DNA of 64,000 nt from Nocardioides alkalitolerans DSM 16699. Lineage in GTDB: Bacteria; Actinomycetota; Actinomycetes; Propionibacteriales; Nocardioidaceae. Where the stretch lies: positions 682,001-746,000 of the forward strand of contig NZ_AUFN01000010.1 in the NCBI RefSeq assembly GCF_000426525.1, written 5' to 3'. Both the position numbers and the translations under genes were made by a program. Below the pieces are notes generated by a model. That model saw only the letters and a list, made by a program, of their open reading frames with translations. It was not told where the DNA came from and did no database searches. Position 1 is the first letter of the stretch. The number at the start of each line of letters is the position of its first letter. Positions 1 to 64,000 of the stretch are shown here, piece by piece.

Positions 1-34
1 GGCTGAGCGTGAGGTGAGGAACTAGGTTGGCGCC

Positions 35-874
35 GTGACCGACGCACCGTCCCCGCAGAGCGCTCCCCCGTCCCCGATCCCGACCGGGCTCGACGGCCGC
101 CGGGCGCTGGTGCGCCGCCCCTCGCCCCGCCTCGCCGAGGGCCTGCTCACCCACCTCGACCGCGTGCCCGTCGACGTCGACCTCGCGCTGGCCCAGTGGG
201 AGGCGTACGTCGCGGCCCTGCAGGCGGAGGGCTGGGAGACCGTCGAGGTGCCGCCGGCCGACGACTGCCCCGACAGCGCGTTCGTCGAGGACACGGTCGT
301 CGTCTACGGCGACCTCGCCGTCATCACCCGGCCCGGGGCCGACGAGCGCAAGCCCGAGACGGCCGGCACCGAGGCGACGCTGCGCGACCTCGGCTACCGG
401 ATCGCGCACATCGAGGCGCCGGGCACCCTCGACGGCGGCGACGTCCTCAAGCACGACGGCGACGTCTGGGTCGGGCTCACCACCGGGCCGGGCGGCCGCA
501 CCAACACGGCGGGCATCGAGCAGCTCGCGGCGCACCTGGCGCCGTACGGCGCACGCGTCCACCCCGTCCCGCTCACCAAGGTGCTCCACCTCAAGTCGGC
601 CGTGACCGCGCTGCCCGACGGCACGGTCGTCGGCTACGAGCCCGTCGTCGACGACCCGACGGTGTGGTCGCGGTTCCTCGGCGTGCCCGAGGAGCCCGGT
701 GCGCACGTCGTGCTGCTCGACGCACGGACGGTCCTGATGTCGGCGCGCGCGCCGGCGACGCAGGCGGCGTACGAGGCCCGCGGGCTGCGCACCGTCGCCG
801 TCGACATCTCGGAGTTCGAGAAGCTCGAGGGCTGCGTCACGTGCCTGTCCGTGCGCCTGCGCCACACCCCCTGA
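35..874 (+). CDS. ddaH: dimethylargininase (DDAH family)
   Basis: A 279-aa cytosolic enzyme of the pentein/guanidino-modifying superfamily. It is expected to hydrolyse N(G),N(G)-dimethylarginine to citrulline and dimethylamine. Visible family features are FVEDTVVVYGD near residue 85, LDGGDVL near 132 with the substrate-binding acidic residues, the catalytic-histidine region VLHLKSAVT near 180, and the C-terminal catalytic cysteine in CVTCLSVRLR (Cys about 270). The start is GTG, with a weak GGTGAGGA upstream. It is followed by the YeeE-type transporter after 91 nt on the same strand. A related amidinotransferase or arginine deiminase is less likely because the length and the TCLS motif fit DDAH. 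Confidence 0.87.
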   Translation: MTDAPSPQSAPPSPIPTGLDGRRALVRRPSPRLAEGLLTHLDRVPVDVDLALAQWEAYVAALQAEGWETVEVPPADDCPDSAFVEDTVVVYGDLAVITRPGADERKPETAGTEATLRDLGYRIAHIEAPGTLDGGDVLKHDGDVWVGLTTGPGGRTNTAGIEQLAAHLAPYGARVHPVPLTKVLHLKSAVTALPDGTVVGYEPVVDDPTVWSRFLGVPEEPGAHVVLLDARTVLMSARAPATQAAYEARGLRTVAVDISEFEKLEGCVTCLSVRLRHTP

Positions 875-965
875 GGGTCGTCTCACGCAGCGGCCGCGGT
901 GCTCCGGCACCGGCCGACCGGAGGAACCTGGGGAGCGACACCTCCACCTCGGGAGAGGACGCACC

Positions 966-2270
966 ATGAGCAGCACGGACGCCCGGACCGGACCCGGCAC
1001 CCCCGCTGACGCCCCGGCCGACGCACGGGACGACCAGCCGACGGACGCCCCCGCCCGCCACACCGAGCGGGAGGTCTCGCCGCCCCCACAGGTCGGGATC
1101 GTCGTCGGCGGGCTCGTCGCGGCGGTCGCGCTCGGCGGGCTGGTCCTGGTGCGGTCGGGCCAGGTGCCGGCCGTGCTGTTCGCCATCGGGGTCGCGTTCG
1201 GGCTCGTCCTCTTCCACAGCCGGTTCGGTTTCACGTCGGCCTGGCGGCAGCTCGTCGCCGTGCGGCAGCCGAAGGCCCTGCGCGCCCACGTGCTGATGCT
1301 CGCGGTGGCCGCCACGCTCTTCGCACCGATCCTGGCCGGCGGGCTCGCGTTCGGCGACGCCGTGCCGACGCCGTCCCTCTCCCCCCTCGGGTTCGGGCTC
1401 GTGGTCGGGTCGTTCCTCTTCGGCGTGGGCATGCAGCTCGGTGGCTCGTGCGCGTCCGGCACGCTCTTCGCGATCGGCAGCGGGCAGAGCGCGATCCTGC
1501 TCACGCTGACCGGGTTCGTCGTCGGCGCCACGGTCGGCGCCCTGCACTTCCCGTGGTGGACCGACGAGCTGCCGAGCTTCGCACCGGTCTCGTTCGCCGA
1601 CACCTCGCTGGGCTACCTCGGCGGCTGGCTGATCACGATGGCCCTGCTCGGCCTCGTGCTGGCCACGACGTACGCGCTGACCCGGGGCCGCCGCGTGCCC
1701 GACCTCGACCAGCCGCCCGCCGCCCGCGGGTGGGGCCGCGCGCTGCGGGGCTCGTGGCCGCTGTGGGTGGGCGCCCTCCTGCTCGCCGGCCTCAACGCAC
1801 TGACGCTCGCCGTCTCGGGCGGCGCCTGGGGCATCACGTTCGCGTTCTCGCTCTGGGGCTCCAAGCTGCTCGACGCCGTCGGCGTCGACGTGACGTCCTG
1901 GACGTACTGGCAGGACCCGGGCAACGCGGCCAAGTACGACCTCGGCGTCCTGGCCGAGAAGACGTCGGTGATGGACCTCGGGATCATCGTCGGCGCGCTG
2001 GTCGCGAGCGCCGCCGCCGGCGCGTTCGTGCTGCACCGGCGGGTGCCGGGCCGCCTCGCGCTCGGAGCGGTCCTCGGCGGGGTGCTGATGGGGTACGGCG
2101 CACGCATCGCCTTCGGCTGCAACATCGGCGCCTACTTCGGCGGCATCGCGTCGTTCAGCCTCCACGGCTGGGTGTGGGGCGTGCTCGCGATCGCCGGCAC
2201 GTTCGTCGGGCTCGCGCTGCGACCCCTGTTCGGCCTGGCCAACCCGAAGCCGACCGACTCCGTCTGCTGA
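966..2270 (+). CDS. YeeE/YedE family transporter
   Basis: A 434-aa integral membrane protein with about ten hydrophobic segments after a roughly 40-residue hydrophilic N-terminus. Two family signatures are visible: GMQLGGSCASGTLFAIGSGQ around residue 155, and GYGARIAFGCNIGAYFGGIA around 378, each with the conserved cysteine that hands sulfur ligands across the membrane in TsuA/YeeE thiosulfate transporters. The predicted role is uptake of thiosulfate or a related sulfur species; the substrate is inferred from the family. The ATG start has a GAGAGGACG purine stretch upstream. No TusA or rhodanese partner is adjacent. The gene converges on the next one with only 13 nt between them. Confidence 0.88.
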   Translation: MSSTDARTGPGTPADAPADARDDQPTDAPARHTEREVSPPPQVGIVVGGLVAAVALGGLVLVRSGQVPAVLFAIGVAFGLVLFHSRFGFTSAWRQLVAVRQPKALRAHVLMLAVAATLFAPILAGGLAFGDAVPTPSLSPLGFGLVVGSFLFGVGMQLGGSCASGTLFAIGSGQSAILLTLTGFVVGATVGALHFPWWTDELPSFAPVSFADTSLGYLGGWLITMALLGLVLATTYALTRGRRVPDLDQPPAARGWGRALRGSWPLWVGALLLAGLNALTLAVSGGAWGITFAFSLWGSKLLDAVGVDVTSWTYWQDPGNAAKYDLGVLAEKTSVMDLGIIVGALVASAAAGAFVLHRRVPGRLALGAVLGGVLMGYGARIAFGCNIGAYFGGIASFSLHGWVWGVLAIAGTFVGLALRPLFGLANPKPTDSVC

Positions 2271-2283
2271 GGCGGCGGGGGCG

Positions 2284-3012
2284 TCAGCGCCCGACCTGGA
2301 CCGACCGGCCGGCCACGAGGGCGCCGAGGCGTCGGCCGACGCGGGTGCCGACCTCCGGCACCTCGCGCACCAGCACCGCGCGATCGCCCACGACGTACGC
2401 CGTCGCGCCGGCGGCCGCCGCGTGCACGTCCGCGAGGACCGCGGCGGTGGGCTCGTCGGGCGCGGTCGCACCGGGGGCGTACTCGCGGTCGGCCGTGAGC
2501 GCCGGGGCGGGGTCGATGCGGCCCGCCCGGTAGGCGAGGTCCCAGTCGATCTCGGTCTCCGGGTGCTTCGGCTCGGGGCCGCGGTAGAGCACGGCCGCCG
2601 GCTGGTGCACGTGTCCGGGCCACTCGCGCGAGGTCACGACGAGGTGGGGCCGGTGGCGGACGGCGAGCGTCGCCCCGGACACGTGGTGCCCGGACGTCTC
2701 GCCCTCGCCGGTCTCGCCGTCACGGGTCTCGCCGTCACCGGTCTGGGCGTGCGTGTGCTCCACCAGCACCGGCACGGCCCGCAGCCGCAGCGCCGCCAGG
2801 AAGGCGAGGAGCTCGTCGCCGTCGTCGTCGAGGTCCACGAGCACGCTCACCCCGGGCACGACGCCGAGGGCGCGGAACGCCCCCGCGAGGGCCGACACCT
2901 CCTCGGTGAGCCCGGCGAAGTCGAGCGGCCTCGTGGGCCGGAGCAGGGCGTCGTCGCCCGCCCGCCCGCGGATCACGTGGACGTCGAGCGCGTCGTACGA
3001 GAGGTTCGTCAT
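2284..3012 (-). CDS. N-terminal-only acyl-CoA synthetase-like protein
   Basis: A 242-aa protein that reads like the first third of a propionyl-/acetyl-CoA synthetase. NLSYDALDVHVIRGRAGDDAL resembles the family N-terminal motif NxCYNALDxHVxxGRGDxxAL. A segment of the FRALGVVPGVSVLVDL type and a segment resembling VDWDxAxxAGRxDPxP (here IDWDLAYRAGRIDPAPAL) follow in the right order. The P-loop (YTSGTTGxPKG) and the whole catalytic C-terminal half are absent, so adenylation is not expected. A low-complexity insert with DGET-like repeats lies near residue 95. The ATG at 3012 is chosen because a TAGGCT -10 box ends 7 nt before it. The function is unknown; it could be a decayed enzyme or a regulatory or binding remnant. 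Confidence 0.7.
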   Translation of the reverse strand: MTNLSYDALDVHVIRGRAGDDALLRPTRPLDFAGLTEEVSALAGAFRALGVVPGVSVLVDLDDDGDELLAFLAALRLRAVPVLVEHTHAQTGDGETRDGETGEGETSGHHVSGATLAVRHRPHLVVTSREWPGHVHQPAAVLYRGPEPKHPETEIDWDLAYRAGRIDPAPALTADREYAPGATAPDEPTAAVLADVHAAAAGATAYVVGDRAVLVREVPEVGTRVGRRLGALVAGRSVQVGR

Positions 3013-3019
3013 CACGGCG

Positions 3020-3025
3020 AGCCTA
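3020..3025 (-). promoter_or_regulatory. -10 box, leaderless start of the synthetase-like gene
   Basis: TAGGCT on the minus strand, 7 nt before the ATG at 3012, which matches the TANNNT-N6/7-ATG layout of leaderless actinobacterial transcripts. No Shine-Dalgarno sequence is present, which supports this reading. Confidence 0.5.
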
Positions 3026-3051
3026 GGCCATCTGGAGCCCCCGGCGAGCGC

Positions 3052-3333
3052 TCAGGAGGGCGCGATCCGGGAGAACGGCTCGAGCCCGAACACGAACTCC
3101 ACGGGCACCTCGAAGTACGCCGCGATGCGTAGCGCGAGGTGGAGGCTCGGGCTGTACTCGCCCCGCTCGAGGTAGCCCACGGTCTGGTAGTGGACACCGA
3201 GGGCCTCGGCGAACTCGCGGCGCGAGACGCCGCGCTCGACGCGCAGCATCGCGATGCGGTTGTGCACCGCCTCCCCCGCGCCGCCCGGCACCGCGGTGAC
3301 CCGGCCGCGGCGCCCGGTCGGCTCCTCAGACAC
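3052..3333 (-). CDS. small XRE-family helix-turn-helix regulator
   Basis: A 93-aa DNA-binding protein that is almost entirely one Cro/CI-type HTH domain: RIAMLRVERGVSRREFAEAL, then GVHYQTVGYLERGEYSPSL, then ALRIAAYFEVPVEFVF. This YozG/HipB-like compact type usually regulates its own operon. The GTG start at 3333 overlaps the permease stop by 8 nt, so the gene is the last of the ATPase-permease-regulator operon and is translationally coupled. The likely target is the palindrome in the operon promoter (5233-5252); that link is inference. Confidence 0.87.
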   Translation of the reverse strand: MSEEPTGRRGRVTAVPGGAGEAVHNRIAMLRVERGVSRREFAEALGVHYQTVGYLERGEYSPSLHLALRIAAYFEVPVEFVFGLEPFSRIAPS

Positions 3334-4234
3334 GCTGCAGGGCCTTGTCGCGGCGGGCCGAGACGGCCGAGCCCGACTCCCGCCGCGCCATCCGTCGCAG
3401 CAGCACCGGCGCCAGCAGGAGACCGAGCAACGCCCACAGCGCCAGCACCCCGACCGCCGCGCCGAGCACGAACTCGCCGCCCAGCTCGGCCGCACCGGCC
3501 GACTCCGGGAGGAGGACCGACCGCAGGCCGTGGCCGAGCCAGTACATCGGGAAGACCTGGCCGACGACCTGGAGGTAGCCCGGCAGGGCCGCCGCCGGGG
3601 CGAACAGCCCGGAGACCGCGATGAGGGCGAACATCACCAGCGAGCCCCAGCCGCCGACCGAGCGCGGGTTCTTGAACACCGAGCCGACCACGAACCCGAG
3701 GGGGACGCTCGCCACCAGCCCGAGCACCAGGAGGAGCAGCACCAGGGGCAGCACGGAGGGGCTGCGCCACACCCCGTCGGTGAACGCCGTGGCGGCGAGC
3801 ATCATCAGCGCCGCGACGAACCCGACCTCGCAGGTGACGCGCGTGATCCACCCGACGACGTACCCCGTCATGCCGTTCGGCATCGACTTGGCGCGCAGCA
3901 GCGTGCCGTCCTCGCGCTCGGTCGCCACCCCTGTCGCGAGCCCGTAGGCGGCCGTGAACACGACGATCATCGCGAGCACGCCGGGCAGCAGGAAGACACC
4001 CGTGGCGACCCCGAAGTCCTCCTGGACCCCGTTGCGGTTCGCCCAGAGCACGGCCGCGAAGGCGACCGCCCCGACGACGTAGTAGCCGATGTCGCCCGCG
4101 GTGTGGAGGCTGCGGTCGAACTCGGTGAGCCCGCGGCGCACGCCGGCGCGCGCCGCCCGGGTCCGGACCCCGCGGGGTGCTGCGGACGGGGCGGGCGGGG
4201 AGGTCGGGGAGGTCGGGGCGGGCACGGTGCTCAT
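3326..4234 (-). CDS. ABC-2 type transporter permease
   Basis: A 302-aa membrane protein with six hydrophobic segments after a roughly 50-residue Pro/Ala-rich cytoplasmic N-terminus. It matches the ABC2_membrane layout, with the characteristic EREDGTLLRAKSMP segment between TM2 and TM3 and a TM5-6 region carrying GLFAPAAALPGYLQVVGQVF. It forms the channel of an exporter with the ATPase just upstream. Its ATG overlaps the ATPase stop (ATGA), giving tight coupling. Members of this family export drugs, lipids or peptides; the substrate cannot be read from sequence. The adjacent XRE regulator suggests an inducible efflux role. Confidence 0.9.
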   Translation of the reverse strand: MSTVPAPTSPTSPPAPSAAPRGVRTRAARAGVRRGLTEFDRSLHTAGDIGYYVVGAVAFAAVLWANRNGVQEDFGVATGVFLLPGVLAMIVVFTAAYGLATGVATEREDGTLLRAKSMPNGMTGYVVGWITRVTCEVGFVAALMMLAATAFTDGVWRSPSVLPLVLLLLVLGLVASVPLGFVVGSVFKNPRSVGGWGSLVMFALIAVSGLFAPAAALPGYLQVVGQVFPMYWLGHGLRSVLLPESAGAAELGGEFVLGAAVGVLALWALLGLLLAPVLLRRMARRESGSAVSARRDKALQRV

Positions 4235-5199
4235 CGCAGGGCCTCCGAGTCGGCGTGGTGGGCGGCGGGGTCGGCGGCGAGCTCGGCTGCCGGATCGAGG
4301 GGCGCGGCGTCGCTCGCGCGGGCGACCATCGCCAGGTAGGTGTCCTCGAGCGTCTGGCGTCGGACCTCGAGCTCGGTGACGTCCGGGTGGGTCGCCAGCA
4401 ACGAGCGCACGAACTCCGTGCCGTCCGCCTCGGCGCTGTGCACGTGGCGTTGTCCGTCCTGGCGCCACAGCACCTCTGTCACCCCCGCGACCCGGCGCGC
4501 CAGCTCGTCGGCGCTGCCGTCGGCGACGATGCGGCCACCGTCGAGGATCAGGATGCGGTCGGCGAGCTTCTCCGCCTCGGACAGGTCGTGCGTCGTGAGC
4601 AGGATCGACACGTCCTCGACGTCGGAGAGGTCGTGCACCATCTCGTGGAACTCGCGGCGCGCAGCGGGGTCGAAGCCGGCGGTCGGCTCGTCGAGGAAGA
4701 GCAGCTCGGGGCGTCCGACGAGCCCGATCGCGACGTCGAGCCGGCGACGCTGGCCGCCGGAGAGCGACCCGACCCGCTCGTGGGCGTGGCTCGTGAGCCC
4801 CACCCGCTCGAGCAGCTCGTCGGCGGGGTAGGGCCGCGGCTGGCCCGGCACGCTGTACGGCGCGTAGTAGGCGCCGAACTGCTCGAGCAGCGACCTCACC
4901 TTCCAACGCGAGTGGTCACGCCAGGACTGCAGCACGACGCCGATGCGGGCGCGCCAGGCCTCCCCCGCCTGCGCCGGGTCGCTCCCCAACACGTCGACGC
5001 GACCGCCGGACCGCATGCGGAAGCCCTCGAGGATCTCGATCGTCGTGGACTTGCCGGCGCCGTTCGGGCCCAGCAGCACGACCACCTCCCCGCGGCCGAC
5101 GTGCAGGTCGACCCCCTGCAGCACCCGAGTGGTGCCGTACGTCATCTCCAGGCCCTCGACCTGGATCACGCGCTCCTCGAGCGCCCCCCTGAACCGCAT
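4231..5199 (-). CDS. ABC exporter ATP-binding protein
   Basis: A 322-aa DrrA/CcmA-type ATPase. The Walker A is GPNGAGKSTT near residue 45, the signature is LSGGQRRRLDVA near 146, Walker B is LLFLDEPTAGFDP near 165 and the switch histidine is in LTTHDL near 198. The C-terminal extension of about 90 residues after the nucleotide-binding domain is usual for ABC-2 exporters. It energises the permease encoded next. It is the first gene of a three-gene operon whose promoter lies at 5232-5261. The ATG start has GGTGAGGGTGAGAG just upstream. Confidence 0.93.
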   Translation of the reverse strand: MRFRGALEERVIQVEGLEMTYGTTRVLQGVDLHVGRGEVVVLLGPNGAGKSTTIEILEGFRMRSGGRVDVLGSDPAQAGEAWRARIGVVLQSWRDHSRWKVRSLLEQFGAYYAPYSVPGQPRPYPADELLERVGLTSHAHERVGSLSGGQRRRLDVAIGLVGRPELLFLDEPTAGFDPAARREFHEMVHDLSDVEDVSILLTTHDLSEAEKLADRILILDGGRIVADGSADELARRVAGVTEVLWRQDGQRHVHSAEADGTEFVRSLLATHPDVTELEVRRQTLEDTYLAMVARASDAAPLDPAAELAADPAAHHADSEALR

Positions 5200-5231
5200 C
5201 TCTCACCCTCACCGTCGTGGACGTGAGACTG

Positions 5232-5261
5232 AATGTAGTAGTCCTGCTACATCTTGTGCAA
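5232..5261 (-). promoter_or_regulatory. promoter of the ABC exporter/XRE operon
   Basis: On the minus strand TTGCAC (-35, 5261-5256), an 18-nt spacer and TACATT (-10, 5237-5232). The predicted transcript starts about 25 nt before the ATPase ATG. Both boxes fit sigma-70-type consensus better than anything else in this GC-rich gap. Confidence 0.55.
5233..5252. promoter_or_regulatory. 20-bp palindromic operator candidate
   Basis: ATGTAGTAGTCCTGCTACAT is nearly self-complementary: 8 of 10 pairs are Watson-Crick, with one T/G pair and one central mismatch. It covers the -10 box and most of the promoter spacer, the usual place for a repressor to block RNA polymerase. The XRE protein at the end of the same operon is the natural candidate. 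Confidence 0.55.
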
Positions 5262-5305
5262 CCACGACTCCCAGGCCGCCGTCCCTGGTGGAGCCGGGTC
5301 GTCGC

Positions 5306-6520
5306 TCAGGCGGCGCGGACCGTCGCTGCGCGTCGGCCGTCGACGACCTCGCGGTAGTGGCGCACGAGCAGCGCGCTGACGGCGGCCCACGAGCGGCCCT
5401 CGACGCTGCGGCGGGCGGCGAGGCCCATCCGGCGCCGCAGCGCGGGGTGGGCGCCGAGCAGCTCGACGTAGGACGCCAGCGCCGCCGCGTCGCCCGGCGG
5501 GTAGAGGAACCCGGCGGAGCCGTCGTCGACCACGTCGATCGGGCCGCCCGACCGGGGGGCGACGACCGGCACGCCCGAGGCGAGCGCCTCCTGGGCGGCC
5601 TGGCAGTACGTCTCGTGGCGGCCGGTGTGCACGAAGACGTCGAGGCTCGCGTACGCCGCGGCCAGCTCGGCGCCGTGGAGCACGCCCAGGAACGCGGCCC
5701 CCGGGAGGAGGCGCCGCAGCCGCTCCTCCTCCGGACCGCCACCGACGAGGACGAGGCGCACCCCCGGCTGCTCCTCGACGCGCGCGAGCAGCTCCAGCTC
5801 CTTCTCCGGGGCGAGGCGTCCGACGTACCCGACCAGCAGCTCGCCCGCCGGCGCGAGCCGCGCGCGTAGGTCGTCGTCGCGGTGCTCGGGCCCGAACTGC
5901 TCGAGGTCGACGCCCCGCGGCCAGCGACCGAGACCCGGGATCTCCATCTCCTCGAGCTGGCGCAGGCTCGCGGTCGACGGGGCGAGCGTGCGGTCGACGC
6001 TGGTGTGGATCCGGCGGGTGAGGTAGGCCATGGCGCGGGTGCCGCCCGCGATCCCGTACCGCTCGGCGAAGCCCACCAGGTCGGTCTGGTAGATCGCGAC
6101 CGTCGGGATGCCCAGCTCCTGCGCGGCCCGGGCCGCCTGGTAGCCGAGCGTCGCCGGCGAGGCGATGTGCACGACGTCCGGACGGAAGCGCAGCATCACG
6201 CCGCGCAGCCGACGGCGGGACTCGAGCCCGATCCGGAAGTCCTTGTAGAACGGCAGGTGGGCGCCGCGGCAGGTGCTGACCGGGAACCCCGCGTACGTCG
6301 CGGGCCCCGTCGGGGCGACCAGCTCGGCCTCGTGGCCCTCGGCGGCGAGGTGCTCGAGCACCCGCCGTACCGAGTTCGTGACCCCGTTGACCTGAGGGAG
6401 GAACGACTCCGTCACCACGAGCACCCGCAGCCGGTCGCCGCGCCTGACGGGGAGGTGGGAGATGGAGCGGGAGGTGGTGGGGTTGCGTCGCACGAGCGTC
6501 CCTTCGCCGAGGTGGATCAC
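5306..6520 (-). CDS. GT4-type glycosyltransferase (MgtA/PimB-like)
   Basis: A 404-aa GT-B fold glycosyltransferase. The N-terminal domain opens with RVLVVTESFLPQVNGVTNSV, the acceptor-side motif of the GDP-mannose-dependent alpha-mannosyltransferase group. The C-terminal donor domain shows GYVGRLAPEKELELL and the EX7E motif ETYCQAAQE followed by ASGVPVVAPRSGGP. Related proteins add mannose to diacylglycerol or phosphatidylinositol mannosides at the inner face of the membrane. Donor and acceptor here are inferred from similarity only. The GTG at 6520 gives an extra hydrophilic leader of about 30 residues, and a start closer to RVLVV is possible. Confidence 0.85.
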   Translation of the reverse strand: MIHLGEGTLVRRNPTTSRSISHLPVRRGDRLRVLVVTESFLPQVNGVTNSVRRVLEHLAAEGHEAELVAPTGPATYAGFPVSTCRGAHLPFYKDFRIGLESRRRLRGVMLRFRPDVVHIASPATLGYQAARAAQELGIPTVAIYQTDLVGFAERYGIAGGTRAMAYLTRRIHTSVDRTLAPSTASLRQLEEMEIPGLGRWPRGVDLEQFGPEHRDDDLRARLAPAGELLVGYVGRLAPEKELELLARVEEQPGVRLVLVGGGPEEERLRRLLPGAAFLGVLHGAELAAAYASLDVFVHTGRHETYCQAAQEALASGVPVVAPRSGGPIDVVDDGSAGFLYPPGDAAALASYVELLGAHPALRRRMGLAARRSVEGRSWAAVSALLVRHYREVVDGRRAATVRAA

Positions 6521-6623
6521 CTGCGGTGGACGCTAGGGAGGCCGGCGGAACGGCTGCGGTGCGTGCGGGTGGACGCGAGTTGAACCGGCCGGGAAACCCT
6601 GCCGGTGCGCCCGGGCGCGCGGA

Positions 6624-7340
6624 CTACGTGCGCTGCTCCCGCAGTCGTGCGGTCAGCCACTCGCGGTAGTCGTCGAGCGAGTAGCCGTGGTCGGCGGTGA
6701 GGAGGAGGTAGATCTCGGCCGACATCAGCAGGCTGACCTCGGCCACGAGACGCCGCAGGCCCGGGCTGACGTCGTCCACGCCGGCGTCCGCGTCGTGCGC
6801 CCCGTCGCCGGCCGGCGGCAGGACACCGATCCGGACCAGCCACCGGGTGGTGTGCAGGAAGCTCTCGTTCTTCAGCCGGGTGAGCTCGGCGAACTCCTCG
6901 GCCACCTGGGGGTCGGTGGCGGCGGTCGTGCGCACCACGAGCCACAGGCGGGCCGACCGGCTGTGCCCCCGGGCCAGGAACTCCACGGTGGCGTCGATGC
7001 CCTCCGCGGGGTCCTCGATGTCGAAGATCTCCTGCACGTCCGACTGCTCGAGCAGCGACTGCCACCCGCCCCCGCCGGCGTACCTGGTGCGGAACGCCTC
7101 CAGCAGCAGGAACGCCTTGTTGCCGATGAGACCCACCGTGTCGGCGGAGACTCCGGCCGTCGCGGCGATCTGGGCCATGGTCGCCCCGTTGTAGCCGTGG
7201 TCGGAGAAGGCCTGCGCCGACGCCTCGATGACCGCTGCGCGCGTGGCCGCCGCGCGCTCGCGCCGCAGCGGGGAGTCGTAGCGCCGTCGCGGCGGGCCGG
7301 CGACGTCGGCGGGATCCGGGGAGGTCGGACGCGTGGGCAT
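6624..7340 (-). CDS. TetR/AcrR family transcriptional regulator
   Basis: A 238-aa regulator. The N-terminal HTH runs from about residue 27 to 75: RAAVIEASAQAFSDHGYNGA, then TMAQIAATAGVSADTVGLIG and NKAFLLLEAF. The C-terminal ligand-binding domain is helical and not recognisable to subfamily. The recognition helix VSADTVGLIG lacks the usual tyrosine/phenylalanine pair (TVYRHF). The ATG at 7340 is preceded by GAGGGAGCAG. It stands alone between the glycosyltransferase and rlmN, and its target genes are not evident. Confidence 0.87.
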   Translation of the reverse strand: MPTRPTSPDPADVAGPPRRRYDSPLRRERAAATRAAVIEASAQAFSDHGYNGATMAQIAATAGVSADTVGLIGNKAFLLLEAFRTRYAGGGGWQSLLEQSDVQEIFDIEDPAEGIDATVEFLARGHSRSARLWLVVRTTAATDPQVAEEFAELTRLKNESFLHTTRWLVRIGVLPPAGDGAHDADAGVDDVSPGLRRLVAEVSLLMSAEIYLLLTADHGYSLDDYREWLTARLREQRT

Positions 7341-7467
7341 GGATCTGCTCCCTCTCAGGCCCCCGGCGACGCCCGAGCGGGACGCCGGGTGGCAACCACC
7401 TGTGGTCGGCTGGACGATATCGGCCCCGGAGGGACCGGTCGTCCGGGAGGGTGTCGTCCCGGCCGGA

Positions 7468-8649
7468 TCAGTCCTCGGCTGCGGCGAGCTGGCCGCAGGC
7501 GCCGTCGATCTCGCGGCCACGGGTGTCGCGCACGGTCGTCGGGATGCCCTTGGCCTCGAGCCGCCGCACGAACTCGCGCTCGTCGGCCGGGTCGGACGCC
7601 GTCCACTTCGAGCCGGGCGTCGGGTTGAGCGGGATGAGGTTGACGTGCACCCAGCCCCAGTCGCCGTACGAGCGGAGCACGTCGCCGAGCAGGTCGGCGC
7701 GCCATGCCTGGTCGTTGATGCCGCGCATCATCGCGTACTCGATCGAGACCCGACGCTTGGTCGTCGCGGCGTACTGCCACGCCGCCTCGACGGTCTCGGC
7801 GACCGAGAAGCGGGTGTTGATCGGCACGAGCTCGTTGCGCAGCTCGTCGTCGGGCGCGTGCAGGGAGAGCGCGAGGGTGACGGGCACGCCCTCCTCGGTG
7901 AGCTGCCGGATCCGCGGCACGAGACCGACCGTCGACACCGTGACGCCGCGGGCCGACAGGCCCAGGCCCGCCGGGCTCGGGTCCGTGAGGCGGCGGACGG
8001 CACCGATGACGGCCTTGTAGTTGGCGAGCGGCTCCCCCATGCCCATGAAGACGACGTTGGAGAGCCGGCCGGGGCCACCGGCGACCTCGCCGCGCGCCAT
8101 CGCGCGGGCGCCGTCGACCACCTGGTCGACGATCTCGGCGGTCGACATGTTGCGCTGCAGGCCGCCCTGGCCCGTGGCGCAGAACGGGCACGCCATGCCG
8201 CAGCCGGCCTGGCTGGAGACGCAGATCGTGGCGCGGTCGGGGTAGCGCATCAGCACCGACTCCACGAGCGCGTTGTCGAAGAGGCGCCACAGCGTCTTGC
8301 GGGTGGTGCCCTTGTCGGCCTCGAGGGTGCGCACCGGCGTGAGGAGGGGCGGCAGCAGCGTGGCGGCGAGCTCCTCGCGCTGGCTGGCCGGGAGGTCCGT
8401 CATCTCGGCCGGGTCGCTGGTGAGGCGGGTGAAGTAGTGCACCGAGAGCTGCTTGGCGCGGAACCCCGGGAGGCCCGACGCCTCCAGCAGCTCCTTGCGG
8501 CCGGCCTCGTCGAGGTCGGCCAGGTGCCGCGGCGGCTTCTTGCGACCGCGCGGCTCCTCCATCACCAGGGGAAGCGTCGTGGCACCCTCGGCCGGAACCG
8601 GGGCGGGGTCAGTGGAGGGGCCAGCAGAGCGGGCGGCAGCGTCGGACAT
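7468..8649 (-). CDS. rlmN: 23S rRNA/tRNA adenine-C2 methyltransferase
   Basis: A 393-aa radical SAM enzyme that methylates C2 of A2503 in 23S rRNA and A37 in some tRNAs. The iron-sulfur cluster motif CxxxCxxC is seen in [14 protein letters not shown] around residue 130. [13 protein letters not shown] and [11 protein letters not shown] are classic RlmN segments, and the methyl-carrying C-terminal cysteine lies in [13 protein letters not shown] close to the end. The ATG at 8649 gives an N-terminal Pro/Ala stretch of 30 residues; a start at the methionine in [11 protein letters not shown] is also possible. The position downstream of cdsA matches other Actinobacteria. Confidence 0.95.
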
Positions 8650-8736
8650 AGCGGATCGATCATCCCAGAGGGCCCCAGGAACCGCGAACCCTCGCACCTG
8701 CCGGCCCGGATGCCCCGACGGGCGGCGCTCCCGGGC

Positions 8737-9648
<912 letters not shown>

Positions 9649-9714
9649 GGGGTTCCTCCTCGGTCCAAGCGCATCGTAGGCATCCGCGGGACGAGCGCCG
9701 CGCGACGCGCCGTA

Positions 9715-9736
9715 CCCCGGCGGTGCGCAGCCGGGG
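9715..9736 (-). terminator. hairpin downstream of cdsA
   Basis: CCCCGGC/GCCGGGG arms of 7 bp around an 8-nt loop, starting 6 nt after the cdsA stop on the minus strand. No clear T-run follows, which is common for actinobacterial terminators. Confidence 0.5.
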
Positions 9737-9742
9737 CCGGGG

Positions 9743-10708
9743 TCAGAAGACCAGGTAGTGGAGCAGGAGCCAGATCGGGGCCGCGGTGGCCAGCAGGGAG
9801 TCCAGCCGGTCCATCAGGCCGCCGTGGCCGGGGACGATCTGGCTCATGTCCTTCACGCCGAGGTCACGCTTGATGACGGACTCGCAGAGGTCGCCGAGCG
9901 TCGCCATGACGACCGTGATGAGACCGAGCGCCACTCCGATCCACCAGTCGGCGTCGAGCAGGAGCACCATCAGCAGGATGCCGCCGACGACGCAGAAGAC
10001 CGCCGAGCCGGCGAACCCCTCCCACGACTTCTTCGGCGAGATGACCGGCGCCATGGGGTGCCTGCCGAACAGCACGCCCGCGACGTAGCCGCCCACGTCC
10101 GAGGCCACGGTGATCAGGATGAACGCGATGACGGCGCGCACCCCGTCGTCGAACCGGTCGAAGCCGGTCGCCCCGCCCTCGGCCAGCAGCAGCGCGACGA
10201 ACGAGCCGAGGAACGGCACGTAGATCAGCGCGAACACCGACGCCGAGGCGTTGCGCACGTAGCCGTCGACCCCGCGCTGCAGCAGCCACAGCATCAGCGC
10301 GAGCGCGGTGACCGCGGTGGCGGTGACCAGCGCCGGGGCGCCGAAGAAGTAGGCGACGACCACCATGACCGCGCCGCCCACCATGAGCGGCTGCTCCGGC
10401 AGGTCGATGTCCTTCGCCGCCAGGCCCTGGTGCAGCTCCCACACCGCGACGACCACGGCGATCACCACGATCACCATGAAGGCGGTCTTGAAGAACGCCA
10501 GCGACGCGGCGATCGCACCCAGGAGCACGACGGCCGAGGCGACGGCTGCCGGCAGGTTGCGCCCGGCGCGGCCGTGGTCCTTCTTCGGTGGGTTCGGCGG
10601 GACGCCCGGCACGCCGGTGTCGACGGGTCGGTCGTCGGGCACGCCGAACGACCCGCTCGTCGGCAGGTGCGTCGACGAGGCGGGCTCGGGCGGGTTCACG
10701 GGGGTCAA
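9743..10708 (-). CDS. cdsA: phosphatidate cytidylyltransferase
   Basis: A 321-aa polytopic membrane enzyme that converts phosphatidic acid and CTP to CDP-diacylglycerol for phospholipid synthesis. The signature S-x-x-K-R-D-x(4)-K-D...HGGxxDRxD is complete near the C-terminus (SVIKRDLGVKDM, then GHGGLMDRLDS). About eight hydrophobic segments follow a 50-residue Pro-rich cytoplasmic N-terminus. The TTG at 10708 is the first start in frame after frr; a GTG 9 nt further in (10699) is the alternative, and neither has a strong ribosome site. The gene is third in a pyrH-frr-cdsA run, 12 nt after frr. Confidence 0.93.
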   Translation of the reverse strand: MTPVNPPEPASSTHLPTSGSFGVPDDRPVDTGVPGVPPNPPKKDHGRAGRNLPAAVASAVVLLGAIAASLAFFKTAFMVIVVIAVVVAVWELHQGLAAKDIDLPEQPLMVGGAVMVVVAYFFGAPALVTATAVTALALMLWLLQRGVDGYVRNASASVFALIYVPFLGSFVALLLAEGGATGFDRFDDGVRAVIAFILITVASDVGGYVAGVLFGRHPMAPVISPKKSWEGFAGSAVFCVVGGILLMVLLLDADWWIGVALGLITVVMATLGDLCESVIKRDLGVKDMSQIVPGHGGLMDRLDSLLATAAPIWLLLHYLVF

Positions 10709-10720
10709 TGTCGGCTCAGC

Positions 10721-11278
10721 TCAGACCTCGAGCAGCTCGGCTTCCTTCGACTTGAGCATGTCGTCGATGGCGTCCACGTGCTTCTTGGTGGTGCCGTCGA
10801 GCCGCTTCTCGGCGCCGGTGACGTCGTCCTTGCCGACCTCGCCGTCCTTCTCGAGCTTCTCCAGGTTCTGCTTGGCGGTCCGGCGGATGTTGCGGACCGA
10901 GACCCGGCCGTCCTCCGCCTTGGTGCGCGCCACCTTGATGTACTCCTTGCGGCGCTCCTCCGTGAGCTCCGGGAAGACGGCACGCAGGACCTTGCCGTCG
11001 TTCGACGGGTTGACGCCGAGGTCGGAGTCGCGGATCGCCTTCTCCACGGCCGTCATCGCGCCCATGTCGTAGGGGGCGATGAGGATGATGCGGGCCTCGG
11101 GGGCGGTGAACGACGCGAGCTGCTGCAGCGGCGTCGGCGTGCCGTAGTAGTCGACGAGGATCTTGCTGAACATGCTCGGGTGGGCGCGCCCGGCCCGGAT
11201 GGCGGCGAACTCCTCGCGGGTCGCCTCGACCGACTTGTCCATCTTGCTGTCGGCCTCGTTGAGCACCTGGTTGATCAC
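10721..11278 (-). CDS. frr: ribosome recycling factor
   Basis: 185 aa, the standard length for RRF, which releases post-termination ribosomes from mRNA together with EF-G. Characteristic segments are IRAGRAHPSMF, YYGTPTPLQQLA, ILIAPYDMGAM, VNPSNDGKVLRAVFPELTEE and the C-terminal helix ending KEAELLEV. The GTG start at 11278 has CAGGAG 6 nt upstream. It lies between pyrH and cdsA in the usual bacterial order. Confidence 0.97.
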   Translation of the reverse strand: MINQVLNEADSKMDKSVEATREEFAAIRAGRAHPSMFSKILVDYYGTPTPLQQLASFTAPEARIILIAPYDMGAMTAVEKAIRDSDLGVNPSNDGKVLRAVFPELTEERRKEYIKVARTKAEDGRVSVRNIRRTAKQNLEKLEKDGEVGKDDVTGAEKRLDGTTKKHVDAIDDMLKSKEAELLEV

Positions 11279-11309
11279 TGCTGGCTCCTGTCCACATCTG
11301 CGTCGCGCG

Positions 11310-11327
11310 GCGTCGGGGGTCCGACGC
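11310..11327 (-). terminator. hairpin between pyrH and frr
   Basis: GCGTCGG-GGGT-CCGACGC, a 7-bp stem with 4-nt loop in the 98-nt gap after pyrH. It may cause partial termination or protect mRNA ends. No T-run is present. Confidence 0.35.
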
Positions 11328-11376
11328 GCGCTCTCGTCGTGTCCGAGCCGGCGTACCCGGCCCGCGGTCGGGTCAC

Positions 11377-12093
11377 TCAGGCGTCGGCACTGACGAGCGT
11401 GCCGATCCTCTCACCTCGGACGACCCGGAGGATGTTGCCCTCGGGCTCCATGCCGAACACCACCATCGGCAGCTTGTTCTCGCCGCACAGCGCGAAGGCC
11501 GTCTGGTCCATGATCCGCAGGCCCTGGGTGATGGCCTCGTCGTACGAGACCGAGTCGAGCTTGACCGCGGTCGGGTCGGTGCGCGGGTCGGCCGTGTAGA
11601 CCCCGTCGACCCCGTTCTTCGCGACGAGCACGACGTCGCACTTGCTCTCGAGGGCGCGCTGCACGGCGACGGTGTCGGTGGAGAAGAAGGGCATGCCCAT
11701 GCCGGCGCCGAAGATGACGACGCGACCCTTCTCCATGTGGCGGATGGCGCGGCGCGGGATGTAGGGCTCCGCGACCTGGCCCATCGTGATCGCCGTCTGC
11801 ACGCGCGTGTCCACGCCCAGCTTCTCGAGGAAGTCCTGCAGGGCCAGGCAGTTCATGACGATGCCGAGCATGCCCATGTAGTCGGCACGCACGCGGTCCA
11901 TGCCGCGTTGCTGGAGCTCGGCACCGCGGAAGAAGTTGCCACCACCGGTGACGACGGCGATCTGCACGCCCGCCTCGACGACGGCGGCGATCTCCTCGGC
12001 GACCTTGCCGACGACGTCGGGGTCGACGCCGACGCTGCCACCACCGAACACCTCACCGGAGAGCTTGAGCAGGACGCGACGGTAGGCGGCCAC
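11377..12093 (-). CDS. pyrH: UMP kinase
   Basis: 238 aa; a hexameric amino-acid-kinase-fold enzyme phosphorylating UMP to UDP in pyrimidine synthesis. It shows [12 protein letters not shown] at the N-terminus (phosphate loop), [20 protein letters not shown], the UMP-binding region [20 protein letters not shown], and [18 protein letters not shown]. The GTG at 12093 is preceded by GAAAGGAACATC. It follows the tsf terminator and likely opens the pyrH-frr-cdsA transcription unit. Confidence 0.97.
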
Positions 12094-12181
12094 GATGTTC
12101 CTTTCGTACGGCGGAGCGCGGGGTCGGCGCAGGTCAGAGCAGGTGCGGCCGGGGCGCTGGTGGAGGCCCCGGACGCGAGAA

Positions 12182-12229
12182 AGGCCGGTCCGCGGACGGT
12201 GGAGTTCTCCACGTCATGCGGACCGGCCT
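12182..12229 (-). terminator. terminator of the rpsB-tsf unit
   Basis: A 12-bp perfect stem AGGCCGGTCCGC/GCGGACCGGCCT enclosing a second small hairpin (GTGGAG TT CTCCAC). On the minus strand the stem runs straight into TTTCTC. It lies between tsf and pyrH and separates the two transcription units. Confidence 0.7.
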
Positions 12230-12353
12230 CCTCGAGACGCCGACGACCTCGCGGTCGCGGCGGCGGATCAACGGCTGCCGATGGGCAGCGCGCCTCACCT
12301 TACTGGTCGGACGACGCGGCGCGCGCGCCGTACGACCAAGGGGTCGAGCTGGC

Positions 12354-13166
12354 TCAGGCGCCGACCTCGAAGCGGGCGAACCGCTTCACGGTCGTGCCGG
12401 AGGCGTCGAGGACGGCCTTGACCGACTTCTTGTTCTCCGTGACCGACGGCTGCTCGAGCAGCGCGACGTCCTTGAAGAAGCTGTTCAGGCGACCCTCGGC
12501 GATCTTCGCGGCGACCTGCTCGGGCTTGCCCTCCTCGCGGGCGGTGGCCTCGGCGATCGAGCGCTCCTGGGCGACGACCTCCGCGGGGACCTCGTCGCGC
12601 GTCAGGTACTGCGGACGCATCGCGGCGGCCTGCATCGCGGCGCCGCGAGCGGCGGCCTCGTCCCCGTCGTACTCGACGAGCACGCCGACGGCCGGCGGCA
12701 GGTCCGCGGAGCGACGGTGCAGGTAGACGACGACGGGGCCGTCGAACACGGCCACCTGGCCGAGCTCGATCTTCTCGCCGATCTTGATGGCGAGGGCCTC
12801 GACGAGCTCGGCGACCGTCTGGTCGCCGACCTTGACGGCCTTGAGCGCCTCGGCGTCGGCCGGCTTGGCCGCGTCGGCCGCCTCGGCGATCTGCTGGGCG
12901 GCGGCGACGAAGTCGTCACCCTTGGCGACGAAGTCGGTCTCGCTCTTGAGCTCGACGAGCGCCGTGCCGGCGGACGCGACGAGACCGGCGGAGGTCTCGC
13001 GCTCGGCGCCACGGGCCGCAGCCTTCGCGGCACCCTTGACGCGCAGGAACTCGACGGCCTTGTCGAAGTCGCCGTCGGTCTCGGTCAGAGCCTTCTTGCA
13101 GTCCATCATGCCCGCGGCGGTGAGCTCGCGGAGCTTCTTGACGTCAGCGGCAGAGAAGCTGGCCAT
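12354..13166 (-). CDS. tsf: translation elongation factor Ts
   Basis: 270 aa; the guanine-nucleotide exchange factor for EF-Tu. The UBA-like N-terminus [19 protein letters not shown] carries the Tsf signature, and the core contains [12 protein letters not shown]. The C-terminal domain has the expected VALLEQPSV(T)ENKKSV end. The ATG is preceded by AGAAGGAAGTGG. It is downstream of rpsB across a 97-nt spacer with a very stable hairpin. Confidence 0.97.
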
Positions 13167-13205
13167 GGTCCACTTCCTTCTAGTCAGCGAAAAGTGCTTC
13201 TACGG

Positions 13206-13244
13206 CGTGCCGGGCCTGCGAGGAGTCCTCGCAGGCCCGGCACG
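13206..13244 (-). terminator. long perfect hairpin between rpsB and tsf
   Basis: Two 19-nt arms, CGTGCCGGGCCTGCGAGGA and its exact reverse complement, separated by one base, so the stem is about 17-18 bp with a minimal loop. It lies just after the rpsB stop. No T-run follows on the minus strand, so it may be an attenuator or an mRNA-stabilising element setting the RpsB:Tsf ratio rather than a full stop. Confidence 0.6.
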
Positions 13245-13263
13245 AGGTGGTGCGGGTGAGGAC

Positions 13264-14268
13264 TCAGGCCTCGGCCGGAGCCTCGGTGGTCTCCTCGGCC
13301 GGAGCCTCGGTCGCCTCGGCGGCCGGAGCCTCGGCGGGGGTCTCCGCCTGGGCCTCGGCAGCGGCGTCGGCCGGAGCGGCGTCGGCGGACGCAGCCTCGG
13401 CGGCGGCGTCGCCCGCAGCGGCCTCGGTCGACGCGCCGGTCGACTCGGCGGCCGGAGCGTCACCCTTCTCGCCACCGGTCGCGGCGACGGCAGCCTTCTC
13501 GGCCTCGCCGGCGAGCAGCTCGCGCTCCCACGCGGCCAGCGGCTCCTCGGCCGTGGTGGCCTCGCCCGACTTGCCGCCCGAGCGGGCGATGAGGCCCTCG
13601 GCGACGGCGTCGGCGACGACCCGCGTCAGCAGGCCGACGGCGCGGATCGCGTCGTCGTTGCCCGGGATCGGGAAGTCGACCTCGTCGGGGTCGCAGTTGG
13701 AGTCGAGGATGCCGATGATGGGGATCCGCAGCTTGCGGGCCTCCTCGACGGCGAGGTGCTCCTTGTTCGTGTCGACGATCCAGACCGCGTTCGGGGTCCG
13801 GCTCATCTCACGGATGCCGCCGAGCGTCTTGTCGAGCTTGTCGCGCTCGCGACGCATCTGCAGCAGCTCCTTCTTGGTGCGGCTGCTGCCGGCGACGTCG
13901 TCGAAGTCGACCTCGTCGAGCTCCTTGAGACGGTTGATGCGCTGGTGCACGGTCTGGAAGTTGGTGAGCATGCCGCCGAGCCAACGCTGGTTGACGTAGG
14001 GCATGCCGACGCGCGTCGCCTGCTCGGCGATGGCCTCCTGCGCCTGCTTCTTCGTGCCGACGAACATGACGGTGCCGCCCTTGGCGACCGTCTCCTTGAC
14101 GAAGGCGAAGGAGCGGTCGATGTAGGCCAGCGACTGCTGCAGGTCGATGATGTAGATGCCGTTGCGGTCCGTCAGGATGAACCGCTTCATCTTGGGGTTC
14201 CATCGACGGGTCTGGTGCCCGAAGTGGACGCCGCTCTCGAGGAGCTGGCGCATGGTCACGACTGCCAT
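13264..14268 (-). CDS. rpsB: 30S ribosomal protein S2 with long acidic tail
   Basis: 334 aa. The first roughly 250 residues are canonical S2: [58 protein letters not shown] and [26 protein letters not shown]. The last 80 or so are an Ala/Glu/Thr/Pro tail (EAPAEE-like units) that has no counterpart in the classic 240-residue protein. S2 sits at the head-body junction of the 30S subunit and is needed for S1-dependent initiation. The ATG is preceded by GGAAGAGATCACC. It is the first gene of the rpsB-tsf unit, with a long predicted leader. Confidence 0.97.
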
Positions 14269-14467
14269 GGTGATCTCTTCCTTCGGAGACGCACCCGTGA
14301 CGCCCGCCCTTGAGCACGGCGCCGAAGCACCGCAGAGCGGACCGGGAGCGGAGCTCCTGATCGGTTCTCAGTTGTGCGCGGCCGGCGGGAGCCGGTCGCC
14401 CTGACGCCTGCGCGCGGCCCGACCCTCCGCTGGAGCAGAGGGACTGAGAGCCGCGCCCGCGGGAGAC

Positions 14468-14489
14468 CGGCACCCGGGACCGGGTGCCG
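14468..14489 (-). promoter_or_regulatory. hairpin in the rpsB 5' leader
   Basis: CGGCACCCG-GGAC-CGGGTGCCG, 9 perfect base pairs with a 4-nt loop, about 200 nt before the rpsB start. It lies in the 400-nt divergent gap 14269-14668, where no coding sequence is convincing. If the promoter at 14539-14568 is right, it belongs to the transcribed leader and could take part in autogenous control. Confidence 0.45.
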
Positions 14490-14538
14490 TCGCGGACTGC
14501 GAGCGTGCGAAGTCAACCCACACGGGGCTGCTCGAGAC

Positions 14539-14568
14539 AGCGTAGTCCTGCGCCGATGGGCGCGCCAA
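14539..14568 (-). promoter_or_regulatory. candidate rpsB promoter
   Basis: On the minus strand TTGGCG (14568-14563), an 18-nt spacer and TACGCT (14544-14539). This predicts a leader of roughly 265 nt before the rpsB start. The match is moderate. Confidence 0.4.
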
Positions 14569-14582
14569 TCCGCGCCATCCCG

Positions 14583-14620
14583 CGTCCCCAGGCCCCGTGG
14601 CCGGGCCCGGCGTCCCCAGG
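14583..14620 (+). promoter_or_regulatory. 28-bp-spaced direct repeat upstream of M23 peptidase
   Basis: Two identical CGTCCCCAGG boxes whose ends are exactly 28 bp apart, finishing 48 nt before the peptidase start. The same arrangement with one-base variation lies upstream of yifB and yraN (19554-19591 and 20086-20123), always on the strand of the downstream gene. Confidence 0.55.
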
Positions 14621-14668
14621 TCGTGGCCATGCCGCCGCTCCCCCGGTCCGGACCGCCACCGTGGTCCC

Positions 14669-15295
14669 ATGCGACGACCCCTCCTGCTGCTCCTGCTCGT
14701 GCTCGGCCTCGTCGGCCTCGTGCCGACCGTTCCTGCGAGCGCTGCCTCCGCCGACGGCACCTCCGACCCTGTCGGTGTGTGGCCCCTCGATCCCGAGCCC
14801 GAGGTGGTGGCCGGCTTCGACCCGCCCGCCGACCGGTACGGCGCGGGCCACCGCGGGGTCGACCTCGCCGGGGCGGCCGGCCAGGCCGTGCGTACGGCGC
14901 TCCCCGGCGAGGTCACGTTCGCCGGCCGTCTGGCCGGCAAGGGGGTCGTCACCGTCACCCACGGCGACACCCGCACGACGTACGAGCCCGTGACCGCCTC
15001 GGTGACCGTCGGCGAGGCGGTCGGGGCGGGTGACGTGATCGGCACCCTGGAGCCGTTCGCCTCCCACTGCGCGCCCCGCACCTGCCTGCACTGGGGCTGG
15101 CTCCGCGGCGAGGAGTACCTCGATCCGCTTCGTCTCGTCGGCGGCGGTCCGGTGCGGCTCGTGCCACTGGAGGGGTTGCCCGCCGGCGTCGCACGCTCCC
15201 ACCCGTACGCCGCCTGGTCACCGCTCGCGTCGGCCGGCACACCGGGCGCCGCCCTCCTGCGGGCGCTCGACGCCGTCCGTCGGGCCTGGCGCTGA
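14669..15295 (+). CDS. secreted M23-family peptidase
   Basis: 208 aa with a clear signal peptide (RRPLLLLLLVLGLVGLVPTVPASA). The LytM/EnvC fold then shows HRGVDLAGAAGQAVRT, supplying the zinc-ligand His and Asp, and TCLHWGWLRGEEYLDPL, supplying the third zinc ligand His. In the latter the usual HxH is CxH, so the general histidine is replaced by cysteine. A cell-wall peptidoglycan endopeptidase or division/wall-hydrolase activator role is expected outside the membrane. The gene is divergent from rpsB. The ATG at 14669 is chosen because it starts directly at the signal peptide. Confidence 0.87.
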   Translation: MRRPLLLLLLVLGLVGLVPTVPASAASADGTSDPVGVWPLDPEPEVVAGFDPPADRYGAGHRGVDLAGAAGQAVRTALPGEVTFAGRLAGKGVVTVTHGDTRTTYEPVTASVTVGEAVGAGDVIGTLEPFASHCAPRTCLHWGWLRGEEYLDPLRLVGGGPVRLVPLEGLPAGVARSHPYAAWSPLASAGTPGAALLRALDAVRRAWR

Positions 15296-15330
15296 CGGGA
15301 TCGCGTTCCGTGGGGTGCCGTCGCGCGGGT

Positions 15331-15619
15331 GCGGACCAAGGCCCGCGGAAAGTGCAGGGCTGAGTCCGCACCGGCTCGCCCCACTCCGGGCGCGGACCAG
15401 GACCCGCGGAAGATGCAGGGCTGGGTCCGCACCGGCTCGCCCCACTCCGGCCGCGGACCGAGACCCGCGAAAGATGCCGGGCTGAGTCCGCACCGCCTCG
15501 CCCCACTCCGGGCGCGGACCGAGACCCGCGGAAGATGCAGGGCTGAGTCCGCACCGCCTCGCCCCACTCCGGGCGCGGACCAAGACCCGCGGAAGGCGGA
15601 GGGCTGAGTCCGCACCGGA
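15331..15619. repeat. 61-bp tandem repeat array, 4.7 copies
   Basis: Units begin with GCGGACC at 15331, 15392, 15453, 15514 and 15575, an exact 61-bp period. Each contains GCGGAC and, about 28 nt later, GTCCGC, so each unit can fold into a stem-loop. Units are 85-95% identical by eye. The array fills the 333-nt gap between the convergent peptidase and xerC genes. The period is not a multiple of three, so it is not coding. Confidence 0.93.
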
Positions 15620-15628
15620 CGGTGGGGG

Positions 15629-16636
15629 TCAGGCCCGGGGGTGCGCCTGGCGGTAGGCCGAGCGCAGCCGGTCGGTGCTGACGTGCGTGTAGATCTGGGT
15701 GGTCGCGAGCGAGGCGTGCCCGAGGATCTCCTGCACGGTGCGCAGGTCGGCCCCGCCCTCGAGCAGGTGTGTCGCCGCCGTGTGGCGGAGGCCGTGGGGG
15801 GCGAGGTCGGGGGCGTCGGGGACGGCGGCGATCCGGCGGTGGACCATCGTGCGGACGGCGCGCTGGTCGACGCGCCCCCCGCGGGCCCCGAGGAACAGGG
15901 CCGGTCCTGACGTGCCGGTCGCCAGCACGGGGCGGCCCTGGACCCGCCAGACCTCGACGGCACGCGCGGCGGGCCGGCCGTACGGGACCGTCCGCTCCTT
16001 GTTCCCCTTGCCGAGCACCCGGACGACCGAGCGCCCGTGGTCGAGGTCGTCCACGTCGAGGCCGGCCAGCTCCCCCACCCGGATGCCGGTGGCGTAGAGC
16101 AGCTCGAGCACCGCGACGTCGCGCAGCGCGACGGCGGCGGCGACCTCGTCGTCGGCCGCGGCGGCGGTGATCGCGAGCTCGGCCGCGACGTCGAGGAGGC
16201 TGCGGGTCTCGGCCTCGGTGAGCACCGCCGGCAGCGTGCGGTGCGGACGTGGCGAGACCAGGGTGGCGCCCACGTCGACGTCACGCCGGCCCGTGCGCTC
16301 GAGCCAGGCGGTGAAGACCCGGGCCGCGGTGGCCCGGCGCCCCAGCGTGGTGCGGGACCGCCCCGTCGTCTGCTGTCGCGCCAGCCAGCTGCGCAGCGTC
16401 CTGAGGTCGAGGTCGTCGACCGAGGTGGCGCCCATCCGCGAGGCGTGGTCGAGCAGCGAGCGGAGGTCGCCCAGGTAGGCGCGCACGGTGTGGGCGGCCA
16501 GGTCGCGCTCGTGGCGGAGGTGGCGCTCGTACGACGCGAGCTCCGCCTCGAGGCGCTCGGGCAGACCCTCCTGCTCGGCCTCCTGCTCGGGGCCGGAGCC
16601 GTCCCCGGGCTCGGGCGTCGGCGGGCTCGCGGTCAT
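15629..16636 (-). CDS. xerC: tyrosine recombinase XerC
   Basis: 335 aa; it acts with XerD at dif to resolve chromosome dimers. The N-terminal SAM-like core-binding domain covers residues 30-115. The catalytic domain shows the active-site set Arg in [11 protein letters not shown], Lys in [11 protein letters not shown], HxxR in [12 protein letters not shown], His in [10 protein letters not shown] and Tyr in IYTHVS. It is about 35 residues longer than the usual 300 because of an acidic N-terminus. A TAGACT box 6 nt before the ATG suggests a leaderless message. It lies next to dprA as in other Actinobacteria, so it is a housekeeping recombinase rather than a phage integrase. Confidence 0.94.
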
Positions 16637-16642
16637 CCCCCG

Positions 16643-16648
16643 AGTCTA
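16643..16648 (-). promoter_or_regulatory. -10 box, leaderless xerC
   Basis: TAGACT, an excellent actinobacterial -10, ends 6 nt before the xerC ATG, so transcription would begin at or next to the start codon. There is no Shine-Dalgarno sequence. Confidence 0.6.
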
Positions 16649-16729
16649 GGAACCGCGCGACCCGTCGGCGCGAGGCTCGACGGGCCGCACGGCACGGATG
16701 TGGGCCGTCCGGGACCGCGCCGTCGGCGG

Positions 16730-17866
16730 TCAGAGCCTCCCCTGCTCGGAGAGCCGCCACCCCGGGCCGGTCTGCTCGACGAGACCGACGCGGTAGAGCT
16801 CGTGGACGTCGCGACGGGTCGCGTCCACGCCGAGCCCGGCCGTCCGGGCGATCGCGGCGATCGGGGCCCCGCTCACGACTGGTACCGCGTCCAGCACCTG
16901 CCGCTGGCGGGGCGTGAGGGCGTCCCGCGGCTGCGGTCGCTCCCGGAGGGGCTCGAGCAGTCCGACGCCCGCCGCGCCGACGACCTCGAGCACGTCCGCG
17001 CCGCGGGTGACCAGCAGACCGGACCGTGCGCGGATGAGCTCGTGGACACCCTGCGAGAGGCCGCTCGTCACCGGACCGGGCACCCCCATCACCTGCCGGT
17101 GGAGCCGGTCGGCCCAGCCGGCGGTGTTGAGCGAGCCGCTGCGGACCGCCGCCTCGACGACCACGGTGCCCCGGGTGAGGGCGGCGATGAGCCGGTTGCG
17201 GGCGAGGAACCGCACCCGCATCGGAGCGGAGCCGACCGGCGCCTCGGAGACGATCGCGCCACGCTCGGCGATGAGGGCCAGCAGGGGCGCGTGCTTCACG
17301 GGGTAGGCGCGTTCGACCCCGCACGCCATCACCGCGACCGTCGGCCCCGTGACCGCGAGCGCGCCCCGGTGGGCCGCCTGGTCGATGCCGAAGGCCGCGC
17401 CCGAGACCACGGTCCAGTCGTGCCGGCCCGCGTGGGCGGCCATCTCCCCGGCGACCTGCTCGCCGTACGTCGTGGCCGCCCGCGACCCGACGATCGCGAC
17501 CGAGCGTGCGACCTCGTCGAGCCGCAGCGGTCCCCGCACCCAGAGCCCGACGGGCACCTCGCCGCGTTCCTGCGCCGGCTCGGCGTCGGCGAGGTCGTCG
17601 AGCTGTGTCGGCCACTCCGCGTCCCCGGGCACGACGAAGCGCACCCCCAGACGGGTCGCCTCGTCGAGGCGGCGCTCGGGCTCGAGGAGGACCAGACGTT
17701 CGGCGACCTCGCTGCGGCTGCCGTCGAGCTCGCGCTCGGCGAGCAGGGCGTCGTACACCTTCTCGGGACCGAGGGTGCGGGCGAGACGCAGGAGGCGCAC
17801 GTCGCCCGGCTCGGCCAGGTGGCTCAGCGCCACCCGGGCCAGGCGCTCGCGTGGAGTGACGCTCAT
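16730..17866 (-). CDS. dprA: DNA-processing protein DprA
   Basis: 378 aa; it binds incoming single-stranded DNA and loads RecA during natural transformation. The Rossmann-like core shows VAIVGSRAATTYGEQVAGE, VVSGAAFGIDQAAHRGAL, ACGVERAYPVKHAPL, EAPVGSAPMRVRFLARNRLI and VVEAAVRSGSLNTAGWA. The C-terminal winged-helix domain (LTPRQRQVLDAV...) is present, as in full-length DprA. The ATG at 17866 overlaps the yifB stop by 4 nt (ATGA), so the two are co-translated. Presence in a chromosome does not prove competence. Confidence 0.95.
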   Translation of the reverse strand: MSVTPRERLARVALSHLAEPGDVRLLRLARTLGPEKVYDALLAERELDGSRSEVAERLVLLEPERRLDEATRLGVRFVVPGDAEWPTQLDDLADAEPAQERGEVPVGLWVRGPLRLDEVARSVAIVGSRAATTYGEQVAGEMAAHAGRHDWTVVSGAAFGIDQAAHRGALAVTGPTVAVMACGVERAYPVKHAPLLALIAERGAIVSEAPVGSAPMRVRFLARNRLIAALTRGTVVVEAAVRSGSLNTAGWADRLHRQVMGVPGPVTSGLSQGVHELIRARSGLLVTRGADVLEVVGAAGVGLLEPLRERPQPRDALTPRQRQVLDAVPVVSGAPIAAIARTAGLGVDATRRDVHELYRVGLVEQTGPGWRLSEQGRL

Positions 17867-19458
17867 CCGGCACGCTCCAGCGCGCGGAGGGGCAGCGGGT
17901 CGCCGCGGCGCAGCGCCAGCGCGACGTCGAGGTCGCGGTCGGCGGGCGCCGCGCGGCCCGCGAGGTCGGTGATCGTCCACGCGAGGCGGTGGACCCGGGT
18001 CGCGCCGCGTCGGGTCAGACGGCCCTGGCGGACCTCGGTGTCGAGGCGCGCCTGGGAGTCCGCGCCCAGCGGCCAGGACTCCCGCAGCGCCTGGGCCGGG
18101 GCGTGGGCGTTGAGGCGCCAGCTGAGCCCCGCGTAGCGCTGCGCCTGGCGCTGACGGGCCGCCGTCACCCGCTCCCGGACGGCGGCGGTCGTCTCTCGCG
18201 GGGCCAGCTCGTCACCGTTCTGCCAGCCGTCGGCAGAGCTCAGCCGACGCTCGATGTCGACCCGGTCGGCGAGCGGGCCCCGGAGCTTGCGCTGGTAGCG
18301 CCGCATCGCCGGCGGCTCGCAGTTGCAGTGCGAGAGCGCCGCGTCGTCGCCCGCATCACCGCACGGGCACGGGTTGGCGGCAAGCACCACCATGCCGCGG
18401 GCCGGGAACGTCGCCGACTCCTCACCACGCGCGATGGTGACCTCGCCGCTCTCGAGCGGCTGCCGGAGCGCCTCCACGACGTCGATGGAGAAGAGCGGGA
18501 ACTCGTCGAGGAAGAGCACCCCGGCGTGGGCCCGGCTGATCTCGCCGGGCCGCACCCGGCCGGTGCCGCCGCCGAGGAGGCTCGTGGCGCTCGCGTTGTG
18601 GTGGGGCGCGAAGTACGGCGGGCGCCGGAACAGCCCGCCCTCCGGAGGCAGGGCACCGGCCAGCGAGTGGATCGCCGTGAGCTCGAGCGCCTCCTCGGGG
18701 TCGAGGTCGGGCAGGATGCCCGGGATGCGCTCGGCGAGCGACGTCTTGCCCGCTCCCTTGGGTCCGGTCAGCAGCATGTGGTGGCCGCCCGCCGCGGCGA
18801 CCTCGGCGGCGTACAGCGCGTCGGGGATGCCGACGAGGTCGGCCATGTCGCCCTCCTCGATGCGATGCTGACCGCGCCACGACAGCAGTCGGCTGCCGGA
18901 GTCGGCCGGCACCGGCGGGGCCTCGGGCACCTCGACACCGCGCAGCTCGGCCACGACCTGCGCCAGGGAGCGCATCCCGAAGACCGCCATGCCCGGCACG
19001 AGCGCGGCCTCGGCGGCCTGCGGCTCCGGGACGAACACGCGGCGCACGCCGCGGCTCGCCGCCGCCATCACCATCGGCAGCACGCCGGGCACCGGGCGCA
19101 GCTGGCCCTCGAGGGTCAGCTCGCCGATGAAGACCGCGTCGGTCGTCGGGATCGGCAGGTCCCGGTCGCGGTCGACCGAGGCCGCCAGGACGCCGACAGC
19201 GATAGCGAGGTCGAAGTGGGTGCCGCGCTTCGGCAGGTCGGCGGGTGACAGCAGGATCGTCGTGCGCCTCGTCGTCGGCCACTGGAAGCCCGAGTTGCTG
19301 ATCGCCATGCGGCAGCGGTCCCGGGCCTCGCTGAGGGCCGCGTCCGGGCGGCCGACCATGATCGTGGTGACCATTCCCGGCGAGACGTCGACCTGGATGT
19401 CGATGAGGTGGCCGATCGCGCCCTGGAGGGCGATCGTGCGGGTGGTGGCGACGGGCAT
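17863..19458 (-). CDS. YifB/ComM-family AAA+ ATPase
   Basis: 531 aa Mg-chelatase-like protein. In other bacteria ComM is a helicase aiding branch migration during transformation. The N-terminal Lon-protease-like domain (ATTRTIALQGAIGHLIDIQV) is followed by Walker A GPKGAGKTSLAERIPGILP, Walker B GVLFLDEFPLF, the NPCPCG cysteine cluster and the C-terminal helix RGATRVHRLAWTITDLAG. The ATG at 19458 places the conserved first strand at residue 5. The bipartite CGTCC-type repeat lies 95 nt upstream. It forms an operon with dprA. Confidence 0.94.
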   Translation of the reverse strand: MPVATTRTIALQGAIGHLIDIQVDVSPGMVTTIMVGRPDAALSEARDRCRMAISNSGFQWPTTRRTTILLSPADLPKRGTHFDLAIAVGVLAASVDRDRDLPIPTTDAVFIGELTLEGQLRPVPGVLPMVMAAASRGVRRVFVPEPQAAEAALVPGMAVFGMRSLAQVVAELRGVEVPEAPPVPADSGSRLLSWRGQHRIEEGDMADLVGIPDALYAAEVAAAGGHHMLLTGPKGAGKTSLAERIPGILPDLDPEEALELTAIHSLAGALPPEGGLFRRPPYFAPHHNASATSLLGGGTGRVRPGEISRAHAGVLFLDEFPLFSIDVVEALRQPLESGEVTIARGEESATFPARGMVVLAANPCPCGDAGDDAALSHCNCEPPAMRRYQRKLRGPLADRVDIERRLSSADGWQNGDELAPRETTAAVRERVTAARQRQAQRYAGLSWRLNAHAPAQALRESWPLGADSQARLDTEVRQGRLTRRGATRVHRLAWTITDLAGRAAPADRDLDVALALRRGDPLPLRALERAG

Positions 19459-19553
19459 CAGGCGGCCCTCGGTCCGGGCGTGGGTGTCATGGCGGTACCT
19501 CCTGCGTCCGATCCTCGATCGGGAGCAGGGGCTCGCAGGGCCGGTCGTCGACG

Positions 19554-19591
19554 CCTGTGGAGGCAGCACCCGCTCCGTGCGCCTGGGGACG
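19554..19591 (-). promoter_or_regulatory. 28-bp-spaced direct repeat upstream of yifB-dprA
   Basis: On the minus strand CGTCCCCAGG and then CCTCCACAGG, ends exactly 28 bp apart, finishing 95 nt before the yifB start. Together with the copies at 14583 and 20086 it defines CGTCC(C/A)CAGG-N18-C(G/C)TCC(C/A)CAGG. Confidence 0.55.
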
Positions 19592-19625
19592 GAACCCGGC
19601 GCGCGACGCGCGTCGGACGAGACGC

Positions 19626-20024
19626 TCAGCCCAGGCCGCGGACGTGCTCGATCGTGGCGGCGCCGGTGCGGGGCCGCACGATCCCGACCATGTCGATCCG
19701 GACGTCGGGCGGGTGCACGCCGCGCTCCGCCATCCAGCGCGCACCGAGCCGCCGCAACCGCTGCAGCTTCACCGGGGTGACGGCGGCGAGGGGCTCGCCG
19801 TACGCCGTGGAGGTGCGCGTCTTGACCTCGCAGATCACGAGCACGCGGCCCTCGCGCAGCACGAGGTCGATCTCGCCGGCGTCGCAGCGCCAGTTCTGGT
19901 CGAGCAGCACCAGTCCGGCGGCCGTCAGGTGGCGGACGGCGAGCTGCTCGCCGTACCGGCCGAGGCCTCGTCGGTCGTCGGCGCGGGCGCCGGCGGGGTC
20001 ATCGGTGCGGATGGGGTCGGTCAT
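19626..20024 (-). CDS. YraN (UPF0102) endonuclease-like protein
   Basis: 132 aa with the restriction-endonuclease-like core GRYGEQLAVRHL, NWRCDAGEIDLVLREG and VICEVKTRTST; the acidic and lysine residues of the D-(E/Q)xK nuclease motif are present. The biological role of the family is unsettled; linkage to DNA processing genes is widely conserved. The ATG at 20024 is chosen over the GTG at 20030 because GGAGG lies 7 nt before it. It carries its own copy of the bipartite repeat 61 nt upstream. Confidence 0.9.
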   Translation of the reverse strand: MTDPIRTDDPAGARADDRRGLGRYGEQLAVRHLTAAGLVLLDQNWRCDAGEIDLVLREGRVLVICEVKTRTSTAYGEPLAAVTPVKLQRLRRLGARWMAERGVHPPDVRIDMVGIVRPRTGAATIEHVRGLG

Positions 20025-20060
20025 GGGCACACCTCCGTCGCCCAGGGTGGGTGGTGCCAG

Positions 20061-20076
20061 CGGCCCCGTGGGGCCG
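20061..20076 (-). terminator. hairpin between tadG-like gene and yraN
   Basis: CGGCCCC-GT-GGGGCCG, a 7-bp stem in the 126-nt gap after the TadG-like gene. It lies just outside the bipartite repeat of yraN. It could end the Tad transcript. No T-run is seen. Confidence 0.4.
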
Positions 20077-20085
20077 TCGGCCGGA

Positions 20086-20123
20086 CCTGTGGACGGCGCC
20101 GCTCGGCAGGGCGCCTGGGGACG
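20086..20123 (-). promoter_or_regulatory. 28-bp-spaced direct repeat upstream of yraN
   Basis: On the minus strand CGTCCCCAGG and CGTCCACAGG with ends exactly 28 bp apart, finishing 61 nt before the yraN ATG. It shares box sequence, spacing and orientation with the copies upstream of yifB and the M23 peptidase. Confidence 0.55.
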
Positions 20124-20150
20124 GGAAGCGGCGCCCTCTCACCCGCGTGC

Positions 20151-21896
20151 CTACTCCTGCAGGCGCGGCGCTCCGCACGACGGCTCACGCACGGCGAACA
20201 CGTCCGCGCCGCCGAGCTGCAGGCCGAGGAGGTCGGCAAGGGGCAGGACCAGGGCGTTCTGCAGCGTCGTGATGATCGGCGTGAGGACCGTCGACGTCAG
20301 CGTCGACAGGATGGGGTTGACCACGCTGGCGAAGAGGGCGTCCGTGGCCAGCACCGTGCGCTCCCGCTCGGTGAGGCTCAGCAGGGGTCGGTAGCGCAGC
20401 TTCAGCTCCGTGGCCGACGTGACGGAGACGGAGGGCACCGACAGCAGCGGGCCGGACCCACTACCCACGGGGACCTCGTAGCTGCCCGGCAGGGGCAGGG
20501 TGAGCTGCTTGTCGAACCCGCCCGCCGGGGCGCGCGCGCTGATCGCCACGGGTGCGTTGAGGACGAGGCTGGGAGGTGACAGCAGGCTGCCGAGCCCGAG
20601 CAGGCCCAGCACCTGGGTGAGCAGGTCGCCCGCCGGCACCCCGATCGTGGCCCGCACGCCCGTCGTCGCGGTGACGGTGACGGCACCCACGAGGGCGGAG
20701 TTGAGCGCCAGCGTCATCGAGTCGGGCCCGGCCGCGTTGCAGGTGACCCCGCGCAGCTGCGCCACGGCCTTGCCGAGGTCGATGGAGAGCTTGATGTCGG
20801 TGGCGTCGAGGCTCACCGAGGAGCCGAGCACCGACAGCGAGCGGGCGTCCACGTGCGCGGTGACGTCGAGCCGCACCTGCGCCGTCTCGGCCTCGACCCC
20901 GACGGAGCCGCACGCCGGCTGCGCCGGCTCCACGACCGTGAGGGTCGTCGTCGTCCGCGCGACGCCCGGCAGGTTGATCCCGAGGTTCGGCACGTTGACC
21001 GTGCGGCCCCCGCTCACGACCTGGGCGGTGCCGGTCACCAGGTCGAGGACGTTGAGCGCGGCGTTCAGCGCGGCCTGGTCCGAGGGCTCGGCCTGGATGA
21101 GGTCGGCGATGGCGATCGTGGGCGTGCCCACCGTGGCCGCCAGCGTGCGGAGCACGTTCGCCTGCACGGCCTGCCCCTGCCGGTCCAGCACCCGGGCGGA
21201 GGCGAGGAACAGGTCGGCGACCCGCACGCCCGGGAGCGTCAGCAGCTCGTCGACCGTGCCGACACCGAGACCGCCGACGTTCACGAGGTCGAGCAGGGAG
21301 ACGTTGGACCGGGCCAGGCCCTGGTAGGACGCCGCGTCGAGGTTGATCGCGCTGCCGAACAGCGCGCTGAGCAGGGGGTTGAGGAGCGCGCTCTCCTTCG
21401 TGTCCAGGGAGGCGATGAAGGAGCCCACGCGGAAGCAGGCCGACTCGGTGGCGGTGGCGACCGCCGTACGCGCCGCGGACCCGCTCCCGGGGGCGAACGC
21501 ATAGTCGACGCTGGCGCCCGCGACGACCTCGACGGCGGTCGGCGTGCCGTCGGGGCCGACGGTGACGAAGCGGCCGGCATCGTCGAGCTCGCCCAGGTCG
21601 TAGGTGACGTCGTCGATGTCGCCGAGCACGTCGGCGTTGCGGGCGAGGCTCTCGTCGAGGGCGCCGTCGAGCTCGGCCCGGGAGTACTCGCTCTTCTTCC
21701 GTCCGTCGAGCTCGCGCACCAGGTCGAGCGACACGACGTCGGCGAGGGCCTGCATGTCGCGTCGTACGACGCGCTGCATGCCCAGGTCGACGGCGAAGGC
21801 CGCGACGACGAGGAGGAGCGCCATCATCACCGCGACCATCACGACGACCGCGCCGCGCTCGTCGCGGCGCTGCGACGGTCGCACGCCGCGCAGCAT
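20151..21896 (-). CDS. TadG-like Tad-domain protein
   Basis: A 581-aa protein with a Tad/TadG N-terminal anchor: DERGAVVVMVAVMMALLLVV, then FAVDLGMQRVVRRDMQALAD. The remaining 530 residues are predicted extracytoplasmic and rich in Val/Leu/Ala/Thr beta-type sequence (about half), with six or so cysteines and no recognisable von Willebrand domain. It would be displayed at the cell surface as a minor pilus or secreted-filament component. The ATG overlaps the TadE-like stop by one base (TGATG). The Tad motor and platform genes are not in the window, so its export partner must be elsewhere. Confidence 0.78.
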   Translation of the reverse strand: MLRGVRPSQRRDERGAVVVMVAVMMALLLVVAAFAVDLGMQRVVRRDMQALADVVSLDLVRELDGRKKSEYSRAELDGALDESLARNADVLGDIDDVTYDLGELDDAGRFVTVGPDGTPTAVEVVAGASVDYAFAPGSGSAARTAVATATESACFRVGSFIASLDTKESALLNPLLSALFGSAINLDAASYQGLARSNVSLLDLVNVGGLGVGTVDELLTLPGVRVADLFLASARVLDRQGQAVQANVLRTLAATVGTPTIAIADLIQAEPSDQAALNAALNVLDLVTGTAQVVSGGRTVNVPNLGINLPGVARTTTTLTVVEPAQPACGSVGVEAETAQVRLDVTAHVDARSLSVLGSSVSLDATDIKLSIDLGKAVAQLRGVTCNAAGPDSMTLALNSALVGAVTVTATTGVRATIGVPAGDLLTQVLGLLGLGSLLSPPSLVLNAPVAISARAPAGGFDKQLTLPLPGSYEVPVGSGSGPLLSVPSVSVTSATELKLRYRPLLSLTERERTVLATDALFASVVNPILSTLTSTVLTPIITTLQNALVLPLADLLGLQLGGADVFAVREPSCGAPRLQE

Positions 21897-22333
21897 CAGC
21901 TGACTCTCGCGGACGCGCCGTACGAGAGGGTGTCGGGCATCGCGAAGCCGACGAGCGGCAGCGGGATCAGCGGCTCCGACTCGTAGTCGTAGGTAAGGGT
22001 GATCTCGGCGCACTGGGTGGAGCACGTGCTGCCGCCGGAGACGAGCGTGTAGTCGCACTCCATGCCCGGGTCGCTGCAGGAGACGCCGTACGCCGAGAGC
22101 GCCTCCTCGACGGCCCGGATCGCCTCGGACTCACGGGCCCCGGCGTTCACGTTGACCGCCGCCGCGCGCGCACCCTCGGCGGCGGCCTGGCTCATCGACT
22201 GGCGGAAGCTCAGCATGTAGCCGTAGGCGATGATGCCGAAGACGAGCAGCAGCAGGAGGGGCAGGACGAGCGCGAACTCGACCGCGGCCGCGCCTCGCTG
22301 GTCCTGACGGCGACCGCCTCGCACCACACCCAT
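21896..22333 (-). CDS. TadE-like pseudopilin
   Basis: 145 aa. The N-terminus RQDQRGAAAVEFALVLPLLL is the classic TadE motif: a short basic segment, RGAAxVEF and a roughly 20-residue hydrophobic helix, as in prepilin-like proteins assembled by type IVc/Tad machinery. The C-terminal half contains four cysteines (CSDPGMEC..CSTQC) likely to form disulfides outside the membrane. The ATG at 22333 is preceded by CCGGAGTGGTC. It is the first gene of a two-gene unit with the TadG-like gene. Confidence 0.82.
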   Translation of the reverse strand: MGVVRGGRRQDQRGAAAVEFALVLPLLLLLVFGIIAYGYMLSFRQSMSQAAAEGARAAAVNVNAGARESEAIRAVEEALSAYGVSCSDPGMECDYTLVSGGSTCSTQCAEITLTYDYESEPLIPLPLVGFAMPDTLSYGASARVS

Positions 22334-22479
22334 GACCACTCCGGACCGGCTCCAGGGGACGCGCTCCTCCCCTTCCGACCAGCAGGTTAGGACCGGGCTC
22401 CGGCGGTGTCCCGGGATACTCACGAAACCCGCAAGAATTTGCCCCGGGGGTTCCCAACGACGCGGGTTCGTGCTGGGGC

Positions 22480-22489
22480 GGTCTAGACC
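22480..22489. promoter_or_regulatory. GGTCTAGACC palindrome upstream of tadE-like gene
   Basis: A perfect 10-bp palindrome (12 bp with flanks CGGTCTAGACCG) 147 nt before the TadE-like start. The same core recurs before the peptide-binding protein gene (35139-35148). It resembles the core of DasR/HutC-type GntR operators, but it also contains a TAGACC -10-like hexamer. Confidence 0.35.
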
Positions 22490-22544
22490 GGTGGCGGGAC
22501 GGAGGCGCCCACACCGCACCGACCGGGTACGGCGGGAGCCGGCC

Positions 22545-22853
22545 TCAGCTCTTCGGCGGCTCCATGTCGCTGGGGGCGAGCTCCTCGACGTTGACGTCCT
22601 TGAACGTCAGCACCTTCACGTTCTTCGCGAACCGGGCGGGCCGGTACATGTCCCACACCCAGGCGTCGGTCATCGACACGTCGAAGAACACCTCGCCCTG
22701 CTCGGTGCGGGCGCGCACGTCGACCTTGTTGCAGAGGTAGAACCGGCGGTCGGTCTCCACGACGTACTTGAAGATCTTCACCACGTCGCGGTACTCGCGG
22801 TAGAGGTTGAGCTCCATCTCGGTCTCGTACTTCTCGAGATCCTCGGCGCTCAT
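22545..22853 (-). CDS. DUF2469 family protein
   Basis: 102 aa, very acidic N-terminus (MSAEDLEKYETEMELNLYRE), then VVKIFKYVVETDRRFYLCNK and DAWVWDMYRPARF. This is an actinobacterial family of unknown function found directly after rnhB, as here. The ATG overlaps the rnhB stop (ATGA, 4 nt), so it is translated with RNase HII. No catalytic motif can be named. Confidence 0.9.
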   Translation of the reverse strand: MSAEDLEKYETEMELNLYREYRDVVKIFKYVVETDRRFYLCNKVDVRARTEQGEVFFDVSMTDAWVWDMYRPARFAKNVKVLTFKDVNVEELAPSDMEPPKS

Positions 22854-23614
22854 CGACTCTCCTCCGTGGTGGGGTCGCCCGACGGGCCGTCCGGCGACTG
22901 CGACTCTAGCGGCCCACCGGGCTGTCCCCGGGGCGGCTCGGCCGCGTCCGGCGGCAAGGGCTCGAGCCCGGCCGCGCGACGTACGTTGACGAACCGCATC
23001 CGGTGCACGGGCGAAGGTCCGTGCTCCGTCAGCAGGCTCGTGTGGAGCCCCGTGATGTAGCCCTTGTGCACGTCGAACCGGTACGCCGGCCAGTCGGCGT
23101 GCATGCCCTCCATGATGCGGTCGCGGGTCACCTTCGCGAGCACGGACGCCGCCGCGACGCACGCCGCGACCCGGTCGCCCTTCCACACCGCCAGGCCCGG
23201 CGCCGGCAGTCCGTCGACCGGGAACCCGTCGGTCAGCACGTACGACGGACGCACGTCCAGCCGCGCGACGGCCCGCCGCAGCGCCTCGATGTTGGCCACG
23301 TGCATGCCGAGCCGGTCGCACTCGTCGGCGTCCACCACCACGACCGACCAGGCGAGCGCGCGCCGTACGACCTGGTCGTAGGCCCGGTCGCGAGCCCGGG
23401 CGGTCAGCAGCTTGGAGTCCGCGAGGCCCGGGACGATGCCCCCCTTGCCCGCGGGAAGGATGGCCGCGCCCGCGACGAGCGGTCCGGCGCAGGCGCCGCG
23501 TCCGGCCTCGTCGGCCCCGGCGACGAGGTCGTGGCCGTGGCGGCGCAGCGCCCGCTCGTAGCCGTAGAGGCCGGCGTCGCGGCGAACGGTCGAGCCGCGT
23601 GGGAGCACGGTCAC
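22850..23614 (-). CDS. rnhB: ribonuclease HII
   Basis: 254 aa; it cleaves the RNA strand of RNA-DNA hybrids and single ribonucleotides in DNA. The active-site residues lie in VAGADEAGRGACAGPLVAGA (Asp-Glu), SKLLTARARD, VVVDADECDRLGMHVANIEA and VLTDGFPV. AKVTRDRIM and YRFDVHKGY complete the family pattern. The GTG at 23614 overlaps the lepB stop (GTGA). The Pro-rich C-terminal 40 residues exceed the family core. Confidence 0.94.
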   Translation of the reverse strand: MTVLPRGSTVRRDAGLYGYERALRRHGHDLVAGADEAGRGACAGPLVAGAAILPAGKGGIVPGLADSKLLTARARDRAYDQVVRRALAWSVVVVDADECDRLGMHVANIEALRRAVARLDVRPSYVLTDGFPVDGLPAPGLAVWKGDRVAACVAAASVLAKVTRDRIMEGMHADWPAYRFDVHKGYITGLHTSLLTEHGPSPVHRMRFVNVRRAAGLEPLPPDAAEPPRGQPGGPLESQSPDGPSGDPTTEESR

Positions 23615-24528
23615 GAGGGGTCGGGCACGTCCGCGAACGTCTCGTCCGGGCGCGTGATCCAGTCCCAGTGCTGCCGCGGCCACACGAGGGCGAAGACCTT
23701 GCCGACGACGAGGTCGGTGTCGACGAACTCCGGGCCGGGGACGCACTCGCTGGTGTCGAGGGGCTGGCACATGCGGGCCACCGAGTCCTCCGACTGGCCG
23801 CGGTTGTCGCCCATGACGAACATGTGGCCCTCGGGCACGGGCACCGTCTCCCACCCGTCACGGCCGCGGTTGCAGGCGTCGGCGTCGAGCTCGGGGCCGT
23901 TGCAGAGCGGCTGCTCCACGATGTAGGGCTCGTCGAGCGGCACGCCGTTGACGAGGATGCGGCCCTCCTCGTCGCAGCAGCTGACGACGTCGCCCTCGAT
24001 GCCGATGACGCGCTTCACGAGGTGACCGCCGGTCGGGTAGAGCCCGATGCGGGCCATCACCTGGGTGACCGGGTTGGAGGGGCCGTCGGCGGCGGAGTCG
24101 TTGAGCCACGTGCCCGGGTCCTCGAAGACCACGACGTCGCCGCGCTGGGGGCTGTTGCCGCCCCAGTAGGAGACCTTCTGCACGAGGATGCGGTCGTTGA
24201 CCTGCAGGCCCGGCTCCATGGAGACGGACGGGATGTAGAAGGCCTGGAGGAAGAAGGCCTTGATGACGAACGCGAGCACGAGCGCGATCGAGAGCAGCAG
24301 GATCGTCTCCTGCCACAGCGGCAGCTGCTTGCGCTTGCGGCGCTGCTTCCCGGCCCGCTCGCCGGTGCCCTCGGCCGCGGTGGAGGCCGCCGGCGAGGTC
24401 TCCGTCGAGCCCGCCGTGGAACCCGCCGTCGAGCCCGCCGGCTCCGGGGAGTCCGGAGCCGACGACGACCGCGGCCCCGCGCCCTCGTCGTCGAGGGGGT
24501 GTGCGGGATCGCGGTCGTCGGAAGTCAC
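23611..24528 (-). CDS. lepB: signal peptidase I
   Basis: 305 aa; it removes signal peptides from exported proteins at the outer face of the membrane. The single transmembrane helix (ILLLSIALVLAFVIKAFFLQ) follows a 90-residue cytoplasmic N-terminus that contains AGST repeats. The catalytic serine is in IPSVSMEPGL and the general-base lysine in LVKRVIGIEGD; GHMFVMGDNRGQSEDSV is box E. The GTG at 24528 is favoured because TAGTCT ends 7 nt before it, giving a leaderless message. The order rplS-lepB-rnhB-DUF2469 is typical. Confidence 0.95.
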   Translation of the reverse strand: MTSDDRDPAHPLDDEGAGPRSSSAPDSPEPAGSTAGSTAGSTETSPAASTAAEGTGERAGKQRRKRKQLPLWQETILLLSIALVLAFVIKAFFLQAFYIPSVSMEPGLQVNDRILVQKVSYWGGNSPQRGDVVVFEDPGTWLNDSAADGPSNPVTQVMARIGLYPTGGHLVKRVIGIEGDVVSCCDEEGRILVNGVPLDEPYIVEQPLCNGPELDADACNRGRDGWETVPVPEGHMFVMGDNRGQSEDSVARMCQPLDTSECVPGPEFVDTDLVVGKVFALVWPRQHWDWITRPDETFADVPDPS

Positions 24529-24535
24529 GGGACTG

Positions 24536-24541
24536 AGACTA
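24536..24541 (-). promoter_or_regulatory. -10 box, leaderless lepB
   Basis: TAGTCT on the minus strand with 7 nt to the GTG start of lepB. No ribosome-binding site is present between them. Confidence 0.55.
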
Positions 24542-24595
24542 GCCACCCACCGGCAGCGCCCGCCGATCGGCGTGACGTGCCCGTGGGGAGGGTCG

Positions 24596-24946
24596 TCAGA
24601 TGTCGCGGCGCTCCTTGATCTTGGCGGCCTTGCCGCGGAGGTTGCGCAGGTAGTAGAGCTTCGCGCGACGCACGTCACCGCGGGTCACGACCTCGATCGA
24701 CTCGAAGATCGGGGAGTGCAGCGGGAAGGTGCGCTCGACGCCCACGCCGAAGGAGACCTTGCGGACGGTGAACGTGCGGCCCACGCCGGAGCCCTGCACG
24801 CGGAGGACGACACCCTGGAACAGCTGGACGCGCGAGCGGCTGCCCTCGACGACCTTCACCTGCACCTTGATGGTGTCACCGGCGCGGAAGGCCGGGACGT
24901 CGTCGCGCTTCAGCGCCTGCTCGAGCTGGTTGATGACGTTGGTCAT
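24596..24946 (-). CDS. rplS: 50S ribosomal protein L19
   Basis: 116 aa, canonical: [60 protein letters not shown] and [19 protein letters not shown]19 lies at the 30S-50S interface. The ATG has GAGGAGCAACC upstream. The 200-nt gap before it contains the TGGCAGAAT motif shared with rpsP (25109-25126). Confidence 0.98.
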
Positions 24947-25108
24947 GGTTGCTCCTCACGGTTGCCACAGGCCAGCCGCGGAATGGTTCACGGATGTGTT
25001 CGCGGCCCGGTCGTGGTGGTCGGCAGCGCCTGCTCCCCCTGTGGCAGGAGCGGGACGCGGATCCCCCGCGTGTTCCTCGGGGCGATCCTCCGGCCGACTG
25101 GGCCAGCG

Positions 25109-25126
25109 GGTGATTCTGCCACATCC
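25109..25126 (-). promoter_or_regulatory. TGTGGCAGAATCACC motif upstream of rplS
   Basis: The minus strand reads GGATGTGGCAGAATCACC, about 165 nt before the rplS start. Thirteen of 15 bases match the element upstream of rpsP (27911-27930). CAGAAT could serve as a -10 hexamer; no good -35 is visible. Confidence 0.45.
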
Positions 25127-25150
25127 TCGAGGAGGGGCCCGCATCCCGCC

Positions 25151-26362
25151 TCAGCGACCGCGGCGCCGGCCCGAACGGCCGGCGGGGCGCGCGGGTCGCA
25201 CGAGGCGCACGGCACCCTCCTCCGCGGGTCCGACGATCCGGTAGCCCGCTTTGCCGTACACGCGCAGGTTCCGCTCGCTGCGGGCGCCGGTGACGAGCGC
25301 GTACGACGTCACCTCGCCGTCGGCGACCCACGGGGCGGCGAGCTGCTCGCCGTACGCCAGCAGCCACCGTCCGAGGCCGCGGCCCTGCAGGTCGGGGGCG
25401 ACCATCAGCCGGCCCACCTCCCAGGTCGCGTCGTCACGACGACCGCGCACGGAGGCGACGAGCCGGCCCGCGGAGCGCACGACCACGGTCTGCCAGGTGC
25501 CGAGGGAGGCGACCACGTCGTCGAGCGTCTCCTCCAGCGCCGGGATCCGGACGCCGGGGTTGGCCTGGGCCTCCGCGACCCAGCAGGCGCGCGAGAGCGT
25601 CCAGAGCTCGCCGGCGTCGCCCACCGTCGCGGGCGCCACGTCGTACGCCCCCTCGACCCCGTCGAGCCCCGTCAGCGCGTCGGGGCGCACGAGGTCGGGC
25701 CGCCGCTCGGCCGTGCGGCGCACCGCCTGCGCGTGCCGCCAGGCGGAGATGGCCCCGTGGTCGCCGCTGAGCAGCACCGGCGGCACCTCCAGGCCGCGCC
25801 ACGACGCGGGCTTGGTGTAGACGGGGTACTCGAGCAGCCCGTCGGTGTGGGACTCCTCCACCAGGGACTCAGGATTGCCCATGAACCCGGGGAGCAGGCG
25901 CACGACGGCCTCGACGACCGCGAGCGCCGCCACCTCTCCCCCGTTGAGCACGTAGTCGCCCAGCGACAGCTCCCGCACCCGCGCACCGGCCGCCTCCGCG
26001 TGCTCGACCACCCGGGCGTCGATGCCCTCGTAGCGACCGCAGGCCACCACCAGCCGCTCCTCGGCGGCGAGCTCGCGGGCCACGGCCTGGGTGAACGGCT
26101 GGCCGGACGGCGTCGGGACGACCAGGGTCGCGCCGGCCACGTCGAGCTCGTCGAGCGCGGCGCCCCACGGCTCGGGCTTCATCACCATGCCGGCGCCCCC
26201 GCCGTACGGCGTGTCGTCCACGGTGCGGTGCCGGTCCTGCGTCCAGCCGCGCAGGTCGTGCACGCGGAGGTCGAGCAGTCCGCTGGCCTGGGCCTTGCCC
26301 GGCAGGGAGAGGTCGAGCGCCCGCAGGTAGTCGGGGAAGATCGAGACGACGTCGATGCGCAC
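25151..26362 (-). CDS. trmD: tRNA m1G37 methyltransferase fused to a GNAT domain
   Basis: 403 aa, against about 240 for ordinary TrmD. Residues 1-235 are Trm[43 protein letters not shown], the trefoil-knot SAM site [16 protein letters not shown] and [11 protein letters not shown]; it makes m1G37 in tRNA and prevents frameshifting. Residues about 245-385 form a GNAT N-acetyltransferase domain with the acetyl-CoA loop [20 protein letters not shown]. The frame is continuous with no stop or frameshift between the two. The ATG is 6 nt after rimM. The substrate of the acetyltransferase half is unknown. Confidence 0.94.
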
Positions 26363-26368
26363 GCGCGG

Positions 26369-26974
26369 TCAGGCCCCGGTCGCCGGGGTGTCGGTCGAGG
26401 AGGTGTCGGCCGACGGGTCCGTCGTGGGGGCGTCGTCCGGGAACGGCGCGACGAGGCCGGGACGGTCGGCGACGACCACGCGGCGGGCCTCGAGGTCGAC
26501 CTCGGGCACGAGCTCGGCGACGAACGGCACGAGCGTGTCGCGGCGGTCGGGCGTGCGGATGCCCAGCAGGTCCTGCGCGGCACCGTGCACCACGGTGGTC
26601 ACCTCGCCGAGGAGGGCACCGTCGAGGTCGTACGCCGCGAGCCCGACGAGCTGGTGGTCGTAGAACTCCTCGGGGTCCTCGGGGCGGTCCCCGAGGTCGA
26701 GCGTGGTGTGGAGCAGCAGCCCACGGACGGTCTCGGCGTCGTTGCGGGTGCCGAGACCCGTGAACCGCACGAGCAGGACACCCTGGTGCCAGCGGCTCGA
26801 CTCGACCTCGATGGTCGTCAGGGTCGAGGCGGACCCGCGCGGGGCCTCGACGCGGAGACGGGCACCGGGTGCGAACCGCCGGTCGGGCTCGTCGGTCCGG
26901 ACGTCGACCGTCACCTCGCCCTTGATGCCGTGCGGCTTACCGACCCGTCCGACGAAGACCTCCACGCTGCTCAC
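26369..26974 (-). CDS. rimM: ribosome maturation factor RimM
   Basis: 201 aa; it assists 30S head assembly and binds S19. The N-terminal barrel shows VFVGRVGKPHGIKGEVTVDVRTDEP, followed by the PRC-barrel region FYDHQLVGLAAYDLDGALLGE and DTLVPFVAELVPEVDLEARR. The Thr/Asp/Ser/Pro tail of 30 residues is extra. The GTG at 26974 fits the family start and has a TACCCT box 7 nt upstream. It forms an operon with trmD. Confidence 0.93.
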   Translation of the reverse strand: MSSVEVFVGRVGKPHGIKGEVTVDVRTDEPDRRFAPGARLRVEAPRGSASTLTTIEVESSRWHQGVLLVRFTGLGTRNDAETVRGLLLHTTLDLGDRPEDPEEFYDHQLVGLAAYDLDGALLGEVTTVVHGAAQDLLGIRTPDRRDTLVPFVAELVPEVDLEARRVVVADRPGLVAPFPDDAPTTDPSADTSSTDTPATGA

Positions 26975-26981
26975 GTCGTGC

Positions 26982-26987
26982 AGGGTA
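26982..26987 (-). promoter_or_regulatory. -10 box, leaderless rimM-trmD
   Basis: TACCCT with 7 nt to the rimM GTG start. It follows directly after the rpsP-KH terminator, so rimM-trmD may be a separate, leaderless unit. Confidence 0.45.
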
Positions 26988-27017
26988 CGGCGCACGCCGG
27001 GGCTGGAGGAAAATGCG

Positions 27018-27053
27018 CGACGGGCGCCACCCCCGGGGGGATGGCGCCCGTCG
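27018..27053 (-). terminator. intrinsic terminator after rpsP-KH
   Basis: CGACGGGCGCCA/TGGCGCCCGTCG, 12 perfect pairs extended by CCCCC/GGGGG, followed after 4 nt by TTTT on the minus strand. It is one of the most convincing rho-independent terminators in the window. It lies inside the otherwise conserved rpsP-KH-rimM-trmD cluster. Confidence 0.75.
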
Positions 27054-27075
27054 TACGACGTGCGGTGCGACCGGG

Positions 27076-27321
27076 TCAGCGGCGGCGGTCGACGTCGACG
27101 AAGTCGACGCGAGCCCCACCACGACCGGCGAGCGCGCTGACCACCGTGCGGAACGCGGTGGCCGTGCGGCCGTTGCGACCGATGACCTTGCCGAGGTCGT
27201 CGGGGTGGACCCGGACCTCGAGCACCGACCCTCGACGCAGCTGCTTGTCCTGCACGGACACGTCGTCCGGGTTGTCGACGACACCCCGGACGAGGTGCTC
27301 CAGCGCCTCGGCGATCATCAT
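27076..27321 (-). CDS. KH-domain RNA-binding protein (KhpA-like)
   Basis: 81 aa consisting of one type-II KH domain. LEHLVRGVVDNPDDVSVQ leads to the nucleic-acid-binding GxxG loop in LGKVIGRNGRTATAFRTVV, and the end is VDFVDVDRRR. Homologues (YlqC/KhpA) bind many RNAs with KhpB. The ATG starts 2 nt after the rpsP stop, so translation is coupled. The conserved place is between rpsP and rimM. Confidence 0.94.
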   Translation of the reverse strand: MMIAEALEHLVRGVVDNPDDVSVQDKQLRRGSVLEVRVHPDDLGKVIGRNGRTATAFRTVVSALAGRGGARVDFVDVDRRR

Positions 27322-27323
27322 GC

Positions 27324-27785
27324 TCAGGCCTCGGAGGAAGCGGTCTCGGCCTCGGCCGGAGCAGCAGCCTCGGCGGGAGCCTCAGCCGGCTCCTCCGACT
27401 TCTTGGCCGACTTCTTCGTCACGGCGGCACCCTTGGGCTCGTTCTGAGCCTCCTTGAGCGCCTCGTTGAAGATCTCGAGCTTGTCGCGCTTGGGCTCCTT
27501 GACCTTCAGGGTGCCCTCGGTGCCCGGCAGGCCCTTGAACTTCTGCCAGTCACCGGTGATCTTCAGCAGCACCTCGACCGCCTCGGTCGGCTGCGCGCCG
27601 ACACCGAGCCAGTACTGGGCCCGGTCGGAGGTGACCTCGATGAACGAGGGCTCCTCCTTCGGGTGGTACTTGCCGATCTCCTCGATGACCCTGCCGTCGC
27701 GCTTCTTGCGGGAGTCGACGACGACGACGCGGTACTGCGGCACCCGGATCTTGCCCAGGCGCTTCAAACGGATCTTGACGGCCAC
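27324..27785 (-). CDS. rpsP: 30S ribosomal protein S16
   Basis: 153 aa. Canonical S16 over the first 95 residues: [39 protein letters not shown] and [17 protein letters not shown] Lys/Ala/Glu-rich extension of about 50 residues follows, ending in APAEA-type units like those of S2. The GTG at 27785 is followed directly by the conserved AVKIRL; GAGGAGACACCAC lies upstream. It heads the rpsP-KH unit with a leader of about 125 nt. Confidence 0.96.
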
Positions 27786-27910
27786 GTGGGTGGTGTCTCC
27801 TCGAAATCTTGGATGGTGAGGCCGGACGGTCAGGGTGGGGACCCGGTGTCCGTACCTCCATGGGCGGTCGGTGCGTGGATGAGAGGGGCCACGCACCGCA
27901 CGACTCGACC

Positions 27911-27930
27911 GGTCATTCTGCCAGAGGTCC
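27911..27930 (-). promoter_or_regulatory. CTCTGGCAGAATGACC motif upstream of rpsP
   Basis: Minus strand GGACCTCTGGCAGAATGACC, about 130 nt before the rpsP start. It is near-identical to the rplS element at 25109-25126 and is the only comparable sequence in the 213-nt gap 27786-27998. Confidence 0.45.
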
Positions 27931-27998
27931 GGCGGACGGGCGAATTCACCCGGCCACCGGACCGCACCGGCGTCGAGGCCCCGCGGACGGGGCGTCGG

Positions 27999-29792
27999 TC
28001 AGCTGGCCGTGGAGGCCGCGAGCAGCGCGTCGCGCTCCGCACGACGTGCGCGCTGCTCGACGGGGTCGGGCACCGGCACGGCCGAGACCAACCGCTTCGT
28101 GTACTCCTCCTGCGGGTCGGTCACGATCTGCTGGCTCGTCCCGAGCTCGACGAGCTTGCCGTGGCGCAGCACCGCGATCCGCGAGGCGAGCAGCTCGACG
28201 ACCGCGAGGTCGTGGCTGATGAAGAGGCAGCCGAACCCGTACTGCTGCTGCAGCTCCTGGAACAGCTCGAGCACGCGCGCCTGCACCGAGACGTCGAGCG
28301 CCGAGGTGGGCTCGTCGGCCACGAGCAGCTGGGGCTCGAGCGCCAGGGCGCGGGCGATCCCGACGCGCTGACGCTGACCGCCCGACAGCTCGTGGGGGTA
28401 GCGGTTGCGCATCGAGCGCGGCAGGTGCACCTGGTCGAGCAGCAGCTCGACGCGGTTGCTCAGCTCCTTGCCCCGCAGCCGCTCGTGCAGGTAGAGGGGC
28501 TCGCCGACCGACTCACCGATGGGGATGCGGGGGTTCAGCGAGGACCCCGGGTCCTGGAACACGATGCCGACCCGACGGCGCAGCTCCTGCAGCTCGCGGC
28601 GCTTGGCGTTGGTCATGTCGACGCCGTCGACGCGGAGCCCGCCGCCAGCGATAGGCAGGAGGCCGACCGCCGCACGACCGATGGTCGTCTTGCCCGACCC
28701 CGACTCCCCCACGAGGCCGACGACCTCGCCCTTGGAGACGGTGAAGGTGACGTCGTCGACGGCCCGGAAGACCGGCTGGGAGCCACGCTTGGGGTACTCG
28801 AGCACGAGGTTCGTCAGCTCCAGCACCGGGTCGCCGAGCACGACCCCGTCGACGACCGTGCGCGCCCCGTCGACCTTCACCTTGCTCGCGTGGCGCCCGA
28901 AGTGCGGCACCGCGCTGAGCAGCTGCTGGGTGTAGGGGTGCTGCGGGTTGCCGAAGACGTCGTCGGTCGTGCCGGTCTCGACGATCCGACCGTCCTTCAT
29001 GACGATCATCCGGTCGGCCATGTCGGCCACGACGCCCATGTCGTGCGTGATGAGCACGATGCCCGAGTCGATCCGGTCCTTCAGGTCGGTGATCAGCTTG
29101 AGGATCTCGGCCTGGACCGTCACGTCGAGCGCCGTCGTGGGCTCGTCGGCGATGAGCAGCGTCGGGTCGCACGAGAGCGCCTGGGCGATCATGGCGCGCT
29201 GGCGCTGACCGCCGGAGAGCTGGTGCGGGAACGCGTGGAACCGGCGCTCCGGCTCCGGGATCTCCACGAGCCGCAGCAGCTCGAGCGCGCGCTCCCGGGC
29301 CGCCGAGGGCGACATCACGAAGTGCGTGCGCAGGGCCTCGACGATCTGGAAGCCGATCGGGTAGACCGGGTTCAGCGCCGTCATCGGCTCCTGGAAGATG
29401 ACGGCGATCTCCTTGCCGCGCACCTTCCGCTGGGCCGAGCCGCGGAGACCGAGGATCTCCTTGCCGTTGAGCTTGGCGCTGCCGGTCGCGCGGCCGTTCT
29501 TGGGCAGCAGCCCGAGGAGCGACATCGACGACTGCGTCTTGCCCGAGCCGGACTCGCCCACGATCGCGAGCACCTCGCCCGGCGCGACCGTGTAGGTCAC
29601 GTCGGCGGCGGCGGGGAACCAGGCGTCGTCGACGAAGAACTCCACCGAGAGGTCGGTGACCTCGAGGACGGGCGGGCGACCGTCACCGGCCGCCGTCGTC
29701 CCGGAGGGCTTCGTCAGGCCCACGGACGGCTCGGTCGTGCGCGCGTCGGGGGCCTCCGGGCGGGTGCCGGGGGTCTCGTCGGGGGTGGTCAC
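27999..29792 (-). CDS. peptide-type ABC importer, fused double ATPase
   Basis: 597 aa carrying two ABC domains in one chain, equivalent to DppD plus DppF. Domain 1 shows [35 protein letters not shown] and [13 protein letters not shown]. Domain 2 shows [35 protein letters not shown] and [13 protein letters not shown]. Both have the oligopeptide-type C-terminal extension with [11 protein letters not shown] and [11 protein letters not shown]. It powers import by the DppB/C-like permeases at 30445-33058, though an opposite-strand gene separates it from them. The GTG start has GGAAGGTGACCT upstream. Confidence 0.93.
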
Positions 29793-29836
29793 AGGTCACC
29801 TTCCAAGGTCGTGCGGTGGTCTGCAAGGCTGCGGGC

Positions 29837-30436
29837 ATGACGTCGCGCAGCGGGAACGAGCCGGTCGGGGAGCCGAAGGGGACGGCGTACGTCCAGACCT
29901 ACCAGTCCCGCTTCAGCCGGGTGCTCGGCGGAGCGATCGTCGCGGGGGCGCTCGCGTGCCTCGCCTCGATCGGATGGGCCGGCGGGGAGGCCGTGCTCCG
30001 GTACGGCGGCGTGGTCGCGCTCGTCGGGACCGTCGGCTGGCTCGCCTACTGGCGGCCCTACCTGCGCGCCGACGACACGGGCGTCGAGGTGCGCAACCCC
30101 TTCGCGGAGGTGCGGGTGCCGTGGTCCGAGCTGCGCGAGGTCGAGGGCCGGTACGGCGTGCGTCTGCTGACGACCGACGGCCGGTACGACGTGTGGGCCA
30201 CGCCCGCCCCGACCGGCATGCAGCGTGCCCGCAGCCTGGACAGCGAGGCCGCCGTGATGCTGCGCAAGCGCTGGGACCGGGCCGTGGCCCTCGGCCAGGC
30301 CACGCCCGCCGCCCCGACGGGCACCTCGAGCGACGACGTGCCGGTCGGCGCGTGGGAGCGTGACCTCCCCGCCCAGGTGGCCGTGGCCGTGCTCGCCGTG
30401 CTCGCCGTGGCCGGCCCGGTGCTCACCCTGCTGTAG
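29837..30436 (+). CDS. PH-domain membrane protein
   Basis: 199 aa. Two transmembrane helices (VLGGAIVAGALACLASIGWA and AVLRYGGVVALVGTVGWLAYW) are followed by a bacterial PH-like domain with LRADDTGVEVRNPFAEVRVPWSEL and a last hydrophobic helix near the C-terminus. The function of this actinobacterial family is unknown. The ATG at 29837 is preferred over the GTG at 29816. It sits on the opposite strand inside the peptide importer cluster, divergent from the ATPase gene by 44 nt and ending 8 nt from the permease stop. Confidence 0.8.
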   Translation: MTSRSGNEPVGEPKGTAYVQTYQSRFSRVLGGAIVAGALACLASIGWAGGEAVLRYGGVVALVGTVGWLAYWRPYLRADDTGVEVRNPFAEVRVPWSELREVEGRYGVRLLTTDGRYDVWATPAPTGMQRARSLDSEAAVMLRKRWDRAVALGQATPAAPTGTSSDDVPVGAWERDLPAQVAVAVLAVLAVAGPVLTLL

Positions 30437-30444
30437 CGAGGCGG

Positions 30445-31485
30445 TCACTTCGCGGCCTTCGTCTGGCGACCGGCGGCCCGTGCCATGGCCCGGGCCGAGG
30501 GGACCTTCTTCTGGCGGGGGTCGAAGGCGTCACGGACGCCGTCGCCGATGAAGTTGACCGATAGCGCGATCACGATGACGAAGAACCCGGGCCACCAGAA
30601 GAGCCACGGCCGCGTGCGGAACGCCGACTCGTAGTCGGCGACCATCTTGCCGAGCGACACGTCGGGCGACTGGATGCCGAAGCCCAGGTAGCTGAGCGAC
30701 GCCTCCAGGATCACCGCGGCCGACATCAGCAGCGTCGTGTTCACGATGATCACGCCCATGGCGTTCGGGATCATGTGCTTGACGATGATGCGCAGGTCGC
30801 TCGCCCCGGCGACCCGGGCCGCGTCCACGAACTCGCGCTCGCGCAGCGAGAAGAACTCCGCCCGCACGAGCCGGGCGAGGCTGGTCCAGGTGACGGCACC
30901 GAGGATCAGGGCCAGCCAGAACACACCGCCCGCGCCGACCATCTTGCCGAGCACGGCGCCGATGACGATGAGCGGGAACGTGATGATCAGGTCGGTGAAG
31001 CGCATCAGCACCTGGTCGGTCGCGCCGCGGTAGTAGCCCGAGGCGGCGCCGACCGCGATGCCGAGGACGGCGGAGACGATCCCAATGACGAACATGACCA
31101 TCAGGGACGTCTGGGTGCCGAGCATCGTGCGGGCGAAGATGTCGCGGCCGATCTCGTCCTGGCCGAACGGGGCGTCGCCCCAGGCCAGGCCGTCGCCGCC
31201 GAGCCAGGTCGGCAGGCCGAGCGAGGGCGTGCCCCCGTCGTTGAAGAGCGCGTTCTGCTGGTTCGGGCCGAACTTCCACCACCCGGGGATGGGGCCGACG
31301 CCGATGGAGCTGTAGGCGAGCAGCGCCACCATCACGAGGGCGATGAGGCCACCGATCGCCCCGCGGTGCCGGACGAACCGGCGGAAGACGATCTGGCCCT
31401 GCGAGAGGCCCTCGACGTCCTTCAGCTCGAGCGCGTTCTCGATGGGCTCGTCGGGGACGTTCGACGGCGGGGTCTCGACGGTCAT
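30445..31485 (-). CDS. ABC importer permease, DppC type
   Basis: 346 aa with six transmembrane helices; the OppC/DppC N-terminal region RFVRHRGAIGGLIALVMVAL precedes TM1. GQDEIGRDIFARTMLGTQTS is the periplasmic signature, and the ATPase-contacting EAA loop is EREFVDAARVAGASDLRIIV. It forms the channel with the larger DppB-like subunit, for peptides or nickel-type ligands. The ATG is preceded by GGAAGGGGAGAACGC. It lies 46 nt after the DppB gene, in one operon. Confidence 0.93.
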   Translation of the reverse strand: MTVETPPSNVPDEPIENALELKDVEGLSQGQIVFRRFVRHRGAIGGLIALVMVALLAYSSIGVGPIPGWWKFGPNQQNALFNDGGTPSLGLPTWLGGDGLAWGDAPFGQDEIGRDIFARTMLGTQTSLMVMFVIGIVSAVLGIAVGAASGYYRGATDQVLMRFTDLIITFPLIVIGAVLGKMVGAGGVFWLALILGAVTWTSLARLVRAEFFSLREREFVDAARVAGASDLRIIVKHMIPNAMGVIIVNTTLLMSAAVILEASLSYLGFGIQSPDVSLGKMVADYESAFRTRPWLFWWPGFFVIVIALSVNFIGDGVRDAFDPRQKKVPSARAMARAAGRQTKAAK

Positions 31486-31531
31486 GCGTTCTCCCCTTCC
31501 GAGGCGGTGGGACGGTGGGCGGCCGGGCGGC

Positions 31532-33058
31532 TCATGCGTTCACCCGGATCCGCGGGTCGAGCACGGCGTACATGAGGTCGGCGACGAAGTTCGCGACCAC
31601 CGCCAGGATCGCCACGATCAGCAGGTAGGCCATCACCGGGTCGATGATGTTCTTCTCGAGCGAGTCGGCGAAGAGGAATCCCATCCCCCGCCAGCCGAAG
31701 ATCCGCTCCGTGATGACCGCGCCACCGACGAGGGTGATGATGTCGACCGGCACGATCGACGCGAGCGGGATCAGCGCGTTGCGGAAGGCGTGCCGCATGA
31801 TCACGGTCCGCTCCGTGAGGCCCTTGGCCCGGGCGGTGCGCATGTAGTCCTGGTTGAGCACCTCGAGCGTGCTGGCCCGGGAGTACCGGCTGTACGACGC
31901 GAACGAGATCAGCACCAGCGTCACCGTCGGGAGCAGCAGGTGGCCGAAGAGGTCGAGCGTGTTGAGCCAGAACCCCTCGTCGAAGTTCGGGGTGCGCCGG
32001 CCCGACGTCGAGATCGGACGACCCCGGATGAGGCCGTTGTCGACGAAGGAGTCCCACGAGCTCAGCAGGCGGTCGACGAAGAGGAGCATCGCGACCGGTA
32101 CGGCGGTGAGCGCCGCCGTGCGCGCCACGGTCCACTTGTCGGGCCCGCCCCAGACGAGACCCACACCGAGCCCGACCAGCACCGTGAGGACCCCGAGGCC
32201 GATGATGATCAGCCAGTTGACCTCGATGTAGTACCAGACGTAGAGCATCGGGTAGTAGAGGACGACGCCGAGGACGGCGACCGTCAGCGCGGCGTAGAGC
32301 GAGCGTCGGTCACCCAGCCCGGTCGAGAGACCGGTGACGCCGACGGCGATCGCGATGCCCAGGACCGCGACCATGATGATGCCGAGCCCGGGGGTCACGA
32401 AGAAGTCGGTCAGGTCCATGTAGGCGACGGCCACGAGGCCCGCCCCGGCGGCGATGCCGAAGACCTGGAGCCGCTTGCGCGCCGTACCGCCGACGGCGGC
32501 CATCGTGACGATGCCGGAGGCCAGGATCACCACGACGTAGAACCACCAGGCGATGCCCGGCTCGTCGAGGAAGTTGTTGAACTCGATCGCCAGGAACTGC
32601 TTCAGCAGGACGGCGACCCAGAAGGTCGGCAGGGAGTAGAGGAGGAAGGACAGCAGCGTCAGCGAGTAGTCGAAGCCCGAGTACTGGCGCAGCGCGCTGA
32701 CGATGCCGACGAAGACACCGAGCATGATCGCGAGCAGGGCGGCGACGGTCACCAGCTGGAGCGTGGTGGTCACGGCGCCGGAGAGGAGCTCGGTGACCTG
32801 CTGGTTCGTCTGCCAGTTGACGCCCAGGTAGCCGCGCGGGATGCCGGAGAGCCAGTCGAGGTAGCGCAGGAGCACGGGAGTGTTGAGGTCGAGCGCATTG
32901 GTGCGCGACGCGATCAACGCTTCCTTGTTGGGGTCCGTGCTCGCACGCAGGTCTTCGAGCGGATCGATCGCGATGCTCACGAGGACGTACATCACGAGCG
33001 TCGAGATCAGGACGACGAGCGCGGAGGTCAGCAGCCGTCGCGTCAGGAACATGAACAT
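31532..33058 (-). CDS. ABC importer permease, DppB type with large insertion
   Basis: 508 aa, against 310-340 for usual DppB. The N-terminal half is normal: RRLLTSALVVLISTLVMYVL, then LRYLDWLSGIPRGYLGVNWQ and TTTLQLVTVAALLAIMLGVF up to about residue 165. The C-terminal part resumes near residue 345 with LLLPTVTLVLISFASYSRYS and the EAA loop NQDYMRTARAKGLTERTVIM. Between them is an insertion of about 155 residues with five or six extra hydrophobic helices. It works with the DppC-like protein and the solute-binding lipoprotein encoded just upstream. Confidence 0.9.
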   Translation of the reverse strand: MFMFLTRRLLTSALVVLISTLVMYVLVSIAIDPLEDLRASTDPNKEALIASRTNALDLNTPVLLRYLDWLSGIPRGYLGVNWQTNQQVTELLSGAVTTTLQLVTVAALLAIMLGVFVGIVSALRQYSGFDYSLTLLSFLLYSLPTFWVAVLLKQFLAIEFNNFLDEPGIAWWFYVVVILASGIVTMAAVGGTARKRLQVFGIAAGAGLVAVAYMDLTDFFVTPGLGIIMVAVLGIAIAVGVTGLSTGLGDRRSLYAALTVAVLGVVLYYPMLYVWYYIEVNWLIIIGLGVLTVLVGLGVGLVWGGPDKWTVARTAALTAVPVAMLLFVDRLLSSWDSFVDNGLIRGRPISTSGRRTPNFDEGFWLNTLDLFGHLLLPTVTLVLISFASYSRYSRASTLEVLNQDYMRTARAKGLTERTVIMRHAFRNALIPLASIVPVDIITLVGGAVITERIFGWRGMGFLFADSLEKNIIDPVMAYLLIVAILAVVANFVADLMYAVLDPRIRVNA

Positions 33059-33122
33059 CGGGTGAGGACCTCACACGAGAGTTGGGAGTCGGCGCCTCCG
33101 GCCCGGGAGGCGTCGTGGCAGG

Positions 33123-33161
33123 GATCAGGGGCCGCCGGTCGTCGACCGACGGCCCCCGATC
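33123..33161 (-). terminator. stable hairpin between SBP and permease genes
   Basis: Two 19-nt arms pairing with two mismatches around 33142 (GATC-GGGGCCG ... CGGCCCC-GATC). It follows the solute-binding protein stop within the 140-nt spacer. This would reduce read-through and give more binding protein than permease, as in many importers. Confidence 0.55.
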
Positions 33162-33198
33162 ACGGTGCTGCAGGGAGTGTGTCGTCAGGGACGACGGG

Positions 33199-35022
33199 TC
33201 ACTCCGGAACCGACCAGTTCCAGTAGCCGTAGAAGATGGTCGGGTTGAGCGGAGCCGGCTCGACACCCTCGAGGCGGTCGGTGTTCCACGCCGCGACGGA
33301 CGGGAACTGGAACAGCGTCAGACCGTAGGCAGCGTCGAACAGGATCGTGTCGATCTGCGTCTGGATGTCGATCTGCTCGTCCTCGTCGGTCGTGACCGCG
33401 AGCTGGTCGAACAGGGCGTCGACCTCGGGGTCGCTGAAGCCGTTGAGGTTGTTCAGACCGCCCGTGCCGAAGGTCGCCTGCGACTCCGTCACGGCCGTCG
33501 ACGTGGACTGCCAGCCGAAGTACACGGCGTCGTACGTGCCGTCGCCCAGCTTGGAGCCCCAGTCGGCGTTGCGGGCGTCGACCAGGTTGAACCCGGCCTC
33601 GGCCAGCACCGGCTGGATGATGTTGAAGATGTTGTCGCGACGGACGTTGTCGGCGGCGAACATCGTGCGCACGTCGATCGGCGCGGTCACGCCGGCCTCG
33701 GCGAGGATCGCCTGGGCGGCGGCCGGGTCGGACTCGGAGTACTGGTCGGAGCCGTTGTCCGCGATGATCTCGTCGTAGCCGGGCGCACCGGGCGTGATGA
33801 GCTGCGAGTCGCGCACCTCGGCACCGTCCTGGAGCGGGGCGATGAGGCGGTCGATGATGTCCTGGCGCGGGAGCGCGGTCAAGAAGGCCTGGCGCACGGC
33901 GAGGGCGGTCGCCTCGTCACCACCGTAGGTGGCGGGGTCGAACGGACCACCGTTGTTGAACACCAGGTCGAGGTGCTCGTACGTGCCCTCGACGCCGGTC
34001 TCGAGCTCGACGCCGTCGATGCCGCCCAGGGCGTCGACGATGTCGGTCGTGGCCTGCGGGCCCATGAGGTCGACCTCACCGTTCTCCAGCTGCTGGACCT
34101 GGGCGTTCGGGTCCTCGTTCCAGGAGACGGTCACGGTCTCGATGCCCGCGGGGCGCTCGCCGGTGTAGCCGTCGTTCGCCTCCAGCGTGGCGTACTGGCC
34201 GTCGACCATGTCGGTGAGGACGTAGGCGCCGTTGGAGAGGTAGAGCGACGGGTCGTCGGGCAGCTCGGTGAAGTCGTAGCCCGAGTTCCAGAAGTTCGCG
34301 ATCGGCGAGAGTGCCGCGGCGTCCTCGGTGGTGATGGCGTCGACGAGCGCGTCCTTCGCCTCCTGCGGGTCCTCGATGTCGAGGGCCTGCATGGCGGTGA
34401 CGTGGGCGGGGACACCGACGTCGAGCTGGACCTCCCAGTCGGCGAAGGGCTCGCTGTAGGTGAGGGTCAGCGACTTGCCGTCCTCCGAGATCTCGGGGAT
34501 GTCGGTGAAGCCGAGACCGGCCGAGGAGCTGTCGAAGAAGACCGCGCCGTCGTCGAGCACCGGGTAGTTGCTCTCGTCGCGCTCGACGGCGTCCGCCTCG
34601 ACCGTGTTGACGACACCGGAGCCGGCGGCCCAGGCGAGGAGCAGGTCGGAGGCGTCGACGGGCGTGCCGTCGGACCACTCGACGCCGTCGGCGATCGTGT
34701 ACTCGACCGTCAGCGGGTCCTCGCTCAGCAGCTCGTACGAGCCGAACGACTCGTCGGCGATGAGCTCCTGGTTGGCGTCGTAGTAGTTCAGGCCGGAGTT
34801 CATCAGGTACAAGATGATGGAGTTCGCCGTGGCGTTGCCGTTCGACGTGTCCGAGTTGTACGAGTAGAACGGCTGGTTCCAGCCCACCGTGATGGAGGTG
34901 TCGGCGTTGCCGCCGTTGCCGTCGCCGTCACCGCCGTCCTCGTCCTCGGGCGGGGCGCACGCCGCGAGCGCGGCGGCCAGTGCAACCGCTGTCGCGGCCG
35001 CGGTGATTCTCCTGATCTTCAC
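33199..35022 (-). CDS. family 5 solute-binding lipoprotein
   Basis: A 607-aa periplasm-side peptide/nickel-type binding protein. The signal peptide KIRRITAAATAVALAAALAAC ends in a lipobox with Cys at about 21, and an Asp/Gly/Asn-rich linker follows. SBP_bac_5 motifs include EYTIADGVEWSDGTPVDASDLLLAW, NGAYVLTDMVDGQYATLEAN and ALPRQDIIDRL. The substrate is unknown. The GTG at 35022 has GGAGG 6 nt upstream and begins exactly at the signal sequence. It is the first gene of the importer operon. Confidence 0.93.
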   Translation of the reverse strand: MKIRRITAAATAVALAAALAACAPPEDEDGGDGDGNGGNADTSITVGWNQPFYSYNSDTSNGNATANSIILYLMNSGLNYYDANQELIADESFGSYELLSEDPLTVEYTIADGVEWSDGTPVDASDLLLAWAAGSGVVNTVEADAVERDESNYPVLDDGAVFFDSSSAGLGFTDIPEISEDGKSLTLTYSEPFADWEVQLDVGVPAHVTAMQALDIEDPQEAKDALVDAITTEDAAALSPIANFWNSGYDFTELPDDPSLYLSNGAYVLTDMVDGQYATLEANDGYTGERPAGIETVTVSWNEDPNAQVQQLENGEVDLMGPQATTDIVDALGGIDGVELETGVEGTYEHLDLVFNNGGPFDPATYGGDEATALAVRQAFLTALPRQDIIDRLIAPLQDGAEVRDSQLITPGAPGYDEIIADNGSDQYSESDPAAAQAILAEAGVTAPIDVRTMFAADNVRRDNIFNIIQPVLAEAGFNLVDARNADWGSKLGDGTYDAVYFGWQSTSTAVTESQATFGTGGLNNLNGFSDPEVDALFDQLAVTTDEDEQIDIQTQIDTILFDAAYGLTLFQFPSVAAWNTDRLEGVEPAPLNPTIFYGYWNWSVPE

Positions 35023-35138
35023 GAATCCTCCAGATTCATACGTCGTGTCGGCGCACCCCACCCCCGCGGGTGGGACCGAGTGGCGCCACGCCGACGGACG
35101 CTAACCGCAGGGGGGCTCGCGGCACACCCCCCGAGCAC

Positions 35139-35148
35139 GGTCTAGACC
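35139..35148. promoter_or_regulatory. GGTCTAGACC palindrome upstream of the importer operon
   Basis: A perfect 10-bp palindrome 117 nt before the binding-protein start, identical to the one at 22480-22489. It may be an operator of a GntR/DasR-like regulator or part of a promoter (TAGACC). Confidence 0.4.
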
Positions 35149-35245
35149 TTCATCGTTACCCAAGTGAGACGTCCCGTGGCCTGGGCAGACGGCGGGAAGA
35201 CGTACGCCGCCGCGACCGCACCGGGAGACGATCGTGGCGCGCATC

Positions 35246-36325
35246 TCAGGAGCCGGACACGACCGTCCCACGGAGGACGACGGCCGCCGGGGCCCACAGG
35301 GTGGCGAGGTCGGCCACGGGATCGGCCCGGGTGACGACGAAGTCGGCGGGTGCTCCCTCGGCCAGCGTCGGGGCGTGCCCGAGCCACTCCCGCGCGCGCC
35401 ACGAGGCGGCGGCGAGGGCGTCGTGCGCGGGGAGCCCCAGCGCCGCGAGGGCGACGATCTCCCCGACGAGGTTGCCGTGCCGGGCACGGCCACCGCCGTC
35501 GGAGCCGGCGTACATCGGCACGCCGGCCTCCCAGGCCCCCATCAGGGTGTCGCGGCGCCGCACGTGCAGGTCGGTCATGGTCGAGGCGTACGCCGGGAAG
35601 CGCGGCGCACCTGCGGCCGCGTGCGCCGGGAAGAGGTCGAGCTGCATCACGGTCGGCACGAGCGCCGTGCCCGCGGCGACCATCTGCGTCACGAGGTCCG
35701 GGGTCAGCCCGGTGCCGTGCTCGATGCAGTCGATGCCCGCGTCGACGAGGCCGGGCAGCACGTCGTGGCCGAAGCAGTGCGCGGTGACCTTCGCACCCTC
35801 CTCGTGGGCCGCCGCGATCGCGGCCGCGAACGCCTCCGGCGGGAAGGAGGGGCTGAGGTCGCCCGTCTCCCGGTCGATCCAGTCCCCCACCAGCTTGACC
35901 CAGCCGTCGCCCCGGCGGGCCTCGAGGCGCACCTGCTCCACGAGACCCTCGGGCTCGACCTCGGCGGCGTACCCCCGGATGTAGCGCCTCGTGCGGGCCA
36001 CGTGGCGTCCGGCGCGGATCAGGCGCGGCAGGTCGTCGCGCTCGTGCATCCACGACGTGTCCAGCGCGGAGCCGCAGTCACGGATGAGCAGGGCACCGCC
36101 GTCACGGTCCAGGAGCGCCTGCTCCTCCGCCTCGGCGTCGGTGACCGGTCCGTGCTCGTCGAGGCCGAGGTGGCAGTGCGCGTCGACCAGCCCCGGCACG
36201 ATCCAGCCCTCGGCGGCGGTCTCGGCGCCCGGCTGCGGCTCGTAGGTGACGTGACCGTCGACGACGTAGAGATCGCGCGCCTCTCCGTCGGGAAGGACCG
36301 GACCCCGGAACCGCAGCGCACCCAT
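35246..36325 (-). CDS. metal-dependent amidohydrolase
   Basis: 359 aa of the imidazolonepropionase/prolidase-like amidohydrolase group. Metal-site motifs in order: GLVDAHCHLGLDEHG, the lysine in WVKLVGDWID, VTAHCFGHDVLP, IDCIEHGTGL and MYAGSDGGG. The substrate cannot be assigned; cyclic amides or dipeptides are typical. The ATG at 36325 follows a TACGGT box by 6 nt. A homologue precedes ffh in mycobacteria (Rv2915c), so the location is conserved. Confidence 0.88.
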   Translation of the reverse strand: MGALRFRGPVLPDGEARDLYVVDGHVTYEPQPGAETAAEGWIVPGLVDAHCHLGLDEHGPVTDAEAEEQALLDRDGGALLIRDCGSALDTSWMHERDDLPRLIRAGRHVARTRRYIRGYAAEVEPEGLVEQVRLEARRGDGWVKLVGDWIDRETGDLSPSFPPEAFAAAIAAAHEEGAKVTAHCFGHDVLPGLVDAGIDCIEHGTGLTPDLVTQMVAAGTALVPTVMQLDLFPAHAAAGAPRFPAYASTMTDLHVRRRDTLMGAWEAGVPMYAGSDGGGRARHGNLVGEIVALAALGLPAHDALAAASWRAREWLGHAPTLAEGAPADFVVTRADPVADLATLWAPAAVVLRGTVVSGS

Positions 36326-36331
36326 GGGGTG

Positions 36332-36337
36332 ACCGTA
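36332..36337 (-). promoter_or_regulatory. -10 box, leaderless amidohydrolase
   Basis: TACGGT on the minus strand with 6 nt to the ATG at 36325; no ribosome-binding site is seen. Confidence 0.45.
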
Positions 36338-36382
36338 GCGACCCCCGTCACACCGCGCGAGCGGCCCCTGCCGGGTGGCCGG

Positions 36383-36751
36383 TCAGAGCTGGTCGAGCAA
36401 CCAGGTGGGGCTGAGCCCCACGGCGCCGGCACCCTGCACCCGGGCCAGCAGCATGCGGTCGGCGGAGACCACCGCCGTACGGTCGCCGCGCTGCGCCGCG
36501 GCGCGCGCCTCGGCCACGATGGTCTCGTCGCCGGCACCCTTCGCGTGGACGGTACGCACGTGGGCGTCGCGCCCGGCCCTGACCCCGCCCTTGGCGCCGC
36601 CCTCGAGCACGAGCACCACGACGTCGTAGTCCACGTCGGCCACCATGAGGGCCTCGTGGAGGCGGCGGGCCGCGCCCGCGCGGTCCTTCCACCAGCCGTC
36701 GGGGCGGCTGCCGACGACGTTGGCGCCGTCGACGACCAGGACGGAGCTCAC
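36383..36751 (-). CDS. NYN/PIN-like ribonuclease domain protein
   Basis: 122 aa. The N-terminus SVLVVDGANVVGSRPDGWWKD carries the first acidic active-site residue of the NYN (YacP-type) nuclease fold. Further conserved acids lie in GAGDETIVAEA and VVSADRMLLARV. This predicts a small RNA-cleaving or RNA-binding protein in the cytoplasm. It lies between ffh and the amidohydrolase, 33 nt after the ffh stop on the other side. The target is unknown. Confidence 0.8.
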   Translation of the reverse strand: MSSVLVVDGANVVGSRPDGWWKDRAGAARRLHEALMVADVDYDVVVLVLEGGAKGGVRAGRDAHVRTVHAKGAGDETIVAEARAAAQRGDRTAVVSADRMLLARVQGAGAVGLSPTWLLDQL

Positions 36752-36784
36752 CGCGGGCTCACCGCAGGACGACGGGTCGGGCGG

Positions 36785-38347
36785 TCACTTCAGGAACTTG
36801 GCGAAGTCGCCCGGCAGCTCGAGGGCCTCGGCGGCCTTCTGGTAGTCGACGCCCTCACCGCTCGGGTCGCCGAAGGGGTTGCCGGGCTGGGCCGCCTTCT
36901 CCTTGTCGGCCTTCGCCTGCAGGGCCGCCTTCGCGGGGTTGCCCGACACGCGCTTGCCCTTGCCCTTCTTGGGGGCCTGCTTCGCCTTCGCCCGCTTGCC
37001 GCCGGCCCCGGGCATCCCGGGCATGCCCGGCATCCCGGGCATCCCGCCGCCCCGGGCCATCTGCACCATCATCTTGCGCGCCTCGAAGAAGCGGTCGACG
37101 AGCTGGTTGACGTCGGAGACCTGGCGGCCGGAGCCCTTGGCGATGCGCGCCCGGCGCGAGCCGTCGATCAGCTTCGGGTTGGCCCGCTCGGCCGGCGTCA
37201 TCGACTGGATGATCGCCTGGATGCGGTCGATCTCGCGCTCGTCGAAGTTCTCGAGCTGGTCGCGGAACTGCCCCATGCCGGGGAGCATCCCCATGATCTT
37301 CGAGAGCGAGCCGAGCTTGCGCACCTGCTGCATCTGCTCGAGGAAGTCGTCGAGGGTGAAGTCGCCACCGCTGAGCTTCTCGGCGGCCTTGAGGGCCTGG
37401 TCCTGGTCGAACGTCTTCTCGGCCTGCTCGATGAGCGTCATCACGTCGCCCATGTCCAGGATCCGGCCCGCCATGCGGTCCGGGTGGAACAGGTCGAAGT
37501 CGGTCATCTTCTCGCCGCTGGACGCGAACATGACCGGCTTGCCGGTGATGGACGCGATCGAGAGCGCGGCACCACCACGGGCGTCACCGTCGAGCTTGGT
37601 GAGCACCACGCCGTCGTACCCGACGCCGTCCAGGAACGCCTGCGCCGTCGTGACGGCGTCCTGGCCGATCATCGCGTCGACGACGAAGAGCACCTCGTCG
37701 GGCTGCACGGCGTCGCGGATGTCGGAGGCCTGCTGCATGAGCTCGGAGTCGACGCCGAGACGGCCCGCGGTGTCGACGATGACGACGTCGTACAGCTTGC
37801 GGCGCGCCTCCTCGATCGAGGCCCGGGCCACGCTGACGGGGTCGCCGACGCCGTTGCCGGGCTCGGGCGCGAAGACCGGTACGCCGACGCGGCCGCCGTT
37901 GACCTGCAGCTGGTTGACGGCGTTGGGGCGCTGCAGGTCGCAGGCCACGAGGAGCGGCGTCTTGTCCTGCTCCTTGAGCCACAGCGCGAGCTTGGCGGCC
38001 AGGGTCGTCTTGCCGGCGCCCTGGAGGCCCGCCAGCATGATGACGGTGGGGCCGCTCTTGGCGTAGCGGAGACGACGGGTCTCGCCACCGAGGATGGTGA
38101 CGAGCTCCTCGTTGACGATCTTGATGATCTGCTGGGCGGGGTTCAGCGCGCCGCTGACCTCGGCGCCGCGGGCCCGCTCCTTGACGGCACCGACGAACTC
38201 CTTGACGACGGGCAGCGCCACGTCGGCCTCGAGCAGCGCGATCCTGATCTCGCGCGCGGTGGCGTCGATGTCGGCGTCGGAGAGTCGGCCCTTGCCACGC
38301 AGGTTCTTGAGGGTGGCGTTGAGCCGTTCGGAGAGAGTGGCGAACAC
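36785..38347 (-). CDS. ffh: signal recognition particle protein Ffh
   Basis: 520 aa SRP54 GTPase that binds signal sequences and delivers ribosomes to FtsY. The N domain is followed by the G domain: GLQGAGKTTLAAKLALWL, DLQRPNAVNQL, VDTAGRLGVDSELM, TKLDGDARGGAALS and GEKMTDFDLFHPDRMAGRILDMGD. The C-terminal M domain is methionine-rich, with a GMPGMPGMPGMPG run and a Lys-rich tail. The GTG start has GAGGACTG upstream. SRP RNA was not found in the window. Confidence 0.97.
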   Translation of the reverse strand: MFATLSERLNATLKNLRGKGRLSDADIDATAREIRIALLEADVALPVVKEFVGAVKERARGAEVSGALNPAQQIIKIVNEELVTILGGETRRLRYAKSGPTVIMLAGLQGAGKTTLAAKLALWLKEQDKTPLLVACDLQRPNAVNQLQVNGGRVGVPVFAPEPGNGVGDPVSVARASIEEARRKLYDVVIVDTAGRLGVDSELMQQASDIRDAVQPDEVLFVVDAMIGQDAVTTAQAFLDGVGYDGVVLTKLDGDARGGAALSIASITGKPVMFASSGEKMTDFDLFHPDRMAGRILDMGDVMTLIEQAEKTFDQDQALKAAEKLSGGDFTLDDFLEQMQQVRKLGSLSKIMGMLPGMGQFRDQLENFDEREIDRIQAIIQSMTPAERANPKLIDGSRRARIAKGSGRQVSDVNQLVDRFFEARKMMVQMARGGGMPGMPGMPGMPGAGGKRAKAKQAPKKGKGKRVSGNPAKAALQAKADKEKAAQPGNPFGDPSGEGVDYQKAAEALELPGDFAKFLK

Positions 38348-38475
38348 GTCGGTCAGTCCTCGGCGGGTCGGGAGAGGCGCGGGGGCCCCACGATGTGCGG
38401 CCGGGCGTCACGCCCGACCCGCCAAAGACTACGTCAGGGCTCCGCTCGCGATGACCCGACCGCGACCGTCGCCCC

Positions 38476-40713
38476 TCAGGCGGTGGTGGCGCGCAGGATC
38501 TCCCGCAGCGCGTGGGCCGCCTGGGAGGCGCGCTCGTCCGACAGCACCCCGGCCGCGTCCTCCTGGACGTAGAAGACGTCGACGGCCTGGGGCCCGAGGG
38601 TGGAGATGTGCGCCGAGCGCACGGAGATCTCGAGGTCGGCCAGCGTGCGGCACACGAGCGCCACCACACCGGGCCGGTCGTCCATGCGGACCTCGATCAC
38701 CGTCGCCGTGGCCGACGCCTCGGGACGCACGACCACGGTCGGCTCCAGCCGCGACGTGACCTGGCGCGCGATGCGCTCGCGCGGGTCGAGACGGCCCTCG
38801 GCGATGGCGGCGACCTGCTGGCGCAGCAGCGCGGCGTCGACCTCGCCGTCCGGGGTCTCCCACACCGAGACGGCGTAGCGGTCCTGGGGCCAGGCGCGCG
38901 CCGCCCGGACCGGGATGCGCTGCACCGCCAGCGCCGCCGCGACGTCGGCCAGCACGCCGAAGCGGTCGACGGCGATCGCGGTGATGCGGGCGCCGTCGTC
39001 GGTGCGCTCGACCTCGACCGAGACCGCCCGGTCGTCGGCGCGCACCTCGGCCGGCACCGCCCGGTCCGCCTCCTTCATGCGCGGCGCCCGGGTGCCGGTC
39101 GCGCGGGCCAGCAGCACGGCGAGGGTACGGCGGGCGAGCTGTCGGATCAGCCCTGCGCGCCACGTCGACCAGGCCTTGGCCGAGGCCGCCTTGCAGTCCG
39201 CCTCCGTCAGCGCGGTGAGCAGCGAGAGCATCTCGGGCGAGGTCACGTGCTCGGCGACGAGCGCGACGGTCGTGGGGTCGTCGGGGTCCCGGGTCGTGGC
39301 CGTCTCCGACAGCAGCAGGTGCCACCGGACGAGGTCGCCGACCAGGTCGACCTCGTCGGGCGCGAACCCGATGCGGGTCGCCACCTCACGGGCGATCGGC
39401 TCCCCCGCCACGCTGTGCTCCGTGAGCCCGCCCTTGCCGATGTCGTGGAGCAGCGCCGCGACCATGAGCACGTCGGGGCGCGCCACGTTGCGGATGAGGG
39501 CGCTGGCCTCGATGCACGTCTCGACGACGTGCCGGTCGACGGTGAACCGGTGGATGACGGACGCGTGCGGCAGGCTCCGGATCCGGCTCCACTCCGGCAG
39601 CAGGCGCTCGACCACGCCCGTCTCCTCGAGCGTCTCCCAGACCTCCTGGAGGCCCCGCCCGGAGGCGAGCAGCCGCACGAGCAGCTGGCGGGCCTCGGCG
39701 GGCCAGGGCACGGGCAGCGGCCGGGACTCCCGCGCCAGGCGCGCGGCCGTCGCCGGCGCCAGGAGCAGGTCGCGCTCGGCGGCCTCGGCGGCCGCTCGCA
39801 GCACCAGCAGCGGGTCCTCGTCGGGGCGGGCGCCCTTGTCGAGCACGACCTCGGACGAGGCCAGCGCGACGCCGGGCGCGATGCGCTCCAGCCCCGGGGT
39901 GCGGGGGCGGGTCGGCACCGTCTCCTGGGCGAGCACGGCGTCCACCCGGCGCCAGGTGGTGAGCGAGATGTGGTCGATGCGGCGGCCGATGTCGCGCACC
40001 CGCACCTGGGCGGCGACGGCGTCCGGCACGTCGAGGCGACGGGCCAGCTCGTCCCAGACCTCCGGACCCACCCGGTCGGCCGCGCGACCGGCGATGTCGT
40101 GCACGAGGTCGCGCACGTCGAGCAGCGCCTGGCGGCTGCGCTCGAGGTCCGCGTGCGGGATGTCGACGAGCCAGGTCGCCACGAGGGCCTTGAGGGCGGT
40201 GGCGTCGCGCAGCCCGCCCTCGGCCTCCTTGAGGTCGGGCACCGTCATGTGGGCCAGCTCGCCGACCAGCTCGTGCCGCGCCCGGGTCATCCGGCGCAGC
40301 TCGGGCAGCCGCTCCTTCGCGCCCCGGCGCCACTCGGCGAAGATCATGCTCCGCAGCCGCAGCGTCAGGTTCGGGTCGCCCGCGAGGTGACGCAGGTCGA
40401 GCAGCCCGGTCGCGACCCGGAGGTCGGCCCGAGCGGCCTCGAGGGTCTCGTCGGTCGTGCGCACCGAGTGGTCGATCTTGGCGGCCGCGTCCCAGAGGGG
40501 GTACCAGATCTTCTCCGCCAGGTCGCCGATCTCGGTGGTGGCGTCGTGCACGAGCACGACGTCGAGGTCGGAGTACGGCGCGAGCTCCCGGCGGCCGTAC
40601 CCACCCACGGCGACCAGCGCCACCCCCGTGTCCCCTCCCCCGGTCTCGAGGTAGGCACGGGCACAGAGCTCGTCCGCCTCCGCCGTGCGCGCAGCGCGCT
40701 CGGCGGCGGTCAT
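38476..40713 (-). CDS. glnD: PII uridylyltransferase/removing enzyme
   Basis: 745 aa. The N-terminal nucleotidyltransferase motif is GGYGRRELAPYSDLDVVLVHD. The HD hydrolase domain shows HRFTVDRHVVETCIEA and ALLHDIGKGG, and two C-terminal ACT domains sense glutamine. It modifies PII (GlnB) at the T-loop tyrosine; in several Actinobacteria the family adenylylates instead of uridylylating. The ATG at 40713 is close to the conserved core, which makes the N-terminus shorter than the roughly 890-aa enterobacterial enzyme. It is third in amtB-glnB-glnD, after a strong hairpin. Confidence 0.93.
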   Translation of the reverse strand: MTAAERAARTAEADELCARAYLETGGGDTGVALVAVGGYGRRELAPYSDLDVVLVHDATTEIGDLAEKIWYPLWDAAAKIDHSVRTTDETLEAARADLRVATGLLDLRHLAGDPNLTLRLRSMIFAEWRRGAKERLPELRRMTRARHELVGELAHMTVPDLKEAEGGLRDATALKALVATWLVDIPHADLERSRQALLDVRDLVHDIAGRAADRVGPEVWDELARRLDVPDAVAAQVRVRDIGRRIDHISLTTWRRVDAVLAQETVPTRPRTPGLERIAPGVALASSEVVLDKGARPDEDPLLVLRAAAEAAERDLLLAPATAARLARESRPLPVPWPAEARQLLVRLLASGRGLQEVWETLEETGVVERLLPEWSRIRSLPHASVIHRFTVDRHVVETCIEASALIRNVARPDVLMVAALLHDIGKGGLTEHSVAGEPIAREVATRIGFAPDEVDLVGDLVRWHLLLSETATTRDPDDPTTVALVAEHVTSPEMLSLLTALTEADCKAASAKAWSTWRAGLIRQLARRTLAVLLARATGTRAPRMKEADRAVPAEVRADDRAVSVEVERTDDGARITAIAVDRFGVLADVAAALAVQRIPVRAARAWPQDRYAVSVWETPDGEVDAALLRQQVAAIAEGRLDPRERIARQVTSRLEPTVVVRPEASATATVIEVRMDDRPGVVALVCRTLADLEISVRSAHISTLGPQAVDVFYVQEDAAGVLSDERASQAAHALREILRATTA

Positions 40714-40790
40714 CCGACGACCAGGACCTGCACGGACCTCACCCTTCCCACGGTGGCGGGGACCCGCGTCGTACGACCCCCCCGGACAGC

Positions 40791-40825
40791 ACACCGCCCG
40801 GCCGTCGACGACGGCCGGGCGGTGT
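40791..40825 (-). terminator. hairpin between glnB and glnD
   Basis: Perfect 17-nt arms ACACCGCCCGGCCGTCG and reverse complement around one base. It lies 25 nt after the glnB stop and is expected to lower glnD expression relative to amtB-glnB. No T-run follows. Confidence 0.65.
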
Positions 40826-40849
40826 TGATGACGCGTGTGACGACGGACC

Positions 40850-42552
<1,703 letters not shown>

Positions 42553-42653
42553 CAAACCTCCAGTTGCATCAACGGTGACGCAGGGCCTGGACGACGTCAC
42601 TGTCGTCCCTGACTCGGACCCCGGTCATTCGGGTGCAACCCTCGGACCCCGAG

Positions 42654-42691
42654 GTTTCCTGGCGGCCCCGGGTTTGTTTCGGCCAGGCAAC
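42654..42691 (-). promoter_or_regulatory. GlnR-type binding site upstream of amtB
   Basis: The minus strand reads GTTGC-N6-GAAAC-N6-GGGGC-N6-GAAAC. This matches the a-b box layout of actinobacterial GlnR sites (gTnAC-N6-GaAAc, twice at 22-bp pitch), with both GAAAC boxes perfect and both GTNAC boxes imperfect. Its place, 101 nt before amtB, is that of GlnR activator sites on amtB-glnK-glnD in Streptomyces. A further GTAAC lies at 42707-42711. Confidence 0.6.
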
Positions 42692-42780
42692 ACGACTACC
42701 GGTGGTGTTACTTTCCGATGAACGGAGCCTGAGAGGCGGCTGATCGGGCCCGTGCGGGGAACGTGACGCGGCCGGGCAGG

Positions 42781-44964
42781 TCAGGGACGGTCGTCCCGGG
42801 CCTCGTTGATCGCGGCCTCGACCCGGTCGATGACGAAGGGCGAGAGCGTCCGGACGAACGTCTGGGTCATGTGGCTGACGTCCCGGTAGACGACCACGTT
42901 GCCGACGACCGGCGAGCAGTCGACGTCGTCGCAGAGGAAGTCGCGGATCGTCACCAGGGCGCTGCCGGGGGTCTGCTCGACGGCGGCCGACAGCGCGTCG
43001 TACCCGGCGAACGCACGCTCCAGCGGCAGGGCGCACTCGTCGGCCCCCCGCACGCCCTCCCGCTCGACGCACTGCACGATGTCGGGGCGGGCCAGCGGGT
43101 TGTCCTGGAGCGCGACCACGACGGAGCCCCGCTCGATCTGCGACTCCCAGGCCTGGCGGACCGAGTCCACCGTCGCCTCCTCGGCCGTCTCCCCCGGGCC
43201 GGGGTCGACGAGGCTGCCGATCTGCAGGCTCGTGGTGAGGATGACGTCGTAGGGCTCGACGGACGCGAGGTGGTCGGCGATGTTCTGCTTCCACGTCGTG
43301 CACTCCTCACGGCGGGCGCCGTTGAGGTCGGCCTGGGGGCGGAGGCTCCAGGAGCACCCCGCTCGCCCGGTGACGTCGATCTCCCAGTCCAGCTCACGCG
43401 CCATCTGCTGGTAGGTGGGGAGGTAGACGTTGTTGTGGGAGTCGCCGATCGCGAGCACCCGCAGCGTCGGCTCGGCGTCGTCCGGGGGCCCGAGGGTGCA
43501 GATGGCCGGCTCGGTCTCGCCGTACGGCGCCCAGCACGGCGGCTGGTTGTAGTCGTCGTCGGCCGCCGACGACGGGTCCGGCACCAGGATGTCGTTCAGG
43601 TCGGGGCAGCCCTCGGTGTCGCCGTCGACCGCGCCGGCGCCGAGGCACGAGTAGTCGCCCCCGACGACGAGCTCCTCGGCCTGCTGCTCCAGCGACCGCC
43701 GCTGCGCCTCGGCGAGCTGGCCGCCGCCGACCGCGAGGCCGGCGACGAGCACGGTGCAGGCCAGCATCCAGGCGCCCACCACCTTGACGGGACGGCCGCC
43801 CCCCAGCAGGCGCGGCGAGAACCGCACCGGGTCCTCCACGAAGGTCGTCGAGACCCAGGCCAGCACGAGGGTGACCACACCGATCGCCAGCTTCTCGACC
43901 GTGGTGAGCTCGCGCTCGGTGACGTAGGGCAGCAGGATGATGAGCGGCCAGTGCCAGAGGTAGACCGCGTAGGAGATGTCGCCGACCCAGGTGACCGGTC
44001 GCAGGCGGCTCGCGAGCGCGATCGGCCCCGTGTTGACGGCGGCCAGCACCGCGAGGGTGCCCACGACCGGCAGGGCCGCGGAGTATCCCGGGAACACGGT
44101 CCCGCCGTCGTACACGACGACGGTCACCAGGATCGCCGCGGCGCCGCCCCAGCCCAGGATCGTGCGGACGACCCGGTTGACGGGGGCCGCGACGCAGGCG
44201 AGGAGGGCGCCGCTGAGGAACTCCCACGCCCGCGTGCCGGTCGAGAAGTAGGCGACACCGGGCTCGGCCGAGGTCAGGTGGACCGAGTAGGCCAGGCTCA
44301 CCGCCGTCACCAGCAGCAGGACGGGGAGCACGAAGACGCGGGCCGGCACCCCGGTACGACGGATGGCCACCGCCACCAGCGCCAGGAGGAGCGGCAGCAG
44401 GATGTAGAACTGCTCCTCGGTCGAGAGGGTCCAGTAGTGCTGGATCGGCGACGGGGCATCACCCTGCGCGAGGTAGTCGACGGACTTCGACGCCAGGACC
44501 CAGTTCTGCACGTAGAAGGCCGAGCCGACCACCTGGTCGAGGACGCCCCGCCGCTGGCTGAGGGGCACCACCACCATCGAGACCGCCGCGACGACGAGCA
44601 GCACGAGCAGCGAGGCCGGCAGGAGCCGCTTCGCGCGGCGTGCCCAGAAGCGCCCGAGGCGGATGCGCCCGCTCGACTCCAGCTCGCGCAGGAGGTGGCT
44701 GCCGATCAGGAAGCCGGAGATGACGAAGAAGACGTCGACCCCGACGAATCCGCCGGTCAGGCGGTTCGGCCAGAGGTGGTAGAGGAGCACCGACCCGACG
44801 GCCACTGCTCGCAGGCCCTGGATGTCGGGACGCTGGTCGCTCGCCCTGACGTGCGCTCCGGCCGACCTCCGCGGGCCGCCGCCGGAGCGCACGGCGGCGG
44901 GCGCCGGCGCGGGGGCGCGCCGAGCCGCGCGTCCGGTGGTGGCGCGGTGGACTGCTCGGGCCAC
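42781..44964 (-). CDS. acyltransferase-3/SGNH fusion protein (OafA-like)
   Basis: 727 aa. The N-terminal AT3 domain of about ten helices starts at DIQGLRAVAVGSVLLYHLWP, with the RAxAVxxVxxxH and FFVISGFLI signatures and later YAVYLWHWPLIILLP. The C-terminal SGNH hydrolase domain shows VLAIGDSHNNVYLPTY (nucleophile Ser) and the DxxH pair in YRDVSHMTQ. Such proteins O-acetylate surface polysaccharide, peptidoglycan or lipids. The GTG start at 44964 gives a 45-residue basic N-terminus; a later start is possible. It begins 6 nt after ftsY. The acceptor is unknown. Confidence 0.9.
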   Translation of the reverse strand: MARAVHRATTGRAARRAPAPAPAAVRSGGGPRRSAGAHVRASDQRPDIQGLRAVAVGSVLLYHLWPNRLTGGFVGVDVFFVISGFLIGSHLLRELESSGRIRLGRFWARRAKRLLPASLLVLLVVAAVSMVVVPLSQRRGVLDQVVGSAFYVQNWVLASKSVDYLAQGDAPSPIQHYWTLSTEEQFYILLPLLLALVAVAIRRTGVPARVFVLPVLLLVTAVSLAYSVHLTSAEPGVAYFSTGTRAWEFLSGALLACVAAPVNRVVRTILGWGGAAAILVTVVVYDGGTVFPGYSAALPVVGTLAVLAAVNTGPIALASRLRPVTWVGDISYAVYLWHWPLIILLPYVTERELTTVEKLAIGVVTLVLAWVSTTFVEDPVRFSPRLLGGGRPVKVVGAWMLACTVLVAGLAVGGGQLAEAQRRSLEQQAEELVVGGDYSCLGAGAVDGDTEGCPDLNDILVPDPSSAADDDYNQPPCWAPYGETEPAICTLGPPDDAEPTLRVLAIGDSHNNVYLPTYQQMARELDWEIDVTGRAGCSWSLRPQADLNGARREECTTWKQNIADHLASVEPYDVILTTSLQIGSLVDPGPGETAEEATVDSVRQAWESQIERGSVVVALQDNPLARPDIVQCVEREGVRGADECALPLERAFAGYDALSAAVEQTPGSALVTIRDFLCDDVDCSPVVGNVVVYRDVSHMTQTFVRTLSPFVIDRVEAAINEARDDRP

Positions 44965-44970
44965 GAGGTA

Positions 44971-46149
44971 TCAGCCCAGCAAGGCGTCGACGAACGCACC
45001 CGCGTCGAACGGCGCCAGGTCGTCCGGGCCCTCGCCGAGACCGACGAGCTTCACGGGGACGCCGAGCTCGCGCTGCACGGCGACGACGATGCCGCCCTTG
45101 GCGGAGCCGTCGAGCTTGGTCAGGACGATGCCGGTCACGTCGACGACCTCGCTGAAGACCCGGGCCTGGATCATGCCGTTCTGGCCGGTCGTCGCGTCGA
45201 GCACGAGGAGCACCTCGGTGACGGGGGCCTGCTTCTCCACGACCCGCTTGACCTTGCCGAGCTCGTCCATGAGGCCGGCCTTGTTCTGCAGGCGGCCCGC
45301 GGTGTCGACGACCACCGTGTCGACGCCGTCGGCGATGCCCTGCTTCACGGCCTCGAACCCGACGCTGGCCGGGTCGGAGCCCTCGGGGCCGCGCACGACG
45401 GGGACACCGACCCGCTCGCCCCACGTGGCCAGCTGCTCGACGGCGGCCGCACGGAACGTGTCGGCCGCGCCCAGCACGACGGAGCGGTCCTGGGCCACGA
45501 GGATCCGGGCGATCTTGCCGACGGTGGTGGTCTTGCCGGCGCCGTTGACGCCGACGACGAGGACGACGCCCGGCTGGCCGTCGGCCCCGCTGACCTTGAG
45601 GGTGCGGTCCATGGTCGGGTCGACCAGGGCGACGAGCTCCTCGCGGAGCACGGCACGCACGTCGGCGGCGCTGGAGCCCTCGACCCGCAGGCGGGTGCGG
45701 AGGTTGTCGACGAGCTGCTGCGTGGGCGCGACGCCGATGTCGGCCGTGAGCAGCGTGTCCTCGATGTCCTCCCACGTGTCCTCGTCGAGCTTGTCGCGGG
45801 AGAGCAAGGCGAGCAGGCCGCGGCCCAGACCGCCCTGCGAGCGCGAGAGGCGCTGACGCAGCCGCACGAGACGCGACGCGGTGCCCTCGGGAGTGTCGAG
45901 GGCGGGGGCCGGGGCCTCGACCGGCTCGGTCGTGACCGGCGCGGCGCCGGACTCCGGCGCCACGACGCCGGCGGGCGGCTCGTCCTCGCTGGTGCGCCGC
46001 TCCTCGAGGATGTCGCCGCGGACCTCGTCCTCGGTCGGGAGGGCCGCAGCACCGCGACGACGCACGGTGGCGACCAGGCCGACGACGACCGCGAGGACGA
46101 CGACGGCGAGACCGATGACCAGGAACAACCACTCACCCATGGCGCTCAT
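44971..46149 (-). CDS. ftsY: signal recognition particle receptor FtsY
   Basis: 392 aa. It opens with a membrane helix (EWLFLVIGLAVVVLAVVVG), common in actinobacterial FtsY, then a charged linker. The NG domain follows: GVNGAGKTTTVGKIARIL, LGAADTFRAAAVEQL, VDTAGRLQNKAGLM, TKLDGSAKGGIVVA and VGLGEGPDDLAPF. It docks Ffh-ribosome complexes at the membrane. The ATG at 46149 or the second at 46140 may be used. Order ftsY-smc is conserved. Confidence 0.96.
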   Translation of the reverse strand: MSAMGEWLFLVIGLAVVVLAVVVGLVATVRRRGAAALPTEDEVRGDILEERRTSEDEPPAGVVAPESGAAPVTTEPVEAPAPALDTPEGTASRLVRLRQRLSRSQGGLGRGLLALLSRDKLDEDTWEDIEDTLLTADIGVAPTQQLVDNLRTRLRVEGSSAADVRAVLREELVALVDPTMDRTLKVSGADGQPGVVLVVGVNGAGKTTTVGKIARILVAQDRSVVLGAADTFRAAAVEQLATWGERVGVPVVRGPEGSDPASVGFEAVKQGIADGVDTVVVDTAGRLQNKAGLMDELGKVKRVVEKQAPVTEVLLVLDATTGQNGMIQARVFSEVVDVTGIVLTKLDGSAKGGIVVAVQRELGVPVKLVGLGEGPDDLAPFDAGAFVDALLG

Positions 46150-46208
46150 CCAACCACTCGGGTGGTGCCGGGACGCGACCGGTCAGGCCACGCAGGGGTA
46201 CGACGGCG

Positions 46209-46403
46209 TCAGCGACGCAGGTGCAGGTCCTCGTCCTCGGTGATCACCGGGAGGGCAGGCACACGCGCGCGCAGCCGGGCCACGACGGGGAACCGCTCGG
46301 TCTCCTCGGGTCCGGCGTCGTGCGACGCGAGGACGACGACGGCCGCGGCGATGAGAAGGATGACGATCATCGCGAGGACGACGAACAGCACGGGGAGCTC
46401 CAC
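46209..46403 (-). CDS. small single-helix membrane protein
   Basis: 64 aa from a GTG: ELPVLFVVLAMIVILLIAAA is a clear transmembrane helix, followed by a charged roughly 40-residue tail ending DEDLHLRR. It is located between ftsY and the thioesterase. No Shine-Dalgarno is obvious and the start is uncertain. The function is unknown. The coding call rests on hydrophobic-polar layout and lack of another explanation for the gap. Confidence 0.5.
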   Translation of the reverse strand: MELPVLFVVLAMIVILLIAAAVVVLASHDAGPEETERFPVVARLRARVPALPVITEDEDLHLRR

Positions 46404-46498
46404 TTCGGGGACGAGAACGACACGGTTGTGCTTCTCATCGTGACACCCCGTCCAAGAACCCCCGCATCGGCGCGTGCGGCGCCCGACGCGGAGCGCTC

Positions 46499-46960
46499 TC
46501 AGCGCAGCAGCGGCTCGACCGCGGCGCGGATCTCGTCCGGGATCGGGGCGACGGGCCGCTCCCCCGCTCCCCGGGTGTTGTCGACGTACACGTGCACGAA
46601 TCGACCCTCCGCCGCGGCCTCCTCCTCGGGTCCGCCGTCGGGGCCCTGGAAGAGACCGATGCGGTAGACGATGGACGAGGTGCCCACCTTGTCGACCACG
46701 AGACCCATGTCGATGGGCTCGGGGAAGCCGAGCTCGCGGAAGTAGCGGCACGACGTCTCCGCGACCAGCCCGATGCGAGGCAGCCTGCGGACGTCGGTGC
46801 CCGTGGCGTCGTAGAGGTGCGCGTTGACGGCCGTGTCGAACAGCTCGTAGTACGTCGCGTTGTTCAGGTGGCCGTAGGCGTCGTCGTCGCGCCACCGCGT
46901 GGTCACCCGTCGCCACGCGACGTAGTCGCCCCGTCGGGGTCGGTCCGGTCGCTCGCTCAC
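46499..46960 (-). CDS. 4-hydroxybenzoyl-CoA-type thioesterase
   Basis: 153 aa hot-dog-fold acyl-CoA thioesterase. The active-site motif of the YbgC/FcbC group is visible: RWRDDDAYGHLNNATYYELFD with the catalytic Asp, followed by SCRYFRELGFPEPIDMGLVV. The acyl substrate is not predictable. The GTG at 46960 overlaps the smc stop (GTGA), so it is translated after SMC. Confidence 0.87.
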   Translation of the reverse strand: MSERPDRPRRGDYVAWRRVTTRWRDDDAYGHLNNATYYELFDTAVNAHLYDATGTDVRRLPRIGLVAETSCRYFRELGFPEPIDMGLVVDKVGTSSIVYRIGLFQGPDGGPEEEAAAEGRFVHVYVDNTRGAGERPVAPIPDEIRAAVEPLLR

Positions 46961-49900
46961 GCCTCCACCTCTCGTGCCTCGCGCGGGCCGGTGGCCTCGC
47001 GCGTCCTGGTCGCCGGCTCCGCGTCGCGCAGCCGCTGGCTGATGACGGCCGAGACGCCGTCACCACGCATCGTGACGCCGTACAGCGCGTCGCCCACCTC
47101 CATGGTGCGTTTCTGGTGGGTGATGACGAGCAGCTGCGAGTTCTCGCGCAGCTCCTCGTAGATCTCCAGCAGCCGCCCGAGGTTCGTGTCGTCGAGCGCC
47201 GCCTCCACCTCGTCGAGGATGTAGAACGGCGACGGCCGGGCCTTGAAGAGCGCCACCAGGAACGCGACCGCCACCAACGAGCGCTCGCCGCCGGAGAGCA
47301 GCGAGAGCCGCTTCACCTTCTTGCCGGGCGGTCGTGCCTCGACCTCGACGCCGGTCGTCAGCATGTCGGACGGGTCGGTGAGCAGCAGCCGCCCCTCACC
47401 GCCCGGGAAGAGCCGGGAGAAGACGTGGTCGAAGGCGCGCTCGACGTCGAGCCACGCCTCCGTGAAGACCTGCTGCACGCGCGCGTCGACCTCCCGCACG
47501 ATGTCGAGCAGGTCCTTGCGGGTGCGTCGCAGGTCGTCGAGCTGCTCGGTGAGGAACTGGTGGCGCTCCTCCATCGCGGCGTACTCCTCGAGCGCCAGGG
47601 GGTTGACCCGGCCGAGCTGGGCCAGCGCACGCTCGGCGGAGCGCAGGCGCTTCGTCTGCTCCTCACGCACGTACGGCGTGCCCGGCGCGGGCTCGGCCTC
47701 CTCGGCCCCGTCGGCGCCGGCGCCGGCGCCCGCCTCGGCCGGCACCAGCTGGTCGGGGCCGTACTCGGCGACCAGCGCGTCGGGGTCGACGCCCAGCTCC
47801 TCGATCGCGCGGCCCTTGAGCTGCTCGATGCGCATGCGCTGCTGGGCCCGGGCCATCTCGTCGCGGTGGACGCTGCTCACCAGCTCGTCGTGCTCGCGGC
47901 CCAGGTCGCGCAGGCGTGCCCGGACGGCGAGCAGCTGCTCCTCCCGCTCCTTGCGCGACTCCTCGACGCGGGTGCGGACGACGGCGGCCTCGGCCACGGA
48001 CAGCTCGACCCGGGCGAGCACGACCTCCACCCCCGCCGCCACCGCGCGTGCGGCCTCGCCCTGGCGTCGTACGCGCTCGCGGCGCTCCGCGGCCCGGGCG
48101 CGCGCCTCGCGCTCCTGCCGCGCCGTGCGCAGGAGGCTGTCGGCCCGGCCGTGGATCGCGCGGGCACGCTCCTCGGCGGTGCGCAACGCGAGGCGCGCCT
48201 CCATCTCCGCCTGCCGGGCGTCGCGGGCGACGCCGGCCAGCTCCTCGCGGTCGGCGGTGTCGGGCTCCTCCTCGGGGGCGGCCTCGGCCCGGGCGAGGCG
48301 CTCCTCGAGCTCGGCCAGGCCCGTCTGCCCGGCCTCGCGCGCCTGCTCGGCGGCGACGATCGAGCGCTCCAGGCGCTCGGCCTCGCCCCGGGCGGACCGC
48401 GCCTGGGAGCCGTGCTGCCCCAGCTCCTCGGCGACCGCGGCGAGGGCGGCGTCGGACTCGTGGAGGCGGGCGAGCGCGACGTCCACGCGACGCTGCGCCT
48501 CGACCCGCTCGGCCTCGTCGGCCCGCAGCGCGAAGGTCAGTCGCTCGGTGGTGGCGACGGCCGCGGCGAGCTGCTCGGCCGCCTCGTCGACGGCGGCCTG
48601 CACCTCGATGAGGCTGGGCTGGGCCGACGACCCGCCCGAGGCCCAGTGGGCGGCGAGCACGTCGCCCTCGCGGGTGACGGCGACGACCCCGGGGAGGTCG
48701 GCGACCAGCGCCTGCGCCGCAGCCAGGTCGGCGACGACGGCGACGCGGTCGAGCAGGTGGTCCAGGGCGGCCCGGAGACGGGCGGGGCTCTCGACGACGT
48801 CGACCGCGTACGACGCACCGTCCGGCAGGGCGGGCCAGTCGCGGGGTCCGGCCTCGCCCCCGGCGAGCACCAACCCGGCGCGCCCGGCGTCGTCGGCCCG
48901 CAGGAGGTCGATCGCCGCCGCCGCCACACCGGGCCCGTCGACGACCACCGCGTCGGCCGCCGACCCCAGCGCCGCGGCCACGGCGGTCTCGAACCCCGGC
49001 CGCACGGTGAGCAGCGCCGCGGTCGACCCCAGGACGCCCTCGAGCCGGTCTCCCGCGGCGAGCAGCGCGCCCGCCGCGTCCTTGCGCGTCAGCCCCAGCT
49101 CGAGCGCCTCCTTGCGGGCGGTGAGCGCCGAGCGGGAGCGCTCCGCCTCCTGCAGCTCGGCCCGCTGCGCCGCGAGGCGCTCCTCGATCACGCCGAGGGC
49201 CTCCGCCGCGTCCTCGTGCTCCGCGTCGAGTCCCTCCTCCCCCGCGTCCAGGCCGGCGACCCGGGTCTCGAGGGCGGTGAAGTCGCGCTGGGCCCGCTCG
49301 GCCCGCGCGAGCGCCTCCGCGCGGGCCACGGTGAGGCGGCCCAGCTCGTCCTCGGCCGCACGGGCCCGGGAGCGGACCGCGCTGACCTGGCCGTGGAGCC
49401 GCGCCAGGCCCTCGCGCCGGTCGGCGGCGGCCCGCTGGAGCGCCACGATCCGCTTGTCCTCCGCGGCGGCTGCGTCCTCCGCCGTCGTGCGGGCCTCGAC
49501 GCTGCGGGCGAGCGCCGCGGACTTCTCGGCGACCTCGGCGGTGATGCGGGCCTCGTTCTCCCGCACCCGCTCCGCCTCGGCCTCCAGCTGCTCCGGGTCG
49601 CGGCCCGAGGGCGCGGCGGGCTCGGTCTGGGTCGAGGTGCGGACCCGCTCGGCGGCCAGGGAGCGCGTGCCCTGCAGCCGGTCGCGCAGGCCGGCGAGCG
49701 CGAACCACGTCTCCTGGGCGGCGGCCAGGGCCGGCAGGTCCTCCCGCAGGGCGGCCTCGAGCGCCGCCTCGCGCTCGCGGGTCGAGGAAAGCTCGGCCGC
49801 GACCTCCTCCCGGCGCTCGACGAGCACCGACTCGTCGGCCAGCTCCTGCTCGAGCGAGGTGCGCGCGGTCACCAGGTCGTCGGCCAGGAGGCGCGAGCGG

Positions 49901-50574
49901 GCGTCCCGCACGTCGGCCTGCACGGTCGCCGCGCGCCGGGCGACCTCGGCCTGGCGCCCGAGCGGCTTGAGCTGGCGGCGGATCTCGGTGAGCAGGTCGT
50001 TGAGCCGCGTCAGGTTGCCGTCGGTGGCGTCGAGCTTGCGGAGCGCCTTCTCCTTGCGCTTGCGGTGCTTGAGCACACCGGCCGCCTCCTCGATGAAGCC
50101 GCGCCGCTCCTCCGGGGTCGCGCGCAGGATCGAGTCCAGCTGGCCCTGGCCGACGATCACGTGCATCTCGCGACCGATGCCCGAGTCGCTCAGCAGCTCC
50201 TGGACGTCGAGGAGCCGGCAGGCGGCGCCGTTGATCGCGTACTCCGAGCCGCCGTTGCGGAACATCGTGCGGCTGATCGTCACCTCGGCGTACTCGATCG
50301 GCAGGGCGCCGTCGGAGTTGTCGATGGTCAGCTGCACCTCCGCGCGCCCGAGCGGCGGGCGCCCCGACGTGCCGGCGAAGATGACGTCCTCCATCTTGCC
50401 GCCGCGCAGCGACTTGGCGCCCTGCTCGCCCATGACCCAGGCGAGGGCGTCGACGACGTTCGACTTGCCCGACCCGTTGGGCCCGACGATGCAGGTGATG
50501 CCGGGCTCGAGCAGGAGGGTCGTGGAGGACGCGAAGGACTTGAACCCCTTGAGGGTCAGGCTCTTCAGGTACAC
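46957..50574 (-). CDS. smc: chromosome segregation protein SMC
   Basis: 1205 aa. The N-terminal ATPase half shows YLKSLTLKGFKSFASSTTLL and Walker A GPNGSGKSNVVDAL. Two long coiled-coil arms (Ala/Glu/Arg-rich heptads) flank a hinge around residue 510-640. The C-terminal half ends with the signature LSGGERSLVAVAFL and Walker B FYILDEVEAALDDTNL. It condenses and organises the chromosome with ScpA/B. The GTG at 50574 gives the conserved first residues; longer frames upstream are not conserved. Confidence 0.97.
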   Translation of the reverse strand: MYLKSLTLKGFKSFASSTTLLLEPGITCIVGPNGSGKSNVVDALAWVMGEQGAKSLRGGKMEDVIFAGTSGRPPLGRAEVQLTIDNSDGALPIEYAEVTISRTMFRNGGSEYAINGAACRLLDVQELLSDSGIGREMHVIVGQGQLDSILRATPEERRGFIEEAAGVLKHRKRKEKALRKLDATDGNLTRLNDLLTEIRRQLKPLGRQAEVARRAATVQADVRDARSRLLADDLVTARTSLEQELADESVLVERREEVAAELSSTREREAALEAALREDLPALAAAQETWFALAGLRDRLQGTRSLAAERVRTSTQTEPAAPSGRDPEQLEAEAERVRENEARITAEVAEKSAALARSVEARTTAEDAAAAEDKRIVALQRAAADRREGLARLHGQVSAVRSRARAAEDELGRLTVARAEALARAERAQRDFTALETRVAGLDAGEEGLDAEHEDAAEALGVIEERLAAQRAELQEAERSRSALTARKEALELGLTRKDAAGALLAAGDRLEGVLGSTAALLTVRPGFETAVAAALGSAADAVVVDGPGVAAAAIDLLRADDAGRAGLVLAGGEAGPRDWPALPDGASYAVDVVESPARLRAALDHLLDRVAVVADLAAAQALVADLPGVVAVTREGDVLAAHWASGGSSAQPSLIEVQAAVDEAAEQLAAAVATTERLTFALRADEAERVEAQRRVDVALARLHESDAALAAVAEELGQHGSQARSARGEAERLERSIVAAEQAREAGQTGLAELEERLARAEAAPEEEPDTADREELAGVARDARQAEMEARLALRTAEERARAIHGRADSLLRTARQEREARARAAERRERVRRQGEAARAVAAGVEVVLARVELSVAEAAVVRTRVEESRKEREEQLLAVRARLRDLGREHDELVSSVHRDEMARAQQRMRIEQLKGRAIEELGVDPDALVAEYGPDQLVPAEAGAGAGADGAEEAEPAPGTPYVREEQTKRLRSAERALAQLGRVNPLALEEYAAMEERHQFLTEQLDDLRRTRKDLLDIVREVDARVQQVFTEAWLDVERAFDHVFSRLFPGGEGRLLLTDPSDMLTTGVEVEARPPGKKVKRLSLLSGGERSLVAVAFLVALFKARPSPFYILDEVEAALDDTNLGRLLEIYEELRENSQLLVITHQKRTMEVGDALYGVTMRGDGVSAVISQRLRDAEPATRTREATGPREAREVEA

Positions 50575-50751
50575 CGATGCTCCTCGCCGCCGCCGCACGT
50601 CCGGCCCGTCCGGGTCGGACCAGGCTAGTGCCCCGGGCGTGCCCCCGTGCCGAAGGTCACGACCCGGGCGGGCCCGTCGTCGTACTTTGGCAGGGGCCAC
50701 CGACATCCTTCGCCCGATGTCGTCGTCCGCCCGGGCTGGGACGGTGGTGCC

Positions 50752-50940
50752 ATGTCAGCGAACGCGCACCTCGTCCTCGGCCTCGCGCTGGTCGCCGCCG
50801 GCGCCGTCCTCGCCCTCGCCTTCGGCGACGCCGAGCTCGGCTGGTTCCAGGGCCGACCGCTCGGCGTCGTGCTCGTCGTCGTGGGACTGCTCGACCTCCT
50901 CGACGGCTGGCGCAAGCGACGCGTGGAGACGCCCGACTGA
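50752..50940 (+). CDS. small two-helix membrane protein
   Basis: 62 aa: a first helix LVLGLALVAAGAVLALAFG, a short loop with DAELGWFQGRP, a second helix LGVVLVVVGLLDLLDGW and a basic end KRRVETPD. It is divergent from smc and convergent with the MFS gene. The function is unknown. The ATG at 50752 is preferred over longer starts because it begins at the first helix. Confidence 0.6.
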   Translation: MSANAHLVLGLALVAAGAVLALAFGDAELGWFQGRPLGVVLVVVGLLDLLDGWRKRRVETPD

Positions 50941-50977
50941 CGGCGGGACCGGCCGGTGCGGGTGTCCGGTGCGGGTC

Positions 50978-52225
50978 TCAGTCCTCGTCGTCGGTGCCCG
51001 CGTGGGCGATCTGCGGGAGCACCCGCCAGATCAGCACGAGGATGACGGCCGAGCCGACGAAGCCGAACCAGAGCGTCGTGCGCACGTCGCCCACCTGGGC
51101 CAGCACGCCGCCGAGCACCGCACCGACGACGAGGCCGGCCTGCATGCCGATGAGGTAGACGCTGGTGACGCGGCCCTGGAAGTGGGCGGGCACGGCCCGC
51201 TGGCGCACGGCGGTCGACGTCGTGCCCCACACGGACGCCTGCACGCCGAAGGCGAAGAGGATGGCGAGGGCGACGGCCGGCGACGTGGTGAGCGCCAGGA
51301 CCGCGTGCGTGGACGTCTCCACGACCAGCCCCACCCGCATGATCGAGCCGAGCGGGAACCGACGCTCGAGGGTGCCGTAGAGCAGCGCCCCGGTGATGCC
51401 GCCGACCGCCGTCGCCGCGGTCACCAGCCCGAACCCGATCTCGCCGAGGCCCAGCCGGTCGTGGGTGTAGATGACGAGCACGGACCACGTGGCCCCGAAG
51501 GTCACGTTGAACATCAGGATGGTCAGCGCCAGCGTGCGGACCGCCGCGTGGCCGGCCAGCCAGCCGATGCCTTCCCGCACCTCGTGCCAGACGCCCGTGC
51601 GGGCGCCCGGGAGGGGTGCGTCGCGCCGTACGGGAGGCAGCCGCAGCCGGGCCAGCTGCACCAGCACCAGCCCCAGGCAGACCACCTGGGCCGCCAGGGG
51701 CCAGGCCGTCCCGGCGACGAAGAGCGCGGCGCCCACGGGCGGGCCGGCGAGCTGGTTGATCGTCATCACGCCGACCATCACGCGCGAACCGGCGAGACCG
51801 AGGTCCTTCTTCGGCACGAGCATCGGCATCAGCGTCGCCATGGTGGTGTCGTTGAAGCACTCGGCCAGGCCCAGCACGAAGAGGGCGGCCAGCACCCCCG
51901 CGACGGTCACCAGGTCGGTCGCGACGGCCGCGAGCAGCACGGCCACGGCGAGCAGCCGCACCGTGTTGGTGACGAGGATGATGCGGCGCCGGTCGAAGCG
52001 GTCGGCGACCACACCGGCGTACAGGCCGACGAGCAGCCACGGCGCGCGCTGCACGGCGGCGGCGAGGGCGATGAGGAAGGCCTCGTCGGTGAGCCAGGCG
52101 ATGAGCAGCGGACCCGCGGCGAGCATGATGCCGTCGCCGACGTTGGCGGTCCAGTAGGCGCCGAGGAGGCGCCGGAAGCCGGTCCCGAGCCGGGCCGGGG
52201 CCACGACCTCGATGATCCGCCTCAC
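50978..52225 (-). CDS. MFS transporter (enterobactin-exporter-like)
   Basis: 415 aa with 12 predicted helices in two halves. The loop 2-3 motif VADRFDRRRIILVTNTVRL (GxxxDRxxRR) marks the major facilitator superfamily. The DUF894/EntS-like group of proton-driven exporters fits best. There is no clue to the substrate and no partner gene nearby. The GTG start lies at MRRIIEVVAP; a TAGGGT box 9 nt upstream may be the -10. Confidence 0.87.
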   Translation of the reverse strand: MRRIIEVVAPARLGTGFRRLLGAYWTANVGDGIMLAAGPLLIAWLTDEAFLIALAAAVQRAPWLLVGLYAGVVADRFDRRRIILVTNTVRLLAVAVLLAAVATDLVTVAGVLAALFVLGLAECFNDTTMATLMPMLVPKKDLGLAGSRVMVGVMTINQLAGPPVGAALFVAGTAWPLAAQVVCLGLVLVQLARLRLPPVRRDAPLPGARTGVWHEVREGIGWLAGHAAVRTLALTILMFNVTFGATWSVLVIYTHDRLGLGEIGFGLVTAATAVGGITGALLYGTLERRFPLGSIMRVGLVVETSTHAVLALTTSPAVALAILFAFGVQASVWGTTSTAVRQRAVPAHFQGRVTSVYLIGMQAGLVVGAVLGGVLAQVGDVRTTLWFGFVGSAVILVLIWRVLPQIAHAGTDDED

Positions 52226-52299
52226 GAGGAGGGGACCCTACGGGGCCGGGCGGTGGTCGGACGAATCGATTTCCGTCCGACCGGCGGTGACGCGCTGCG

Positions 52300-52503
52300 T
52301 CAGGCGGGCTGCAGCTCGTCGGTGGTCTCGAGGTCGAGCAGGACCGCGGCCTGGGCGGCGGTGAGCTCGTCGTTCTCGACCTTGAGCCGCAGCACGAGCT
52401 GCTCCAGCTCGTTCACGCGGGACCGGAGGCGGGCGTTCTCCACCTCGAAGCGGGCAGGGACCCGCAGGTCGCTGTTCAGGTAGCCGATCAGCGCCTTGGC
52501 CAT
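52300..52503 (-). CDS. small coiled-coil protein
   Basis: 67 aa: MAKALIGYLNSDLRVPARFE followed by a leucine-rich heptad stretch ENARLRSRVNELEQLVLRL and NDELTAAQAAVLLDLE. It probably forms a dimeric coiled coil. It is conserved-looking and free-standing between the MFS gene and mutM, with CCGGAGGATCGTC before the ATG. No function can be assigned. The 140-nt gap upstream holds a near-palindrome GGCCCGGATCCGGACC and a possible TAGACG -10. Confidence 0.75.
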   Translation of the reverse strand: MAKALIGYLNSDLRVPARFEVENARLRSRVNELEQLVLRLKVENDELTAAQAAVLLDLETTDELQPA

Positions 52504-52643
52504 GACGATCCTCCGGGATCAGGAGAAGTGGTGAGGTGGCCCGGATCCGGACCGTCTACAAATGTCTCACCCGGGCCCGTCGGGGTCAATCCGACGCGTA
52601 CGCCGGGCGCGGCGCGGCCCCGTGGGCCGGCCGCGGGGCGTGC

Positions 52644-53522
52644 TCAGGCCGAGGGAGCGGGCGTCGTACGACGCCGGCGGGGCACCGGCTGGCAGACCGG
52701 GCAGAAGTACGAGGAGCGGTTCATGAAGGCCGTCCGCCGCAGCGGCGCACCGCACCGGTCGCACGGCTCGCCCTCGCGCCCGTAGGCGTGGAGGGACCGG
52801 TCGAAGTAGCCCGACTCGCCGTTGACGTTCACGTACAGCGCGTCGAAGGACGTGCCCCCCTGCGCGAGGGCCTCACTCATGACCGCCCGCACGTGCACCA
52901 GCAGCTCGACGACCTGGATCGTGCGCAGGCGCACCCCGGGCCGCTCGCCGTGCAGCCGCGCGCGCCACAGCGCCTCGTCGGCGTAGATGTTGCCCACCCC
53001 CGACACGACCTTCTGGTCGAGCAGGATGCGCTTGACCCCGGACGAGCGGCGGCGGACCGCCGCCACGAACGCGACGTCGTCGAACGCGGGGTCGAGGGGG
53101 TCCCGCGCGACGTGGGCCATCTCGGGCGGGAGGTCGGCACCCCCGACGCTGACGGCCAGGCCGCCGAACATGCGCTGGTCGACGAACCGCAGCTCGCGGC
53201 CCTCGGCCGCGCCGTCGAGACGCAGCCGCACCCGCAGGTGGCGCTCGTCGGGCGAGTCGGGCGGCTGCACGAGCATCTGGCCGCTCATGCCGAGGTGGGC
53301 CGTGAGGGCGTCGCCGTTGTCCAGCGGCAGCCAGAGGTACTTGCCGCGACGCCGGGCCGCGACCAGGGTGCGACCGACGAGGGCCGCGGCGAAACCCGCC
53401 GGACCGCCGGGGTCGCGGCGCACGGGACGGGGGTGGAGGACGTCGACCGCCGTGACGCGGGCCCCGAGCACGTGGCGCTCGAGCCCGGCTCGGACGACCT
53501 CGACCTCAGGAAGCTCCGGCAC
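52644..53522 (-). CDS. mutM: formamidopyrimidine-DNA glycosylase
   Basis: 292 aa base-excision repair enzyme removing 8-oxoguanine. PELPEVEVV directly follows the start, so after processing Pro1 is the catalytic nucleophile and Glu2 is present. RRRGKYLWL supplies the conserved lysine, and [13 protein letters not shown] forms the H2TH region. The C-terminal zinc finger is [11 protein letters not shown] ... YFCPVC. The GTG start overlaps the end of rnc by 17 nt. Confidence 0.96.
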
Positions 53523-54330
53523 CGCCGGGGTCCGGGGTCGCGGGGGGCCGCTCGGCAGCGGGGTCGGCCGGAGCGGTCGGGGCGGTGGCCACGTCGGTGG
53601 GCTGGGGGGCGGGCAGCCCGGAGGGCAGGCCGGTCGCGGCGATCTCGCCGTACGCCGTCTGCGCGGCCTGCTGCTCGGCCTCCTTCTTGGAGCGGCCGAC
53701 ACCGTGGCCGTAGACGCCGTCGCCGACGCGCACGCGCGCGGTGAAGGTCTTGAGGTGGTCGGGACCCTCGTCGGTGATCAGGTACTCGGGCACGCCGAGG
53801 GCGCGCTCGGCGGCGATCTCCTGCAGCGAGGTCTTCCAGTCGAGGCCGGCGCCCATCGCGGCCGCGGCCTCCATGACCGGGTCGAACAGGCGGTGGACCA
53901 CGTCGGCGGCCGCGGTGATGCCGCCGGAGAGGTGGACGGCGCCGATGACGGCCTCGAGGGTGTCGGACAGGATCGACGCCTTGTCGCGACCGCCGGTCGT
54001 CTCCTCGCCCCGGCCCAGCTTGACGTGACCGCCGAGGCCGACCGTGCGGGCGACGTCGGCGAGCGCACGGGCGTTGACCACCGCGGCGCGAAGCTTGGCG
54101 AGCCGGCCCTCGGAGAGGTCCGGGTGCGCCGTGTAGAGCGTCTCGGTGACGACGATGCCGAGCACCGAGTCGCCGAGGAACTCGAGGCGCTCGTTGTTCG
54201 GCAGGCCCCCGTGCTCGTAGGCGTAGGAGCGGTGCGTCAGAGCGCGCTCGAGCAGCCCCGGGTCCAGGACGGGCTCACCCAGGGCTGCTCGCAGCTCGGC
54301 GTAGTCGATCGCGGCAGACGCGTCGGGCAC
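53506..54330 (-). CDS. rnc: ribonuclease III
   Basis: 274 aa double-stranded RNA endonuclease that processes rRNA and mRNA. The signature [17 protein letters not shown] carries the active-site acids, and [12 protein letters not shown] the second pair. The dsRNA-binding domain spans about residues 165-235 ([15 protein letters not shown] ... [15 protein letters not shown]). A Pro/Ala tail of 35 residues is extra and overlaps the start of mutM. The GTG at 54330 is 20 nt after rpmF. Confidence 0.95.
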
Positions 54331-54350
54331 GTCGGCCTGGTGCAGGTCGA

Positions 54351-54536
54351 TCAGAGGACCTGGCGACGGCTCGACTTCGCGCCGTACTGACCGCAGTTGC
54401 CGCACGCGCGGTGCGGGAGGTGCTGGGCACCACAGGCGGGGTTCACGCAGGTCACCAGGGACGGCGCGATCGCCTTCCAGGCCGAACGACGGTGACGCGT
54501 GTTGCTGCGCGACATCTTCCGCTTCGGGACAGCCAC
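54351..54536 (-). CDS. rpmF: 50S ribosomal protein L32
   Basis: 61 aa: [20 protein letters not shown] is the L32 start. Four cysteines (CVNPAC ... CGNCG) form the zinc ribbon, although the first pair is spaced C-x4-C rather than C-x2-C. The GTG has GAGGAGAAGAAC upstream. It lies between yceD and rnc, the common arrangement. Confidence 0.96.
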
Positions 54537-54622
54537 TGTTCTTCTCCTCTGACTTCGCCGGCAAGGCGCCGGTGTGTACCTCGCCCACCGGGGCACCCGG
54601 CAGGCCCCCAGGATGGGGACGT

Positions 54623-55243
54623 TCAGTTCTCGTCGGCCGCGGCCGGGCCCGAGGGCTCGTCGCGACCTGGCTCCAGCAGCCCGGTGAGACCGGCCCACCG
54701 GGGGTCGATCGGTTCACCGTGCCCGTGATCCGGGTCGTCCGCCAGCCGCGCGCCGCACTCGACGCACAACCCCGGACAGTCCTCCCGGCACAGCGGCCGG
54801 AACGGCAGTGCGAGCACCACCGCGTCCCGCAGCACCGGCTCGATGTCGACCATGTCGTTGTCGTCGAGCCGCCGCACGCCGAGGACGTCGTCCTGCTCCT
54901 CGTCCGACGGCGCGTCCCGGTCGGTGTACACGTACAGCTCCTGGAAGTCCGCCGACATCTCGTCGTCGATCTCCTCCAGGCACCGTGCGCACTCGCCGAC
55001 CAGGTCGGCGCGTGCCGTACCGGTGACCAGGACGCCCTCCATGACCGCCTCCAGGCGCAGGTCGAGATCGACCGGCGCACCTTCGGGGACACCGAGGACC
55101 TCGATGCCGAGATCTGCCGGTGCCGGAACCGTGGTGACCACTTCACGCTGGGACCCCGGGCGGCGGCCGAGCTCGCGAGTATCGAGCACGAGCGGCGCTC
55201 TCGGGTCCAGGCGGTTCAGAGGATCACTTCCGGAAGAGGGCAC
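54623..55243 (-). CDS. YceD/DUF177 family protein
   Basis: 206 aa. Features are [39 protein letters not shown] (CxxC), YVYTDRDA and the second cysteine group [18 protein letters not shown]. In plants and bacteria the family aids 23S rRNA accumulation and is cotranscribed with rpmF. The GTG at 55243 sits about 14 nt after a TATTCT box. It is first in the yceD-rpmF-rnc-mutM unit. Confidence 0.92.
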
Positions 55244-55257
55244 GACAGAACCGGGAA

Positions 55258-55287
55258 AGAATAGCCACCCCGGCATCCAGGGACCAA
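55258..55287 (-). promoter_or_regulatory. promoter of yceD-rpmF-rnc-mutM
   Basis: Minus strand TTGGTC (55287-55282), an 18-nt spacer and TATTCT (55263-55258), giving a leader of only about 8 nt. The hexamers are among the best sigma-70-like matches in the window. Confidence 0.55.
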
Positions 55288-55333
55288 ACCGCGCCGGACG
55301 ACGGCGACGGCGGGGCGGGCACGCAGGGCCACG

Positions 55334-55822
55334 TCAGCCACCCGCCCGCTCGGCGAGACGCGCCAGGAGGCGGTCGTGCACCGCCGCGCTGAGGAAGGGA
55401 GCCACGTCGCCACCGAGGGTCGCGACCTCCTTGACCAGGCTCGACGAGACGTGGGTGAACTGCGGGCGCGCCGCCAGGAACACCGTCTCGACGCCGCTGA
55501 GGTGGTCGTTCATCCGGGCCATCGGCAGCTCGTACTCGTAGTCCCCCGCGCCGCGCAGGCCCTTCACGACCACGTCGGCCCCCTGGGCCGTGCAGAAGTC
55601 GGTGAGCAGGCCGGTGAAGCCCTCGACGCGCACGCCGGGCAGGTGGGCCGTGGCCTCGACGAGCATGGCGAGACGCTCCGCGTCGTCGAAGAGGCGACGC
55701 TTCGACGCGTTGACGCCGACCGCCACGACGACCTCGTCGAAGAGGCGCGCGGCGCGCTCCACCACGTCGACGTGGCCGAGCGTGACGGGGTCGAAGGTGC
55801 CGGGGCACACGGCACGGGTCAT
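55334..55822 (-). CDS. coaD: phosphopantetheine adenylyltransferase
   Basis: 162 aa, penultimate step of coenzyme A synthesis (dephospho-CoA formation). The nucleotidyltransferase motif AVCPGTFDPVTLGHVDVVERA and the C-terminal SSSLVKEVATLGGDV (in place of ISSTxxR) are both present, with KGLRGAGDYEYELPMARMN between. The ATG has GGAGGAGTGATC upstream. It starts 5 nt after rsmD. Confidence 0.97.
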   Translation of the reverse strand: MTRAVCPGTFDPVTLGHVDVVERAARLFDEVVVAVGVNASKRRLFDDAERLAMLVEATAHLPGVRVEGFTGLLTDFCTAQGADVVVKGLRGAGDYEYELPMARMNDHLSGVETVFLAARPQFTHVSSSLVKEVATLGGDVAPFLSAAVHDRLLARLAERAGG

Positions 55823-55827
55823 GGGGA

Positions 55828-56469
55828 TCACTCCTCCGGCAGGTCGGCGGGCGGGTCGGCGGACAGGTCGCCGGGCGGGGCGGCGGGCGGCTCCGGGAGC
55901 GGGTCGGCCGAGGCCGCGTGACCGTACCAGAGCGTCGTCTCGCCGTACTTGCGCGCCTGGTCGACCACGATCCCGACCGGCCAGCGGGGCTCGGGGCTGC
56001 GCGACGAGCGCTCCACGACCACCATGGCGCCCGGCACGAGCCATCCGTGGGCGACCAGGGCGGTCAGGTCGGCGGCCACCGCGTCGTCGTGCAGCGGGTA
56101 CGGCGGGTCGCTGAAGACCACGTCGTACGGCGTGGCCGGCCGCCGTCCGAGCACCGACCCGACGGTGCCGCGGCTCACGTGGGCCCGGTCGAACCCGATG
56201 GCCCGGGCGTTGGCGGCGATGAGGGCCTGGGTGCGACGGTCGTGCTCGACCAGCTCGACGACGCCCGCGCCCCGGGACCAGGCCTCGAGCCCCACGGCGC
56301 CGGAGCCGGCGTACAGGTCGAGGAAGCGCAGGCCCTCGAGCGAGCCGCACCACGCCTCGACGGTGGAGAACAGGGCCTCCCGGACGCGGTCGGACGTCGG
56401 GCGGGTCGCCTGGCCGCGCGGGGTGTCGAGCCGTCGTCCGCCGGCCCGTCCGGCGATGATCCGCGTCAC
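55828..56469 (-). CDS. rsmD: 16S rRNA m2G966 methyltransferase
   Basis: 213 aa Rossmann-fold methyltransferase. TRIIAGRAGGRRLDTPRG and RPTSDRVREALFS are the RsmD start; SAM binds at FLDLYAGSGAVGLEAWSRG, and the catalytic motif is DVVFSDPPYPL. The C-terminal 40 residues are Pro/Ala-rich. The GTG at 56469 overlaps the recG stop (GTGA). The recG-rsmD-coaD order is standard. Confidence 0.95.
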   Translation of the reverse strand: MTRIIAGRAGGRRLDTPRGQATRPTSDRVREALFSTVEAWCGSLEGLRFLDLYAGSGAVGLEAWSRGAGVVELVEHDRRTQALIAANARAIGFDRAHVSRGTVGSVLGRRPATPYDVVFSDPPYPLHDDAVAADLTALVAHGWLVPGAMVVVERSSRSPEPRWPVGIVVDQARKYGETTLWYGHAASADPLPEPPAAPPGDLSADPPADLPEE

Positions 56470-58769
56470 GACTTCTCCAGGTAGGAGGCCTCGGCCGAGG
56501 CCTCGAGCTCGTCGACCGCCGCGGCGACCTGGGGCAGGGCGGTCAGCCGGGGGTCGTCCTCGAGCAGGGCGAGGGCGGCCTCGCGCGCCCGCACGATGGT
56601 CTTCTCGTCGCGCAGCACCCGCAGGGTCTGCAGGCTCGACCGGCGACCGGACTGGGAGACCCCGAGCACGTCGCCCTCGCGCCGCTGCTCGAGGTCGACC
56701 CGGGAGAGCTCGAAGCCGTCGGTGGTCGCGGCCACCGCGTCGAGCCGCTCGCGCGCCGGGGTGCCCGCGTCGGCCCGGCTGACGAGCAGGCAGAGACCCG
56801 GCAGACCGCCCCGGCCCACGCGGCCGCGCAGCTGGTGCAGCTGGGAGACACCGAACCGGTCGGCGTCGAGCAGCACCATCGTGGTGGCGTTGGCGACGTC
56901 GACGCCCACCTCGATCACGGTCGTCGACACCAGCACGTCGATGCTGCCGGCCGCGAACGAGCGCATCACCGCATCCTTCTCGTCGGGTGCGAGGCGTCCG
57001 TGGAGGGCCGCGACCCGGAGGCCGGCGAGCGGTCCGGAGGTGAGCTGGGCGAGCACGTCCTCCACCGCGGCGGCCGGCGGGCGGTCGGCCGGGGCGGCGA
57101 CCTGCTCCCCCGCCGCGTCCAGGTCGAGGGCCTCGACCTCCTCGGCGTCGCGCGACCCGGGCTCGAGGCTGATGCGCGGGCACACGACGTACGCCTGGTG
57201 CCCGGCCGCGACCTCCTCGCGCACGCGCTCCCACACGCGGCCGATCCACGACGGCTGCTCCGCCAGCGGCACGACGGTCGACTGGATCGGCGCGCGTCCG
57301 GCGGGCAGCTCGCTGAGCACCGACGTCTCCAGGTCGCCGAAGACCGTCATCGCGACCGTGCGCGGGATGGGCGTGGCCGTCATGACGAGCACGTGCGGCG
57401 GTGTCTCGGCCTTGCCCGTGAGGGCCGCCCGCTGCTCGACGCCGAAGCGGTGCTGCTCGTCGACGACCACCAGCCCCAGGTCGGCGAAGGCCACCTTGTC
57501 CTCCAGGAGCGCGTGGGTGCCGACCACGATCCCGGCGTCGCCGGTGACGATGTCGAGCAGCGTCGAGCGCCGGTGCGCGGTGCTGCTCGAGCCCGTGAGG
57601 AGGGCGATGCCCGTCGCCTCGTCGGCCCCGCCGAGCATGCCGCCGCCCGCGAGGTCCCCGAGGAGGGCGGTCAGCGAGCGGTGGTGCTGCTGCGCGAGCA
57701 CCTCGGTGGGCGCGAGGATCGCGGCCTGGCCGCCGGAGTCGACGACGCGGAGCATGGCGCGCAGCGCCACCAGCGTCTTGCCGGAGCCGACCTCGCCCTG
57801 CAGCAGGCGGTTCATCGGGTGGTCGGCGGCCAGGTCGGCCTCGATCTCCGCGCCGACCGACCGCTGCCCGGCCGTGAGCTCGAAGGGCAGGCGCGCGTCG
57901 AACGCGGCGAGCAGCCCGCCGACGGTGCCGTCGGGACGGGTGCCGGTGCGGGGGCGTCCGGCGAGCGCGCGGTGCGCCGCCCGGCGACGCGCGAGCACCA
58001 GCTGGGTCACGAGGGCCTCGTCGAACCGGAACCGCATCAGCCCGCGGGTCACGTCGCCGTACGAGTCGGGCTGGTGCACCCGCTCGAACGCCTCCTGGAG
58101 GCCGACGAGCTCGTAGGTGTCCCGCAGGCTCGGGGGCAGCGGGTCGGCCGGGGGCTCCAGCACGGTGAGGGCGAACGCGATCGCGGCCTGCAGGTCCCAC
58201 GACTCGACGCCGGCGGTGCTCGGGTAGACCGGGAAGAGGGCCCGGAGCCCGGCGACCGCGGCCTGTCCCGCCGCGTCCGCGAGGGGCAGCTGGGTCTCGC
58301 CGCGCTCGGCGTACGTCGTGGCCCCGACCCCGTCGAGCGGCACCATCGTCGGGTTGGTCAGCTGCCAGCGGCCGTTGAAGCTGTCGACCTTGCCGATGAA
58401 GACCCCGGTCGTGCCGACCTCGTTGCGGCTGCGGTGGAACTCGGCGCCACCCTTGTGCTTCGAGAAGAAGGTCATGCGCAGGTCGGGCCCGTCGGTCTGC
58501 AGGACCACCTCGACGCGGTACGCCGTGCGTCCGGTCCGGCGGTCGGGGTAGGTGCGCACCGCGCAGTCGGAGACCCGGCCGACCACCGTGAGCGGCTGGC
58601 CCTTCACCAGCTCCTCGACGGCCGTCAGCTCGCCGACCTTGAGGTAGGTGCGCGGGAAGTGGCGCAGCAGGTCGCCGACCGTGTGCAGGCCCAGCGCGTC
58701 CCGGACCTTGGCGACCTTCTTCGCGGCCCCGCCCAGGACCGTCTCCACCGGGGAGTCGAGCGTGATCAC
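56466..58769 (-). CDS. recG: ATP-dependent DNA helicase RecG
   Basis: 767 aa branched-DNA helicase for fork reversal and recombination. The N-terminal wedge domain covers residues 1-250. The helicase core shows LLQGEVGSGKTLVALRAM (Walker A), LVVVDEQHRFGVEQRAAL, VLVMTATPIPRTVA and the later motifs VSTTVIEVGVDVANAT and QLHQLRGRVGRG. The GTG start precedes ITLDSPVETVLG. It is first in recG-rsmD-coaD. Confidence 0.97.
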   Translation of the reverse strand: MITLDSPVETVLGGAAKKVAKVRDALGLHTVGDLLRHFPRTYLKVGELTAVEELVKGQPLTVVGRVSDCAVRTYPDRRTGRTAYRVEVVLQTDGPDLRMTFFSKHKGGAEFHRSRNEVGTTGVFIGKVDSFNGRWQLTNPTMVPLDGVGATTYAERGETQLPLADAAGQAAVAGLRALFPVYPSTAGVESWDLQAAIAFALTVLEPPADPLPPSLRDTYELVGLQEAFERVHQPDSYGDVTRGLMRFRFDEALVTQLVLARRRAAHRALAGRPRTGTRPDGTVGGLLAAFDARLPFELTAGQRSVGAEIEADLAADHPMNRLLQGEVGSGKTLVALRAMLRVVDSGGQAAILAPTEVLAQQHHRSLTALLGDLAGGGMLGGADEATGIALLTGSSSTAHRRSTLLDIVTGDAGIVVGTHALLEDKVAFADLGLVVVDEQHRFGVEQRAALTGKAETPPHVLVMTATPIPRTVAMTVFGDLETSVLSELPAGRAPIQSTVVPLAEQPSWIGRVWERVREEVAAGHQAYVVCPRISLEPGSRDAEEVEALDLDAAGEQVAAPADRPPAAAVEDVLAQLTSGPLAGLRVAALHGRLAPDEKDAVMRSFAAGSIDVLVSTTVIEVGVDVANATTMVLLDADRFGVSQLHQLRGRVGRGGLPGLCLLVSRADAGTPARERLDAVAATTDGFELSRVDLEQRREGDVLGVSQSGRRSSLQTLRVLRDEKTIVRAREAALALLEDDPRLTALPQVAAAVDELEASAEASYLEKS

Positions 58770-58844
58770 CGCGCCCCGCCCCCGTCCGTCGTCTCCACCG
58801 TCACTCCCCCGTCACGCCCGGCCCTGCCGTGCCCGCCCGGCCCC

Positions 58845-60629
58845 TCACTCGACCGAGACCAGCAGCGGGTAGCGCGACTGCCCGCCGTCGTAGGTGACCA
58901 CGTCGACGCCGGGGTGCTCGTGCTCCACGTGGGCCGCGAGGCGGCTGCCGAGGTCGCCGGCGTCCTTGCCGGCGACGATGGTGACGAGCTCGCCGCCGAC
59001 GCCGAGGAGCCGGGTGACGACCTCGACGGCGACGACGAGACGGTCCTGGCCCACGACCGCGAAGTCGCCCGAGACGACGCCCAGCACGTCTCCGGCCTCG
59101 CAGGGTCCGGCGGTGGTGATGGCCCGGCGGACGGCCTCGGTGACCGCGCCGTGGCGGCAGTGGCGGGCCGCGGCGGTCATCTCCACCACGTCCTGCCCGA
59201 AGGCGCGACCGGGCTCGTGCACCGCGAGGGCGGCCAGGCCCTGCACCTGCGCCCGGCTCGGCACGACGGCGACGCGCACGTCACCGTCCTCCTCCGCGGT
59301 GCGTGCGGCCACCTCGGCCGCCCGCACGGAGTCGGGGTCGTTGGGCAGGATGACGACCTCGGCGGCACCGGTGCGGCGCACCGCGTCGAGCAGCATGCCC
59401 GCCGAGGGCCGCTCGCCGGGGCCGCCCGGGACGACGACGGCGCCCGCCTCGCCGAACAGCTTCTCCAGGCCGGGACCCGCGCTGACCGCGACCACCGCGC
59501 GGCCGTGGGGCCGCGTGGTGCGCCCGGCCGTGGCGACGCCCTCGGGGTCGGTCGCGTGGGCGTGGGTGTGCCCGTGGTCCTGCGCCTGGTCGTGACGGGC
59601 GCGGTCGGCGAAGTGGGTGACCCGGATCTGGTGGGGCCGCCCGGCCTCCACGCCGGCCTCGATCGCGGCGCCCACGTCGTCGACGTGCACGTGCACGTTC
59701 CACAGCCCGTCGGTCCCGACCACGACGAGCGAGTCCCCCAGGTCGGCGAGGCGTCCGCGGAGCGCGCGCACCGCGTCGTCGCTGCTGCCGTCGAGCAGGA
59801 ACATCACCTCGTACGCCGGGCCGGCGTGCTCGGGCTCGGCGCCGTCGCCCGTGGGGGCGCCGGCGTGGTCGGAGGTCGGGACCGGGATGGTGCGGCGCCC
59901 CAGGCGTGCCGGCGTCGACAGCGGCCGGCGACCGGTGAGCGCCGTGTCGGCGGCGTCGAGGATGACGGAGAGACCGCGACCGCCGGCGTCGACGACACCG
60001 GCGTCGGCGAGAGCGGGCAGCAGCTCGGGCGTGCGCAGCAGGGCCTCGTGGGCGGCCTCGGCCGCGGCGGCGTACACGTCGCGGGAGCGGGCGCGGGGGG
60101 CCTCGGCGGCGGCGAGCGCCGCGTCGCTGGCCGCCCGGGCGACGGTGAGGATGGTGCCCTCGACGGGATCGCCGACGGCCTCGTAGCTGGCGCGCGTGGC
60201 CTCGGCGAGCGCGCCGGCCACCAGCACCGCGGCGCGGGAGTCGGGGCGGACCCCCTCGAGGTGGCCCGTGACCGCCCCGAGCATCTGGGCGAGGATCACG
60301 CCGGAGTTGCCGCGGGCGCCCAGCAGCGCACCCCGCGCCAGGGCGCGCAGCGCCGCGACGAGCTGCTCCGGGGTCACCTCGGCGGCGTGGACGCGCCCCG
60401 CGTGCCCGTCGGCGGCGATGCCCGCCAGCCCGAGACCGGTCAGCGACTCGCGGAGCGACTCCCGCGCCGCCGACATGGTGAGGAACATGTTGGTGCCCGT
60501 GTCGCCGTCCGGCACCGGGAAGACGTTGAGCGCGTCGATCTCCTCGCGCGCGTCGGCCAGGGCGTCGGTGGCGAGGTCGACGAACCGGACGACGACCTCG
60601 AGGCGCACGGACTGCGCGAGACCAGCCAT
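58845..60629 (-). CDS. DAK2-domain protein, FakA-like fatty-acid kinase subunit
   Basis: 594 aa. The N-terminal DhaL-type nucleotide-binding domain has NVFPVPDGDTGTNMFLTMSA and ARGALLGARGNSGVILAQML. The middle and C-terminal domains include IEAGVEAGRPHQIRVTHFAD and IVAGKDAGDLGSRLAAHVEH. Firmicute FakA with this layout phosphorylates fatty acids bound by FakB (DegV family); no FakB gene is adjacent. A His-rich insert (HDQAQDHGHTHAHA) sits near residue 345. The ATG at 60629 with GAGG upstream is preferred over the GTG at 60647. It lies upstream of recG as in mycobacteria. Confidence 0.88.
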   Translation of the reverse strand: MAGLAQSVRLEVVVRFVDLATDALADAREEIDALNVFPVPDGDTGTNMFLTMSAARESLRESLTGLGLAGIAADGHAGRVHAAEVTPEQLVAALRALARGALLGARGNSGVILAQMLGAVTGHLEGVRPDSRAAVLVAGALAEATRASYEAVGDPVEGTILTVARAASDAALAAAEAPRARSRDVYAAAAEAAHEALLRTPELLPALADAGVVDAGGRGLSVILDAADTALTGRRPLSTPARLGRRTIPVPTSDHAGAPTGDGAEPEHAGPAYEVMFLLDGSSDDAVRALRGRLADLGDSLVVVGTDGLWNVHVHVDDVGAAIEAGVEAGRPHQIRVTHFADRARHDQAQDHGHTHAHATDPEGVATAGRTTRPHGRAVVAVSAGPGLEKLFGEAGAVVVPGGPGERPSAGMLLDAVRRTGAAEVVILPNDPDSVRAAEVAARTAEEDGDVRVAVVPSRAQVQGLAALAVHEPGRAFGQDVVEMTAAARHCRHGAVTEAVRRAITTAGPCEAGDVLGVVSGDFAVVGQDRLVVAVEVVTRLLGVGGELVTIVAGKDAGDLGSRLAAHVEHEHPGVDVVTYDGGQSRYPLLVSVE

Positions 60630-60927
60630 CCGTGCCTCATCCTCCACTCACGCTGCCCGGGAACCGGTGGGAACCCGCGAGCGCGGCTGCGCGGGAGGTG
60701 ACAGATTAGTCGGGCGCGGCGACGGCGCACAGACCGACCGGTGAGCGGATGTGGACGATGCACCGGAACGGGGGCCGGACCCTGCCCGGAACGGGGCGGC
60801 CACGGCGGATTAGCACGTGGCGGCGTCGGTCGGCTACGGTAGCGCGGTTGCCTCGGGGCTGCTGCTCGCTCTGCGGGTCGGCCCCTCGGTGACACTTTCT
60901 CAGTAATCTCGACTTCAGGAGTTCACG

Positions 60928-61113
60928 GTGGCTGCCGTCTGTGACATCTGCGCCAAGAAGCCGGGCTTCGGTCACAACAGGCCGTGGTCGCGGAAGATCA
61001 CGAAGCGTCGCTTCGACCCCAACATCCAGCGCGTCCGCGCGAAGGTCAACGGCACGCCCACGCGCCTCAACGTGTGCACCGGCTGCCTGAAGGCGGGCAA
61101 GGTCACGCGCTGA
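60928..61113 (+). CDS. rpmB: 50S ribosomal protein L28
   Basis: 61 aa: AAVCDICAKKPGFGHNRPWS with a CxxC, KRRFDPNIQRVRAKV, and the second CxxC in VCTGCLKAGKVTR, so this is the zinc-binding form. The GTG start has AGGAG 8 nt upstream. It is divergent from the DAK2 gene across 298 nt with no other coding signal; AGATTA near 60703 (TAATCT on the minus strand) may be the DAK2 -10. Confidence 0.97.
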   Translation: MAAVCDICAKKPGFGHNRPWSRKITKRRFDPNIQRVRAKVNGTPTRLNVCTGCLKAGKVTR

Positions 61114-61131
61114 CCTCTCCCCCTTCGACGT

Positions 61132-61166
61132 CGAGGGCCCGTCCAGCACTGCTGGACGGGCCCTCG
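61132..61166. terminator. bidirectional terminator between rpmB and thiL
   Basis: Perfect 17-nt arms CGAGGGCCCGTCCAGCA and reverse complement around one base, centred between the two convergent stops. It can end transcription from both sides; GTCATTCC follows on the plus strand. Confidence 0.75.
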
Positions 61167-61192
61167 TCATTCCTGCGCCGCGTCCCCGCGGG

Positions 61193-62191
61193 TCAGAAGT
61201 GGCTCCAGCCCGGCACCCCGTCGTACGGCGCGCCATCGACGGTGACGAGCGGACCGTCGGCCCCGTCGAGGTCGGTGACCGCGCCGACGACCGCCCAGCC
61301 CTCGGGCAGGTCGGCGTCGGCGGGGAACGTCGCCAGCAGCGCGTGGTCGTCGCCGCCCGTGAGCACGAACCCGAGCGCGTCGGACCCCAGGGCGGCGCTC
61401 ACCGCCTGCAGCGGCTCGGGGATCTCGAACGCCTCGGTGCGCAGGTCGAGGTGCACCAGCGAGGCCCGCGCGAGGTGTCCCGCCTCGGCGAGGAGCCCGT
61501 CGGAGATGTCGATGAGCGCGGTCGCCCCGGCCGCCGCGGCGGCCGGCCCCGCGTCGTACGGCGGCGCGGGTCGCCGGTAGGCCTCCACCAGCACGCGCGG
61601 CGAGCGGAAGCCGCGGCCGAGAACGGCCAGCCCTCCCGCGGCCCAGCCCTGACGACCGCAGAGCGCCACCACGTCGCCCGGGCGCGCCCCGGACCGCAGG
61701 ACGGGCGCCTGCGTGCACGTGCCGAGCACGGTGACGGCCGCGACGATCTCCTCCGCGCGGGTCACGTCGCCGCCGACGACGACCGCGCCGACGCTCTGCG
61801 CCTCCGCCGCGAAGCCCTTCGTGAAGTCGACGACCCAGGCGAGCGGCAGGTCGCCGGGGAGGGCGAGCCCGAGCGTGAGGGAGGTGGCGCGCCCGCCCAT
61901 GGCGTTGATGTCGGAGATGTTCTGCGCCGCGGCGCGGTGGCCGACGTCGACCGCCTCCGACCAGTCGCGGCGGAAGTGCCGGTTCTCCACGACCATGTCG
62001 GTGGAGACGACCACGTGGCCCTTGCGGATGCGCAGCACCGCGGCGTCGTCGCCGGGCCCCACGAGCACGTCCTCGCCCCCGGCGGGCAGCAGCGCCGTGA
62101 GCGCGTCGATGAGCGCGAACTCGCCGACCTCGGAGAGCAGGGCGTCGCGCGGGAGCGGGGCGGGAGTCGGGGACGGGGCCATGGCGACCAT
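61193..62191 (-). CDS. thiL: thiamine-monophosphate kinase
   Basis: 332 aa; it makes thiamine diphosphate. It shows GEFALIDALTALLP, VLVGPGDDAAVLRI, STDMVVENRHFRRDWS, AAAQNISDINAMGGRA, VVGGDVTRAEEIV, ALIDISDGLLAEAGHLA and LTGGDDHALLATFP, all expected for the PurM-like fold. The ATG at 62191 or the one at 62182 may serve. It is convergent with rpmB and divergent from the RAM-domain gene. Confidence 0.95.
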   Translation of the reverse strand: MVAMAPSPTPAPLPRDALLSEVGEFALIDALTALLPAGGEDVLVGPGDDAAVLRIRKGHVVVSTDMVVENRHFRRDWSEAVDVGHRAAAQNISDINAMGGRATSLTLGLALPGDLPLAWVVDFTKGFAAEAQSVGAVVVGGDVTRAEEIVAAVTVLGTCTQAPVLRSGARPGDVVALCGRQGWAAGGLAVLGRGFRSPRVLVEAYRRPAPPYDAGPAAAAAGATALIDISDGLLAEAGHLARASLVHLDLRTEAFEIPEPLQAVSAALGSDALGFVLTGGDDHALLATFPADADLPEGWAVVGAVTDLDGADGPLVTVDGAPYDGVPGWSHF

Positions 62192-62323
62192 CCCACCAGA
62201 GCCCGCCGCCACGACGACGCGCGGCACGCGGGTCCGTCCGGGACCCGGGGCGCCGGTACAGTTCGCGCACCGGTCGTGGCTGTCCCCGCCCCGCCCCCGT
62301 CCCCGCGAAGGAGTGCGCCGCAG

Positions 62324-62560
62324 ATGAGCGTGCAGGCCTACATCCTGATCCGCACCGACCAGGCGAAGGCGGCCCAGGTGGCCGCCTCGATCGCCGAGAT
62401 GCCCGGCGTGACGCTGTCCGACGACGTCACCGGTCCGTACGACGTGATCGTGCGCGCCGAGGCCGTCGACGTCGACGCCCTCGGCCGCGACGTCGTGGCG
62501 CCCATCCAGGAGCTCGACGGGATCGACCGCACGCTCACGTGCCCCGTCGTCCACCTCTGA
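62324..62560 (+). CDS. stand-alone Lrp/AsnC ligand-binding (RAM) domain
   Basis: 78 aa: QAYILIRTDQAKAAQVAASI, PGVTLSDDVTGPYDVIVRAEA, then DALGRDVVAPIQELDGIDRT. This is the C-terminal effector-binding domain of Lrp-family regulators without the DNA-binding half. GCGAAGGAGTGCGCCGCAG precedes the ATG. Such small proteins may bind amino acids or mix into Lrp oligomers. It is followed after 2 nt by the DUF3515 gene. Confidence 0.88.
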   Translation: MSVQAYILIRTDQAKAAQVAASIAEMPGVTLSDDVTGPYDVIVRAEAVDVDALGRDVVAPIQELDGIDRTLTCPVVHL

Positions 62561-62562
62561 GG

Positions 62563-63066
62563 GTGCGTACGACGCACCGCCGCCTCGCCCCCGCGGGTGC
62601 GGCGCTGCTGCTCCTCGCGCTCGTCGGGTGCTCGGCCGGACCCGTGCGCGTCGAGGGCGTCCCGACCGTGGACGACCCCGACCTGAGCGCCGACGACCGC
62701 GCCGCCTGCGAGGACCTGGTGGCCGACCTGCCCGCCACCGTCGCCGGCGAGGAGGAGCGGGAGATCACCCCCGAGGGCGTCCTGGCCCGCGGCTGGGGCG
62801 AACCCGCCATCGTCGTGCTCTGCGGCGCCACGATGCCGGCGTCGTTCAGCGAGATCTCCGACTGCGAGGAGGTGGGGGGCGTCGGCTGGTACGCACCGCC
62901 CGCCGCCTACCGCGACCAGACGGCCGACGCCGTCATCACCACCATCGGGTTCGAGCCGATCGTGCAGATCCGGCTGCCCGCCGAGCACCGACCCCCGGTC
63001 GAGGCAATGGTCGACATCGCGCCCGCCGTGCTGGCGAACGCGACGCTGGTCGACCCCTGCGTCTGA
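62563..63066 (+). CDS. DUF3515 lipoprotein
   Basis: 167 aa. The lipoprotein signal RRLAPAGAALLLLALVGC has a lipobox Cys near residue 24. The rest is an actinobacterial domain with DLSADDRAACEDLVADLP, WGEPAIVVLCGATMP and YRDQTADAVITTIGFEP. The function is unknown. The GTG at 62563 sits 2 nt after the previous stop. The neighbour ddl converges on it, as in mycobacteria (Rv2980/ddlA). Confidence 0.87.
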   Translation: MRTTHRRLAPAGAALLLLALVGCSAGPVRVEGVPTVDDPDLSADDRAACEDLVADLPATVAGEEEREITPEGVLARGWGEPAIVVLCGATMPASFSEISDCEEVGGVGWYAPPAAYRDQTADAVITTIGFEPIVQIRLPAEHRPPVEAMVDIAPAVLANATLVDPCV

Positions 63067-63082
63067 GGCCCGTCCGGCAGTC

Positions 63083-64000
63083 TCAGCGCAGGCCGACGTC
63101 GCGGGCGAGCGCGAGCCGCACGAGCCGGTCGACGAGCGTCGGGTAGTCGACGCCGCTCGCGGCCCACATGCGCGGGAACATCGAGAGGCTCGTGAAGCCC
63201 GGCATGGTCTCGACCTCGTTGATGACGACCCGCCCGTCGGGGAAGACGAAGAAGTCGACGCGGGCGAGGCCCTCGCAGTCGAGGGCCTCGAACGCCGCCA
63301 CCGAGAGGGCGCTCACCCGGGCGGCGACGTCGTCGGGCAGGTCGGCCGGCACGTCGAGCGCCGTGTTCTCCTCGGGGAGGTACTTGGCCTCGAAGTCGTA
63401 GAACGCGTGGCCCTCCGCGACGCGGATCTCCGCGAGGGCGCTGGTCACGTGGTCGTCGTGGCCCTCCCCCGCGAGCACCCCGCACTCGATCTCGCGGGCC
63501 CCGACCGCGGCGGCCTCGACGAGCACCTTGGGGTCGTGCCGGCGGGCCTCGTCGAGCGCGGCGTCCAGGTCGGCGAGGTCGTCGACGCGGGTGATGCCGA
63601 AGCTGGAGCCGGCCCGGGCGGGCTTGACGAAGACCGGCAGGCCGAGGTCGGCGACGCGGCGTCGTACGCCCGCCTCGTCCCGGGCCCAGTCGCGCGGCGT
63701 CACGCTCACCCAGGGCAGCACCGGGAGGCCCGCGGCCTCGAAGAGGCGCTTCATGAACTGCTTGTCGGTGCCGACCGCGGAGGAGAGCACGCCGGCCCCG
63801 ACGTACCGCACCCCGGCCATCTCCAGGAGGCCCTGCAGGGTGCCGTCCTGCCCGAACGGCCCGTGCATGACGGGGAAGACGACGTCGACCTCGCCGAGCA
63901 CGTGGGGCACCTCGTCGGCCGGGCTCACGACGAGCTCGGGCGAGGCGCCGGGGCTGAGCTGCACGGACTCCTCGCCCTGCACGGTCGGCAGCGCGCCGCC
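63083..64000 (-). CDS. ddl: D-alanine-D-alanine ligase (5' end outside window)
   Basis: Partial: about 306 C-terminal residues visible; the start lies beyond 64000. It makes the D-Ala-D-Ala dipeptide for peptidoglycan. ATP-grasp motifs are VDVVFPVMHGPFGQDGTLQG, LPVFVKPARAGSSFGITRV, YDFEAKYLPEENTALDVPA, GLARVDFFVFPDGRVVINEV and ETMPGFTSLSMFP. Typical full length is 350-380 residues, so roughly 60 are missing. Confidence 0.95.
   Translation of the reverse strand, partial: GGALPTVQGEESVQLSPGASPELVVSPADEVPHVLGEVDVVFPVMHGPFGQDGTLQGLLEMAGVRYVGAGVLSSAVGTDKQFMKRLFEAAGLPVLPWVSVTPRDWARDEAGVRRRVADLGLPVFVKPARAGSSFGITRVDDLADLDAALDEARRHDPKVLVEAAAVGAREIECGVLAGEGHDDHVTSALAEIRVAEGHAFYDFEAKYLPEENTALDVPADLPDDVAARVSALSVAAFEALDCEGLARVDFFVFPDGRVVINEVETMPGFTSLSMFPRMWAASGVDYPTLVDRLVRLALARDVGLR

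Follow-up and report, generated by a model that had tools for sequence, protein, structure and literature searches.

A spaced pair of TCCMCAGG boxes as a putative operator of a natural-competence regulon in Nocardioides and other Actinomycetes

The competence operators of the Bacillota and Gammaproteobacteria comprise ComK boxes, the SigX/ComX cin-box and CRP-S sites, and in each case one cis-element co-ordinates dispersed comEA/EC, pilus, dprA, ssb and recA genes. Competence control in the Actinomycetota is an open question. Transformation of the actinobacterium Micrococcus luteus is described as requiring Flp/Tad pili and ComEA/EC, with no homologues of the ComK cascade (PMC4322843), and its comEA/EC promoter as regulated (PMC8467076, PMC12849477). 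A 2026 paper on this species states that the upstream signals and the regulatory cascade are still to be identified (PMC12849477), and the published accounts, as far as they were accessible, yielded no operator or regulator binding site for M. luteus comEA/EC. Here we describe a repeat that we take, with a probability of roughly 80% and on the strength of sequence comparison, to be the operator through which Nocardioides and other Actinomycetes control a regulon for natural competence (DNA uptake and recombination). The genes that it precedes in Nocardioides belong to the same machinery as in M. luteus (Flp/Tad and ComEA/EC), judged by the published description of the latter. It would share with ComK boxes, the cin-box and CRP-S sites the co-ordination of dispersed genes but differs from them in sequence, in being a same-strand direct repeat with a lineage-dependent gap of 19-22, and in lying upstream of TAnnnT promoters that are often putatively leaderless. 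No such spaced-box element was found in the literature.

The window, a 64-kb stretch of the genome of Nocardioides alkalitolerans DSM 16699, contains three of these pairs, at the coordinates and on the strands given in a preliminary description and with a register of 28 bp every time. On the forward strand, two copies of CGTCCCCAGG (box 1, 14583..14592; box 2, 14611..14620) precede an M23 peptidase gene (14669..15295, forward; PF01551, E 1.2e-12). On the reverse strand, CGTCCCCAGG (box 1, 19582..19591) and CCTCCACAGG (box 2, 19554..19563) precede yifB-dprA, where a yifB/comM-like gene for a Mg-chelatase-type AAA+ ATPase (17863..19458, reverse; PF01078, E 6.2e-74, with PF13541 and PF13335) overlaps the start of dprA (16730..17866, reverse; PF02481, E 6.6e-62) as ATGA. 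The third pair, CGTCCCCAGG (box 1, 20114..20123) and CGTCCACAGG (box 2, 20086..20095), precedes yraN (UPF0102; 19626..20024; PF02021, E 6.9e-25), all on the reverse strand. The shared box had been given as CGTCCMCAGG; the repeat is present, but the box at 19554 reads CCTCCACAGG, so the common core is TCCMCAGG and the repeat takes the form TCCMCAGG-N20-TCCMCAGG. The spacing between box 2 and the start codon, put at 48-95 nt, was measured from the box end as 48 nt (M23), 61 nt (yraN) and 95 nt (yifB), and a 10-codon ORF that begins 63 nt past the yifB box 2 overlaps the yifB start as TGATG. The 48 nt of the M23 site is the usual distance of the putative leaderless promoters considered below; the yraN and yifB sites, two of the three, are further from the start. 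None of the three promoters has TAnnnT or TGTCRG in register, nor does any of the sites show the TGTCRG-N10-TAnnnT arrangement used as the criterion for PafBC/RecA-NDp promoters.

Taken singly, the boxes show no enrichment in the window (18 matches at up to one mismatch against 24.8 expected), unlike the spaced pair, which is above chance. In the 4.85-Mb genome from which the window comes, the full 38-mer occurs exactly at 6 places and with up to two mismatches at 11, against none for the reversed control. When core pairs with any gap from 5 to 35 are collected from the same genome, 8 of 10 have a gap of exactly 20 (P ~1e-14 relative to the frequency at the 30 other gaps), and the reversed control again returns none. 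The targets include tadZ, a flp pilin gene (two mismatches), recA and a DUF4192 gene, in addition to M23, yraN and yifB-dprA; the same element thus stands ahead of a number of genes for DNA uptake and recombination that are not linked to one another. The comEA gene of this genome has only a degenerate pair (three mismatches, gap 19), with the start exactly 50 nt past box 2.

A wider survey of Nocardioides listed 150 pairs from 28 of 147 genomes, so that all totals are lower bounds. Among the matches listed, 99 of the 150 have a gap of 19-21, which is mostly constant within a genome: 7 of 8 pairs are at 19 in the genome we designate G102, 8 of 9 at 20 in G001, and 7 of 10 at 21 in G039, while G014 and G021 mix 19, 20 and 21, and G005 is also mixed. 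These 99 sites were picked by pattern, which makes core conservation among them circular. An ATG or GTG ORF follows 98 of the 99 listed sites, and these ORFs were grouped by BLAST clusters, with Pfam run on representatives. The clusters are SSB (9 of 98), a second SSB type (5), ComEA (5), TadZ (5), YraN or YifB (10), the Flp pilin/TadE region (6), RecA (3), M23 (7), DUF4192 (7), DUF559/AbiEi-like (12) and DUF222-HNH-like (10), leaving 18 ORFs from families of other or unknown function. DUF4192, DUF559-like and HNH-like proteins, 29 of the 98, are families without a known competence role, and six of the HNH sites are paralogues within one genome, G039. Outside the genus, including other families of the class, 39 similar sites were found in 10 genomes, with gaps of up to 22 and with targets that include yraN, comEA, both SSBs, recA, recQ, a ComF-like gene and DUF4192; in one family (f4), SSB is the sole recognisable target, at 2 of 9 sites.

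Promoters selected without use of the motif show that the pair is conserved upstream of orthologues. Among yraN promoters picked by YraN similarity alone (keeping the best 80 among 593 confirmed matches), the pair is present in 20 of 26 from the Nocardioidaceae, against 2.2 per control gap window, and in 3 of 37 from Streptomyces. Nocardioides comEA promoters picked by ComEA similarity alone (29 of 30 loci usable, L444 being too short) carry it in 23 of 29, against 1.8 in the control. A pair with up to two mismatches is absent from 6 of the 26 yraN and 6 of the 29 comEA promoters. Conservation at yifB in relatives, raised in the preliminary description, is thereby upheld through yraN, the gene ahead of yifB-dprA in the window, and the enrichment that it suggested testing before comEA/EC, tad and cell-wall genes holds for comEA in this set and for tadZ, the flp pilin and M23 in the window's own genome. 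Random placement, absence of the 28-bp spacing and lack of conservation, any of which would speak against a shared element, were looked for and are not what we observe. The suggestion of a common regulator of DNA uptake is likewise supported by the comEA, tad, yraN and recA targets, the regulation itself being what we infer from them.

The pair keeps a favoured distance to the promoter and the start codon. An ATG lies 48-52 nt past box 2 in 65 of 138 promoters, against about one per position elsewhere, and TAnnnT lies 36-39 nt past box 2 in 25 of the 138 (0.04 per position expected). In the comEA set, an in-frame start is found 49-51 nt past the best box 2 in 27 of 29 promoters and cTAnnnT ahead of the start in 27 of 29, as cTAGCGT in 17. 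Because the ATG falls at 48-52 nt and TAnnnT keeps a fixed register, many box-pair promoters are probably leaderless. Taken together, the sequences show an element of two same-strand TCCMCAGG boxes, separated by 19-22 bp, usually by the same number throughout a genome, and at a preferred distance to the start. We propose that a sequence-specific activator would bind the two boxes next to each other, with centres near -54 and -82 relative to the transcription start, and recruit ordinary sigma-A RNA polymerase to the TAnnnT promoter 36-39 nt past box 2. Transcription would start near +50 from box 2, in about half of cases giving a leaderless mRNA that begins at AUG. The predicted regulon comprises comEA-comEC, tadZ/flp pilin, yraN-comM(yifB)-dprA, two SSBs, recA, recQ, M23, DUF4192, DUF559 and HNH proteins.

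A chance origin, or the copying of a mobile or duplicated block in front of genes, might be suspected from the similar copies before six related HNH-type genes in G039. Such paralogues excepted, the gap sequences differ; moreover, different genera and families agree in the spacing, the position and the orthologous genes that follow, controls with the reversed pattern give far fewer matches, and the pair was found upstream of orthologues in relatives when looked for, so that we regard this explanation as practically negligible. The pair could instead belong to a longer form of the PafBC DNA-damage promoter, the regulon being one of DNA damage and not of competence. TGTCRG, which we take to be the PafBC/RecA-NDp promoter motif, lies in exact register 20-23 nt past box 2, about 10 bp ahead of the -10 position, in 30 of the 138 promoters (0.075 expected), including all 7 recA promoters, from two families; 9 of the 30 cases come from G001 and G127 and 7 from G039. 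In the recA promoters and in some lineages it sits exactly at the position expected of the PafBC -26 element, and both TGTCRG and TAnnnT are in register in 11 of the 138. The remaining 108 promoters have no TGTCRG at 20-23, however, and only 1 of the 29 comEA promoters selected without the motif has it in register; DNA repair is not the function of comEA, tadZ, flp pilin or M23, and pairs are rare before Streptomyces yraN, as noted above. To our knowledge, an upstream box pair and competence targets are not part of the described PafBC/RecA-NDp motif, and we consider this reading very improbable. Under the competence reading, incoming DNA could nevertheless reinforce recA through PafBC, as well as further regulon members in the TGTCRG-bearing lineages, since PafBC, with its -26 motif, reportedly becomes active in response to single-stranded DNA (PMC11804915).

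DnaA itself might read the pair as same-strand DnaA boxes (TTNTCCACAGG), with competence tied to replication status and DnaA acting as a transcription factor. The DnaA box consensus is TTRTCCACA, which the box 2 consensus TTNTCCACAGG matches (T at 66% and 53% in the first two positions). The com boxes differ from DnaA boxes in forming a same-strand pair at one promoter position, in lacking TT directly ahead of the core in box 1, and in showing no consistent co-variation with oriC boxes. In genome G000, TCCCCA accounts for 5 of the 7 A/C-type boxes in the dnaA-dnaN interval and, similarly, 12 of 16 com boxes have C. The three genomes richest in C in their com boxes (G000, G333 and G219) are also the top three in oriC among the 22 of 37 genomes kept, those with fewer than four com boxes or three A/C-type oriC boxes being dropped. 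Across the 22, com and oriC C content give a Pearson correlation of 0.63 (one-sided permutation p 0.004), but a Spearman correlation of 0.16 (not significant), and base composition could drive both alike; G277 and G088 have C-rich oriC yet A-type com boxes. Among 66 DnaA sequences, YANNKIN replaces Y/H/N-A-[DE]-[RK] after DHTTVM only in G000, G108 and G120, the genomes richest in CC-type pairs among 147. By their best ComEA matches these three look like one clade, and hence one event. An oriC prediction set beforehand failed: C occurs in 2 of 7 oriC boxes of G120 and 3 of 7 of G108, together 5 of 14, compared with 22 of 89 for the 13 A-type genomes (p 0.5). That count covered genomes with a recognisable dnaA-dnaN intergenic region, namely 13 of 22 A-type controls, both predicted C-type genomes and G000. 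G352 and G591 could not be used, since dnaN is not found after dnaA in the region available. With this failure DnaA is kept as a rival only, and a rather unlikely one; if it were the reader, DnaA of the G000 type (YANNKIN) should prefer TCCCCAGG and that of the G001 type TCCACAGG. A DnaA-domain paralogue was rejected as reader: each of 24 genomes has a single PF08299 gene, dnaA, a count that also speaks for DnaA itself. In another set, 10 of 60 genomes have extra, often tandem PF08299 domains, and these cannot be the conserved reader because their surroundings (six regions in five genomes, judged by eye) look plasmid- or integrative-element-like. We think it decidedly unlikely that DnaA, or a protein of its specificity, reads the pair in many Actinomycetes with PafBC, activated by single-stranded DNA, as a second input on recA and on further promoters of some lineages; competence would then depend on replication state and respond to DNA that is incoming or damaged, with none of the known competence master regulators involved.

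If the competence reading is correct, the box pair points to a shared natural-transformation switch in a phylum where none is known. An operator shared across several families would offer a handle for pulling out its regulator, may predict which species are transformable, and could help to make unmanipulable soil bacteria genetically tractable. It would also place unstudied families, namely DUF4192, DUF559/AbiEi-like, DUF222-HNH and small secreted proteins, in the transformation pathway. A regulator gene beside com/tad is unsupported as a candidate, inspection by eye of 20 loci in G000, G001 and G277 having revealed no recurring transcription factor. Two response regulators lie near G000 sites. 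Pairs with a gap of 13, treated as a separate class, account for 15 of the 150 pairs among the matches listed and occur in 13 genomes; examples precede a parA-like gene, an ORF near rpmH and an nrdR-like gene (L054, L067 and L069).

The three box pairs that the preliminary description had placed at 14583-14620 (+), before an M23 peptidase gene, at 19554-19591 (-), before yifB-dprA, and at 20086-20123 (-), before yraN, were confirmed at those positions. The spaced repeat itself stands, while the proposed core CGTCC(C/A)CAGG has to be shortened to TCCMCAGG, as the box at 19554-19563 reads CCTCCACAGG. Taken singly, the boxes show no enrichment in the window (18 observed versus 24.8 expected). A whole-genome scan, which had been proposed as a check, bore out the recurrence of the pair at its set spacing in the 4.85-Mb genome (G000, of which the window is C2:682001-746000): the full 38-mer occurs six times exactly and 11 times with at most two mismatches, the reversed control giving none. 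With any gap of 5-35 bp allowed between two exact cores, 10 places were returned, of which eight have a gap of 20 (control 0), an excess with P of about 1e-14 against the rate at the other 30 gaps.

These eight pairs precede the M23 gene, yifB-dprA, yraN, recA (Pfam E 4.8e-142), a DUF4192 gene (E 7.1e-55), a tadZ/cpaE-like gene named by eye (weak CbiA match only, E 7.5e-4), a gene for an EVE-like protein below the Pfam cut-off, and a gene for a small putative secreted protein with no Pfam match. The Flp pilin gene of the tad locus has a pair with two mismatches before it, and comEA has a degenerate pair (three mismatches, gap 19) ending exactly 50 nt before the start. The DUF4192 genes with a box pair in G000, G001 and G277 (L006, L231 and L233) are transcribed divergently from a dinB (DNA polymerase IV)-like gene. 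The stretch that separates the M23 gene from the gene after it (window 15299-15617) holds, by eye, about five tandem copies of a GC-rich unit of about 60 bp, GCGGACC..GACCCGCGGAAG..GCAGGGCTG.GTCCGCACC.

Across Nocardioides, 144 of 147 genomes carry one or more pairs, at one gap or another. Among the 150 pairs listed (28 genomes), the gap is 19-21 in 99 and mostly constant within one genome: 19 prevails in G102 (7/8) and G067 (6/11), 20 in G001 (8/9) and G095 (6/9), and 21 in G039 (7/10), with mixed gaps in G014, G021 and G005. An ATG/GTG ORF lies downstream of 98 of these 99 sites (91 of them outside G000), the remaining one (L130) standing before a Flp-pilin-like ORF with start TTG. A second, smaller peak at gap 13 comprises 15 of the 150 listed pairs, from 13 genomes; the three inspected (L054, L067 and L069) stand before a parA-like gene, an ORF near rpmH and an nrdR-like gene.

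Grouped by BLAST clusters, with Pfam run on representatives and tadZ, tadE, yifB and yraN named by eye, the 98 ORFs comprise DUF559/AbiEi-like (12), DUF222-HNH-like (10, six being related paralogues in G039), SSB (9) and a second SSB type (5), M23 and DUF4192 (7 each), TadZ, YraN, YifB and ComEA (5 each, four of the YifB called behind a yraN), Flp pilin (DUF4244; 4), RecA (3), a TadE-like frame behind flp (2), three families without assigned function (3, 2 and 2) and 12 singletons, including RecQ (L121). The six HNH-type ORFs of G039 (446-582 aa; L113, L115, L117-L120) each have their own pair, at gap 21. Box promoters, mostly at leaderless distance, also precede predicted nuclease genes of the DUF559/AbiEi-like family (L083, L095-L097, L114, L133, L134, L143, L146, L155 and L158, and outside the genus L254, L269 and L277). 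That so many of its genes have them suggests that this family, regarded as toxin-antitoxin or restriction-like, belongs to DNA uptake.

At the order level, pairs at gaps 18-22 occur in 100 of 196 genomes; in family f3 (7.4-9.7 Mb), 7 of 38 genomes carry a single match each, as counted from the table. At the class level the figure is 149 of 393, many being single matches near the control level, and some members of families f16, f31, f36, f41 and f43 have at least three matches against a control of 0 or 1. Genes behind 39 sites, from 10 genomes belonging to families f4, f36 and f43 or to a further genus within the family of the window, were identified by eye, without Pfam: yraN (L255, L264, L279, and L268 with yifB), comEA (L250, L262, L278), SSB (L242, L244, L257, L260), the second SSB (L252, L265), recA (L258, L266, L274, L276), recQ (L251), tadZ (L253, possibly L270), DUF4192 (L267, L275), DUF559/AbiEi-like (L254, L269, L277) and a ComF-like gene (L261). 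The remaining genes were not recognised by eye, and some sites (e.g. L271, L273) are probably chance; in f4, SSB is the sole recognisable target (2/9 sites).

Promoters were also picked by protein similarity alone. For yraN, in named genomes and among the best 80 of 593 confirmed matches, a pair (at most two mismatches over both cores, gaps 18-22; background the mean of six control gap windows) is present in 20 of 26 Nocardioides/Nocardioidaceae (control 2.2), 7 of 17 other actinobacteria, including a Kineococcus, Pedococcus and a Sporichthyaceae MAG (control 0.8), and 3 of 37 Streptomyces (control 0.5). For comEA of Nocardioides the count is 23 of 29 (control 1.8); taking the best pair of each, poor ones included, 27 of 29 have an in-frame start 49-51 nt beyond box 2, the downstream box, and cTAnnnT precedes the start in 27, as cTAGCGT in 17. 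Judged from sequence, the pair is very probably (roughly 0.8) a genuine, conserved competence-regulon operator, new in sequence and architecture. Transformation of M. luteus requires Flp/Tad genes and ComEA/EC, and the ComK cascade is absent there (PMC4322843, in the sections available). The available text of PMC8467076, in which mutants were screened for comEA/EC expression, names no operator, nor does that of a 2026 paper (PMC12849477), which states that the competence regulatory cascade is yet to be identified. The element was not found described in the literature searched, preprints and most subscription papers being outside its scope.

Promoter anatomy was drawn from 138 sites (99 Nocardioides, 39 from outside the genus). 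An ATG falls at +48 to +52 from the box 2 end in 65, against about 1 at each other position; 9 sites form a smaller peak at +91. The distance from box 2 to the ATG is nearly constant while the gap runs from 19 to 22; box 2 is therefore positioned relative to the promoter, and box 1 relative to box 2. A -10-like TAnnnT occurs at +36 to +39 in 25 of 138 (upstream controls, 0.04 per position expected), and TGTCRG, which we take to be the sequence of the PafBC motif, at +20 to +23 in 30 (0.075 expected), both being in register in 11. Neither was found in register in the window's three promoters. The TGTCRG cases comprise all seven recA promoters, nine promoters of G001 and G127, which are related genomes, seven of G039, six being paralogues, and seven others. 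Of the 29 unbiased comEA promoters just 1 has it; the PafBC-type element is thus narrowed to recA and some lineages. We infer leaderless translation and a transcription start near +50. Such a start would centre the boxes near -54 and -82 and bring TGTCRG to about -26, where the PafBC-specific element belongs. According to PMC11804915, the HTH of PafB contacts that element, and ssDNA activates PafBC.

That DnaA reads the pair seems unlikely, although box 2, TTNTCCACAGG, resembles a DnaA box and dnaA is the sole gene with PF08299 in 24 of 24 genomes. In G000, TCCCCA is found in 5 of 7 A/C-type boxes of the oriC region, and C in 12 of 16 com boxes. Over 22 genomes the top three for C at com boxes are also the top three at oriC (Pearson 0.63, one-sided permutation p 0.004), but the Spearman coefficient is 0.16. 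G120 and G108 share many CC-type pairs, yet the prediction, set beforehand, of C-type oriC boxes in both failed (2/7 and 3/7; pooled, 5/14 versus 22/89 in 13 A-type genomes). Among 66 DnaA sequences, YANNKIN directly follows DHTTVM only in G000, G108 and G120; as these are probably one clade, the agreement counts as a single coincidence. DnaA is therefore kept as a rival candidate for the reader of the operator, not as the answer. PF08299 also occurs apart from dnaA, as two domain-IV repeats in ORFs of about 310-340 aa (L310, L311, L313 and further matches) and as one repeat in L315; these four ORFs adjoin plasmid- or integrative-element-like genes.
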